Assembly: GCA_032718865.1 (NCBI GenBank)
Contig: JALUTQ010000046.1
Location: 1,240,001 to 1,304,000 of the forward strand
Direction: 5' to 3'
DNA: 64,000 bases
Origin: Tilletia caries
Lineage: Eukaryota > Basidiomycota > Exobasidiomycetes > Tilletiales > Tilletiaceae
The translations under genes were made by a program, and so were the position numbers. The number at the start of each line of letters is the position of its first letter. Positions within the stretch are counted from its first letter, which is position 1. Shown here piece by piece: positions 1 through 64,000 of the stretch. The notes beneath the pieces were generated by a model that saw only the letters and a program-made list of their open reading frames with translations, had not been told where the DNA came from and made no database searches.

Positions 1-470
1 GCTCGCAGTCCACGTCGGCCGGAAGCATAGAGCAGTGCTTCATCGGATCCATTCCAGATCAGACGATCGGTCGCAGCGCCCACAGAGGCCGGCGCGCCAA
101 TGTACGAGAACTCGTTGATGATGATGGGCGATGCCGACTTGATCCACTGGCGCGCAAGCGTCTTGTTCCTCGACCGGCCGGCGAAATACACGAGCACGTA
201 CACGATCACGACAAACACGCTGATGGCCTCGAGCTTGAAGAGCTCCGGTCGGAACACGAGCTTGGTCTTGCCGATGGTCGCGATGGGGAACTGGTGGCCA
301 GGGTACGGGGGTGCGGGCGTGCTGAGCCTTGCGGCTGTCGCGTCGGCCTGAGCCTTGCCGGCGACGAGTGCAAATGCTCGCACGAAGGGATTGTCCGCCG
401 CAGCGGGGCCCACAAGCGTGAGAAGCAACGCAGCCTGTGCGAGCGGGGCGGCCGCAATGAGTGCTGCCAT
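1..470 (-). CDS. CCDC47-type (DUF1682) ER membrane protein, 5' part only
   Basis: The frame opens with ATG at 470 and is still open at base 1, so about 156 N-terminal residues are present and the rest lies outside the window. The product begins with a hydrophobic segment that looks like a signal peptide (MAALIAAAPLAQAALLLTLV). It then has a lumenal stretch and a clear membrane segment near residues 87-105, entered by FRPELFKLEAISVFVVIVYV and followed by FAGRSRNKTLARQW. That layout and the segment after the helix (NEFSYIG) resemble CCDC47/DUF1682 proteins. In animals CCDC47 belongs to the PAT complex, which helps insert multipass proteins into the ER membrane. The family call is by recognition of this N-terminal block only; the C-terminal half cannot be checked. 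It is transcribed divergently from the oxidoreductase gene at 706. Confidence 0.72.
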   Translation of the reverse strand, partial: MAALIAAAPLAQAALLLTLVGPAAADNPFVRAFALVAGKAQADATAARLSTPAPPYPGHQFPIATIGKTKLVFRPELFKLEAISVFVVIVYVLVYFAGRSRNKTLARQWIKSASPIIINEFSYIGAPASVGAATDRLIWNGSDEALLYASGRRGLR

Positions 471-705
471 TCTTTCTGAACTGTATGCGCAGCGTGAGGA
501 TCACCGTCGCGGCGTGTCCATTCCTTCCTTGGCCCAACCACATCCTTCCCGACTTGGGGCAGCCGAACAGGGAAGCGAACGACCTCGACGGCGAGTTTAG
601 TGACGTCCAGCGCAGGGACCACCTGAGGTTCAACGTTCAAGCGTTCAAGCTTCTCCTGCAAGTTGCAAGGCACACTCGAAACGAAGAGCGCGAGCACAGA
701 AAACA
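471..705. promoter_or_regulatory. Divergent intergenic promoter region
   Basis: These 235 bases separate two start codons that face away from each other: the CCDC47-type gene (ATG at 470, minus) and the oxidoreductase (ATG at 706, plus). Both promoters must lie here or within the leaders. I see no clear TATA box or named operator. Confidence 0.5.
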
Positions 706-2085
706 ATGGGGATCCCGTACGTTCCCGCAGACTGGCTCTAACATGGCATTAGCTGGAACGCTGACCTTTTGTACTACTCTCATCCTGTTGCATGGCCTGC
801 GTTCAGGAGCAAGCAAAAAGCGTTCCAACTCTTCAAGGCGGAGGAGAAGGGGAAGAGAAATACTGCTCGCGTCGTGGAGCGTTCAGTTCCGCAACCAAGT
901 CAGAACGAGGTTCTTGTCAAAGTCCTGGCCGCCGGATTCAATCGCAGAGATGAGTGGTAAGTACCAGATCCTCGAGTATTAGCCTGCCTCGCTCCAGATA
1001 TCTTTCATACTCACGAGTTATGTCTGCCCTTTCAGGTCCATGATGGGAGCCTATCCCGGCCTGACTTTCGAAAATTCTATCATGGGGTGCGACGGAGCAG
1101 GCGTCGTCGTCTCAGGCAACTTCAAATCCGACCATCCCGAAGGCCTCGTCATCCTCGCACCGAGCCGTGGATGGCTGAAGGACCCCACAGGACCGGAAGC
1201 CGAAGTTCCCGGCGCTCCCGACTCCGTACGGACGAACGAGTTCGGAGGCTCCGGGTTCGTCATTCTCGGCGGAACCAAAGGCGCCAAGGGAGCCGGGATG
1301 ATGCAAGAGTATCTGGCCGTCGATCCGGCCTACCTCCTACCGGCGCCCAAGCATCTCAGCGCGGTCGAATGTGCCACACTCCCTTGTGCCGGTGTTACGA
1401 GCTGGCGCGCCCTTTTCACCAAGGGCCGTCTTCAGAAAGGTCAGAATCTGCTCATCACCGGCATCGGCGGTGGCGTGGCGCAACTAGCCCTGCAACTCGC
1501 CGTCGCAGCAGGCGCACATGTCTTTGTCACTGGTGGATCGGAGGCGAAAATCCAACGTGCGGTAAGTATGGGCGCCGTCGGAGGCGCCGTATACAAAGAC
1601 GCGGCCTGGCCAAAGAAGATTGCCGCACTCCTCCCCAAAGATCGGCCATATCTCGATGTTGTCCTGGACTCGGCCGGAGGCGACATCACGCTCGGCGCTC
1701 TCAAGGCTGGAATCCGTCAAGGCGGTCGCATCGTGGTATTCGGTATGACTGCCGCGCCCGCCATTACTTTCACTATGCGAGACGTGCTTCGAAACGTCGA
1801 GCTCGTGGGTGAGCAAACACATTCGAAGACTAGATCGAACTGATAGATGCTGCGAGCACTGACACAGAAGCTCACATCTTCCTAGGGTCGACAATGGGAT
1901 CAAATGACGAGCTGCGCCAGTGTCTGGCCTTCATCGAGAAGCACGGCATCCGGCCCAGCATCGACACCGTCATTGATGGGCTGGAGTCTGCACACCGCGG
2001 CTTCGAACTGCTCGCCAACGCCGAACAGCGAAGTGCCGGCAAAGTCGTCGTCAAGATCGCCGCCGAGCCTCGCGCCAACCTGTAG
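706..2085 (+). CDS. Zinc-type alcohol dehydrogenase-like / quinone oxidoreductase (MDR family)
   Basis: Four exons: 706-716, 807-956, 1036-1808 and 1886-2085, giving 377 aa. The 11-nt first exon encodes MGIP. It is needed because the downstream frame has no ATG, and it joins in phase to yield MGIPSKQKAFQLF. The product is a medium-chain dehydrogenase/reductase. It has an N-terminal GroES-like part (NEVLVKVLAAGFNRRDEW, then MGCDGAGVVV) and a Rossmann part with the nucleotide-binding turn LLITGIGGGVAQLALQLAV. The VLDSAGG and GGRIVVFG motifs follow. No structural-zinc cysteine cluster is seen, so it belongs with the zinc-free quinone-oxidoreductase/YogA-like branch that reduces C=C or C=O bonds with NAD(P)H. 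The substrate is unknown and no targeting signal is evident. Exon 4 ends the domain with GSTMGSNDEL and an (IR)PSID segment typical of the family. Confidence 0.85.
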
Positions 2086-2281
2086 ACTCCCCTTCCTCAG
2101 TACATACTCAGTCCTCACCCCTGTATCTTTCTATGGAACTTGATCTCACCCCCAAATAGCCCGTGCATTCAGCTCACACAAACGCTCCGAGCATGAGAAG
2201 TTCCACATCGCCTGAAGTAGAGATCATGCCATGATGGTCATCCTATCCCGTTAACCCGACTCGAGAAGCGTTCCCTTTGAA

Positions 2282-4138
2282 ATGGTAGAGGGCTCGCTGA
2301 AGCGCGGCTTGGTGGCCGTCAGTCCTCTACTGTATGCCGTCCCGTTGACGCTCGCAGCGGCGTTGGTAGATCAAATCGTTCCCGAGCCATATCTCGTGAG
2401 TCTCCCCGCCGGCTAGAAAGGGCATGGCGGCGTCAAGCGAATTTCTGATGCAATTGGACGCCCTTCGCAGGATGAGATCTTCCACATACCCCAAGCTGAA
2501 GCGTACTGCGAGGGCAAATGGGACGTGTGGGATCCGAAGTTGACCACCCCGCCAGGCGTCTACCTGGTCTACGTTGCCCTCCACCGAGGCCTACTAGGTC
2601 CCGTATTCGGGATGTCATGCGGCAACGTCGCAGCCATGCGCTCGGTCAATGCCATCTCTCTCCTCTGCCTCTCCCGAGTCCTGCAAGAGCTCCTCCTGCA
2701 GATCCGGAAGGAGGCTCGTTCTACCTTCCACCCGCCGTCGTATGCCGAAATTTCGCAGGACGGGGCTGGGAATAACGTGATCAAGAACAGGATCCCTCAG
2801 GCCTCGCCGGAGGCTGCGATTCGCAAGGCGATGGCGGATCCAAAAGGGTCGGCAGAGGATGCTCGTAGGGTCATTGCTGATGCCGAAGCTGCCTCGAGTC
2901 GAGCATCGTCCTCCGTCTCGGCTGAATTCGCCCTCGACGCACATATCATTGCCTTCCTTCCGCCTCTTTGGTTCTTCGGACTGCTCTTCTACACAGACGT
3001 GTGCAGTCTGTTGAGCGTGATGGCATGCATGTTATACGCAAAGCAGGGTCGGCATGGTCTGGCATCACTGGTGAGGCACTTCAGCTGGGATCTGCTCAAT
3101 CTTGTGACATTACTCACCCTGGGACCTGATACTCTCCTGCAGACTGGACTTTCCTCGCTCCTCTTTCGGCAAACGAACATTGTTTGGGTCGTATTTGTCC
3201 TTGCAACGTCGGTGGTAGATTCATTGCGAGGCCATGGTTTTCAAGACATTCTCGCCGAAGCCGTGTCACCCTCTGCAATCCTCTCGCTCGTCTCTTCAAC
3301 CTTCAGCACGTTGACCAAGCCAGCCGCGTTAGAAGCAATCGCGAAGCTCGTTGCCATCTACTCCCCCGTCCTGATTTCCTTCGCCGCCTTTCTAGCTTGG
3401 AACGGAGGCATCGTACTCGGCGACAAGACAAACCACGTAGCTGCGCTGCATTTCCCGCAACTGCTTTACTTTGCAGCATTCACCGTGGTCTTTGGCTGGT
3501 CCGCAATCGCTTCGACTGCTCCTTCGCTCCAACGTCTTCTCACTCGGTCTCTAAGGAACCTCGTCGGCGGCTGGCAGCAGGCTCTGATCACCGCCATCTC
3601 CATCGGTGCAGCGGTCGTAGCTGTGCATCGATTCACGATCGAGCATCCCTTCCTTCTCGCCGACAATCGCCATTATGCTTTCTACATCTGGCGGCGAGTC
3701 GTCAAAGCGCACCCGTACGCCAAGTACGTACTAGCTCCGGCATACGTCGTTTGCGGAAGACTGGCATGGGACGCTCTTGGTGAGTATTTACGCCATGTGT
3801 AGCCACGTTGAACAGCTTACCGACTCGTGCGCTTCGCTCTAGCTTCCACTCGGACGTTCATATGGATGCTAGGATTCTGCGCCGCCTTGGTACTGACGCT
3901 CGTGCCCTCGCCCCTGCTCGAACCGCGATACTTCTTGGTCCCATTCGTTGTCTGGCGAGCGCATGTAGTCCCGGCAGGGGGCAAGGCGAGATCCCCAGAA
4001 GCCGCCTCCAGATCGGAATTATGGATAGCAGCGGAGGCAGCATGGTATATGGCCGTCAATACCGTCACAGTCGCCGTCTTCTTGTACAAGCCCTTCAAGT
4101 GGCCGAGCGAGACGGGCTGGCAGCGATTCATGTGGTAG
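2282..4138 (+). CDS. ALG10: Dol-P-Glc:Glc2Man9GlcNAc2-PP-Dol alpha-1,2-glucosyltransferase ALG10/DIE2
   Basis: Exons 2282-2395, 2471-3779 and 3843-4138 encode 572 aa. The first two exons join to give the family signature near residue 38: PEPYL-DEIFHIPQAEAYCEGKW followed by DVWDPKLTTPPGVYL. This is the lumenal catalytic loop of the Alg10 family. Many hydrophobic membrane segments follow, and the last exon carries LLEPRYFLVPFVVWR, also conserved. The enzyme adds the terminal alpha-1,2 glucose to the lipid-linked oligosaccharide in the ER lumen, the last step before transfer to protein. The length is close to the yeast protein (about 525 aa). A hydrophilic insert around residues 115-170 (Ser/Ala/Asp rich) is not expected in the core family. 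The gene runs co-directionally with its neighbours. Confidence 0.94.
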
Positions 4139-4252
4139 TACGCATGCAATGGACGTGTCTATAGTATTTATTCTGTTTTGGGGTTGAGATCATGCTGAAG
4201 GGGACGTAGACCTTGACCATCACTCCCTCGCCCAAAGTACGACAAGAAAGAC

Positions 4253-5017
4253 ATGAGTTCGCTCTCGCCCAACGCTCTCGCCCTGCTCGCCGTCATGCTC
4301 CAGGGCAGACCAGCACCAAGGCCGCAGACGGACAGCCGTGCCTCAGACGGGGCGCTGGACCGACTCACTGCACTCACTTCAGCATTACTCGCCCACGGAG
4401 CGCAAATTGCCCTCCAGGCCCAGCCAGCAACACAGCAGCAGCAAGTACAACAGCCGCGACAAGACGACAGCGCGCTTCTCAGCTCACTCACGTCCACGAT
4501 GGGAAGTCATCTTCGCAGCCTGGAAGCTCAGCAGAATCGCATCGAAGCGGTTGCGCAGGGGATCCAGTCTCAGCTTGCCCTCATGAATCAGACGCTCGCG
4601 AGTGCGGCCATGCAACAGCAGTACCAGACACGCATACAGGCTTCCGGTCGCGCATGTGAGTTGCTCTTGTGCGGACGGAGCAACAATTCCCAACTGACCT
4701 GGCGAGCATTTCCCTTGACAGCCTCAGGGCTCCGTCGAGGATCTAGTTCGCTTTCATCAGCTCGTCGTTCGCGGAACCTCGCATGCTCTCAAGCACAAGC
4801 ACACGACCGTATCGTAGTCGGGGCCAAGCGGTCTTATGCTGATACGCAGGGCGACTCTCAACCTACATCGCGGGTGAGCAGATTAAGATTCTCGTGACGT
4901 TTATTGATGCGACGTGTACTGACATGCGTGTTGACCTGGCTACATGCTATGCCAACCTTGCAGAAGCGTCGCATGCTGCTCGATATCGACCCACCGCAGA
5001 CCAACGGAAGCTTGTAG
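4253..5017 (+). CDS. Small unknown coiled-coil protein
   Basis: Proposed exons are 4253-4655, 4722-4873 and 4964-5017, giving 202 aa. I do not recognise a family. The N-terminal half is Ala/Leu/Gln rich with a Q-run near residue 65. It is followed by a likely helical, coiled-coil-forming stretch around residues 85-125 (SHLRSLEAQQNRIEAVAQGI). The C-terminal third is basic and serine rich, ending in KRRMLLDIDPPQTNGSL. Intron 1 is 66 nt, a multiple of three, and contains no stop, so a 22-residue-longer form is possible. The acceptor at 4721 has a nearby CTGAC branch-like site, which favours splicing. ATG at 4253 is the first in frame and lies 114 bases after the ALG10 stop. Confidence 0.6.
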
Positions 5018-5303
5018 GACCGCGCTCGCCGTCGACGCTGGCTTGCTCGTCAACGTCAGGAAGCATCCTTTCCCTCCACCCTCACTCGCTTTCTCCCATT
5101 GTTCCCAAAACCGTTCCCTTTGTTCTCCCCACGTCGGCGTCCATCGGCCAATTCTCCCGCCGACACCTCATCGCCTCATCACGGCCGAAATTCAATTCTC
5201 GCGTTTGCCCAAAAGTTTTGAGTGAGCTTCTCGGTTTGCTGTTTGCGGACGACCAACAGGCAGACGGAGCGACGAAGCAGGCTGAGCAAAGAAGGAGCTG
5301 CGC

Positions 5304-7235
5304 ATGATGCAGACGGTGGTGAACGAGAAGAACCAGGTACGTGTGTGTGGAGCCGATGCATACTGGGAGAAGTGAGAGGCTTACGCTTGCTCTCTGTCTA
5401 TCAATGTCCGCAGGTCGTGAACGAGGAAGGTCTGCCCTTCTTCGACCCAGTCGAAGCACTTCCCCCGGGCGATCCCAGAGCAGTGCCGCGCTCAAACGGC
5501 CTCGTCCTCCCCTTCGTGCGCTCGGAAAAAGATCGCCAACGGACCAAGGAGGAGCGCGCACGATGGATGGACAGCGTCTTCAGTCAGCTCGAGGATGCCG
5601 AAGCGGAGGAACTTGCTCGCGAAGAGGCTGAGCTTGACTCCAAGCAAGGCGGAGAGCTTGAGCGCATCAAGACGGAGGACGGCGAGGATGATGACCAGGA
5701 TACATCATTGCCTCCCATCGTGTCCCACTCACCAGCTTCGAGCAGCAAGGCGGGCTCCTCATCGCCCGGGTCAGCAGCCAAATTCAGTGGGCTCCAGAGG
5801 GGATTCCTCAACTCCAAACCGAAGACGCCTGCAAAAGTCGCTCCATCCGGCGCGTTGAAAGGAAGGGACGTTCAGTGCGCAGTATCAGACCAGCTTCAGG
5901 TGCGGGAGCGGACAATCCAGCCGCAAAGCCCCGCCTCCGTTTCGCCAGCCTCAACATCCGCTGTGACGGACAAAGCTGCTCCCAAGGCCCCTGTCATTGG
6001 ATCAGCGCTACCGGCCTCTCCAGCGCAGGATACCGCATCGACATCAAGCACACCAAAGGTCAGCTCACGACTGCGATTTGAGGATCTCACGATCGCTGAT
6101 GAAGACGAGCACGACGACGGCGATGAAGCAGAGTTGGACGATGATGACGAAGACGAGATCGACGAAGATGACGAGGACGAAGGCTTCACCATCGAGGACT
6201 GGGACAGCGACGATGATGGATATGACAGCGACGATCTGCGTGACCTGGCGCCGGACCTGGATGCGGAAATAGACAATGCCGAGCTGGCGCGCGAGTACGC
6301 TCGAGCCCGGGCTGGGCTACTCCAGAGCAGAGCACTGGACGAGGCTCGGAGAGAACATACCCCTCAAGAAAGGCATGGCGGTGAAGATGTGAGTTTCATG
6401 CCTAGCATCAGATTTTGGCACGGAGTCGACACCCCCACGGATGGATGATTGTATACTGACAACGACTTCGAACCTGATTTTGGTCCCCCTCACGCAGATC
6501 GTACCGCTAGATGCATCCATATCCGACCCTTCCGCACGCAGCACCGCCAGCACACCGAGAGTCTCCCGCTTCCGCGCCAGCCGACTCGCCCGCGCAGTAA
6601 ACGACTTCGACACCCTCCTGCACAGCAGCAAAACAGGCGAACGGAACCCACTCCTCCTCGTGCCTGACCTCGCACCTGTCCGCTATCCCAAAAAGGGCGA
6701 CGTCATCGACCCATCCGTTCCCGGCCTTGTGGTCGATAACGTCGATTTGGAGGGGGAGAGCGATGAGGAAGAGGAGCGGCTGCATGAGGTTATGAAGGCG
6801 AGGCTGGCCGCGTTGGAAGATCGGGAGGAGTTGGCGGGTGTGTCGAAGAAGGTGGTCGAACGGGGCACAGAGACGACTGCCGGCGGCAGGCAGAAGACGA
6901 TCATTTTGCCGCCCGTTGTGGAACGGACGGAATTGGTGCAAGAAGCAGCGGGTCCTACATCCACAGCAGGCCCGGACGAGGAAGAGCCAAAGCCAATACG
7001 GAAGTCTACCATCGTCGAACCAAAGGAAAAGCCACTGTCGGACCCCGGCGTTCCACACGTTCCACAACCACCCCAGCCAGCGCCAGTCAAAGAAGTCCGT
7101 TTCGCTGTCGACGAGAAGGAAGGGAGCGACGCACCGTCACCAGCAGCGGCGGTAGAAGGAGCATCCGAAGCGCCAGCAGCGCCCAAAGTCTCCCGCTTCA
7201 AAGCACGCAAGATGGCCGAACGAGGGCTGTCTTGA
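5304..7235 (+). CDS. URI/Bud27-type protein with DUF3835 motifs, no prefoldin domain visible
   Basis: Exons 5304-5336, 5414-6388 and 6498-7235 encode 581 aa. The start gives MMQTVVNEKNQ, followed after the first intron by VVNEEGLPFFDPVEAL. The middle holds a very acidic Asp/Glu block (about residues 235-320). The end is SRFKARKMAERGLS, matching the closing RVSKFKAARL motif of URI1 and the DUF3835 domain. Two similar motifs occur earlier (PRVSRFRASRLAR and SSRLRFEDLTI). URI/Bud27 proteins act with prefoldin-like partners and RPB5 in RNA polymerase assembly and translation control. They usually begin with a prefoldin alpha domain, which is missing here. The 286 bases upstream offer no obvious extra coding exon, so either the gene is short or 5' exons were missed. 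Confidence 0.66.
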
Positions 7236-7424
7236 GCAATCTTAACATTTCGCAAAGATCAGATTGTTACAGCTGCTAGAGTCAATGCGATAGCATGGTC
7301 GTGCTCCTGGTGACGATAGAATACAGCAAAGAGAGATGGTGCCAGGTGAAAAAGACCTGGGCTTTTCGAGTGTGCCAGAGAGAGAGAGAGAAGGAGATTG
7401 GAAAGAGTGACTGGTGACTGCGTG

Positions 7425-9576
7425 CTATCGCAGATGGGCAAGCTGCACAGCCGGCGACGTGGGAGGGGACGGAGACAACACTCCCGCCCGTAGCGTATCA
7501 GGCGACATCGTGACCGACCTGCTCGACTCGCCTCGCAACGTCTTCCCCGCCCACTGCGGAGACGTCATCATGAACACGTCCGCCGCCGCCGTAGCAGACC
7601 GCTGTTGTCGAGAGTCCGAGCTCGTCGTCGTCTGTTGACGTGGTAAGGCCCGCCGATATTGCTGCATCGCCACCTGGTCCCGACTCATCACGAGAGAGCG
7701 CACATTTCCCAGTTCCGCCGCAGAGCCGGCACCGGACGACTTGATATCCGCCAAGTGCTGGCTCACCGTCACGGGCGACCGACTCGACATGGGAGCCCCA
7801 TGATCTGACGACGACGAGTAGGAGTAACTGTGACTCTGGAACGAGGTCCGCTGCTGCTGCTCGTCAAAGTTCTCAAGCACGATCTTGATGTTGTTGTCGT
7901 ACGCCCAGTCGAGAGCGCGGAATCCTTGCTTGTTGGCCAGGTCGGAACGCGCGCCGACTTCCTTGAGAAGCTGGACAGATGTGATATGGCCCCATGCGCT
8001 CGCACTGTGCGTCATTACGCGGACAAGATCAGGACGATGTATGGACAAAGTAGGGCCCCGCAAAGAGAATGATCCACTCACAAATGAAGGGGCGTTGTGT
8101 GATCGTTGTCGAGCGCGTCTTTGTTTGCGCCAAGAGAGAGGAGAAGCTGTCGGTCCACAGGGACAAAAGGAACTTGTCAGGCCTTCAACTGGCTGGAGAG
8201 ATGACAGCGCTCGCAATGACTCACTCGAATCGCAGCATCATGCCCTTTCAGCGCCGCCCAATGGAGAGCTGTCCGACCCTCCGACGCACTCCTCCTGCGA
8301 ACGAGCGAGGGTACATCAACGTCAGGGTGGACACTGTACCGCTCTATCACATCGCAGCGATTGAATATCGCCGCCAGGGCAAAGACGGAGTTATTATCGT
8401 TGTCCTGGAAGAAGAAGAGAAGGGGGCCCCCCATTTCAGTACATAGCTCACCTCGCGAGGGAGGGCAGATCAGCGTCAAAGGAAACGGGAAACGAGGTCA
8501 AAGGTTCGGGGGGGAAAAAGGAAACAACGCCTACTTACCGTACTCGGGCCCTCGGCCTCATGTCCCATCTGCAACAACCACTCGACCATCTCGACACCCG
8601 TGCCATGCTCGAGCGCCAAAATCAACGAGGCCTTCCTGCCCTCGCTGCCCGCCGGCGACGTTAGATCGACGTTCCGGATGGTAAAAGGTACATCGAGCGC
8701 GGCGCGCTGGGCGCGACCTGCGCGTTCGGACGGGGTGAGGTATTTGCTCTGGGTTGGGTCTTCGCGGGTATAGCGGATCATGGGAGGTAACGAGGTGCCG
8801 TCGTAAGGCTTGTTGTTGTTGACGCGGGAGGCCGTCGCTGCCGATGGAGGAAGAGCCGCCTGAGCTGAGGAAGCGTCTTCCATCGTCGTACTTGTTGTCA
8901 TCGTGAGATCGCGACCGAGGAGATGATTGGAGGTACTGCTACTGCTGCTGCTGCTCCTGAGCCGAGCCGCGCCTGAGCTTTCCGCCATCGCTGTCGCCGT
9001 GAAGGAGGAGGAGGGGGGAAGAGGTGAAGGGGGAAGGGGCGACGACGCAAGTGCCCAATGCGAGCGCAGAGTCGGAGTTGCCGGATTGTCCTCCTCCTCA
9101 GCCAGCATGGCGCGCGGCAGTCCGCTTCCCGCGACCATCGTCCGACTCGTGGTGGTGACCATGTCATGGTTGTTGCTACTCTCGCCCACACTCCATGCTC
9201 CATCCCACCGCGGGCCGTGCTCCGAGTGCGTCACAGAAACACGACTAGCGCCAGCGACATGGCCAGACTGAGGCTGGGGCTGCGGCTGCGTCCTGCGCAC
9301 CGTCTCCGCAGCCGAGATAGGCCGAGTGAAGGCCCCGCTGTTGGCGGTCGCAGCAGGCTCGGAGAGCGCCATCGCCGTCTGGGCGAGACGTTGAGCGAGC
9401 GGGAGGTTGCCTTGGATGACGGCGCGACGGAAGCGGTGTGAGAGATTGCTGCTCTTCCCGCCGTCGCTGCTGCTGCTGCTGCTGCTGTTGCTGCTGCTTC
9501 CGCCTGGACCGCCGCCGTTTCCACTACCGCCGCCGCCGCCGCCGCCGAGGCGCTCGCCCGTCCATGTCATCGTCAT
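7425..9576 (-). CDS. Ankyrin-repeat protein
   Basis: Four exons on the minus strand: 9576-8539, 8404-8225, 8146-8082 and 8004-7425, giving 620 aa. The frame also extends upstream to a GTG, but the first ATG is at 9576. The N-terminal 300 residues are low complexity: a glycine run near residue 10, serine runs encoded by CTG/TCG triplets, and Thr/Ala stretches. About four ankyrin repeats follow (residues ~325-475). The best conserved are EGRTALHWAALKGHDAAIR, LLLSLGANKDALDNDHTTPL and HFASAWGHITSVQLLKEVGA, the last two joined exactly across spliced exons. The tail is Ser/Gln rich. Ankyrin repeats bind other proteins; the partner and pathway are unknown. The gene converges on the URI-type gene, with 189 bases between stops. 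Confidence 0.82.
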
Positions 9577-9867
9577 TGGGGTGTGCACTGTGCGTCGAGG
9601 TTCGAGTCGGAGGTCGTGGTGGAGAAGATGGATGACCTCGCACGGCCTTCCATGAGTCAGTCAAGTGTTAATAAGTGAATGAATGAGTGAACTTCAGCAT
9701 TGGCTAAGGACCAGCATGAATTATATATGTACATCGGATGCCATTACTGCAAGAGGGAGAAGGGGAGAAAGGAGTGTGTGAAGAAGTAATAGTCCAAGGG
9801 TCGAGCAGGGGGGATGGGGTCGGGGCAACGTTCCTCGATTGCCAAACAGTGAGTAGTGAGTGGTCGG

Positions 9868-12389
9868 TCAGAGCGTGACGAGGGTGAAGACATCCGCAAT
9901 GCAGATCACCCCAAACACCGCCCACGCCACGATCGCGACCGGCCACCACGTCTGGAAGTGATGCCACTTGCCCCCACTTTCCAGCTCCAACGCTGTCGTC
10001 ATCCCCGCTCCAGTCCTCGTCCGAGTAGGAGGATCCAATCCGGCCGTCGTCTCTTGCGTCCTATCCGCATCGGCATCGCGTACGGCTTCATTCCTCACGT
10101 CTTCCTCGTCCTCGTCGTTGTCGATCACGCTCGTCGAGCCGTCTTGAGTCGGTGCGTCTTCCCAGACTCTCATCCAGCTCTTCATGCATGTGATGATCAG
10201 CAGTGGGGCCACGACGAAGGGCAAGGCCATGCTGAGCACAACTTGGCTCCCGACGAGCTATTGCGGACACAAGCATATAGTCTGTCAGTATGAGCCAGGG
10301 AAGAAAGGACAGCGAGAGATAGAAAAAGGGATGAGAGCTCACCAGTGCATCGACTCCGTCCCGGCCCACAGCAGAGGCCACGATCAAACTGGGCACCATC
10401 GCAATGACACGAGTCAGCATTCGTCGAGTCAGCGGGCTCGTCTTCCACCGAATGAAGCCCTCCGAAATGATCTGTCCAGCCAGACAGACCGTCAGACTTG
10501 CACTCTGACCAGCAGCTGTGCACCCAAAGGGGACAAGAAGAAGGAAAAAGAGATAGATCAGCAACGAGCGCAGAGGGAGCAATCCCTTCATGAGAGCGCC
10601 GCGCACGCAACAGAGCGAAGGAAACGTACCAAGCAGAGCAACAGCAAACAAAATCGCGGCCGCATGCCCAACCGTAGTCTTCAAAAGATCAAAAGCCTCA
10701 AACAGATCGTCAACCTGTCGGCCCGAGTTCCTCGTCGCCGCCGCAGCGACGATCAAAATCGCACTATTGATCGTTATCGCGAACGCCAGAAGCGAGAGCG
10801 CAATATCGATCGACGCGTGCGGTAAGTGCGTCTTCACCATCCCCAGCTTGACGTCCGGGGTCGCGTCGGGGTCCAGGTCTGGTATCCGCGGTCCACTGAC
10901 AGCTTGTTGCGGTTTGACGACGCCGCGGGAGGATGAGGAGGAGGGGATGAAGGCCCCAATGTCGATGCGCGGGAACATGCGGACGAGCAGATTGAGAGCC
11001 TTGTCCTTGACGGTGAGTTGCCTTGGCGCGGACGCGTCGAGAGTACCATTCCCGGACGCCTGATCCCGATCCCCCGGCCCATTAAGAGAAAGCGAGCGTG
11101 AATGCCCAGCATTTGGCTGAACAGGAGCCAAGTCCTGATCCAAGCATTCTTCGCAGGCTACCTTGTCGCTCTCGAGCCGGTTGACAGTGGAGAAGTGACT
11201 GCCAAGGAAGAGTCCATGCGGCATGACCGTCGCTCCCAAGATGCCGACGGCAATGTAGAGCGCGTCGTGCTGAACCAGGGTGGAGCTGGGGAGGTAGCCC
11301 TTGAAGGCCTCGGGCCAGTCTGGCTTGACGCGGACGAGAAGGACGATGTAGCAGGCGAGCACGATGATGACCTGCGGTAGTTAAAATTGTGTGTCAGCGA
11401 GGCGCGGTCAGATTCGCGCTGCGGCTGTGAATGCTCACCAAGACACTGATGAGGACCTCGAATGCTCTGAGTCCGCCTTTGGGCCGGTAAACGAAGAGAA
11501 TAAGGAAGACGTCGGCGGAGGTGACGAGGACGCCGCCCCAAAGAGGCAGTTTGGGGAACAGTCTGTGTCGGCAGAGCGAGAGGAGCAGGGCCAGATCAGA
11601 AGGAGGTCCCACAAGAAATAAAGACAGAAGGAACGCGAGCGCGCAATCGAACTCACAGGTTTAGGGCGATGGCGCTTCCGACGAGCTCTGCGAGCTCTGT
11701 CGCGACAATGGCCGCCTCGGCGATGAGGTAGATCCCCCAGAGTGTGCCGTAACGCAGCCACTTCTCCCACCTGGGCCGATTGACAGCAGCAGCAGCAGCA
11801 GCAGCCGTCCCATTACGCTGTCCTTGCTGCTGCTGAGCCCTCGAGCCAAAGGGTCCAAGGATGAGCTGTCGAGAGCTGCATGCGAGGTCGAGGCCGGTGA
11901 CGATGCCGAGTCTGCATGCGAGGACCTGGAGCAAGATGGCGAACAGGCCGGAGAGAAGGACGGCGAAGAGAAGTTTGTACCCATGCGCTGCACCCGCTTG
12001 CAGATCCGTCGCCCAGTCTGTGGTTGTCCCACAGAGAGAGAGAGAGAGAGAGAGAACAGTCAGCCAAACTACCTCTGCCACACCCCGGGGAATTGTAACT
12101 CACTTCCTGGATCGCTGTACGCGACGGAGGCGACGAGACCGGGACCGATGAACTTGGCATGTCGCCTAAGCGTCTGTTTGACGGTGTCGCAGCACTGCTT
12201 GAGGCCCGACTGTGACGGCTGTAAGGAGGCCGCGTCCGCCTCCTCCTCATCGCGGCGGCGGCGGCGGCTTGCGCTTGTACCCGCACTTGCATTTGCTGGC
12301 AGTGGTACTTCCATCTTGGGCACCGGATGGCTGCTACTTGGACGAGCCCACTTGGGAGACGACGCAGATGGGGAGGCTGGCAAGTTCAT
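9868..12389 (-). CDS. NRAMP-family divalent metal transporter
   Basis: Six exons: 12389-12104, 12017-11657, 11562-11439, 11371-10630, 10515-10343 and 10257-9868, giving 691 aa. The metal-site motif of TM1 is formed across the first intron (VAYSDPG then NWATDLQAGA). That of TM6 is GATVMPHGLFLGSH, giving the Asp/Asn and Ala/Met ligands expected of Smf/NRAMP proton-coupled Mn2+/Fe2+ importers. TM8 is rebuilt by splicing (AVALL-AAGQSASLTVCLAGQ). The cytosolic N-terminus is Ser/Lys rich, and a loop of about 120 residues follows TM6. Intron 1 contains an (AG)n tract that reads as a long CT polypyrimidine run beside the acceptor. Intron 4 (10516-10629, 114 nt) is in frame and stop-free. The membrane (plasma, vacuolar or endosomal) is not decidable from sequence. 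Confidence 0.93.
12033..12054. repeat. (AG)11 microsatellite in NRAMP intron 1
   Basis: Eleven AG units lie inside the first NRAMP intron. Read on the gene's strand they are a CT-rich polypyrimidine tract just before the 3' splice site at 12018. Confidence 0.9.
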
Positions 12390-12393
12390 CACG

Positions 12394-12418
12394 CAGTCAG
12401 TCAGTCAGTCAGTCAGTC
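12394..12418. repeat. (CAGT)6 tetranucleotide repeat directly upstream of the NRAMP start
   Basis: Six and a quarter CAGT units lie five bases upstream of the NRAMP ATG. In the sense of the mRNA they read as ACTG repeats, so they should lie in the 5' leader if transcription starts further upstream. Confidence 0.9.
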
Positions 12419-13806
12419 GGTGGGGATGGAGAAGGAGAAGGTCGTCGTCGTCGTCCAGCAGAACCTCAGCATTAATATTACATTCAGGAGGGGCAGCCAG
12501 CGTTCCGCATCTGAGGTACGAGTTCGAGTTTGAAGTTCATGCCCAGCCAGGAAGGAGGTGAAGGTAAAGCAAGGAGGTCCAGCACTCAGCAGGCCAGCAT
12601 CGCAGCGTCCGTCACTCCCACAGTGCCACCTGCCACCTGCCACCTGCCATCGGCCCACCTTCCCCACTTGGGCCCCCATCGCCTCACCCGGCCACCCCTC
12701 ACCGCTCGCCCCTTGGCCCTTGCCAGCATCCTCACCATGCCCAGTGCCCACGCTTGGCGAAGAAAAGTGGAACGATCGAGTTCGAAGTTCGAACCCCCTT
12801 CACCCTTCGTTCCGCACACTTCCGAATCAGCCCGAAAGGGTCCTCTATCCACCCCGAGACTCTCCGACAACAACTCCCCGACAACTCCCCGGAAGATGCT
12901 GCCTGGGCAACAAAAGTCTGATCCGGCTGCATTTGCCAGGCGTTCTTTGGCGCATGCGTACATACATACGTGTAGAATTATACGTTCATTTCGAGTTGGG
13001 AAAAGGGGGGGATGAGGCGGGGGCGTCAAGCGTGTTCGTGGAGAGGAGGCAGGGGATAGGGGAGGAAAGGCGTAGGTTGAGATATGCTCGTTTCGTGACG
13101 TTCAGCGAAGGCGGAGGGGGAGGGGAGGTAGTTAAGGTCGTAAAAGCGAAGATGATGATGGTGAAGATGATGCTGCTGCTGCTTGGTGCAAAAAGGAACA
13201 GGGAGAAGAAGAGAAGTCGGAGAAGAAGGGGGGGCCAAGGGACACCAGGGTGACGAAGGTAGCGTGAGATGCGTTGAGTTTTCGAATTTTGGCTGTTATC
13301 GGTCTTGTCTTGTCTTGTCTGGTCTGGTGAGGGCGGAGAGGGGTCGAAGTCCGTAGAATGGTACGCGGGGGGTATCGGACTTCTTTGTACGTTGGTTGGT
13401 TGGTTGGTTGGTTGGCTGGTGGGTGGGAAAGGGTGACGGGTGAGGCGAAGAGGTGCAAAATAATTTAGACGAGACGGGGGCGTGAACGGTGGGCGGTGCG
13501 GGAGAATGGATGCGGGTCGATGAAGAAAGAAAGTGTCCCTTGGAGAACTTGTGAAAATAGGTGAAAAATCGGCAGCAGAGCCTTGAAAAAGGTGTCCAGG
13601 AAACGTTTGGAGAAGATTCTTGTGCGGCGGACTCTAGGGTTGTGATGATGTGCAGCAGGGAGACTCGAGAGAGAGAGAGAGGGAGATGGGAGACCGAGAC
13701 CGGGGTGGAGTGAGTTCGTATTCTTGTATCTTGAAATCGTTATCCTTATCGTATCGAAGTAGAATGGGCGCGCGGTCCGAGGGGAGGTTATCCTTCCTTT
13801 CCACGT
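12419..13806. other. Non-coding spacer
   Basis: About 1.4 kb between the NRAMP leader and the stop of the next minus-strand gene. It contains a Pro/Cys-coding-like but low-complexity stretch (tandem CCACCTGC near 12626-12648), purine-rich runs and two simple repeats. Open frames here are short, mutually overlapping on both strands and match no family I know. It probably holds the NRAMP promoter and the 3' UTR of the 1,906-aa gene. Confidence 0.6.
13392..13415. repeat. (GGTT)n microsatellite
   Basis: About six GGTT units, followed by a diverged GGCTGGTGGG extension, in the spacer 3' of the large coiled-coil gene. Confidence 0.85.
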
Positions 13807-16800
13807 TCACTGGTTGACCGAATCGTCCTCCTGCAACATGTCCCGGAACGTCCTCGACACCGGCCCAGCAAATCCACTCACAAAACTCGCAGCCGGACTC
13901 TCCGTCTGCGCAGTAAAACTGGAACTCGCCCCCGTCGTCGCAGCCGACACCTTCCGATGATCACCCTCCTCATACGTCGCCCGTCGATGACGCGGCGACG
14001 CAGACGAGGACGACGAAGACATCGGCAACCCCGAGCCTCTCTTCCCCGATCCACCACTAGCACCACTCAGCGTAGTCGACCGACCAGGGTGCAGCCCAAG
14101 TCCGCGCAGACTCCCACTCCCGTCCCCAACACTCTCCGACACCGCACTCGTCCGATCCGTGCTCGCCGGCCCGCTCGCATTGTTGAACGAGTTCGGCGAC
14201 GTCGAGATCGTAGAGCTCACCCCGAGCGGAGAATCACGCACCCGGGTGTTCCTCTCCAGAAATTGGCTCGTAGGTATCGAGGGGAAGGGAGCAGACATCA
14301 AATCTTCAGGCGATGATGCGCCGCCGTTCCCGTGCTCGGTCCGGAGAAGTTTATCCGGCGAAGGACTCGCGCCTCGCGGCTGTCTCTCATCCGCAAGCGT
14401 CCATTCCAGCTCACGTTCGTCGACTTTCAGGCCCAGGACAGAAGGGTAGTTGTGCAGCGAGGGCGAAGACGTCGGTCGTGGTCGGGTCACTTTCGATTCC
14501 ACGGGTGCAGCATCCCTCGAAGGCGTCGCGCCCGACGGTGCTTTGAAGATCGACGGAACCACCGTGGGAGAACTCATCGCATGAATTCCATGGCTAGCCG
14601 CGGTGACCGAGCGGTTGCCACTCCCACCCAGGTCCGAGCCTTCGTCTTCGTCCGACTGATCGCTGAGACCGATCGGACTTTGACCAGACGGCAGACGAGA
14701 AATCGAAAGCTCGTAGCGCTCTAGAACGGAAGCCGAAGGTTGGGTTTCCGTCTGCCGTAGATGCTCGATCTCTCCCTGCAGCTCTCCCACCCGCTGATCC
14801 AATTCGACCAGTCGCAACCCGAGCGTCTCTCCATGGTCCATCTGCCGCTGAAGTTCCCGCTCCAATTGAAGCACGCGGGTAACTTCGGCGTGCAGATCAG
14901 ACTGAAGCTGCCGGTTCGCCGTCTGCAGATGAGCATTCTCCGTCCGAGTCTGCTCAAGGGCGTCCAACAGGCTGTTCCGCTCCAGCTCATGTCGCCGCCG
15001 CATCATCTCCATGACAGGATTGTTGTCCGGTTCCGACAGCGCAGCACCTTCGCCGCTGTTGAAGACAGACGTCAGGCCAGAAGATACGGTCCAAGGGGAA
15101 CGCGCCATGCCGGCCCGGTGCGAAGTCGGAAGGCTGCGGGTCAGCGCTCCGGGACTCATCCCACCAGCTCCACCCCCGCGCATCGATCCGAACTCAGTCG
15201 CGCCTTGCGAGTACCCAAAGGTCGTCGGAGGACTCGCCAGACTGAGCAACCCCGAGCGCGGACTATCGCCGGATGAACCTCCCTGACGGCCCTGCTGCCG
15301 CGGCGATTCGGTCTCTCGACCACCCCGACCAGGAGTCTGCCGTCGAGCCGATACCGACGACCCTTCCCGATGATGCGTGGTAGAAGAACCAGGCGTCGGA
15401 CCATTTAAGCCCAATCGAGCAGCCAGGACGGAGCCCGAAGCGGACCCCGAGCCAAATCGATACTCTCGCTTGGGCCGATCATTCTCGACATCCATCGAAT
15501 TCCTGATCGTCTCAGCTTGTGAAGTGGCACTCGACACTTCGCGAGGCGGATGGGGCAGACCCATCAAAGCGGACAATCTCTTCGTCCGTGCGCTGTCCGA
15601 GGGGTAGCGCGGACCTTGAATGGGCGAAGTAAGCGGTGCAGCAGGTGTCGGGATGGCAGTCGTGCTCTGCGTACGAGCTCGCGCAGACGGCGTACCCGAT
15701 CCCGTCGATATCTCCAAGTTGGCCCGTGTCCTCTTCGAAATGGCGCTGGAGCTGACAACAGGTGTCGAAGCGGCTGACACCCCAATGGCAGAAGTGACCA
15801 GATCACGCATCCGGTCGTACGCCATCTCGATCTCCTTGAGACCCTTCTGATGTCCAGAGAGCTTTGATGCGTTCGAAAGATCGCCAATTTCGATCGAGGC
15901 CCGAGTCTGTTCGGCGGTACCGCCTTCTTCGAGCCCATCCAAAATTTGCGACTCGTCGATCGACGTCTTCAGCCGTCGGACAGCATCCAGAATCGCCAGC
16001 TGAGAAGTCGAAGAAAGTGTCACCCGATTCCGGCCATGCGAACCGCTTTCTTCCGAATCGTGTGAGTCCGGCCCTTGAGTCGGCTGAGCAGCCGACACCT
16101 TCGGCATCAGTGTCGAAAGTCGCTTGCGAAGCGAGGTCGGATCAAAGCTGCCCTCTCGTCGATTGTTAACCAGAGCCTTCTCCACAGCCCGCAGATCCCG
16201 CTCAATCTCCAGCACAAAGCTTTCTTGGAGAGAGGGAGGAGCAGGAGAGTGGAAGAGATCCGAGGTAACGCTCGATTGAAGACCCTCCTTCCTGACGATG
16301 GGACCAGCATCGTTCCCATCGCCGAAGGTGTTGCGACGCTTGTACGGAGACTCCGACTGTTGCTTGCCAGACGAAAACGAAGCCCCGCTCTCCGTATCCA
16401 CAGAACGTTGCGCCTGCTGCCTGTCGTACGTCCGGCGTCCACCAGAGCACGTCACTGGATCATTCGGTCGCACAATCGACTGTGGGTCTGTCCGGGGCGT
16501 CATCGGATTGAAAGTGGACGCAGAATGACGACCGGGGGAATGGTCTTCGACCGGACTGCGGCCCAGATTGGACGATGCGATATCGGAGAGCTGCGGGGAC
16601 GCCGTATTGTATGAAACTGCTGACATGGTCGGCGTGGTCAAGGGCAGCCCTTCCTGCGCTTGCGCGTTGTTGGAAGCCTCGTCGACCATGGTCCAAATCG
16701 ACGGAATGTTCGAAGGCCCGGCAGTAACGGGAACAGATGGCGATATGCCGGGAAGAAACGATGAAGCAGGTCCAATGGCACCTGCCTTCTTCTCTGGCGA

Positions 16801-19629
16801 ATGCTGTGGAGTCGGCACCGAGGCCCCCTTCAACGCCTGCAGTGTCAGCGCCCGATCCGTGACCGAGTGTGCACTCGCAAATGTGTTATGCGAACCCGAC
16901 CGAGACATATTGTTATCGCTGTCCGATGGTACTACCAGAGACTGTTTCCGATGGAACCGGAGCCGATCCGTTACACTATTCTCCCGCTTTTTCATGCTTC
17001 CCGCCCGGCCCCGAACCGGAGACGTGGGTAATGAGCCGAGCGTTACATTCGGAAGAAGCATATTGCGCCGATCATCCGTCCAGCTGTCCGACGCCCGCAA
17101 CCGTGCCGCAGGTGGCGAATCCGGACCGGGTGTGCGGAACCCATCTACGTAGGAATGTCCAATTCCGATCGGTCCGAGCGAGGCACGCTTGGAAGCGTAC
17201 ACTGCTTGCGAAGGTTGATGATTCGTATGAATGGGACCTTCCATGCTCGTGGCCGCCCGAGGTGGCAAAGGAAGCTGAGCACGCTTTCCTTCATCCAGAG
17301 CCCGAGTCCAATTGCTATGCGCTCCTTGCTGTACAAGTCCGTTGGGTACAGGCGTCGGGTTCGAAGTCCGAGCGGAACGACCAGCAAAGAATTTCCGCAA
17401 GGTCGAAAGAGGCTTTAAAGTTTTGACCGGCTCCGGTTCTGGTACATAATGGTGGCTTCCCGAGCTGGAACGAGGTGATGAGATTCTAAGGAGCGTAGCA
17501 AAAGAAAGAAGAGAGCGTGTCAATGTCAGTCATGGTTGTTGAGAGCGAGGGGAAACATCCCCATGTTAGGCGCTTTGCAGCACTCACAAGCTGGTAGTGT
17601 CCTCCCTACGATCCTCATGAACAACGGACTGAGCCAGCCCCGCCTCGCCCTCCAATCCCCGCGACGAACGTCGCTGTCTCGACGACGGAGGCCGCTGCTG
17701 GTACACAGCAGACCCATCCGCACCCTGCGGCTGAAGCGAATAGCTCCCCGTCCGAGGGTCCAGCAGATGGACATGCAGCGACGCATTAGGCGCATGCGTA
17801 TGGTCCAAAATGCTCGACCGACTCGTCTGCAGCCCAACTCGCGGCGGGGCCGCAACACCCTGCGAATGAACTGCCAGCACATCATCCTCGTCGTCATCGT
17901 CGCGCCGACAACTCGAGCGCGAGGCTGGGTTCGACCCTGATGCCATGGATGAACTGGCCGGAACGGTGAGAGAGCCACCTCGCCGCCGGCCGCCACCCTG
18001 CCGGCTGCTGTTGCTGATAATACTGGGTGCACGACCTGTAGCGGAGGTTGCGGAGCGGTGACGCGTGCCGCTTGCGAGTGGCAGTCCGCGGTGGTGTTGA
18101 AACATTTCGCCGGGCATGGCCGAGCTGCCATCCGTTTCTTCGTCCTCGGATGAGTGCCAGATGGCGGGAAATGGCTCCGCCTTGCTTGGAAGAGGTCTGC
18201 CGTACTGTTGATGTTGCTGTTGGTGCTGCAGCTGCAGCTGCAGCTGTTCATGCTGGAGGTGTGCGCTCATCGCCTGATCGTACATGTTTGTAGCAGAGTC
18301 GGGGCCAAAATGGCCGAGGTGAGGGTAGCCGTCCATAGGAGCGTCGTTGGCGTGATGATCGTGACTCGCCAGTGCGCTTGTCGTGACAGGACCGACGACT
18401 TCTGCTAAGTTGCCTTGGGCTGGGACCTTCTTCCTGATGGAGCCTGAGCGCAACAGAGAGCCAAATGCGTTGCGAAGTGAGAAGCGCGACAGTCTCTTGC
18501 GGCTCTCGGAGAGCTGATGCGACGAGGAAGGAGCTGCCTGCGGAACCTCCGACACGGCCGAGTGCTCTCGTTGGTGGTGGCTTTGCTGGTGATGATGATG
18601 ATGGTACCGCTGTGGTGATCCGTGTTCGTACGATGTCTCGGCGGGATCGTGCACGAGCGCGAAGGACTGCTGCTGATGGAAGTGCTGCTGGGATTGTTCC
18701 GCGTCGGCACTGTGTTGTTGAGAAAAACCCTGGCTGGCTTCTCGAGAAGAATACCGAGGCTGAGAGTAGTGGCTGAAGTCGGACGGTGAGAAGACGTCGT
18801 CGACAGCTTGGAGGGGCGTGTTCGTGGCCGTCACAACGCTGTGGTTCGTGCTTTTGTTGTTGTGGTGAGTGTGCGACGTTCTTGATCCGCTTCTCCACCC
18901 CGCACCTCCTGAAGAGACAGCTGCTAGCGGCCATGCAGGCAAAGATGAGCCACGGGAATCGGTATCGTAAGCGGGTGTAGCGCCTCGAGAAGCCACCGCA
19001 GGAGGCGGGGAAAGTGCCGCTCTTGTTGTGGGTGCTAGTGGCGCAAAATTCAGAATTAAGGTTTGGTGTGGGTCGTGAGTCGTTCCGGCAATTGGTGATC
19101 GGCGCCGGCTATGTTCTGGGGGTGCGACTCTGGAATTGAGCGCCCCGGTTTCATGGTGATGGAAGTCATCGGAGTGCCATCGCCCTTCCGTTTGCGTTTG
19201 GAAGTGACGGTGTTCGTGGTTGTCGTTGTGCTCGTCAAGAGGGGATGAATCGTTAGTGAGAGAGGATTGCGGATGGTGATTAAGGAGGTTGCGCTGACGT
19301 GTACTTTGGTTGTTGGAGTCGGTTGTCAGATCCTGCGGCTGTTGGTGCTGTTCGGATGTCGAAGAACCGTGTGGGAGGAAGTGGCGAATGATCCTGCTGC
19401 TGCTGCGTTCGGGAGGTACGAGCAAAGAGCGCTCTGAAGGACGATGCTGGTGAAGGTCTTCGCTGTGTCCGGTATCGCCACCAACCGACCAGGTTCGAAT
19501 CCGTGGGCTGCGCTGTCGATTTCTTCCCAATGTCATCGTCGCTGACTGGTGTCCAGCGGCGTCACTGCCGGTGACTTGCTCAGCGTCGTCCCTTCTTGGC
19601 CGCTTGCTGAGACCGAAAGGAAGGCCCAT
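13807..19629 (-). CDS. Large low-complexity protein with a C-terminal coiled coil
   Basis: Two exons, 19629-17588 and 17485-13807, join in phase 2 to give 1,906 aa. ATG at 19629 starts MGLPFGLSKRPRRDDAEQV; the glycine at position 2 could allow myristoylation, but Pro/Phe context makes that uncertain. The N-terminal third is rich in His, Gln and Ser, with repeated HHHHQQ-like runs. The middle is Ser/Thr/Pro rich with many short basic sites. One convincing coiled coil of about 90 residues lies near residues 1510-1600 (MEMMRRRHELERNSLLDALE onward, heptads of Leu and Glu/Arg). No catalytic domain is visible. Length and composition suit a scaffold, for example of polarity or the cytoskeleton, but that is a guess from composition only. 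An upstream 5' exon is possible because the preceding spacer is very long. Confidence 0.75.
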
Positions 19630-22600
19630 GATGGCTGTGCGGCACTGCTCAGTTGGTCGAGACTCCTTCCAGCTTTGTCAGGGGAAGCGCTGCAAAGACA
19701 GGCGTCCAGACCAGTCGACGGAGTGTGCAGAGAGGAAGAGGACGTCGTCGTGTGTTTCTTGGTACGTTGCTTTGTGCGTTCGTTATCATTCAGGCGTTGA
19801 CGAGGAGGTTGCAGCGCAGACACCCGGGCTTTGGCCAGGGGGACAACCAAGAATTTCTTCGAAAGAGCACAGACCGGCGTTGCACCAGGAGTAAATGAGA
19901 CGGACCGAGAGCGTATGGCGGAAGCCAGCTTCTGTGATGCACGATGAAACGAAATTTGCGGGACGGGCCCTCCGTGACTCTCACAATCACAAGCGGAGTA
20001 CAACCCGCACTGGATTTGTGAGGTCTGTCGAAGGTGTGCCAAGCAGGCATAGATTGTTCGGCGGGTTGTCGCATGGCGTCGATGGTGCACAGGTGGAACG
20101 AGACCCAACGCCGGCATGAGCGAAGCGACGAGAGAGGCGGGAGAATGGAGAGGAGCAGCATTTATCCAGTCAGCAGATGTCCATGATAGGGTTGAGGCAA
20201 AATACGACGGGGAGGAATTGAGCCGTGGCCCGTGAGGAGGAACAAATGTGGTTTGATCTTCGAGATGATCGCCAAATGGTGTTTCAGCCCGCCATAGGGC
20301 CCTGTAGAAGCGGGTCCCCGGTCCCCGGAGACACCAATTGCAGATTTGATAGTCTGCCTTCACTGCCTCGTGAGTTGCGGGGAATGAGCCCATCATCTGC
20401 CCGCCCGCAATTCAGCAGCGCTGCCTGCGACAGTGGCAATGTCGACTTGTGCAAAGATAATTGATGACCCGACGCTCGAGACGGCATGGACAGTCCGTCT
20501 ACATGCATGACTGTCGACCTCTGCCATAGTATCACGGGGCTGACGATGGCAAGGACGGCCCAACGATGGCGGGGAGAGAAAGAGAAAGGGAGTGGAAGAG
20601 AATTCGGAGTTGGACATGACTCACATGCGTACCCAGACGGCTGACACTTCTCCTTCCTTCTTCTTCCCGGACGATCCTTGGGTCTTCTTCTCGTGCTGAC
20701 TGGGGAATTTACCCGCTTCCGTCCCGCAGTCCGAGCCACCTGCAAGCTGCAGCTGCTGCCTTCGACTTGCGAGTCTCCGACCCAGTCGACAGTCGACACC
20801 ACGCGCTGACTTCTATTTGCGGGTGAGTGAGCAAGGCAGTTGCGTTCCGTACCGATGGGTCCCGGAAAGCTTGTTTTGCTGGTGTGGGAAAACGAGCACG
20901 CTGGGACGAAGCAGGCGGAGGTCGGGCGCGCTGGGATATTGAACCTTATCCACAGGCGCGTCGCGCGTCGGAGGCGTGAGAAAACGCGTCGGTCCTCCGG
21001 GCAACGAAACGCGTCAAGGAGGGAGGGGAAATTCCAGAACCGAGCTCGAGCTCGAGCTGGGACTGGAAGGGGAGAGGAAGAGGAAGAGGAACGGGGTGGT
21101 GGACGATGTCAGGAAGAAGGAGGGAAGGGAGGGAGGAAAAGAAGTCAGCGGGAGAAGCGCGTCTGGTGTGCTGCCATGCGGAAACCCAGCGGAAGCGGAC
21201 GCGTCTGAACTTCGAACTTGTGCTGCTGTGTGCTGTGGCTGACTCGTTCCCTCTCCCGCTCCCTCCCTCTCTGTGCTCTCGCCTCTCCCCCACCGTCTCA
21301 CCACGCCTCCCAAAGTCCCAAGTGACCATATGGCGATCCTGCGACGATCATTGGTCTTTCATCCTCCCACTTCCGTGTGCTCTCTCGCTGACAACGTCCT
21401 CCTGCCTGACGAACTGACGATGAACGCCCCGCCACATGACGTACGCGACCGCGACCGCGACAACACCAGCCCGCAAGCAGCTGCGAGCTGCAAGCCCGCA
21501 ATCCTCGTCGCGGCCGTCCGGGCTGTATCACGTATATATGCCTGTATATGTGGTCCAGTGGCGTTGCGCAGTCGCGCTCCTTATCCCATCGGCATCGTGC
21601 CGCGTGCGTGGTGATCAGCATGCAAAAATGGATACTGGATACTGGTGACTGGGTCCTCTGTGCTTGGGGCCCGCTGTCCCCGCTGTCTGACACGCCAGAC
21701 GAATTCATGGACGCGTGTGCGAGCCTGGTATGAACGGTGCTTCGCTCTCAGTCCTCTCAAGGAGGGCTTGAGCGGGTCGGAGAGGATCGAGGCCAGCCAC
21801 GATCGTGGGACGCATCTTATGTATCACCGGCGCCCTCGCCCTCGCGTCTGGCGCGTCGACGTGGCGGGAAGATTGTGCGGTGGCTGGGTCAATTAAAGAG
21901 GGAAGGAGCAATCGAATGAGGATATGAAGATGATGGATCGATTTCCGGGATCGTTAAAAGCACAGCAGAGAGCAAAAACCTCACGCAGAGCCAAAGCGGC
22001 GGGGCGCGCGAGGAAGGAAGTGAAGGAAGGGAGTAAGGCAGGAGCCGTATAGCAAGGATGAGAATGAGGAAAACAAGAAGAGTGGTGGATCAGAAGCGGA
22101 GGTTGGGGGGTATCCGAAGAGCTGAAGGAAGGAAGGAGATGAAGGGTCGTCGGGATCATACTGCCGGGTCGAGAAGAAGCTTGGCGCACGAGTGCCGAGC
22201 CGAAGGGTCCCAGCGTCTTGATGAGAGTAAAGGGAGGAGCCCGGGCCAGACCGTTCACTTTGAGGATGGAGCGCAGCCTCGGAATCGAGAGGGATAGCCC
22301 AGGAGCCCCGGGAGGGATGGACTGAGGGACCTTCTTTATCGGCGAAAGGCCTCCAAAGCACATTCTTTTCGAGAAGTCGCCCAGAGAGAAGAGGTTCTTG
22401 AAGAAAAGGGATGCCGCGTGAGCGGCGGGGCCGTGACACGAGCAACGAAGGGAAAAAGCCGATGAGAACCGTGCTCCCGTTGGATGCCGGCCGCCATAGA
22501 AGGGTGGAAGCCGAAGCCGAAAGAAGAGACCATAGAAGTATCGAACCGTGAGAGAAGGCGAGAATCGACGGTCGTCGTCGTCGAAGCCGAAGAGGGATCG

Positions 22601-22731
22601 AGAAAAGTATGTACCGGACCGAAGGTGGAAATGGAGGACCGTGATGACGCCCGTAAAAAGCCCACCCGTCCGACCGAGTCGAAGCACCCGAAAAAAGAAG
22701 AACATCATAGGATCCAAAAAAGAAGTTTTCA
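19630..22731. other. Long non-coding spacer (3.1 kb)
   Basis: This lies between the start of the large coiled-coil gene and the stop of the Zn2Cys6 factor, both on the minus strand. Open frames of up to about 280 codons exist on the minus strand at 19533-20396 and 21893-22735. Their products are compositionally random, rich in Ser/Arg/Cys and without motifs, and they overlap frames on the other strand. I see no RNA gene. It most likely carries a long promoter and 5' leader for the 1,906-aa gene. Confidence 0.55.
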
Positions 22732-25277
22732 TCATGCCAGCGTCATATCAAACCCGCCCAAGAAATCATCCCCACCACTCGTCCCACCCGCCTGATGCTG
22801 CTCTCCCGCACCAGCACCAAGTCCCATCCCCAGATCGACTGGTACGCTTGACTCCGCCATGATCTCACGAGGTGGGAACCCCGTCAGTGCGTCCCAGTCC
22901 GACAGGAAGCTGGACGACGTCTGTGGGCGCCGGTGCGGAGGTGGAGGTGGTGGATGATGGGGTGGAGCGTGGTGCGTCATGCCATGATCGAAGGGCGTCG
23001 GGGTTGGGATGGAGCAGGAAGCCATCGACTCGGTGCCGCCTTGGAGCAATCCGAGGAATGCGTTCGCGGTCGATGCTCGCTGATGTTGCTGTTGCTGCTG
23101 CTGTTGTTGCTGGAAGTCGAACAGCGAAGCAGCGTGGAAGGGATGCTGGGAAAGACCATCCCCACCGTCGTCCGCCTGCATCTCGACTCCACCTCCCTGC
23201 ACACCGAACGAGAACGGCTGTTGCGCCACAACAAGACCGCTCGCGTTCATAGAAGGGTCCAAGCCACCCATCATGTGACCACCCATGCTGTTGTCCACAC
23301 CGAACGCACCAGGTAAGGTCAGCGAGGCCATGTCAATAGGGCCCGTGGTGTGCCGACGGAAGTGCGTCTCCGGGCGGTTGCCCACCCTTCCATGCACCCC
23401 TGCGGTGGTCATCGTCGGACTCAGTCCCGCCCCGCCAGCGGTCGAGAAGGGAGACATCCCGAGCAGTTCCCCGCTCCCGTCCGTCAGACCGGGCGTGTGA
23501 GGGTGATCGACCGAGGACGAGAGAGATTGGATCGAATCGAGGTAGCCGGAGGATGTGAAGGAGCCCTGTGGCGAGCCGACGAGAGCTTGGGGTCCCACCA
23601 GAGTCGATCCGTCCATCGAGCTCCTAACCGTGGCATGATGAGCAGGGAAGGGAATCAAGCTGTGTGTGATGCCCGTACCGCCTACGCCAACGTGGTGCTG
23701 AGACATGGAACCGAACGAGGACGAGAATTGAGCGGTTGTCGAGTCCCATGAGCCGACCATGGACGACAGGGCTGTGTCCGGAGGAGACGCCATGGGCATG
23801 GAGGTTCCCGCGTGGAAGACGCCGGATGCATTGATCAAAGGGGTGGGAGCACCGAATGCGAACGGGTGCGAGAAGGCCTCGGAAGGGTCGAAGAAGGACA
23901 GAGGCAGCGCCATGGTAGAGGTAGAAGCCGGAGCAGCGGTACCGATACTACCATTGGCAGACATTCCGACGGTACTGTCCATAATCATCATGGGCGAGGT
24001 GGTGGTGTGGGTCTGGTTCTGAGTAGAGGTGCCAGGCTGGAGTCGGAAAGGCATGCAAGGGGCAGCCAACTTGTTCGGGTTCGCCCACGACTTGAAAACC
24101 GCTTTGGCCTTGGGAGGTCGCTGTCCTGCGGCGAGGATGGCCTCGCGGGCCCGCTTGCGCCGCATCCGCCGCTGCGACGTTGTCTCACCGGGCACATCAT
24201 CCGCAATGCTACGAGAGCCGTCGATGGACCCGCCGACGCTGCTGATGCTGAACTTCCGGGGCGAGCCATCGTCGTCGCCCGAGACGAGGTTGTAGGAACC
24301 AAAGCGCTGGGCACGGAAAGCGGGAGAGAGATCGTCGATGCGGAAGAGGCAGGGTTTGCCTGCAGACGAGCAGTTTTCGCAGACGGGAAGGTCTGGCCTG
24401 AGGTTGCACTTGACCTTCTTCGCACGGCTGTCGGCGTTCAAAAAAAGGGAGATGAGATGATCCCAAGAAGGCAAGCGGCGAGAGCGGCGAAATAGAAGGA
24501 CAGAAAGTGTCACAGGTTGATCCGGGGCGGATAAACGTCAGCATAATGAGGTATTGACTGACTTCGATGCGGAGAAGTTGGTGGCCGGACACGGGAAACT
24601 CACCATCCTTCGCAGGCGCTGACCGGCCTGGTCCGCTTCTTGGGCAGGGATGAGGATGCCTTGGCTCTGGCTGAAGTCGTCTTGGGGGCAGCCGTGGCCG
24701 ATACGGAAGCTGTGTCCGGCTGAGCGTCGTCGTTGGTATCTTGAGAGTTCCCGGCCTCGGCCTTGTCTGAGTAGAGTGTCTGCTGCTCATGGTTGGTTGT
24801 GGGAGGGGGAAGGAGGACCGTAGCCGTAGCTGCTGTTGCTCCTGGTGCTGATGTCGATGATGCCGAAGCGGCATCCTTATCTTGAGCGCAGACCGTCGCT
24901 TCTCCGCTCTGGCTTTGCTGTTGGTGTTGGTGTTGTTGCAGGCCTTGCCTGTTGCGGAGAGAAGATGTGCTGCTCAGACCGTAGTCGGGCTTGAAGAGGG
25001 GTGGAGCCTGAAGGTGTTGTGGCAGCGGTTCCCCCTTGAGTGCGAAGATGTCGTCCTGTGGCTCCTGATGGATATAAGGACGTTGTTGCTGATGCAGAAG
25101 GGCGAGTTGCTGCTGGTGTTGAGTCTGATGCTGGTGCTCGTCTCCGCCCCGTCGTGAATGAAAGTTGGGTCCGATCGGGATGTTGTAGAAGGCGTGCAGT
25201 CCGAAGGGATCGGAATGATGACTGTCGACGTCGTGCGGGAAGAAGGCAGACGGAACATTGGCATCCTGTTTGACCAT
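22732..25277 (-). CDS. Zn2Cys6 (Gal4-type) transcription factor
   Basis: Exons 25277-24604 and 24427-22732 encode 789 aa. The intron splits the second cysteine codon of the zinc cluster. Splicing restores ACEGC-RAKKVKC with downstream CENCSSAGKPC, i.e. C-x2-C-x6-C-x8-C-x2-C-x6-C near residues 222-252. This binuclear zinc cluster binds DNA in the nucleus. Before it are His/Gln-rich segments and a basic stretch (LPKKRTRPVSACEG). After it come a basic RRMRRKRAREAI segment and long Gly/Ser/Met-rich regions with a poly-Gln run, likely activation surfaces. No fungal-specific TF middle homology region is recognisable, so target genes cannot be inferred. The start is the first true ATG in a frame open further upstream. 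The last residues are GGDDFLGGFDMTLA. Confidence 0.9.
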
Positions 25278-26681
25278 CTTGTCCGTAGAGCGAGGGCGGG
25301 CGAGTTGTAAGTGTGAATATGAGTATGAGTGTGAGTCCGAGGTGGTCGTCGTCCACTTGACAGATAGCAAGTGAGAAGTTGTTCTGTGCTGGGAAGAGAG
25401 GGAGAGAGAGGGAGGGAGACGAGAGAAGATAGAGGCGGATTCAGAATAGAGATATGAGAAATTGAGATGCAATAACGAAGCTGTGAAGCGTGAAGGAGAG
25501 CATCAGCGGGGAAGAAGGCGGTCCGTATCCTGATCAATTGGCAATGAGATAAGGGCGCAAGGCACCACCTTTAGACCCGTTTTGGCTTTTGCCCTTAATA
25601 ATTCATCATCATTGGACGCCGCGCCTAGCGGTTCCTTCTGAAGGGTCTCGCCGCGCCGCCGGTGTCGCCTTGCTGGGACCCGAGTCGTGCTGGCGTCGAC
25701 TGTGGTCTGTGGCCGGGTGGGGAGTGGATGAATTATGTGTCCGCTGTCTCGCTTCTCCGTCGCTTCCAAAGTGTCTTCGTCGGGACACGGGGGACATTGT
25801 TGACGCGCTTCACACGCGAACCGTGGTCTGCTCGCCTCAGGCCTCAGATAGTACGCGCCCAAACAGCGCGACGGAAGGAGGCGGTCGATCAGTCGATGAC
25901 GGGCAGACGCCTTCGACGTTCGACTCGTCCTGTGACCTTCGTTTTGTTCGACGATAAGCACGACCACTGACCAGGCACCAGCCGGTCAAAGCTCGGTGAG
26001 GCGTGGATGGTGGAGGACGCTAAAGGCGAAGGCGAGATCCGAGTACGAGTAGTTCCACCACACGTCCACATGCATACACCGCACACCACATACACACCTC
26101 TCGCGAACAAGAGAGACCCTCGGGCCTCGCGCCTTCGCTGGTCGCTCACAGTTCACACCACTATTCACCCATTAATAATGTACCAAAGTTCACCCTTCCA
26201 ATTCGTCCGAGAGATAACGACGCAATGGTCGGTCTTGCCACTTTCGTTTCGCTCAAATTCAAGGGCGAAATTGACAAGTTAGTCGAAGGTTGGCAGTCTA
26301 AACCATGCATTTATCCGCGCAACCTCGCCTAGACACCGCCCTCGCAGTGTCTCGGTGAAGCAGTAATTCAAGGATGACAAAAAGAAAAAGTCTGAACCGG
26401 TTATCCGTTCTTGCCGGAGTCGGGAACAGCTCGCACACGGCACACGACACCCGGTCAAGCTGTTCGTCTCTTGGAGTTTGAGGTTGAGAGAGAGCAGACG
26501 AAAGACTTGCGCGAGCAGAATGAGGTGCTGCTGGGTGTCGTGCGATGGTCGAGATCACCAGCTGGGGGAGATGAGGCGATGAGCATAATCTCATATCGTT
26601 GGCAACCGTCGAGAGGGTGCCATGGCCCGTCCGTGAAGCTGAGAGACGAACGAAACGTCAAAACTCGTCGAACATGCCTCT
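25278..26681. other. Non-coding spacer
   Basis: A 1.4-kb region between the transcription-factor start and the UPF2 stop, both on the minus strand. It should hold the factor's promoter and leader, including CT-rich runs near 25390-25420 on the gene strand. Open frames are short and featureless. Confidence 0.55.
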
Positions 26682-29600
26682 TCAGCTCTTTGTCTTTGTC
26701 TTGATGCGAATGCCCTGCGCCCGGAGCGCCTCTTCGAGGCCTGGAATTGAAGAAGTCATCGTCAGCTTCCCAGAGATAAACTCGACCGCGTGCCAGAGAA
26801 CACATACTCAGCCTCTCGTCGTCGTCCTCCCGTAGTCCATACGCAAGCACGAGCTCCTTCAGATGTCGACGCTCTGCCTCGTCCTGCAACTGTTTCGACC
26901 GGGTCTGGATCGCGATCGCAGCGCTCATCGGGACGTGGACGTCCGTAGTCTGCGTTGTGGGATGAAAGGGATGCTCAGACTCAGACCCACACCCACACTG
27001 CATCGCAACGATAAGAAACTCACCGTAGCCTTACTGCCCTTCTTCGACAGCAGCGAGAACCTCATATGCCCCTCCTGCTCCGATCGAGCGTTAGCACCCT
27101 CAGGCCTACCCGCAGTCTCCGTCGGCGCCATCGTCGTCGTCGAACGACCAAACGGAGTAGACGGGCCACGCTGCAGCATCGGCAGACCCGCATGGATTAA
27201 GTTCCGCTGTCGACTCGATTGCCCGGCACCGACACCGCCCGGGTTACTCTCAGCTATCATCTTCGCGAGTTCCCGATCGAAGTCCTCGTCTGCCCTTCGG
27301 TTGTCCTCCGCCAGTCGGTCGAGCTCGATCGCCCTCTGGTCGTCTTCGAGGCCCTCCTCGTCCTCCTCTTCGTCTTCATCCTCATCGTCATCGTCATCCT
27401 CGTCCTCATCATCTCCCGACGAATCGCTGTCGCCGTCCTCGTCGTCATCGCTATCGCTCTCGTCCTCTTCACCCACCTCCTCTTCCCCCGCCACCACAGG
27501 AGCCGCATGCGTCTGCTGCAGAGCAAACATCTCATCCACCGCCAACGCCACCTCCTCAAACTGCGTCTTGAACGCCAAACCAGGTCGGAGCGCCTCGAGC
27601 GTGTCGCTCAGCATGAAGTCGATCTCCATCGGCAACGGCTGCATCTTCGACAGCACATAGAGGTTGAAGAACGTCAAAAAGGAGTCGAGACGCTTCTTGA
27701 GCGAGCCTTGATCGAAGCACGCCCCGCAGGCATCCAGTAAAGTGCAGATAAGGCGGATCCGGAAGTAGTCGTCCGGCGCGTCCAAGGGCGTAAATTGGCC
27801 AGGTAAAGGTCGGCCGTACGGATGTCCAAACGTAGTGAAACTCCACAGCTGATCAAAGACCAACTTACTGTTGATCAGCCGGTAGTTGTACAGCTCGCCA
27901 AAGTACCGCAATACTGCCACTCGCCGCTGGTTGAACTGGAATACGTTCGTTTCCAGCCCGGCAACGACAGCTTCGCAGACCTGCTCCAACACCTCGATGA
28001 CAAAGTCCGGGTGATAGGTCTGCAATTCGAAGAGCAAGATCGCGAGCAGATGTACGTTGCCGAACTTGATCCGCCACGGCTTCGTGAACGCCTTGAAGAG
28101 GTATTTCCGCACAGCAGGGTCGTCCCATGCCATCTTCCGCAGCAGCTTCAGCACCTTCTCCAGCGTCCTCTTCGCCAGCATGTCGTAGAACAGATGCCGG
28201 ATGTACAGCTCGATCGGCAGTCGTTTCTTCTGTTCGATCGCTTTGCGCTCCGGAGGGTTGCAGAAGTAATATGCATTGTCGAGGAGCAGAAGGAAGCGTT
28301 GATCGATATGGGTGGACGCCCGCTTTCTCCGTAAGAGTTCGAGCGTGTTCTTCATCCGTTCGCTCGTCTGCTCGGTTCGGAGCAGGAAACGTCCGCAGGT
28401 CTCGAGGAGGATGGAAAGAGTTTCGATGCTGTAGGTTGAGAAGTCGTCCAGCAATACTTTGAGGCAGTGGAAGATGACGTGGATGGGAGTGACCTTGAAC
28501 TTTGTGAGCTCAGCGAGGTATTGGGCATTCTGAGTGGTGATGCACAGGAAGCAGAGCCACCTAGTCAGCCTTGATGCAGATTGTAGACGGAAGCATGCTA
28601 CGAAAGACTCACCCTTGCACGCTTTTCGGTCCACTCGGGCAAGCGCTTCTTGTGGATCACCCGGAACTCATCGTTCAGCTACGCAGGGAAGGAGACTAGT
28701 CAGTTGCAACGCTCCTCAAACACAAATCGCACCTGCTCGGGCTGCACCGCAGAAGCCACTCACCCATGCCACCACCCCGCCCCCGACATCTGGCATGTAC
28801 TTGTTCAACAGAGCAACCAAGCGAGCGTAGTACGGCGCCAAATCCGACCGATTCCTAGAGATCGACGATATTGTCCGCATAATTCGCCCCCGATTCGCTT
28901 TCGTATTCAGGAACCCAAACTCAATGGCCGCATTGTCGATGGCGTCCCTACTCGTGAGCTCGGGCAGCCGCATGAGCAACACGTTCATCTTTGCCGAGGC
29001 ACTTCCAGGTTCATCTGATGCCGTCTCCGCGGTCGGGATCGGAAGGTCTTCGTCTTCCTCTGCGAATTCCTTGAAGACGGATATTGGACTGCCGGGAGCA
29101 CTACCGCTGGCTCGAGGCGTGGCCGCGCCATCTTCGTGTTCGATTCCTTCCATCTCGTCAACTGCAGCAGCCGTCCCCGCCGGCGCATCGCCTGAGCCAT
29201 CCTCCTTCGGCTTCTCATTCCACCCGGTACGAGAGAGTTTAGCGTTGAGCGCAGGATTGGAGCCTGCCAGTAACAGATCCATCGGCACTTGGTCTCGCAG
29301 GTCCGGAACATCTTCGTAGAATCGACGGGTGTCTTCGTCTTCCCATGGTAATCTCCCAGAAGAGTAGTCTTCATCGTCGCGTTCGAAGGCGGACTTGGCG
29401 TCCAGGTTGAGGCCGATACTGCTTGACTGTACACTTTCGGCGAGCTTTGGCATGGGAAGGTCCAATAGCTCTGCAAGTCTGTAAGGGGATTGAAGTGCGT
29501 AAGCGAGATTCGCTGCGCTCGCACTGGTATTCAAGACGTCAGATCAACGTACTGTCGGGCGCTGTCCAATAGCTTCTCAAACGTCTTTGTGGTCTTCTCG

Positions 29601-30853
29601 AAGGTTTGTTGGCGATCCTCAAAGATTTCTCCGGAGCGAATGTATGCTTCATGATTGCGCCGGTCTTGCTCTTGGAGACGCTACACTCAGCAGAGAAGAC
29701 ACAGCTTTTAGATCGATAAGATGCGACGCGGGTAACACAGTCTTTTCAAGACTCACCTCATGCTCGCGGACAATACGTCTCCTCAAGGTCTCGAAGTACG
29801 TCGCGAGCAGTTTCTGCAGCTTGTCCTTCTGCTCGAGAGTGACGAGCTCGGGTAGCTGGTCAGCTGAGGGTTCCGCCTGCGCTTCGGCCGGAGTAGGCGC
29901 TGGTGCATTAGCAGGTGAGAGGAGAGTCGCTCCCAGCGCTTTCAGCAGGGTGGTGAGAATGGGAATATTGGCGTGTTCTCGATCATTGGAGAGCTGGCAT
30001 ACATGCTCCGGTCAGTAACACTTTTCAGACAACAGAAGTGATTCAGGAATGAGCACGTACCAGGTCCTTGATGATCTTGAACAGCCAGTCGATGCTCGCG
30101 TGCTCGCTCCGTTGCTTATCAACACTTCCCAGCAATTGGACGAGCGCCAGCTCGGCCACTACGCGAAGCAGGCCCTTTTGCCGTTGCACCCGAGAAGCCT
30201 CGTCCCTTTCGCGCTGCTCAGCCGAGGTAGCTTGTAGGACGGCCTTGGAAGGAGGGCTGAGCAGGGAACCTAGCAGCTCCGTCAGCGGAACGGACAGGGC
30301 ACTGGGTCCGAAACGCTTGTGCAACGCCGTCAGTACCTGCGAACAAAGGCATCAGAAGATCTCCAGCAGTTATTGCGGAACGGAAGATCCGAGGCGACTT
30401 AGGCTGACTCACCTCAGCGGCCGCCAAATAATCCTTCAAGCTCGAGCATCGCGACAGGCCGTCCGGGACCATTTGCACGACCTCCTCGACATACTTGTCC
30501 AGATTGAGCGTGGCGATGTCCTTGAGCGCCGCATCCCGGGACTCAAGGCCCAGACCCTGCTTTACGCGCTTGACAAAGGCGGTGTTCTTCTTGAGGGAGC
30601 TGTCCAGTGCGCCTGTTGGCGGCGAGGGTCCTGATGCCCATGTGTCCAGGTTGGCTGCCCTGAGCGCGGCCCGCTTCTTGTCTCGCTCCTGGGTGGCCTT
30701 GACGGCGACTGCTGAGCTAGCTGGAGCGGCTGACACGGCGTCCGCGCTCGCTGCCGCCTTGCTGCTTCCTGCCGCTGCCATCGTCGAGCTCGTGTCTTTG
30801 TGCTTCTGCCAGGTCTTCTGATGATCCGAAGCTGAGCCGCTGCACTTGGCCAT
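26682..30853 (-). CDS. UPF2: UPF2/NMD2 nonsense-mediated decay factor
   Basis: Nine exons: 30853-30413, 30336-30061, 29993-29757, 29680-29553, 29478-28764, 28678-28613, 28529-27024, 26949-26808 and 26740-26682; 1,189 aa. The first MIF4G domain begins with LDSSLKKNTAFVKRVKQGL, a UPF2 hallmark. The second holds LPWEDEDTRRFYEDVPDL and DNAAIEFGFLNTKANRGRI. The third holds LAELTKFKVTPIHVIFHCLK, LDNAYYFCNPPERKAI and RRVAVLRYFGELYNYRL. A long Asp/Glu block follows (residues ~985-1045). The UPF1-binding tail has FSLLSKKGSKAT joined to TTDVHVPMSAAIAIQTRSKQ. UPF2 bridges UPF1 and UPF3 on exon-junction or long-3'-UTR messages in the cytoplasm. The protein is close to the yeast homologue in size and shorter than the human one, with a short N-terminal tail. 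It is divergently paired with the FAN1 gene. Confidence 0.96.
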
Positions 30854-31099
30854 CGTGAGGTGGTGGTGGGATATGATGACCCTGTTGCTATGCAGCAGCA
30901 CACACGTCAGATTTTGTTTTGAGACCATCACCTACCTTCACGACGCGCCTCGAGAGCGAGCGAGACAGGGACGCGCCTGGATGGACGCGATCCGTAGACA
31001 TGAGCACTGACCGCTGACCGCGCTGTCACTGCCGCTGCCGCTACTGCCTGTCGAGTGTGAGGTCGTCCCGCCCGCTGTGAGCGCAGCCTTGTTGTCGCC
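30854..31099. promoter_or_regulatory. Compact bidirectional promoter between UPF2 and the FAN1 gene
   Basis: Only 246 bases separate the two divergent start codons. No TATA box is obvious. The region is GC-rich with CGCTGCCGCTGCCGCTACTGCC-like runs near 31020-31050. Confidence 0.55.
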
Positions 31100-34000
31100 A
31101 TGCCTCTGCACCTCGCCCAGCACAAGAGCTACCACCCGTACAACGAGAAGAACAAGGAGCGCGTTCGCAAGGACGAGGAGCAGGAGCGCCTGCGTCTCGA
31201 GACTGAGGAACGTCAGCGTCACGACGCCGAGTCAGACGCGCGTATTGAGGCTCTGCGGAGGACTAAAGATGCTTCCTCCGGAGCGAAAGAGGGGAGCTCC
31301 AGTCGAAGTGAGCAGGCTGCCCGGCAACCGCAGCACATCAACTTCTTCGAGGACCTAGAGGCCAGCTCGAGAAGAGGGCCGGGTTCACAGGCGGGGCCGT
31401 CATCGTCTCGGTCGAATCGACACCCTAACGCTGCGGAGAAACAGCGAAAGAACGACGCTTGTCTGGACCGGGTGACGCTTGCGCATGCCCTGGGCGGACC
31501 TACCGTGGCAGAAGATCGCCAACCCTGGTATTCTGATCGCGACCTTCAGTCCGCTGCCGACCGCAAGAGGTCTACGGAACAGAAACTCAAAGCCGCTCGT
31601 CGAGACAGCACAGCGAAGAGCCAACAGGATCCCATGAAGGCGATGCACAGCATGCTTGCCAAACGGAAGGAGACGCATGAACAGCGAGATCGTGCCAGAA
31701 CGAAGGAATCCCCCTATCGGGAACCGGCCTCTCCTGCACTTTGGACCCAGACAGGCGACTATTCTGACCAATTCAATCGAGATGCTGTTAGGGAAGCCCG
31801 AAAACGCAAACGAGGGTCTAGTCCAACACCTGACTCACATCGGCGTTCTTTGGGCAATGATGGGAACGACCGCCGCGAAGGGAAGCGTCGAGCTCGTGAC
31901 GATCCGGATGAGGAGGCCTCAACCTCGCCGCGTTGGCGAGAATCGCGATTTTCCGACACCTACAACCAAGGTAGCTCGAGCAGGTCTGCATATCATGGTC
32001 AAGACGCCGGACGGAACTCTTCTCGCGCTCATGAGCATTCTCGACAAGGTGCGTCCGACTTGATTCCTTCTTCACATGACCTTAGTTCTCACTTCACTGC
32101 TGGGCTCCCAGGTGGCACGCAATTATCCGCTCTGTCCGATATGGATCTGCCTGGGGCTGCGTACATCAGCGTCAAGTCGCCCCCTTCTACTGCGGCTAGC
32201 TCCTCAGAAATGGCTTTCTCCTTTCCACCTTGCGGTCAGGCACTTCCCCCTCCCAGATTCAACACGTACTCACACGAACCTACCCTCTCTTCCTCTTCCG
32301 CGACCTCCCTGGACGGCTTATCTTCCGCGCCCGTTCGTATTCCATCGTCTTCCTTTGATGACATCAAGAGAGAGCCGGACAGCGACGACATTCCGATTGC
32401 AGATCTGGTCGACACTGATGCCGACTTCGAGCCTGACCACAACGCTGCTCCGCCGCGAAGATATGACCCATACGCTGATTCAGATGTGGACTCTGTCAGC
32501 CCGTCTCCCCCGGCAAGAAAGGCAGAGTCTTCATCTGGCACTGTGTTCTCAGGACCCTCTCGATCGAATAATTCAAGCTCAACCAGCATCAGCATGACTT
32601 CTCCCGTCAAGTCATCGCAGCAAATCCCAGCCTCGCCTGCATCAATAATACCTTCGATCAAGATAGAACCGTCTTCAGGTCAGTCGGCGTTGCTCAAAGT
32701 CCAGGAGGAGATTGCTTCGACAGCTTCGAGTGGCAAAGCCGACGACCAAATGCCAGCAAGTATCAAGACCGAATCACAGTCGCAACAGCTTCCATTGCAG
32801 CCTCCTCAGTCAAGCCTTCAAGCCCTTCCAACTCTCGAAAAAGGAGACACGGCCTTTCATTTCACCCCTGAGGGTGGAAACCAAGACGATCTACCGCGGC
32901 CTTGTCCGCCACTCACACTCATCGATGTACAGCGGACAGGTCTCCTCCCAAGCCCATGGCGCCTTTCGACCTCTGCTGCTCTCATCAACAACTTAATGCC
33001 ACCCCTCACTCAGAGCTCGGAGTATGACGAGCTCGCCCCGGACAACAGTCAGATGTCAGTTTCGAATGAGGAAGTAGTGCCACCTCTCACTCAAAGCTCA
33101 GAGTACGACGAGCTCGCCCCGGACAACAGTCAGATGTCCGTCTCGAATGAGGACGTAGTGCCACCTCCGGTCACTCCCCAACGTCAAAGTGGACGTGCCA
33201 CACAAGAGGTCGCCCATCAGTCGAGTCCACAGCCAGCCCACGAAACAAGTGCGATTGAGATGGATGCAGACGTATTCCAGACTACCACTACCGAAACAGG
33301 TACCGAACAGCCGACGACCGTCGAGGGGATTGTATCTGCGCAAGGAGCTGAACCCATGGAAGAGCCAGAGCGGTCTCAACAAGAAAAATGGGCCGAAGGC
33401 ATCTGGCGCTCACAAAAGTTTCGGGAACCAAGGCCCGTTGTGCTCAACGCTTTTGAACGCATGCAAATGCAAGCGCGTTCAGCAGCTGCTGGTCGAGCTC
33501 CGCCCAAAGTCGAAAATCCTCAAGATCCAGATGACTCTGGAGTGAAAATGCCCAATGTCGCAGATCCGCAAGCTACTGGAGCCAACGGAACTGACACGCT
33601 TGCCAACGTGGACATCAAATTCCGAGAATCCATGTATCCTTCGGTCCTCACAGAGATGATCGACACGGTCTTGGAACACGAGGCATTCTTGTTCTCCACA
33701 AACGAGGTCGCCTTTCTACAAACGTATGCGAAGTTATCTTACGAAGCTCGATATCTGTTCTCTCGCTTGATCGGGCGGAAGCACATGTGGCACCGAGTCA
33801 ATCTCTTCAAGAAGTACGACACCGATATCAAGGACATGGTTGCAACTGTTCGGGAGTTAGCTCAGCCTCGGTTCGAGCTCGAGGCGCAGCACAGTCAGCA
33901 TGTGTGCAACCAGTCGACTGCGGACGAACCGCTCCTCACACGCTTTGCGTACACACAGAAGGATCTCGGCTTTGAAGATCGGATCGCTGACATGCTCGAC

Positions 34001-36584
34001 CTGATGAGTGTAGAAGAGCTCAAGGCGCTAGCCAAGAAGATGAACATACTTAAGCCGGCCTATACCACTCGCGCCCAACTCATCGAAGTGCTCATGGCAG
34101 TCAAAGGCCAAAGCACACTGGCTGGACCAGACAAGTGGCGGATGAGCCCTAGCTCAAGCAAAACACAACGCACATCAAGCTCCTCCGGGACACCCTCAAA
34201 ACGTGACAATCATCTTCGTCAACTGACACTCAACTTCGACTTGGGCGGCAACAGGACGGCCCAGAGCAGTCAGCTCAAGAGCAGTTTGCAGAGCATCATC
34301 GGTGATGTTATTTACGTGCCGGGTGAAGTCAGGAGCCTGATCGACCGACTCGCTCTGGTGTACTACCGAGGGAACGCTTACAATGGCGTCGGCAAGGCGC
34401 TCACACAGGCTGTGCTTGCCCGGTGCGGTAGGAGGAATTATCCAGAGGTAGAGGTGCGACGTTCGGACGATATCTTCAAGAGCCGTGATCAACTGAAGCG
34501 GTACGAACGGGCATGTGCTCAAGAATACAGGATGGTCCTGCTTGTCGATGGCACGTATGAAGTCACTCGGACCGTCTCGAACAATGCGGAAAGTTACATT
34601 GGGCAGGCTGCCTACGATGCCAACGCCGAAGAGATCCCAGCAGCAAACACGGCCGAAGCACACGGGGCGGCCATCAAGCTGTTCGAAGAAGTCTTTCAAG
34701 AATGGAAAGATGCGGTTGCGGAGTGCGAGGTGGAGTCTCCGGACGGAGGCGATCGGATCACATACCATCGTATGCGCTTCCACCCCGGCTGGCCTCTGAC
34801 GCGAATCATGTACAAGGTGAGCCGCATATGAGGGCTTGCTTTGACAACGCTTTGACACACACTTACAGAAATAAATCATGTTGCAGGCTGGCGCATGCTT
34901 TTCTCGCGTCCAAAAGCAAAACCGCGAGAAGGAGATTCTTAGACTGCTCCTCGGTCAAAAAGTCTTCTGTCAAGGCAGGCGAGGGGAATGGTATGACCGA
35001 TTGGCCCTCCTCGAGAACAGGTACTGCACCGATAAGGTCGCAGGTGCTCGACTGTCGCTCCAGATCGCCGTTCGCGGCATCGAAGATCCGGACACCCATT
35101 TCGTATATAAGGGAGCACTTGAGGCGCGAATCAAGGAGTTGGAAACGCGGAAGTCGATCAAGGTTCCTTTCAAAGAGCGACACCACTTTGGCCTCCACAA
35201 GCGAAAGGATTGCGAGGCGATTCAAATCTCCGGCGTCCGGCTTGATCGCATGTTTTCCAAGTCCGGTTCTTCTTCCTCGCTGCAGGCCATTTCGAGTCGG
35301 AACGATCAGCAGAATCCAAAGCAGGAGGCAAAGCAGAAGTGGACTCAGATATTTTCCAAGAAGCCGACTCCGGGCGGGCCTACAGCAGGATCTGGAACGT
35401 CGAAGATCAAGAAATCCACACGCGCCGGTCCCTCGAGTGCTTCACCGCTGCAGCGAAAGTCTCCCGACAAAGATATTGACACCTCTGGCTTCGTCAAGCG
35501 AGCCATCTTGCAGAAGGAGGTCACGGTCGAGCGTGTGGTGACATCACCGGGCAAGGGCAAGGGCAAACAAACTAGCTCACCGGGCAAGAGCGAGGAAAAC
35601 CCGATGGATGCTATCATGGGCCAGGATGATGAGGCCGATACGCCGGATGTGTACGAGGTGGTTGGCATGGAGATCAAGAGGGACTTGCACACCGTGTGGC
35701 GTGGTTTGGATAACGAACCCTGCCGCGTGGAACAGCTGTGTCTGCAGCATTTCGAGCAGGATGGCTTCAAAGGGTGAGCAAACTCTCATCCGGCCTTTGG
35801 CCCTCACCCTGCAGTGCTAACGCGAGGCTCTCTTTTCTTTTCGCGCCGTAGGGTCCATGACGAAGGCGGCGTTCTAACCATGCTGTTCGTGCTGGCAATG
35901 TGGGACGTCGTCTACATGCCAGTTGAAGGCGCATTCGAGACCAGATATCAGTCCGAACCGCTCGACATGCGAAGCGACGCTTTTGCGATTGGTGAGTCAG
36001 GGCCGCCAGGCCATGTGTTATCGCAGAGAGATCCGGACGCTGACTGAACTCTGCCTGCATTCGCAGTGCGTAAGGCACAAGTTAGAGCAAGACTTCACGA
36101 GATTGAGAAACAAGGCGGACTTGATTTCATCAAGGCTGTAGACGAACGCGAGCGACCGCGGCAGACTTGCGCGACCGGATGCAACTGGGACAAGTACTCC
36201 AGCGAAATGCTGATCGAGGTGGCCGATGTAAGTTGGAGTGAACTGAAATCATCTTCAAAGGAGGACTCAGTGCTGATTCGCACGACTCTACAGTGTCTGG
36301 GAGGCCTACCTCTGTCTATGATCTGCCAGATGCTCTGCGAAGAGCGTCAGCACTGCCAGAGCGGGATGCCGGACCTGTGCATATGGAAGGTGGCTACCAA
36401 AGAAGTGCGCTTTGTCGAGGTGAAAGGACCGGGCGACAAGTTACGGGAGAAGCAGAAGGTCTGGATAGACATCCTTGTCCGAGCCGGCGCGACGGTCCAG
36501 GTTGCTCAGGTCAGCGACAAGTCGCAGCCCTCGACGACGACTAAGCGCGAGTCGGGAAGCGCGAGACCGACGGCCAAGAAGTGA
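31100..36584 (+). CDS. FAN1: FAN1-type structure-specific nuclease with an N-terminal CIR_N/LENG1-like module
   Basis: Exons 31100-34816, 34887-35773, 35852-35991, 36067-36227 and 36294-36584; 1,731 aa. Residues 1-60 (MPLHLAQHKSYHPYNEKNKE) are a CIR_N domain. LENG1-like segments follow (PWYSDRD, then QDPMKAMHSMLAKRK near residues 145-195). A disordered region to about residue 840 contains an 81-bp tandem repeat. FAN1 starts with MYPSVLTEMIDTVLEHEAFL and continues through LSYEARYLFSRLIGRKHMW, YHRMRFHPGWPLTRIMYK and CQGRRGEWYDRLALLENRY. The VRR-NUC domain has GMPDLCIW (Asp1662) and FVEVKGPGD (Glu1677, Lys1679), the PD-(D/E)xK residues. FAN1 cuts flaps and interstrand crosslinks. An optional in-frame intron 32049-32111 may exist. 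No UBZ zinc finger is seen. A basic, disordered loop of about 145 residues interrupts the FAN1 core before KRDLHTVWRGLDNE. Confidence 0.92.
32999..33160 (+). repeat. 81-bp tandem duplication inside the FAN1 gene
   Basis: Two adjacent 81-bp copies (32999-33079 and 33080-33160) encode the 27-residue unit that starts PPLTQSSEYDELAPDNSQMS. I count seven base differences; six are silent and one is Glu to Asp. Confidence 0.95.
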
Positions 36585-37240
36585 CGGGGACGACGTTGGA
36601 GGAATCGTCGCACAGGCAGCAGTAGAATCATCTTTCCGCACTCTCACATCTCACACATCTGTACATCCACGCAACCTCTCTGTTTCGATACTTGTATGTA
36701 ACTGCTCCTCCTCTCCTCTGCTCTCACCTTGACAGTTTGACCTCGTCTGCTTGACCTTGGAGGAAGCGTGGGAAAGTAGACCTCCACACCGAAAGCCTGA
36801 TTTCGCAACCTCGCGCCCAAGAACACGCGACTTGACTCCAACAGCACTCGCCAGCACACAATATTCGACAACAGCGGACGAGCTCGTCGCAGTTGCACCT
36901 CGCTCTGCGCACCTGATACTGCTTCCGACGTCCGGCGCTGCTTCTGCTTTTCCGCGCCGTTGCATCTCTCCCGAACGGCCGCCCGCGTGGAGCGATCCTG
37001 TCGAAAAGGAGAAACGCGTCCTCGCCGAGGCGAACAACAACACTCACGACGCGTCTGCGCATTCAAGAGCCTCGCGCGCCAGAAGCTTCGGAAAACAGCG
37101 CATAATCTCAGCGGGAACCTGCAGCCAGCGTGCGGTGGTGGGAACATAGAGTCGAGCGCGCCTATCAGGTGTAGCAGGGGGCGAAACGCGTCTTCTGAGC
37201 GTCTCCGCGTTCGCGTTTCGCGTCGCGCGGTCCGGGAACG
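36585..37240. other. Spacer between FAN1 and the MYST gene
   Basis: These 656 bases contain the 3' UTR of the FAN1 gene and the promoter and leader of the MYST gene, in tandem orientation. The minus-strand open frame at 36644-37408 is basic, Arg/Ser rich and motif-free, so I treat it as chance. Confidence 0.55.
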
Positions 37241-40037
<2,797 letters not shown>

Positions 40038-40222
40038 CCATATTCCTTTTTCACCCTGTTGTCTTGGGACTTCGGACCGCCAGTCATGGCCATCATCTCC
40101 TCCTGCATCTACAGCAATCCATTGAAGTTCTCTGTACGCGCATTTGATTCCGCTGTCTGTGATGGTCTGTGTTGGACTGTGCGCCTTAACCGGACAAGGA
40201 GTCCGCAGTGGGGGAATGGAGG

Positions 40223-41938
40223 ATGAGCATGACCATCACACAGTCACTCTCCTGTCCAATGCCGCAGTCATCAGCTCGCCCCTCCTTCTCGTACCGGCTG
40301 CCTCCGCTCGACCGTCCGCTGCTCGCGCTCGGGCTCGAGGGCAGCGCCAACAAGCTCGGCATCGGCATCGTCCGCCACAACCAAGACGGCTCGACCGACA
40401 TCCTCTCCAACATCAGACACACGTACGTGACCCCGCCGGGCTCAGGCTTCCAGCCGAAGGACACCGCCGTGCATCATGCGCACTGGGCAGTTCCCGTCGC
40501 CCAGCAGGCCATCCAGTCCAGCGGCATCGGCTCCTTGGACGAGGTCGATGTCATCTGCTACACCAAGGGTATGTTCCCATCTCCTCTAGAGATGCACCCC
40601 CCTTCCACTCACACTTCTCTTCGAATTTCAGGGCCAGGAATGGGCGCGCCTCTGCAGACCGTCTCTCTCGTTGCGCGCACGCTCTCCCTCCTCTTCCGCA
40701 AACCGCTCCTAGGCGTAAATCACTGCGTCGGACACATCGAGATGGGCCGGACCATCACGGGAGCCCAGAACCCTGTCGTCCTCTATGTCAGCGGGGGGAA
40801 TACACAAGTCATCGCATACAGTGCGCAGCGATACCGTATCTTTGGCGAAACGCTTGACATCGCTGTCGGGAACTGTCTGGATCGGTTCGCGCGCGTTATT
40901 GGGCTCAGCAATGACCCCAGCCCCGGACAGAACATCGAGATCGAGGCAAAGAAGTGAGTTCTCTCTTCTGTTTCCTCAAGCCAAGATTCTGCGCTTGTCG
41001 AAGGCTCAACGACTCCTTCCTCTCCCTCGAACTTGTGCAGAGGCAAGAAGCTACTACCGCTCCCATACGCGACCAAAGGCATGGATGTCGCCCTCTCCGG
41101 AATCCTCTCCGCCGTTGAGGCCTACACAAAGTCAAAACACTTCGTCCCCAGTCCAAACTCAAGCGACGCAAATAAGGCTGTGAAAGGTCCCGGCGGAGGA
41201 TACCGTGCCGATACTCAGTCCAAGTCTGGCATCGATGGCATGGGCAAACTCGCCAATGGACCTAACGTCAGTCTTGATGGCAGGCATCTGTCATCGTCCT
41301 CAGCACCAGCCTCAGCTCCGACCTCTGCACCAACTTCCTCTCCTTCTACTGTATCAAGAGAAGCACCACCACCATCACAAATAGAACCCGACGACCCAAA
41401 CGCATTCACAGCCGCCGACCTCTGCTTCTCCCTCCAAGAAACCGTCTTCGCCATGCTCGTCGAGATCACAGAGCGCGCAATGGCACACATCCGATCGTCA
41501 GAAGTCCTCATCGTCGGTGGTGTAGGCTCCAACGAGCGCTTGCAGCACATGATGGGCATCATGGCCAGCGAGCGCGGCGGCAGTGTCTTCTCTACCGATG
41601 AGAGGTGAGTTTGTTTTTTTCTTTCACCTCTTTGATGGGTCCCCCAGGTCGGCAGGGGCATGCCAAACCCAACTTCCCGTTCGTTTATGCTCACCCCGCC
41701 CTTTGAATTCGCAAACCCACCCCCGACAGATTCTGCATCGACAACGGCATCATGATCGCACATGCCGGCCTGCTCGCCTACCGGGCAGGCCAGACAACTC
41801 CCTTAGATAAGAGCACAACCACCCAGCGCTTCCGAACCGATACCCCACTCATCACTGTGAGTTCGCTTTTGCCTGTCGCCCTCACCCTGCGGCCCCATCC
41901 GAGCTGACGCCTGACTTGATTCGCAGTGGCGCTCGTAA
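40223..41938 (+). CDS. KAE1: KAE1/OSGEP, catalytic subunit of KEOPS (tRNA t6A synthesis)
   Basis: Exons 40223-40568, 40632-40953, 41041-41604, 41730-41856 and 41927-41938; 456 aa. The last exon encodes only Trp-Arg-Ser. The first in-frame ATG is at 40223, with another two codons later. Diagnostic parts are [17 protein letters not shown], the metal-binding [11 protein letters not shown] (His-x3-His), [50 protein letters not shown] and [18 protein letters not shown]. The enzyme transfers threonylcarbamoyl to A37 of ANN-decoding tRNAs in the cytosol and nucleus. Compared with the usual ~335-385 residues it is long, because of a Ser/Pro/Thr-rich insertion at about 253-346. Intron 1 (40569-40631, 63 nt) is in frame and stop-free. 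No mitochondrial signal is seen, so it is not the Qri7/OSGEPL1 paralogue. Confidence 0.95.
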
Positions 41939-42108
41939 TCGAATTATATGGCCGTTGGCCCTTGAGATGGGTGCTGGGATGTGAAAGACCCCCGCTGTGA
42001 GTGAAATTACTGATACATTGAAAAGGCCAGTGCGGATGTATAGAGTGTAAGACAGGGAGTATGTAGTAGAGTTAGGAGTGGGGTACCGACTAGAGGCTAT
42101 GAAATGCT

Positions 42109-45100
42109 TCAGAACCCTGTCAGGAAGTGCATATGCACCATCAGCTGGCTACACACGCTCGTGAGCTCGCCCATGGAGCGCAGCATCTCGCGCGGGAAAT
42201 CGTGCTCGGAAGTGATCCCCCTGATGAGCGTCGAAATCTGGACGACGGTCTGCATGGGGGGGGTAATGTCAAGACCAGAGGGGGAGGTGATTGTCAGATC
42301 AGTCTAAGAAGTCCGACTTGGAGCAGCGTACTCTGATCACAGCTCTTGAAGGACCAGATATGTAACTCACCCGGACCAGCACGTTCCCATCCTCCCACAG
42401 CTTCTTGATCTCAGCAGCAGGCTGCTTGATTACATTCGTGCTCGTCACCGTTGGCGTCCCGCTATTATTGGGCACACCGCCGCCACCGCCGTCGCCATCG
42501 CCGTCGAGACTGGCTCGGATCGTATGGAGCGTGGCCTGTAGCTGGTCGGTCAATGTGCTCGCGCCTGATAGCTGGACGTTCAGGTCCCGCATGCGGCGAG
42601 ATAACAGACTGCTGCTGCCCGTCGTCCCGTTCGCGTTCGCGTTCGCCCCCAGAAGGCCCAGACTCGTCTCCCCTTGCTGCTGCTGATGCTGCTGTTGCTG
42701 TTGCTCCTCATTCTGCTCCTGTTGCTGAGCCGCCGTCTCGAGGTACGACTCCAGCGAGCCCCAGACACCACTGGCAGTCGTCGTCAGCTGATCGGTCAAC
42801 ATCAGCAGATGGTCGTCGGCCACAAGTGTCCGATCTCGATCTCGCTCCCGCTCCCGGCGCCCATTACTAGAGCCCGCAGTCCGCGGTCGGGTCGCTCCAC
42901 TGGCCGCCGACGTGTTGCCTGCCGTGTGCGGACGGGAGGGAGGAGGCAGCGGCGGCTGGTGTTCCCCAGCCCGGCCCCAGCCACCGCCGCCGCCGACAGC
43001 AGCAGCAACGGCAGACTTGGCGCCCGTCGAGCCAGCCGACGCAGTCGATCCCGTCCGCCCACGACGAACGGGCCTCGAAGGCAGACTCCGACTATGCGCA
43101 TGGTCAAAGTACTCCTTCCTGCCCCCCTCCGCGGGCGGTACGTCCTGTGTATCGCCTCCATGCTGCTGCTGCTGCAGAAGGCCGTTCTCGCCCCGACGAG
43201 GTCCGAACCCGTTCGCCGACGCCAGCGTGATGGGCCGTCCACCGGGCGAACGCGGAAAGCCCGCTGCCACCTCGTCGTGGTAATTTTGAACGGAAGGCAA
43301 GGTGCCGAGCCCAGAAGGCGCTGCCTGTCGGCGGGAGCTGCCGCTGCCGCTAACAAGCCCGCCGCCCGAACTCGAGATGGTGTCGTTGAACGCTCCGCTG
43401 GCGGTGGACGACGATGCCGAGAGGAGTTGTCCGCCGTTCTCGCTCCCGGTTCCCGAGCCGGATCGGGACCGACTCGAGTTGTTGTTTAGATGTACGGACA
43501 GTTCGGAAAGTGGCAACGGTGGGACGGGAGGGATGTCATCATAATCAAGCTCTCCATCGATCGCCGCTTCGAGACGGCGCTTCTCCTCATTGATCAGCTG
43601 CTCCATGCTCCCCGTCGGGGCCGGGGCTGTTCCCGATTTAAAGATGGCCGTATTGTTACTTGAGCTTGTTGAACTGGAAAGCTGGTTCGCGTTCGCGGGC
43701 GCGATCATGGCTCCTTGCTCCACGTCCCTCGCACTGAAGTTCCCACCGTGACGATTGCGCGCCAGTCGAGGGGCCATGCTGAGGACTCGAGGCTTGCTCG
43801 GGGAGGAGGCCTGCTCCGCTATCGAAGGCAACGAGGGCGTGGAGAACGTTGATCCGGCGGCGGCATGGCCGGACCCCCCGCCATTCATGGCTGCACGGCC
43901 AGTCTTGACAATGCCGTTGTTCGTAGACGAGAAGGACGAGGACGCCGACGCGCTCGCACTCGAAGGCGGTCCCGCGTCGGAAAGGTAGGGCATGAGCGCC
44001 TGGATCTGGGGACCCAGCGTCCGATACGAGTTGCTGACTTCGGCAATGCTGCCATGGAGCATCAACAACAGCGTACGCGTGTACCTCACATCGCCCGTGT
44101 TGAGCAGAGCCCGCAACTGGAGCTGCAGCACGCCGACGACCTTCCGGAAGATCTGCACGCTGTCTTTGCACGCCACGAAGACGCCGCGGATCACGCTGGC
44201 CGGCGGTGTTCCTCTCCGACACATGCTGTCGAACCTGTCGAGGGCGTCGATAAAATGAGCCATGGACGCACTGGCGATGTCGAGGACTCGATTGATGGGA
44301 GCGGATACCCGTCCTCCATCGTCTGTTGAGACGCCGGGCGCACTTGTGGCAGGGACGACGGCAAACATGATGTACTGCTCGAGGGCAGTGTGAATCTGGG
44401 AGAGCGCGTAGAGCACGCCACGGGTGGCATCGACGACGTCGAGTACCGCCTGCGGTACGGCCTTGTTGATGGTGGAAGGAGGCAACATGGAAAGCCGGCG
44501 GAAGTAACTGTTCCTCTCGGCCTCTGCCTGGGCAGACGGGGAGGTAGGGTCGGTGGCGTCTCGAACCTGTTTGAAATCGGTTGGCTGCGGGCCATCTTGA
44601 TGAAACGGGCGTCGAGAACCGGCGGAAGAGGTGAAGCTGAGATCTCTTGCCAGACTTGTGCTTGGCGAGGTCCGGGAGACTGTGGTGGGGCTGCTCTGGA
44701 TGTCTTCTATGATAGGCGAAGCTGTGGTGTCGGAAGCAGCCTGGGGCTCTACAGGGGCAGGATGTGCATTAATCCATGCCTGCAATTCAGTGATCCAATT
44801 GGACATAGCGATTTCGCCATCTTTTCTCGTGCGCTGCTTCTCTTCCGCCGGTATCTTCCTGTCCCTGAGCTTCTTCTGCTCTGCCTGAAGATCTGGGCTG
44901 CCCTGCATGAACTCTGGGGGTGGCCACTGGAGGGGATTGGGCGTGAGTCGGACGGTGAGAAGGTTGGTCATCTTGCCGAGCCAGAGCGGCAATCGCTGGA
45001 GCTGGTTGTCGCCAATGGCCAAGACCCGAAGATTGATGAGATTTCCTGGGCTCTCTGGGAGGAGGCGGATCTTGTTGCGCGCCATGTCCAAGATTTGGAG

Positions 45101-45820
45101 GGCGGGAAGCTCGCATATCTGCAGGGCGAAGGGGGCGCAAGCAAGATGGGTCAATCACAGCGAGACCCCAGGAACGGAAAGGCGAGGACTTACGACAGAT
45201 GGTATTTCTGTGAACCCGTTCTGGCGAATGTTGAGATACTTGAGGCGTTGCAGATTGGCAAAGGCGGTGGGTAGGCGCGTCAACCGGTTGGTGGCCAGCG
45301 AAAGTCTATGGCAACAGAGGGAGGAAAGGTCAGAGCCAGGGATCGAGCATAGAACCGTGTTGGGGACGTACCTGACGACATCGTGCTTGATGTGCTCGAT
45401 GAGTGCGTCGGGCAAGTTTGCGATCCTGTGGCTGGTGAGGTCCAAGGTGTCGAAGTCTTTGGCTGCTGGTTCGGATGGCGAGGGATCTTGCTGGAGCTCG
45501 TCCGCGGGTTGTGTCTCTGTGCGCTTGTTGGCTCGCTCGCGCATGTCACGAACGACTTGCAGCAGTTTCTGGTCGGTGATGGAGGGATGCGCTCTCTTCG
45601 GCGCTGCCGTTCCTCCCGCGGCGGCCCGCGACCCCGACCCCGACCCCGACCCCGACCCTTCGGAGGCTGCGCGCTGAGGAGCATTGGCTGCTCCTGCTGG
45701 GTTGTTCTCGGAGGCGGACGATGTTGCGCGCTGATGGCCGGCAGACGGGCCGGGAGACGGGCCGGGAGACGGCAGGCCAAGCTGCTCCCTTCCGGAGAGT
45801 GCCGGCTGCGGGCCTGGCAT
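42109..45820 (-). CDS. SOG2: SOG2-type leucine-rich-repeat protein of the RAM/NDR kinase network
   Basis: Exons 45820-45372, 45305-45194, 45118-42371 and 42249-42109; 1,149 aa. About residues 120-260 form leucine-rich repeats (DTLDLTSHRIANLPDALIEH, LSLATNRLTRLPTAFANL, LQILDMARNKIRLLPESPGN, LAIGDNQLQRLPLWLGKMTN). The SOG2 domain follows. It contains VPQAVLDVVDATRGVLYALS, ASASMAHFIDALDRFDSMC and YTRTLLLMLHGSIAEVSNSY, and finishes in the last exon (LTSVCSQLMVHMHFLTGF). Sog2 proteins assist the Kic1-Cbk1 (RAM) kinases that control polarized growth and cell separation. Between these blocks are long disordered segments with poly-Gln, poly-Ser and a Gly-Ser run encoded by CCCCGA hexamers at about 45634-45658. 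The last intron is 121 nt. Confidence in the family is high; the final exon is supported by phase and a plausible helix. Confidence 0.88.
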
Positions 45821-45881
45821 TGGGATTGGGCGAGCTCAGCGGAGACGAGACGGTTCTGGCAACGCTGTGGCTGATGAACAC

Positions 45882-45906
45882 AGTCGCGAGTCGCGAGTCG
45901 CGAGTG
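45882..45906. repeat. (AGTCGCG)3 heptamer repeat
   Basis: Three heptamers plus a partial fourth, directly before the CAGT tract upstream of SOG2. Confidence 0.85.
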
Positions 45907-45909
45907 TTG

Positions 45910-45946
45910 CAGTCAGTCAGTCAGTCAGTCAGTCAGTCAGTCAGTC
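45910..45946. repeat. (CAGT)9 tetranucleotide repeat upstream of SOG2
   Basis: Nine and a quarter CAGT units, reading as ACTG repeats in the sense of SOG2 and starting about 90 bases upstream of its ATG. This is the same unit and sense as the tract at 12394-12418 before NRAMP. Confidence 0.92.
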
Positions 45947-46048
45947 GCTCGCTCGCGGTCATGGTCTGACTACGTAAGCACAATGCTCGGAGCCTTTCTG
46001 TGTGACCGCGATCTGGTGGAGCTCCTATTTCGCCGGGTAGACCGAGCA

Positions 46049-46104
46049 CGTATTTTGGTCGTGGAACGGGCCAGGAACCGTAACAAAAAACCAGCCAGGA
46101 TCTG
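46049..46104 (+). repeat. Left 56-bp terminal inverted repeat
   Basis: Begins CGTATTTTGGTCGTGGAACG and ends CCAGCCAGGATCTG. Its reverse complement recurs at 48418-48473 with one mismatch. The inner end runs into a small hairpin (CCAGCCAG-GAT-CTGGCTGG) present only on this side. Confidence 0.95.
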
Positions 46105-48417
46105 GCTGGACCCAGGACAGAATCTGTCGTCCGCCGAGCCACGTGGCTGCACTATGTGTGAGCCCTGCTGCTGTTCACCTTTAGCACGTGGCTTTCCTCA
46201 ATGCCTAGCCACACAAAATCATAGTATCCAGCTGTTCGCCTTCCGCTGGAATGCTCGCAGCCAGATCAAAGACTACAATGTTTGGCCATAAGAAGGTCTG
46301 GATCGAAAGATACTGTACTGCTATAGTAACGTGCGCCGGTTTTAAGCCTTTAAAGGCCCTCAGTGACTCAGGAGATGAAAAGCTCAGCTGACAGAGCCTT
46401 CCTCCCCGACAGCTCTGCCTGCTTCCTGACACCGCAATGGGCATCATTATACTAAACAAAGCACAACTATACACCTGGAAACTCTTCTTTGATATCCTTC
46501 CATACTGTAGAAGTGGTTTGTAGTCTTATAGATTCATTCCAAGCCTGGGAAGGCTCTAAGTAATTGTTAACGCATGACAATTTTATTATACCTGCTTCCT
46601 TCCTTCACATGCAATGAACATCAGTTTGCTAAGTAGTACACAACGGAATAGCTGTAGGAGATGCTTGTACTACCATTTTATACTATGGTAGGAATCAGGA
46701 GCCTGAAGAATGCTTTTGCTACTGGGAAAGCTCGATATATATCAATCGATGCATAATAATAATAATGCTCGTCCTTATGCATCCATACTCCATACTGGAC
46801 TCAGACAGCTCCATGAAACACGGCATAGGTTCTATCCAGCAATGCCTGATGTATGATAAAGCTTTAGGCGACGTTCGAATACATGTCCAAACTTAAGGGC
46901 CTTCTCACGGGAAGCATTCCCGCGACAACGTTGCTTCTTCTCTTAACACGCCTGAAGCTAACATGCGAGAATAGACCACACTCTCAATCAGAAAGTCCAA
47001 AAAGATGGCTTCATGGACAGCTGTAGGTATCAGTGATGCGCCGGTAGGCTTTGATCCCTTTTCTGATGCTTTCCGGCGGAGGAGTGACCGTCAGCGTTTG
47101 AGGTAGGCTATGTGATTAACAATCAGTTAACACTGAGAACCTGTTTTTCTTACCCTGAGGAGTCAATACTGCTCAGAACACTCTCAAAGTTGGCAGGCAA
47201 GGTCTCTGGGATCATCGAAGCAAATGGGTACCATTTTTGTTATGTGCTGATTTCTGAATAGTTGGATGGTCGTGAATGGGACTTCACAATTTCCAGACAA
47301 TGACACGATGTGTATGCCTAGACACTTTTTGGTACACCAAGTGCACCTGAGTTTCCAACACCTCGAACTTCAAAACAAAAGTGTATGCGTTCGAAAGGTG
47401 TGCTCATTCATTGCAAGCTCATGGAATCTTTCAGACCGAAATTTGAATCAGGGAATGGGGCGTGGTAAGGAAAAAATGATGTGTATTAAGAAGAACAGGA
47501 TAGAAACAGGATTAGCATATGCGTAGGAGCGTTAAAGAGTCGGATCAACATCGGAAAGGTTTCACAAGCACCAGAGTACCCTATTGAGTCAGGAAATACT
47601 GTATAGAGAGTGTTCAGATGATGTGGGCGGTGAAAGAACAAGAAAGTGTGTACTCACCGTTGATCGGAGGATTTGGAGGTATCTGACGTCGCCGAAACGC
47701 AACCAGAGCCTGGAAGGAGACCAAAGATGGCGGGAATGGTATATAAGTATACAGAGATGCTCTGTGAGAAATTTTTGAAGGCGTACGTACCGTCTAGTAG
47801 GTATGGGAACTGAAAAGGAGAAGAGCACCAGGAGCAAAAAGGGCTGAATGAGATCAGAACGGTAGCAGAGGAGCAGAGTAGACGCGAGAAGAGAGAAAAA
47901 TAGCTGTATTCCAAAGAGCTAAGCTGTAAAGACGTATGGGAGGAGTAGGGGATGATCAGGAAGAAGAGAGGGTGAGCTATTGAGATGGATGGGGCAGAAA
48001 ATGTGAGCATAAGCATGCCATCCAAATGTCACCAGCACGCAGAGAGGCGAGGTATGATCCAAAAGGCTTCAAAATTGACCCAGCTACTTATGAAGTATTC
48101 CTGCGATATATCGGAGACAGTCAGCGTTGAAAAAATGCACAGGAGAAGATATTGAACGGTCAGAGTCATGGCAGAGTTGAGGAATAGGGAGAGTCAGTTG
48201 TCTTTGAAAGGCAGCTGATGGTCAGAATCAGCAGCAGTCGCGCGCAAACGGGGCCCAGAGCGACTTCATCACTACCTGAACGACTCAGGCTTTGCTTTAC
48301 CTTGCATGACTATGTGTGTGTGTGGATGCCATCCAGGTAAGGACAGGGAAAGGCATGGCTGCGAGGAGCCTATATATCAGCTGCGGAAGTAGCTGTTGTG
48401 TCCGCTCTGGAAAAGGA

Positions 48418-48473
48418 CAGATCCTGGCTGGTTTTTTGATACGGTTCCTGGCCCGTTCCACGACCAAAATACG
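48418..48473 (-). repeat. Right 56-bp terminal inverted repeat
   Basis: Reverse complement of the left arm except one base (CGTATC here, CGTAAC on the left). It lies about 180 bases upstream of the ATG of the SAM-domain gene. Confidence 0.95.
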
Positions 48474-48550
48474 AGCGGCTACTGCCCCTATTTCGCGGTT
48501 GCTCATCAGTCAACTCGCCCAACTCGCCTTGCGCTCGACTTCCACCTCCT

Positions 48551-48593
48551 CACTCACTCACTCGCTCACTCACTCACTCGCTCAGCTGACGAT
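48551..48593. repeat. Degenerate CACT/CGCT tetranucleotide tract
   Basis: Runs of CACT broken by CGCT, in the leader region some 60-105 bases before the ATG of the SAM-domain gene. Confidence 0.85.
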
Positions 48594-48655
48594 TCTCCTT
48601 CCCTGTGCTGCTCATCGTATTCTCTTCGTCTGGACAGCAGCGCGCTCTCTCCGCC

Positions 48656-51600
48656 ATGCAGGCACTCCAGTCCGACTCCCGCCCTCAGCTCACAGATCCC
48701 ACATCACCACCGCAGAAGCAGAGCAACAGCCTCGCACAGGCACAGGAAGCATACGTCCCGCTTCCCACAAGGCCCTCCACCAACAGCATTCAGTCCGGCT
48801 TCACTCCCGGCGCACCCATCCCCAACAACTTCTCCTACCTCACACGCAGCAACTCCCTCGCCACCTCCACTCGTCCCAACCGGCCAAAAGGGCTCGAACA
48901 CACCACAACAGCGCGCAGCCCACAGCTCACATACTCCCCGCTCCTCCCAGTCTCCGCTTCCGTACAGCACTTCAAGTCAACCTCCCTCCAGAACGACGCC
49001 ACTTCCGCCGACTCCCCTCTCGAGAGAACCTCAACATCAAAACATCGCACATCCGCTTCCATGGACATCCACACGGACGATAGCCTCAGGCGTACCATGC
49101 ATGCTCGCCCACCTTCCGTCGACAACATCTTCGCCGAACTCGAGGCTGCCGAGGCCCACAAGCCTTCCATCGCGTCCGCACGCGCGTCATCACCTCTCAA
49201 AGGGAGCGTCAGTCGCCGTGCAGCTGACTATGTCGCTACACTCTCAGCAAGCGAGAGCGAGCCTGCCTTCCCCACCATGCGCCGCATGACTGCGATCAAG
49301 AAACACGAACCTGAGCTCGAACGCGTAACGCCCTCGACAGATCCGCGCAAGCCGGCTGATACCATCCCTGTCGAATCCCCAACGGCCGAACGCGTTATTC
49401 CCCGACGCAGCAAAACCCTTAGCCACTTCCCTCCCAACAAGCCAGACGAATCCCCGTTCCACGAACAACGCTCCAATGCCGAGAAGGCAAAAATCGCAGA
49501 ACGAGTCGCTCAGCTACCAGTACGTAGTCTTGGATTTCCTCCCACTCCGCTTCCAGTCTGACTCATGCTGACAACCGAAATCTTCAAACAGGCCGATCCC
49601 AAGACGTGGTTACCCTCACAGGTCGCAGTCTACCTGTCCCACGTCCTCGGTCTCTCCCCGCGCCCAATCGTCGACGACGTCACTGCATTCGTCCGCGCGT
49701 CTCGCATGAACGGAAACGTCTTCCTCCGTCTCCGCGAACACGACCTCGTCAGCGCAGGCGTGAACAGAAAATGGCAAAAACTCATGCTCGAATCGGGAAA
49801 GAACCTCCGACGCGACTGTGTAAAATGCCAAGTCTGGGGATCCAGTGGTGGGGGTGAGGATGAGGATGAGCTAGGAGGCGAGGAACGTCGGACGGCGAAC
49901 TCTTCTGACGGAAGCACCGGCTCGGACGCCATTCCCGACAGCGCCAATGTCGTCGATATCGCCGCCCTTCGTGCTGGCTACCTCAAGGTGGCCCCGACCG
50001 CTGTCTCCGCCCTCCGAGGCTCTGTCCGACGCATTCGAGATCGCCAAGCTGTCAAGGGTATGATCCAAGCATTCGAGACCTGGCGCACAGAAGCAGACCT
50101 CTGCGAAGCCGAAGAAGACGCGTTCGTCGCTCTCAACTCTGGCTCCGCTCGACGGACCTCCTTCTCCGGCTTGTTGATTGACGAAGATTCGGATGAGGAC
50201 CACGACCAGGATCACGATCAGGACGAGTACGAGGACGAAGATGGAGCCAGCGACGTCGGCTCGACTCGTTCTCATCGCGAACGCGAGACCCGCTCCATCA
50301 AGGCCATCTACGGCGCCGGCTTTGTCCGTCGTCGCGCCGAGTCCTACTCCTCCCTCTCCGACGCAGATCACGAGATGCAAGCAAGGATCGATGCCGAGAT
50401 CCAGGGCGATCGGTCGATCTCGCGCGCCCGCGCCGAGACGCGTCGCAAACGTGTCTCCGATCAGAAGGCCGATGACAGGCTCGTGAATGCGTGGATCGAG
50501 AGTCTGACGGACGAAGAGGCGCAGGCGCTCGCGAATGAACTGGAGGCGAAGGAGATCTTGGACAGAGGCCTACTCAAGCCTTTGATCGAGACTGCGGCGC
50601 TTCACAGCAAGGACGTCAGTGGCTCGAGTGCGACCAGCACAGGCTCCGTTCGGGACGATCTGAAGCTTTTGTTGGGCTCGGTCAACAGTCTCACACTGGC
50701 CCAACACGACTTGCTCTCCGTCGTGCCTGCCCTCAACATGCACGGCGAATCGTCCTCGTCCGCCGCTGACTCGCCCGTGCTGGAAAAGGAGGCCTTCAAC
50801 GCGGACGCGGCCTTGGGTACGACGGAGGAGCAGGAGCAGGCCGCTCGAGTACCCCACTTCACCACTGTCTCGCCCGAAGTCCTGCTCGCCATCTTCACCG
50901 AGACCGAGGACGACCCGGAGACGATTGCGCGGAACGTTGCCATCGAGAAGGAGATCGACCACTTCTTGGGCATCAGCAAGGACGCACAGTCGTCGTCGTC
51001 GTCGTCGTCCCAGCAGGCGATTGCGTCTACGCCGCAGCGTCGGGAGGCCGCAGCGTTGTCGTCGCGATATGCGGTCAAGGCGGACGATCAGTTCGATACG
51101 ACGCGGCGGAGGAAGAACGCTTCGTACCCTTCGGGCGCTTCGGAACTGATGGCACTCTTCCCTGGTCCTGGTCCTGCCCCGGCTCCTGTTCCGGCAACAG
51201 CGGCAGACGAAGTGCACGCAACGGTCAAGCCGGGGATGCACGCTCAGAACCTTTCCAACGCCAGCTCAGCTGCGGACGACGAGTTTGAGATCAGCCCGAA
51301 TGGCTCGATCCGACGACGGAAGATGGCGCCTTCTCCGACAGAGGTTGCGGAGGAAGTGCACGAAAAGGCGGCGGTGGGTGTGGAGGAAAGGGACGACGAC
51401 GAGGCGGCGCAGATCGCTACTGTTGTCCTCCCTTCGTCATCAGCGGCGGCGGCGGCGGCGGTGGCGGCGAGGGCAGCGGTGACTGAGGCGGTCGAGTCGC
51501 AGCAGCATGCTTCGATTCGAGACATCTTCGGACCGATGACGACCATCCCGCCCGTTGCTCCTCATGTTGACGCTGCTGTGCCGGACAAGCTCGGTGAAGA

Positions 51601-52582
51601 TTCATCTAGTTCCGACAGCATCGCAAAGGAGGCGGAGGCGCAACCTGAGGCGAATGATGTTCTTCATCGCATTGCGACCGCTGATGAGCCTGCGGAGGGG
51701 AAGTCAGAGAACGACCCAGCTGAAGAACAGTCCCCATTGCCAGAGGACGTGGAAGCTTCCACCATCTCGAAACCGACGGCAGACCACCAGTCTTTGGCGG
51801 AGAAGGCTACGTTAGATGCAATCGCAGAGGCAGACGACGACGACAACCCAGCTTCGTCGGCTCCCCCCAGCATGACCGCCAGCAAGCTACCCACGCCAAC
51901 CTTGCACGCCAAGAGAGACGCATCCATGGACCTCCTCGGCGACGTCTCCGGGCTCGACCTGAACGTGTCCGAGCTGGAGCTGGAGCCCATCGAACCAGGC
52001 GGTGACAAAATTGCAGTACCCTTAACCGTCCTCGCCCCGGCGCCCGGCGGCAAAGGCAGCATCAAGAAGCGCAGCATGGTCCTTGTTGACCGACGACGCT
52101 TTGAGAGTCTGGCAAGACGGATGGGTGTGCTGGAGAGCCAGTTGGCTGGGTTGGAGAGTGAGACGACGAGTGCGGTTAGCAGTGTGGCGGGCTCTCAGGC
52201 GCGGGCGTCGACGCTTCGCGGTCTGTTTGAGCATCCTGCCATGTCCTCCCCCGCTGGCAAGACCGACTCCCGCACCTTCTCGGCCGCAGCGCATTCGGCG
52301 GCGACGACGAGTACGGGCAGGATGACGGGCGACAACTGCAGCAAGGAGCTCGCGGACTTGGGCCGGGAGTTCGACCAGACTGGCGACTTTGACGATGAGG
52401 ATCTGGATCTGCTCGGTGGTGGTGGTGTGGACGAGGCGGACGAGGAGCGGTGGGCGTTCCGGTTCGGAGCACCGCGGTTGTCGTTGGGCGCGATCCCTTC
52501 GTACATGCTCGGATTGGGCGCTGGGATTGGATTCGTGCTCGTCTCGGAGGTCATTCAGCGTGCGGGGCGATTTGCGCGCTAG
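48656..52582 (+). CDS. SAM-domain protein with a C-terminal membrane anchor
   Basis: Exons 48656-49519 and 49592-52582 encode 1,284 aa. Residues ~1-285 are Ser/Thr/Pro rich and probably disordered. A SAM domain follows directly after the intron (TWLPSQVAVYLSHVLGLSPR, then FVRASRMNGNVFLRLREHDL and GVNRKWQKLML, about residues 292-365), suggesting self-association or binding of another SAM protein. The long middle is acidic and Ala/Ser rich. A short helix (DRRRFESLARRMGVLESQLA) precedes the end. The last 40 residues hold a hydrophobic helix (AIPSYMLGLGAGIGFVLV) and a basic end, as in tail-anchored proteins. I do not recognise a named orthologue. The first in-frame ATG is 48656, following a frame open from an upstream GTG. 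The TIR element ends about 160 bp upstream and may have brought or displaced its promoter. Confidence 0.85.
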
Positions 52583-53558
52583 ACGGGTTGGTGGTCCCCC
52601 GCCATATCGCCTTTTCTTTGAGGGAAATGACCAGCATGGAGCGAGGACGGAAATGCGTAAATGGCGGAACCATCAGGACAACAACAAGTTATCTCGTTCG
52701 GCCTGCCCCCGTCGAGTGCTACCTTTCACTTCACCCCTGTAAAAACAGTGACGACCACCTTTTACGACGGATAACGAACGCTACGACTCGACACTTTCCA
52801 CTCTTGCAGATAGCTCGGCCTCGTTCTGCTTCTAAACCACACATTACAAGGCCTGTACTTCTTTGGGTCCATCTCCCATACCATCTCCTTCCCACATCTC
52901 GCGCATCTGTTTAGTTTTTTTGTTTTGTTCTAGACATGGTCCCATTTTCCATTCCCACAACATCATTTATGTAGTCTCTCTCTACATCATTAATCCATTG
53001 TGTTTGTGGACTGTGGAGAAGGAGGACGTTCTGACTGACAATTGTGCGTTGGAGATTGGAGACCGGCGGAGAAACGTGCAAGGCGGATCTTGAGGGCAAG
53101 AAGCGTTCGGAATGAGTGGGAAAAAAAAAACGTTCTGAATCGGTGGACCGAACGTTCGGAGCCACCAGACAATCCCAAAATCTTGAGCACGCTGAGCGTT
53201 CGAAATGGATTGGCAAGCATTCAAATCCCGCGAATGGATAATGTGACGGCTGCTCCACTGTGGGTGTTAGATATACAGTCAGTAGAGCGAGTGTGCTTCT
53301 GAAATGGAGGAGACAGCGACCGGGGAAGTGAGAAGTTCGAAGGAAAACGAGCCGCGAAAGAGGGAAGGCCTGACTGGGCCCGTGAGCATTGCCGAAGGCG
53401 AGGTGAGGGCGCTGTCTGTCGGCAATGGAAGAGAAGCTCGAGTCAATGGGGAAAAGGACGATGATGGGAGAAAGGGAGACAAAGGTTGAAAGACGTCGCA
53501 CAGGGAAGCCCCACTCCAATTCTGTGTGCGGTGAAAACCGGTGCCTCAACAGGCGCGC
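52583..53558. other. Convergent intergenic region
   Basis: 976 bases between the stop of the SAM gene (+) and the stop of the secreted decarboxylase-like gene (-), so it holds two 3' UTRs. Open frames are short and featureless; the 212-codon minus frame at 52911-53549 has no recognisable motif. Confidence 0.55.
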
Positions 53559-54979
53559 TCAGAGGAGGGAAGCACAAGGGAAGGCTGAGGGAGAAAGCAT
53601 CCACTCCGCCGTCGCTGTCAGACCCTGGGCGTTTTCGAATCTCATCGGCTCGATGGTGTAGTCGGATCCCGCTACGTACGAGGAAAAGCAGGTGAAGGAT
53701 TCGGGCAGATGTCAAACGCGGGCTTGACTTGTTATCGCAAAGACAAGGGTACGCACTCTGCAAATTGCCATGCACGGCGAAAGGATTCGCAAAGCTGAAA
53801 GGTAGAACGACAGAATTAGTCCTGCCTGACTCCCTATACTGGCCTTCTGAATTTACTCACGTCTCATTGAATCGATATGACTCTTTGTGACAGGTTCCTT
53901 TGCTGCTTTTCCTGCCACTGCGGATGACGGGCTGGCGTAGAGTCGAGCTGAGAAAGTCGACAGTCATCATCGGAGAAGATGAGCGTTGGAAGGTCGAGAT
54001 GAAGAGCGGACTGCTCAGTTCCGGGCCATCGGTGTTATTTTTGATCAGCCCGACATCGACGGTGAGGCTGAAACTGGATGACCCAATGGCCTTGTACGCC
54101 TGTAAACAGGGAACAGTCAGGTTGGTACAGATCTCAACGAGAAGGAGCTCGACAGTCGCGGGACTTACCCCACGAGGGGGATGAAAGGATGCAAGCCGTG
54201 CGTTGGCATCCTGGAACAGATTCCCAAGAAGAGAGGCGATCAAGGAATCCGAGAAGGTCCGAGAATGCTGCAGGAATATGTCGTGGGACATCTCAATTTG
54301 GTCAGGAAGCACCTTCGACATGGCCTGGCGCAGGCAGAAGAACTCACATAGCTGAAGGGTTTCTGAGAGCTGGCTACACCCTGAACCCATGGAACGTACA
54401 GATTAAGCTCGCTCATCTGCTTAATAGCCGTGAAATTGTACATGCTGATGTCCGTGAAGTAATTCATAAGGCTGCGAGTGAAGACAGGACAATTCAGCCT
54501 GAGTTTGACGACGGGTACGGGTCGGGCTTTCGCGAGCTTACAAAAGCAATGGATGCTGATCCTCTCCGAGCGAGTACCCAGAGGGAAGACCACTGGGCTG
54601 CAGAAGCGTTCTGCCACCGGCCAGTTTGCTGGCCTGAGTCTTCGTCACGGGCACAAGCCAAGCTGTCAGGTTGATGGGACCCGTTTGGTCTGGAAAAGTA
54701 CATATAAGTATCTCGTCAGGGATTGAAAATACGCTGAGTGGGAGAGATGATGCTCACCATTGGGATAGACTGAGGAAACTGTACCGGTCATCCGAAAGAA
54801 CGTAATGTCATTCAGCATGTGACCCCGCAAGCTGTATGCATCAAGGCTTCTTCTTGACTGTGCTTACGTGTATTGGGGCCCTGACGAGGATTCAGATCTG
54901 GGGAGGTGGGAAGGGCTACCACCGACCCCAGGATCGAGGAAGCGAGTATCAGAAGCCTCGCAGGAAATGTGAAATGCAT
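53559..54979 (-). CDS. Secreted acetoacetate-decarboxylase-like protein, eight exons
   Basis: Exons: 54979-54868, 54778-54758, 54689-54542, 54471-54348, 54267-54169, 54099-53861, 53794-53757 and 53671-53559; 297 aa. Every junction keeps phase, and exon 2 is only 21 nt. The N-terminus is a clear signal peptide (MHFTFPARLLILASSILGSV, cleavage likely after VVA-L). The body includes PINLTAWLVPVTKTQASKLA, GEDQHPLLFLMNYFTDISMY, NLYVPWVQ and CHKESYRFNETFANPFAVHG, ending in SDYTIEPMRFENAQGLTATA. This resembles a fungal secreted family that databases often label acetoacetate decarboxylase-like. I do not see the catalytic lysine of true decarboxylases with confidence, so the activity is unproven. Potential N-glycosylation sites are NLT, NFT, NNT and NET. 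Intron density is unlike the neighbouring genes. Confidence 0.75.
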
Positions 54980-57900
54980 CGCGCCTGAATGTTGGAAAGA
55001 CAGGAGAAGAGATGAATGTAGAGGGGACGGGAGGAAAGGGGATGAGGGTCAAGTTTAAGGTGCTGAGAAGAAGAGAAGAGTTCAGTCTCCCTTCTGTCAT
55101 GTATGGTCAGTTACGAAATGTCAGGCCCAAAGGCAATGGACACGGCCCTCCTTGTAACACTGGTGCTACATACTAACATACTTCGGGAAGTCAGTTCGGC
55201 CATATGTGAACCGTAACTCTGCTTCGCAAGTCTCCTTTTACAATGCGACATTCTGAGTTTTTAACTGCGGTCGAGTCAACTCGCCCCGAGCAGAGCAAGT
55301 CCAACCTTCGCCATCGCACGAGTATTCGAGCTGAGAAGACCATCGGCATTGGATGTCCATGAGCGCTGAGCGGGTGATTCATTAATGGTGTCTGGGCCAG
55401 ACTCGACCAGCGCAAGTGCTGGGTTGCTGTGTGTACCGACGCGCCTGGCTTGAAATTCAACTGCGTTCAGATCGCCGGAGTGGTCCGGTGGAAGGTGTTT
55501 GGTGGAATCAAGGGCATATCATTGAGAATTGGGTTGGCGCGCGCCAACGAAGCGGAGGCGATGCTGCGAGTCCAGCCGGGCTTCCGACCGAGCATTCGAC
55601 CAGTACCGGCGATGCTGTGCCGTTCGCACATGACACGCAGGGCATGCGGTACGGGCGAGAAGGAGGGCCGGAGCGACGTGACATATCGGCTGAGCTCGTC
55701 GCATTCGTTCGGCCGTCGGTATGGGCTTGCTGGCGATCGTTGTCTTCGTCCGCTCATACTGTGGTACCTTGGCCCACCAGATGACCATACCCGACGCTCT
55801 TCCCGGCCATTCCCGCAAACTTCGGCTCCACGACGCGGTCTGGGGAGGAGAAGATCCCCTGCTGTTCGCCCTCGGCCCTGCTACGGGCGTGAACCTCCGA
55901 CCTTGCTGCTCGAACTTGTGCCGAAGGTGGTTATTCCCGCGTTGAAGGGAGTCGCACAGCTGCGGAGTCACCTCCAGCAGAGGCTGGAGACCTGACGCTT
56001 GGAGGAGTGGAGGCGAACCTGCAGGTTGACAGGTCGAGCGGGGAGACCGGGACTCGATGTCTTCTTGAGTCTGCCAAAAGTGGATGGCATTGTATCTCAC
56101 ATAGAGACATTCGCGCATAAGATGGACTCAGGCGATTCCAAGCTCGCCAACGTTTGCGCGGCGCCATTCAAGGCGGAAGTGCTGGAGGGCTTGGAGGAAA
56201 ACAGCAAGACAGTGCTGGAGAAGGGCAGAGGTCGGAGAGAAGAGGAGGTGACCGAGAAAAAGGATGCACGGTAACAGCTCCAGGCTGCTCCGTATCAGTG
56301 AAGCGTGAAACGATCATCCCAGCTGGCGAGGGAACAATGAATGGGACTTCAAGCTTCAAGTCATTATCGTGGACAGTGCCTTGCTTCTCGTCACTCACCG
56401 CCTCATCCCTCCCCTTCAGGCTCCTGTAAACCCGACGCCGTTGAAAGCTGCCACCTACAGGCTACAGCAGGTCTAGCACTTGGCCGCTCACGCATTCACT
56501 GCGTCGTGGTTCGTGCCTGCTTCCACCGTTTGAATTCGACCCCTTCCGGGCTCCGGCCTCCTCCAATCCAAAGCGAAGGAGAAACCCGGAATAATTGCCG
56601 GAAAACTTTTCCCCGCCACTACTTCCTGGACCCAAGGGTCCCAGGACACCTTCTGATTCAGCCCTTCCAACTCCTTTTTTCTTTTTTCTGATCACTTCCG
56701 TACAAGAGCAAGTTGAGGTCGAGCCATCGCGCAGCGGGAACGCAAGAACAGCTTGCCAGCTTGGCCCTTATTGGGACGGCATTTCCACGACTCCACTCGC
56801 CGCGTATCTTTCTCCCAAGCAGGTGCAGTGCATTCATTGAAGCAGCGACGGACGGGCACAGACGGATGCTGACTGAGGCGCCACAGAAGCTTCTTCTTGA
56901 TGCCAGCGAGACCACCCGTGGCGTCTTTTGTTCTTCCCACGAAGCTTGTTTTGTGCAACGCTCTTGCTCCTCGCAGGAGTGAGGCCAACTCGCGCCGAAC
57001 TCTGCGGGCTTCCCCTTATCCAGTGTCCATACATCACCCACAACTCACCACTCACCAGTCACCGGTCACATATCGCCCAGATGACCGCTAAGTGCTAACT
57101 GCTCACACATTTCTCCCCACTCTCGACAGGAGCATAGATGCACTGTCCACCGCCTCCAACGCCACCTGACTCTTCTCTTTTTCCCCTTCCCACACACAGA
57201 TCATGATTCAAGTCGGGGAGAGTGGCGTTCCACACCTCTGGATTTTGCTTTCTCACGCCTGGTCCGAGTCGGTGGTATGACAGTGCATTATTGCACCAGG
57301 CACGGCGTGCGCTGCGCCACTACGCCTAGAGTCGTTCGCGCTTGAAACAAGGTGTAGTAGGGGAAGTCAGTACATAATCTGGCGTTGGGAAAAGGGGGAA
57401 AGCGATCGTTCCTGCTGCCTCTTACTCCTTTATTGCGGTGTGCTTTGCGACTTACTTTGCGTCCAGCGGGCACTACTGAGGGCTCCTGCTGCTAATTGCT
57501 AATCCTTTCACCGCGCGGACGGATTGCTTCATTTTGAATCATCTCGCCGCTCACTATTATTGCTTCTCTTTAGAATCTTCTGCTTCCCCCTTCCATCCGT
57601 AAAGAGACAATAAATGCGGCGTGCGCTGTCGCATGTCGGCAATCCTGCGAGAAGTGCATCCGGGGGCCGGGGCGCATCCTTGCTAAAGGTCCTTCTCATA
57701 TTGTGAGCCACTCGGAGGACGCCGCCCGCCAAAGTCCAGGCTGTCCGTCTGCCTTATCGTATGTAACGCACGCCTCCATTCATTTCTTTTCGGCACAACG
57801 GTACTGCAGAAGACCTCCTTCGAAGAGTTGCACCCCCTCCTGTGCCCCAGGCCCCCAGGCTCCCAGGCCCGTTTAAATATCAGCCTGAGGTTCCTCATCT

Positions 57901-58098
57901 TTTCTTAACCTTTCCCCTTCCGGCACTCCTCCTTTTTTTCCCTCTCCGACACATCATCGCAGCTGCTCGATCTTTCGTTGCAGTCCCTCAATCGCTGATT
58001 GGACAGTCGCACCTCTTGCTTTGCTTCCATCCCTCAACTGCATCTCGTTCCCAAGGCGCTCGCCAAGCCCACTACCACTGCTGTTGCGCATTTTCACG
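54980..58098. other. Unexplained 3.1-kb spacer
   Basis: This lies between the divergent secreted-protein gene and the HypX-like gene. Around 55400-56280 the sequence is GC-rich and open on both strands: minus 55519-56118, plus 55429-55995 and 55999-56274, and a plus frame 55893-56127 without ATG. None gives a known family. From 56300 to 58090 the sequence is CT-rich with short frames only, and nothing recognisable as an RNA gene is present. It may hold a fast-evolving or broken gene plus two promoters. Confidence 0.5.
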
Positions 58099-61000
58099 AT
58101 GCGCATTCTGTTCATTTGTACCGCTTTCAACTCGCTCTCTCAGGTGAGTTTTGACTTGCGCTCGGACGCCGGGCGGATTGGAGCTAAATTCGTCTCATCG
58201 TTCATCAAATGTCGGTCCCTTCCATCTTGACCACCACAGCGGCTCGCGCTCGTCCTCCGTCAAAAGGGACATGCCGTCACCGTCGAGCTCGCGCTCTCCC
58301 CCGAGCTCATGATCTCCGCCGCCGAACTCGCCCAACCGGATCTTGTCGTCTGCCCATTTCTCACGAAACGAGTGCCACGGGAAGTGTACACTCGCTGGCT
58401 CACGCTCATCGTTCACCCGGGTCCACCCCGCGACGCCGGGCCATCAGCCCTCGACTTTTGCCTGATCGGGGACGACGGGTCTCTAGAGGACGCAGAAGCT
58501 CAGCTGACCTTCTTGGATCAGCGAGATGCAGCCGCAGGTGCGACACCGACAACTCGCTCTCACTGGGGCGTCACCGTATTGCAAGCCATCGAAGAGTTTG
58601 ACGCCGGCCCAATCTGTCAGTGTCTGACTCGTATGCTCCTAAACCACACCAACTCACATACTGTCTCTTCCTCTCGCAAACAGGGGCCTTTGACCAATTC
58701 GCGTTGGACGCGGAGACCAGAAGATTCACGAAGAGCGACCTGTACCGAGGGCCCGTTACCCGGTCAGCCGTGAACGGTGTCCTCGCAGCCATCGATCGCA
58801 TCCATGTCGCAAGCCAACAGACGGGCACAGGTATCTCGGCCGATCTCACGCCCCCACCGAATGCTCGCGAGCTTTGCGTCTCTTCCAGTCTGCCCTTCCA
58901 AGGAGGGCCAACCTGTGACCGGCCGCTGCTCAAAGGCTCAGCTCGCGACTTCGTTCACCTTGTCAAGTCAGCTCACGAAGCCGGCCACAGACTCAACGCG
59001 GAGGTGATCGTGCAACGGATCAACTGTGGCGATTCGCAACCTGGCGTCCTGAGCTCTCTTTTCGGCGCTCCCCTCTTCCTCTACGATGCATGTGTTCAGA
59101 CTGGCCCCATGCCTGCTTTCATCACCCGACAGGCTCAGGACGCGGCAGTGGGCACCATTCTTGCGAGCCGGGACGGCGCGGTGCTCGTGAACGTCGGGGC
59201 GGACTACCCGATCTGGATCGGCCATCTTCGCAAGCCAAAAGCTAAGGCGGACCGCTACCTCGCTCCCAAACTCCCCGCCACCCAAGCTTTGCTCTCCATC
59301 GAGACAGTATCGGAGAAGAGCGGAATCCGGCAGGTCCGGACCTGGCCGATCCACGACACCTTTGACGAGAAGGCAGCGCGGCCGTGGACCAAGGAAGAGG
59401 GCACCTATCAGCCAGTCTGGGTCGACCTCGATCTTGTTGCGGAGGACACGCTGGTCGGGTACGTCTACTTCGAGTTTTACAACGGTGCGACAGCGACGGA
59501 GTCGTGCAAAGTGCTTCTGCAAGCGATCGAGTGGACGTTACGCCAGCCTGGGCTGAAAGCCATCGTGCTCATGGGTGGCGCTGGCTACTTCTCCAATGGC
59601 GTCGCGCTGAATGTGATCGAGGGTGCTGAAGACCCCAGTGCTGAAAGCTGGTTCAACATCAATGGTATGTTCGCTTCTGAGCTTTGTGATCTCTTTCGGC
59701 GCGTTGACTGACCATGCTCTGTCCGCTGAAATTAGCTATCGATGACTGCGTTCGCTCCGTGCTCGCACCCTCTGGTGTCCTCACGTTTGCGGCTATCCGA
59801 GCTAACTGCGCAGCAGGCGGCCTCGCCCTCGCCACAGCCTGTGACGTCGTTTTGTGCTCGAACTCAGCCGTGCTAAATCCGCATTACCGCGGCCTGGGCC
59901 TATACGGGAGCGAATACCACACATACAGTTGGTATGAACGATGTGGACACGAGCGCGCAGCTGATTTCGCTCGAACTATGCTGCCGATGAGCTCGACTGG
60001 GGCCCGCAACATTGGTCTGGTCGACATTGTGCTCGGCAAAGGAAGCGAATCTCCTCGTCAAATCGAACAGCTTACGAAGGAAGCGGTCAGCCGGATAATG
60101 CGGAGCACTGTGCGGGAGGCCGAGCAGGACACCACTCACACTCTGGGTGCGGGAGCCCCCTGGACCAAGCCTATTCTTCGCCATCTGGCCAAGACTGACA
60201 TCAAGTTGGCGGAGCACTACCTTGCTTGCAAGCATGCCTACCTGGCGTGCCTATTTGCTTCGCGCCTGCCAGCACGGAACGCGAGCGGAGTGACCATCTC
60301 GTTTGCGGAGGGCTTTGCAGCGTATCGCAAAGCCGAATTGGACAACATGGTTCTGGACTTCTTCCACCCGGTTCGAGGAGAGCGGTATGCGTCTCGCCGT
60401 CTGGCCTTCGTTCGGAAGCTGGCTGCATCCAAGTCTCCTGCTCGATTCGCGCTTCACCGCCGCTTCGGGACGTCGTGGCCGGAGTGGGAGAATTCGCAGC
60501 AGATGGTTGCGCAGGAGCAAGACGAGGAGGAGCTGGACGCATTCGATGGGCTGGGAGACATTCCAGCTCAAGTGGCCTTCGACCGACTCGAGGCCGTGCA
60601 CCGTGCTCAGTCGATCATGGCGCGAAGTGCAAGCCAAGGCACGGTCGACTCCAACGCAAGCGGGGTTCCGGAGATTGAGCCCTCATCGAACGAGCTCAGC
60701 CCACCTGAGACGCCTCTGCCCTCATCCCCGAAGGAGGCCATGGATCTTCAAGACGAATCGCTCGCTGTAACTGAGCCTATGTTGGCGGGGAGTGGCAATG
60801 GTCCCAAGCCTTGCTCATTGACAAATTCGCGGTCAGCCGCGATCTCTTTCGTCGATAACCCGGTCGTCCTCGAGACTCCGGGGAGCACGGCGCCTCGCAC
60901 TGCCAAAGTGTCTCGAGTGACACATCCGCACATGATCCGACGGAAGTCATCGTTGCGGTCGATGACAAGCTTCACCTTTGGCGGCTGGGGAAAGAAGGAG

Positions 61001-61393
61001 TCAAATGATCCCAACTCGTCGTCAGCGGCAGCAGCAGGCGTGATCGGCCTTGCCATACTGCCGCTCCCGCATCAGCAGCAACCGAACGATGGAAAGTCGC
61101 AACACAAGCCCTCAGCAGCCACGCGGCTGTTCAATACGATCGCTCGCCGGTCCAAAGCTTCGATCAGCAACCTTTCGCAAGCTCTTGATGCCAAGGCTAC
61201 GTCCACGGAGCGCATTATGCGACGGGCCTCGATGCAACTCCGTCGACCATCAACCCCAATCCGCACGCATTTGGACCCGCTTGAGGCTGAGGACAAGCCG
61301 GTTCCTCGTGCCGATGCGGAGTCGCCTGCGCCGCCGATCGTCTTTGCCTGCTACTACAATTCGGACGACACGCCGCGACCCGTGGCAGCCTGA
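58099..61393 (+). CDS. HypX/HoxX-like protein: formyltransferase domain fused to enoyl-CoA hydratase domain
   Basis: Exons 58099-58143, 58240-58615, 58684-59664 and 59736-61393; 1,019 aa. The N-terminal domain opens MRILFICTAFNSLSQ and has the formyl-folate site: LIVHPGPPRDAGPSALDF, then GVTVLQAIEEFDAGPIWAF. The second part has ILASRDGAVLVNVGADYPIW and WIGHLRKPK. The crotonase part has YVYFEFYNGATATESCKVLL, IVLMGGAGYFSNGVALNVIE, ANCAAGGLALATACDVVL and VLNPHYRGLGLYGSEYHTY. This is the full HypX order. Bacterial HypX uses N10-formyl-tetrahydrofolate and CoA to release CO for the [NiFe]-hydrogenase cofactor. A tail of about 280 residues (Ser rich, basic, with RRKSSLRSM) is extra. No organelle signal is visible, so a cytosolic location is likely. 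The true product in a fungus is unknown. Confidence 0.9.
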
Positions 61394-62062
61394 CGAGCTT
61401 CTCTTTCTTTTGTTTCACGGTCACTCGAGGAGATCAGCCTCGACTTCATCATAGGTCACAACGTCCATTCGACAGGTCGTTTCGCAAGGTCCTTGTCACC
61501 CACAACCGTCACCGCGTCACCGTAGTCCGATTCGACGGAGAGCTGAGTAGTGCGGGAGGGTTCCGGTTCTCCGCAGCCTCTCCTCCTCTCTGCCTCCTCC
61601 CACGACATTCATTTGAGATCGACCTCAGCCTTCCGACTACCAGATATGTGCTCCATGTTCCCCAGTCCCCTGCTCCTTTCCATCGAGTGCCTTCCAGTCA
61701 CCATAGAGACCTTGTCATCCTCGTATCCTTCTCCTGCTCACTCCCTCTCGGTTGTGCCGTCTAGGGACTTCTTCGCCTTGTTTGTATCTCTTCCGCGACC
61801 CCTTGCTGGCCCATAGGCCCATACCTACCTATTCCTATGTCGCTCTGCTACCCATCAATCCGAAGACCCCCTTCCCTTACCACACCATCGTTGCGCAATC
61901 TTGAGGTCAAGGAGATCCCGATCAGCGCACTGACCTCTTCTCCCCAACCCAACACCATCTTGGCTTGATGAGCACCTCGTTCGCTCCTGCTACTGCTGCC
62001 GCCGCCGCCGTCTTGTCCACGTACACATAGGGTCGCCGTTCTCTTGCGAGTAGTCATTAGTC
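61394..62062. other. Spacer between the HypX-like and MEMO1 genes
   Basis: 669 bases in tandem orientation, CT-rich, holding a 3' UTR and a promoter. No coding signal is seen. Confidence 0.55.
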
Positions 62063-63644
62063 ATGAGCGTCCGTTCCGCCTCCCATGCCGGCAGCTGGTA
62101 CACAGACGATGGTAAGCCGCATTCACTCAAGTGCTCCCGCTCTAGCTTGCCTTTTGACGACGGTGTCCTTGCCTCTTTTCAAAGGTTCCAAGCTGAACAG
62201 GTCGCTCGACAAATGGCTTAACGATGTGCGCGGCGAGGACGTCCCTGAGCCAAGCGCCGTCCATGTCGAAGGAGCACACGCAGGACGAGACGGTGGAGTC
62301 GGTATGCCGGTGCCAGGGTGTCGTGCGATCATCGCGCCGTGAGTACTGTCTCTGCTGTCGCGCGCTCCGTCTCGCAAAGCGCATCTGATGACTGACCTCT
62401 GTCTACTTTGGACGCGCGCAGGCATGCCGGGTATTCGTATTCTGGTCCCGCAGCAGCATGGGCATACCGGTGCATTGACACCAGTGGAATGTGAGCACAA
62501 GTCCCCTCCATCTCTTCCGCTAGTTCTCTCGGGGCGAGACGACTTTCACAGTGACCTGGACCCTACTTACTCTTCTTATCCCTTCCTCGTTCGTTTTCAA
62601 AGTAAGCGCATCTTCATCTTGGGTCCGTCCCATCATGTTTACCTTGACGGCTGCGCCCTCTCCGCTTGCGACCAGTACGAGACTCCGATCGGATCCTTAC
62701 CCCTCGACAAGCCAAGTGAGATTTCACAAAGGTCCTGCCTGGGACTAGCTCTGGTCCTTGCGCCACGGCACATCTGTACTATGCGCTCATGCTGACTCCG
62801 CTCCTTTCGCTCTATCAGTCCTAAAGGAGCTGGCTGCAACGGGCCAATTTTCGGAGATGGACTTGCAGACGGACGAGGACGAGCACAGTATCGAGATGCA
62901 CCTGCCTTACATCCGAAAGGTATTCGAAAAGTGAGCATTAGCACTACTGTGGTCCGAATGCCAGTTTCTAGGAACTGATGGAGGACGGCGCTCATCCTTC
63001 CACTTCTTGACAGCCTTGACATCACGGTTGTTCCCATCCTGGTAGGGAGCATCTCTACCACAAAGGAGGCACACTTCGGCAGCGTTCTCGCTCCATATCT
63101 CAAAGACCCGACCAACTTCTTTGTCGTCAGCTCAGACTTCTGCCACTGGTGCGTATAAGCATGCATCAGACGCTCAGCCTCGTGCAGGTCGGGTATGCTC
63201 AATGTTTTGTTGTTCCCTCTTGTCTGCTTCTCTCTTTGTTACGACAGGGGCTCTCGCTTCAGCTACACGTACTATCAAGCACCAGCTTCCACTGCCGTCA
63301 ATCTCTCGTCCCGGGTCCCGCCCTCTCCTTCGACGCCAATTCACGCTTCGATCCGAGCCCTGGACGGCGAGGGTATGCTCGCTATCACGCATTCGTCCTC
63401 TTCAGCTCCGAGCAAAACTGCCGGCGAGGCGCACACAGAGTTCGCAACCTACCTGCGCCAGACGAAGAACACCGTCTGTGGACGACACCCCATCGGAGTC
63501 TTGCTTGGGGCACTCGCTGCGTTGGAAGCGAAGGAGGCGGTCCGGAGCGAGTGTCGATTCACACGGTACGAGCAGAGCAGCCAGTGCTTGACTGTGCGCG
63601 ACTCCAGCGTGTCGTATGCCTCGGCCTTTGCCCGGTTCCTGTGA
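62063..63644 (+). CDS. MEMO1/Mho1-family protein
   Basis: Seven exons: 62063-62111, 62185-62338, 62422-62490, 62603-62715, 62819-62930, 63014-63148 and 63248-63644; 342 aa. All junctions keep phase. Family blocks rebuilt by splicing include [15 protein letters not shown] at the start, [79 protein letters not shown] and [19 protein letters not shown]. They keep the His (PHAGY), His (GPSHH) and Cys (DFCHWG) of the site that binds copper in human MEMO1. MEMO proteins resemble class III extradiol dioxygenases and are linked to copper/redox handling; the yeast homologue Mho1 is poorly understood. A Ser/Thr/Pro insertion near residues 222-245 accounts for the extra length over the human 297 aa. The end matches the family less clearly. 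Confidence 0.94.
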
Positions 63645-64000
63645 CCACGATCCTTCCTGAAGACAATTCCTCTTCTCTGTTTTGTGTTCACCTCGTCTGC
63701 TGTCCTTCTGGTCACCCCACAACTGTACTCAAGTTCTGTACAATACATAAGATCGTTTCCATCCTAGCCCTGCTGTCTTTGTAAGCGTTCTGCTGGAGCA
63801 TTATTGCTTCTCGATACCCAGCAAGGTTCATCACAGTAGCCACGTCTGTTGGATCGGTGAAAGCGAAGCATCGTTCCCTGGGCCTACTCGTTAGGAAAGG
63901 GTTATAGAAGGTTGCTATTCCAGACAGAACAGGAGGCTAAGAATACAGCTGATGAGTGAGGATGAGAACAGGGCCCAAAGAAAACAAAGAGAGCAGGGGC
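63645..64000. other. Trailing sequence after MEMO1
   Basis: 356 bases to the window edge, including the likely 3' UTR. No gene is seen. Confidence 0.5.

What the first reader, a model, noticed from the sequence alone, without database searches (positions are those of the whole stretch)
31100..34816. CIR_N/LENG1-type splicing module fused in frame to a FAN1 nuclease
One exon runs open for 1,239 codons from a textbook CIR_N start (MPLHLAQHKSYHPYNEKNKE) and LENG1-like segments into the FAN1 core. CIR_N/LENG1 proteins are normally separate small factors linked to spliceosomal or co-repressor complexes; FAN1 is a DNA-repair nuclease. The LENG1-like part has no stop of its own anywhere before FAN1. 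A fusion could bring the nuclease to splicing or transcription sites, for example to R-loops. I do not know of a described fusion of this kind, but I cannot search.
Basis: partly seen in the sequence, partly recalled or inferred. Interest (0 to 1): 0.85.

Follow-up and report, generated by a model that had tools for sequence, protein, structure and literature searches.

The report
Splicing protein fused to repair nuclease
In smut, bunt and related fungi, a small RNA-splicing protein and a DNA crosslink-repair nuclease are encoded as one joined protein, a union that appears old within the group and suggests an unsuspected link between RNA splicing and DNA repair.

Summary
One frame is open for 1,239 codons (31100-34816), starting with a LENG1 (late spliceosomal protein) sequence and running into FAN1, whose TPR and VRR-NUC parts follow in later exons. 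The "single exon" is probably two: the matching Tilletia controversa protein lacks a 63-nt in-frame intron (32049-32111). The LENG1 blocks, including the C-terminal motif, are present and the FAN1 active-site motif is intact. Searches of the genome found no second LENG1 or FAN1; its other Cir_N gene is CWC25. The fusion is not peculiar to Tilletia: it occurs in Exobasidiomycetes, a Malassezia, Violaceomyces and Testicularia, so one origin before these three classes parted is simplest. Against simplicity, the named Ustilago/Sporisorium FAN1 models lack LENG1, and three unnamed LENG1-only proteins that group with Testicularia have tails of their own, so separation or dual products may occur there. 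A new feature: the linker is rich in sumoylation-type motifs (32 seen, 2.5 expected). I found no description in the papers searched. Most likely the fusion supplies the only LENG1 and tethers FAN1 to late spliceosomes; the tethering is inferred. Best rival: one locus yielding two separate products. No RNA evidence was available.

The parts
31100..36584 (+). LENG1-FAN1 fusion gene; likely exons 31100-32048, 32112-34816, 34887-35773, 35852-35991, 36067-36227, 36294-36584 (1,710 aa)
   Evidence: Six-exon model has the length of T. controversa P0001 and differs at 24 of 1,710 residues
31100..31270 (+). LENG1 N-terminal block (residues 1-57)
   Evidence: phmmer to S. pombe LENG1 C5E4.10c, PDB chain 9s2g_LG, E 5.6e-6; profile of the family 6.9e-13
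31334..31360 (+). LENG1 block HINFFEDLE
   Evidence: Seen in fused and stand-alone LENG1 proteins; coordinates checked
31523..31645 (+). LENG1 blocks PWY and DPMKAM
   Evidence: P, W, Y and D, P are among the invariant columns of the 7-sequence LENG1 alignment; coordinates
31760..31801 (+). LENG1 C-terminal signature YSDQFNRDAVREAR
   Evidence: Same motif type in fused relatives and in two stand-alone agaric LENG1 proteins; similar by eye to the turtle LENG1 C-terminus
31820..33625 (+). Long linker, about 600 residues before splicing, with three psi-K-x-E motifs and Tilletia-conserved islands
   Evidence: Coding-like in frame; islands DIKREPDSDDIPIADLV and PPLTQSSEYDELAP; motif counts
32049..32111 (+). 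Probable 63-nt in-frame intron with no stop
   Evidence: Its 21 residues are absent from P0001; GTGCGT...CCCAG
32363..32374 (+). psi-K-x-E motif IKRE (sumoylation-type consensus)
32657..32668 (+). psi-K-x-E motif IKIE
32762..32773 (+). psi-K-x-E motif IKTE
32997..33167 (+). 81-nt tandem duplication inside the linker, frame kept
   Evidence: Tandem Repeats Finder, period 81, 2.1 copies, 92% matches
33647..33865 (+). FAN1 HTH domain (residues 850-922 of the unspliced frame)
   Evidence: PF21315 26.1 bits, E 8.2e-6, just under its cut-off of 27
33986..34111 (+). Probable FAN1 SAP subdomain (residues 963-1004)
   Evidence: PF21169 19.5 bits, E 0.00099, below its cut-off of 27
34817..34886 (+). Intron between HTH/SAP exon and TPR exon
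   Evidence: GT...AG, phase 0; spliced in the model that fits P0001
34887..35773 (+). Exon with FAN1 TPR domain
   Evidence: PF21170 26.3 bits, over its cut-off of 24
36258..36515 (+). VRR-NUC nuclease domain; GMPDL 36363-36377 and EVK 36417-36425 intact (the match, made on the unspliced frame, starts inside the last intron)
   Evidence: PF08774 87.5 bits, E 8.7e-25; motif present in 21 of 21 sequences checked, the window's included

Best explanation
This is one gene encoding one polypeptide: LENG1 (a small, largely disordered protein of late spliceosomes), a long flexible linker, and a FAN1 nuclease (HTH, probable SAP, TPR, VRR-NUC). SHOWN by sequence: the joined order, the open coding-like frame, the intact nuclease motif, no second LENG1 or FAN1 found in the genome, and the same fusion in each of the three classes of Ustilaginomycotina that the searches reached (Malasseziomycetes, Ustilaginomycetes, Exobasidiomycetes), which makes one origin before they parted the simplest account. 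INFERRED: as no other LENG1 was found, the fusion must supply LENG1's splicing role; its N-terminal helix docks on late spliceosomes as in other eukaryotes, so FAN1 sits on a leash near transcribed, spliced chromatin and can cut flap or crosslink structures there. The linker's repeated psi-K-x-E motifs make it a likely SUMO-acceptor segment that could regulate or release the nuclease, in a FAN1 that shows no sign of the N-terminal UBZ of animal FAN1. My confidence is about 0.92 that the fused gene is real and old, and about 0.4 for the tethering mechanism.
For: Open frame and coding score; LENG1 identity; FAN1 identity and active-site motif (relative P0016 matches human FAN1 at 3.2e-53; the modelled fold of fused relative P0008 matches human FAN1 chains at E down to 2.7e-33). 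Among them P0005, P0008, P0023, P0038, P0042, P0048 and P0050 come from a source (tag lgn) whose calls elsewhere stop where an intron is inferred, so each is probably one unspliced ORF (inference). Own genome: one VRR-NUC, one FAN1 HTH/SAP match, one LENG1 at a meaningful E-value; the other Cir_N gene over the cut-off is CWC25. psi-K-x-E in linkers: 32 seen, 2.48 expected, at most 8 in 1,000 shuffles, in 15 of 20 sequences; LENG1 parts 1 seen against 2.9, ten other ORFs of the window 1 against 2.8. Human LENG1 is listed as a C-complex protein in PMC3415423 and PMC12952702 (passages seen).
Against: No transcript or protein evidence was available. 23 of the 47 clade rows have no LENG1 in the model, among them the named Ustilago, Sporisorium, Melanopsichium, Kalmanozyma, Pseudozyma, Thecaphora, Ceraceosorus and Meira models; the state changes at least 7 times on the tree. 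Some of these rows are ORF pieces that start in the linker, but not all can be explained so. P0081, P0084 and P0086 look like stand-alone LENG1 proteins with their own tails. Five of 20 linkers have no psi-K-x-E motif (Violaceomyces, Tilletiaria, P0050, Malassezia, Testicularia), FAN1 parts are mildly rich in it too (34 against 18), and related linkers are not independent. In Malassezia P0058 neither HTH nor SAP was listed, and in P0008 and P0016 SAP was not. Nothing tests spliceosome docking; much of LENG1 and the linker are of low confidence in the model of P0008.
Confidence: 0.5

Rival explanations
1. One locus, two products: the joint gene makes a short LENG1 (by alternative splicing, early polyadenylation or cleavage) and a FAN1 with or without LENG1, so the union serves joint expression and not a joint protein.
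For: LENG1 P0086 (239 aa, own tail) and FAN1 P0025, which falls beside Ustilago and Sporisorium in the FAN1 tree, lie on contigs of the same length, 7,144 bases, from the same source, probably the same contig; Testicularia P0022 is modelled as fused although stand-alone LENG1 P0081/P0084/P0086 group with it (support 94, quick method). Many FAN1 models there begin just before the HTH.
Against: In Tilletia no stop ends LENG1 and the linker scores as coding throughout; seven relatives appear to carry the whole fusion as one unspliced ORF (inference).
Confidence: 0.27
2. A neutral fusion: read-through of two neighbouring genes was fixed long ago; both halves work as before and the physical link has no role.
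For: The linker differs greatly in length (77 to 661 residues as cut) and deep identity over most of it is under 0.1; the order may have broken up again in Ustilaginales.
Against: The joined state occurs in all three classes reached and the linker holds a recurrent motif type and Tilletia-conserved islands.
Confidence: 0.18
3. Artefact: two neighbouring genes wrongly read as one.
For: No RNA seen; the gene models of relatives are probably automatic; P0006 (2,857 aa) also carries a MYST acetyltransferase and may be a merged model.
Against: 1,239 codons without a stop where shuffles reach at most 428; the same join in many relatives; in Exobasidium-type sequences short LENG1 ORFs end at an inferred intron inside LENG1, and FAN1 ORFs P0013, P0015, P0017 and P0018 hold the LENG1 C-terminal motif in one frame with FAN1.
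Confidence: 0.05

Closest known systems
LENG1 (leukocyte receptor cluster member 1; S. pombe C5E4.10c, PDB 9s2g chain LG)
   Same: N-terminal block, HINFW/HINFF, PWY and DPLKAM blocks, and a C-terminal YxxxF-type motif are present
   Different: The stand-alone LENG1 proteins of other fungi and of a turtle seen here have 262-396 aa, S. pombe 198 (the search admitted only lengths near the query's); here it continues into a nuclease
FAN1 (Fanconi-associated nuclease 1)
   Same: HTH, probable SAP, TPR and VRR-NUC in order, PD...EVK motif
   Different: No N-terminal UBZ: only three Cys in residues 1-842, no UBZ listed by hmmscan; instead LENG1 and a psi-K-x-E-rich linker. UBZ in FAN1 as a FANCD2 platform: PMC11061109, passage seen
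CWC25 and CIR (other Cir_N proteins)
   Same: Share the short Cir_N-type start
   Different: CWC25 is a separate gene of this genome (C22); no CWC25 domain was listed for the window, which matches LENG1
Fused Fanconi-pathway gene models of chytrids (apparently FANCM and XPF)
   Same: A described fusion of two repair components in fungi (PMC11061109, passages seen)
   Different: Both partners there are repair factors; here one partner is a splicing factor

Membership tests
LENG1 | N-terminal Cir_N-type block MPLxLxxxKSxxxYNxxNxERVRxDE | tested here: met
   5.6e-6 to S. pombe LENG1; family profile 6.9e-13. Pfam Cir_N itself: 15.7 bits, under the cut-off of 22.6
LENG1 | Middle blocks HINFW/F, PWY, DPLKAM and C-terminal motif | tested here: met
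LENG1 | Stand-alone small protein | tested here: not met
   Frame runs on into FAN1
LENG1 | Member of late spliceosomal complexes | not testable with these tools
   Known for human LENG1 (PMC3415423, PMC12952702, passages); needs a pull-down
FAN1 | VRR-NUC domain with PD...EVK motif | tested here: met
   PF08774 E 8.7e-25; motif in 21 of 21
FAN1 | HTH domain | tested here: met
   PF21315 E 8.2e-6, 26.1 bits against a cut-off of 27; passes in P0008 and P0016, not listed in P0058
FAN1 | SAP domain | tested here: inconclusive
   PF21169 E 0.00099, 19.5 bits against a cut-off of 27; aligned weakly with human FAN1; not listed in P0008, P0016, P0058
FAN1 | TPR domain | tested here: met
   PF21170 26.3 bits against a cut-off of 24
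FAN1 | N-terminal UBZ (animal FAN1) | tested here: not met
   No Pfam UBZ listed, three scattered Cys
FAN1 | 5' flap / crosslink nuclease activity | not testable with these tools
   needs purified protein
CWC25 | CWC25 domain PF12542 | tested here: not met
   Not listed for the window; present at C22

The most novel reading that the evidence does not exclude
A large group of fungi has kept its only LENG1 joined to its only FAN1, making a spliceosome-borne, SUMO-regulated repair nuclease that cuts R-loop, flap or crosslink structures where splicing meets damaged or colliding DNA. The union would point to an unrecognised LENG1-FAN1 partnership in eukaryotes generally.
Probability: 0.25. Interest if true: 0.88.

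Novelty: new variant of a known kind. Interest (0 to 1): 0.66.

Why it matters
Fusions kept over long times often mark proteins that work together. LENG1 seems to be little studied (7 papers of the library name it with the spliceosome), and how a fungal FAN1 without UBZ finds its substrates is open as far as I know. An old LENG1-FAN1 fusion gives a concrete, testable link between late splicing and crosslink or R-loop repair, and the linker gives a testable regulation by SUMO. Branches with the joint and the apparently separate state offer a natural comparison.

Tried and rejected
Chance open frame: rejected. Co-repressor CIR or CWC25 identity: rejected. Second LENG1 or FAN1 in the genome: not found; a gene split by introns into very short exons could be missed. 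Ten short LENG1 ORFs (P0073-P0080, P0082, P0083) first looked like stand-alone genes; all end their match at profile position 172 or 173 of 196, before a conserved block, and are read as exon ends. LENG1 tree: too weak to date the fusion; 14 of 29 inner branches are open. FAN1 tree: 55 rows; left out P0011, P0014, P0019, P0030, P0031, P0033, P0034, P0039, P0040, P0044, P0045, P0052, P0055, P0061, P0068, and P0071, P0072; quick method, several long branches flagged, at least 7 changes of state. Two of the three large protein searches scored only the roughly 8,000 candidates sharing most words, so counts of fused and unfused proteins are lower bounds. Motif control used ten ORFs of the window and the parts of these proteins, no genome-wide set of disordered regions. 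Papers (listings unless said): LENG1 with FAN1, 0 papers; VRR-NUC with Cir_N, 0; C5E4.10c, 0; LENG1 with spliceosome, 7; FAN1 with fungi and gene fusion, 3; FAN1 with Ustilago, 3; GPATCH1, DHX35 and spliceosome, 8; FAN1, R-loop and splicing factor, 14, of which 10 listed; FAN1, Pli1 and SUMO, 9, of which 8 listed; a mixed search on smut fungi, FAN1 and spliceosome, 35, of which 10 listed. Passages were seen in PMC11061109, PMC3415423, PMC9505925 and PMC12952702; PMC11958768 does not name LENG1. PMC9505925 lists LENG1 as not found in the ciliate Stentor. The library lacks most subscription papers and preprints. The title of PDB entry 9s2g was not seen.
Full report
WHAT IS THERE. The window lies in a 38.1-Mb genome of 40 contigs. 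Its best match is a protein of Tilletia controversa, a bunt fungus (P0001). From 31100 one frame stays open for 1,239 codons to the donor after 34816, and 1,243 to the stop. In 300 shuffles that keep the dinucleotides no open stretch exceeds 428 codons, and the in-frame codon score is positive and the highest of six frames in 12 of 12 bins, with a slim lead in two (31700-31999 and 32300-32599). So the middle is coding too. The public T. controversa protein lacks 21 residues at 32049-32111 and 22 at 36228-36293; both are GT...AG stretches of a length divisible by three. Without them the six-exon model has 1,710 residues, as P0001 has, with 24 differences.

FIRST PART: LENG1. Residues 1-57 match S. 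pombe LENG1 (5.6e-6). A 7-sequence profile of the family finds that chain alone in the PDB, at 6.9e-13. The blocks HINFFEDLE, PWY and DPMKAM follow, then YSDQFNRDAVREAR, a LENG1 C-terminal motif seen also in two stand-alone agaric proteins and, by eye, in turtle LENG1. The Pfam Cir_N model is below its cut-off here, but passes in P0008 and P0058. Human LENG1 is listed among C-complex proteins and as fully disordered (PMC3415423 and PMC12952702, passages seen).

SECOND PART: FAN1. HTH and SAP (both below their Pfam cut-offs, HTH by 0.9 bits), TPR and VRR-NUC are found in order. The motif GMPDL...EVK is intact, as in 21 of 21 sequences checked, the window's included. The model of the compact fused relative P0008 (mean pLDDT 74) has a confident FAN1 core, a LENG1 helix at 16-60 that is confident in its middle, and a low-confidence linker at 320-417; it matches human FAN1 chains at E down to 2.7e-33. 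No UBZ is seen: three Cys only in residues 1-842 of the unspliced frame.

ONE COPY OF EACH. VRR-NUC gives one match in the genome, the HTH/SAP part one. The window's LENG1 part, an Irpex LENG1 and a smut-type LENG1 find only this locus at a meaningful E-value; other hits have E 0.46 or more. The only Cir_N gene over the cut-off is CWC25.

RELATIVES. A search with the LENG1 part, limited to long proteins, gave eight hits at E 10; all eight carry VRR-NUC and FAN1 domains: Tilletia controversa, T. walkeri, T. horrida (two), Violaceomyces, Tilletiaria and two unnamed. A FAN1 search, its candidates capped, gave 71 proteins; scanning them for LENG1 added Exobasidium, Malassezia sp. CBS 17886, Parajaminaea, Jaminaea (two), Sympodiomycopsis, Testicularia and five unnamed ones. 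In the FAN1 tree 47 of 55 rows form an Ustilaginomycotina clade (support 96); 20 carry LENG1 blocks in the same model, 4 more the LENG1 C-terminal motif in the same ORF, and 23 neither; the state changes at least 7 times. The FAN1 models outside the clade (P0062-P0067, P0069, P0070: agarics, Rhodosporidiobolus, Lipomyces, Sorochytrium, one unnamed) have no LENG1. By NCBI taxonomy the fused named members belong to Malasseziomycetes, Ustilaginomycetes and Exobasidiomycetes, three of the five classes of the subphylum; one origin before these parted is simplest. A count of changes cannot tell gain from loss, and neighbouring genes joined several times are not excluded.

RESULTS AGAINST A SIMPLE STORY. 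Ustilago and Sporisorium FAN1 models start just before the HTH; Pseudozyma flocculosa, Thecaphora and Ceraceosorus bombacis have longer fronts without LENG1. P0081, P0084 and P0086 are unnamed LENG1 proteins with tails of their own, and group with Testicularia. P0086 and the FAN1 P0025 lie on contigs of equal length, 7,144 bases, so the two genes are probably neighbours there. Equal contig lengths also pair P0076 with P0015, P0079 with P0018 and P0089 with P0061. Whether Ustilaginales separated the genes, or make both forms, I could not decide.

THE LINKER. As cut it is 77 to 661 residues long and includes the LENG1 C-terminal motif where there is one. psi-K-x-E motifs ([VILMF]-K-x-E) number 32 in 20 linkers against 2.48 expected from shuffled letters, with at most 8 in 1,000 shuffles; 15 of 20 have at least one. 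The LENG1 parts have 1 (2.9 expected), stand-alone LENG1 proteins 6 (8.0), FAN1 parts 34 (18.1), ten other ORFs of the window 1 (2.8); 28 N-terminal stretches of FAN1 models without LENG1 from the clade have 20 (1.6), and five FAN1 N-termini outside the clade none. Related sequences are not independent. That psi-K-x-E is the sumoylation consensus is recalled knowledge. S. pombe Fan1 works in crosslink repair, with the SUMO ligase Pli1 in another sub-pathway (PMC4045212, title and start of the highlights seen in the listing).

HOW IT LIKELY WORKS. Shown: the joined gene, intact motifs, single copies as far as searched, spread over the clade. Inferred: LENG1 docks on late spliceosomes, the linker is a leash with SUMO sites, and FAN1 acts near spliced transcripts. 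A two-product locus is the main rival, a neutral fusion the next. I put 0.92 on a real old fusion and 0.4 on the tether.

NOVELTY. No paper in the searched library holds both LENG1 and FAN1 or VRR-NUC and Cir_N. Databases hold these proteins mostly as hypothetical, unnamed or 'Fanconi-associated nuclease', one as 'phosphodiesterase I'. I call it a new variant of a known kind: a FAN1 with a spliceosomal LENG1 in front.

Noticed in passing
window 26925-29534, minus strand: The divergent upstream neighbour is UPF2, a nonsense-mediated decay factor (Upf2 domain 45 bits, MIF4G 153 bits in ORF 26925-28634). The ORF 30218-30931 nearest to the fusion gene matched no family and may be its first exon.
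   Followed up: partly
window 32997-33167: 81-nt tandem duplication (2.1 copies, 92%) in the linker that repeats a Tilletia-conserved TQSSEYDEL motif: two copies in T. controversa P0001, one each in P0002, P0003 and P0004.
   Followed up: partly
P0006, Violaceomyces palustris: The 2,857-aa model carries LENG1, FAN1 and then PHD and MYST acetyltransferase domains; perhaps a merged gene model, perhaps a triple fusion.
   Followed up: no
P0011, record named Adiantum nelumboides (fern): FAN1 73% identical to P0008 and much like Meira P0010: probably fungal contamination of a fern assembly.
   Followed up: no
P0101, Nannizzia gypsea: A protein that matches the LENG1 profile over nearly the whole profile is named 'homocitrate synthase' in public records: apparently a misnaming.
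   Followed up: no
window 34220-34237: A QLTLNF segment follows the SAP part; Q[LT][ST]LNF occurs in 10 of 20 fused proteins. It may be a partner-binding peptide.
   Followed up: partly
G000 C28:364878-365162, C34:1252577-1252861, C34:1286685-1286969: Three weak hits of nearly equal score and the same query range to the LENG1 part (E 2.34-2.58): look like copies of one repeated element.
   Followed up: no
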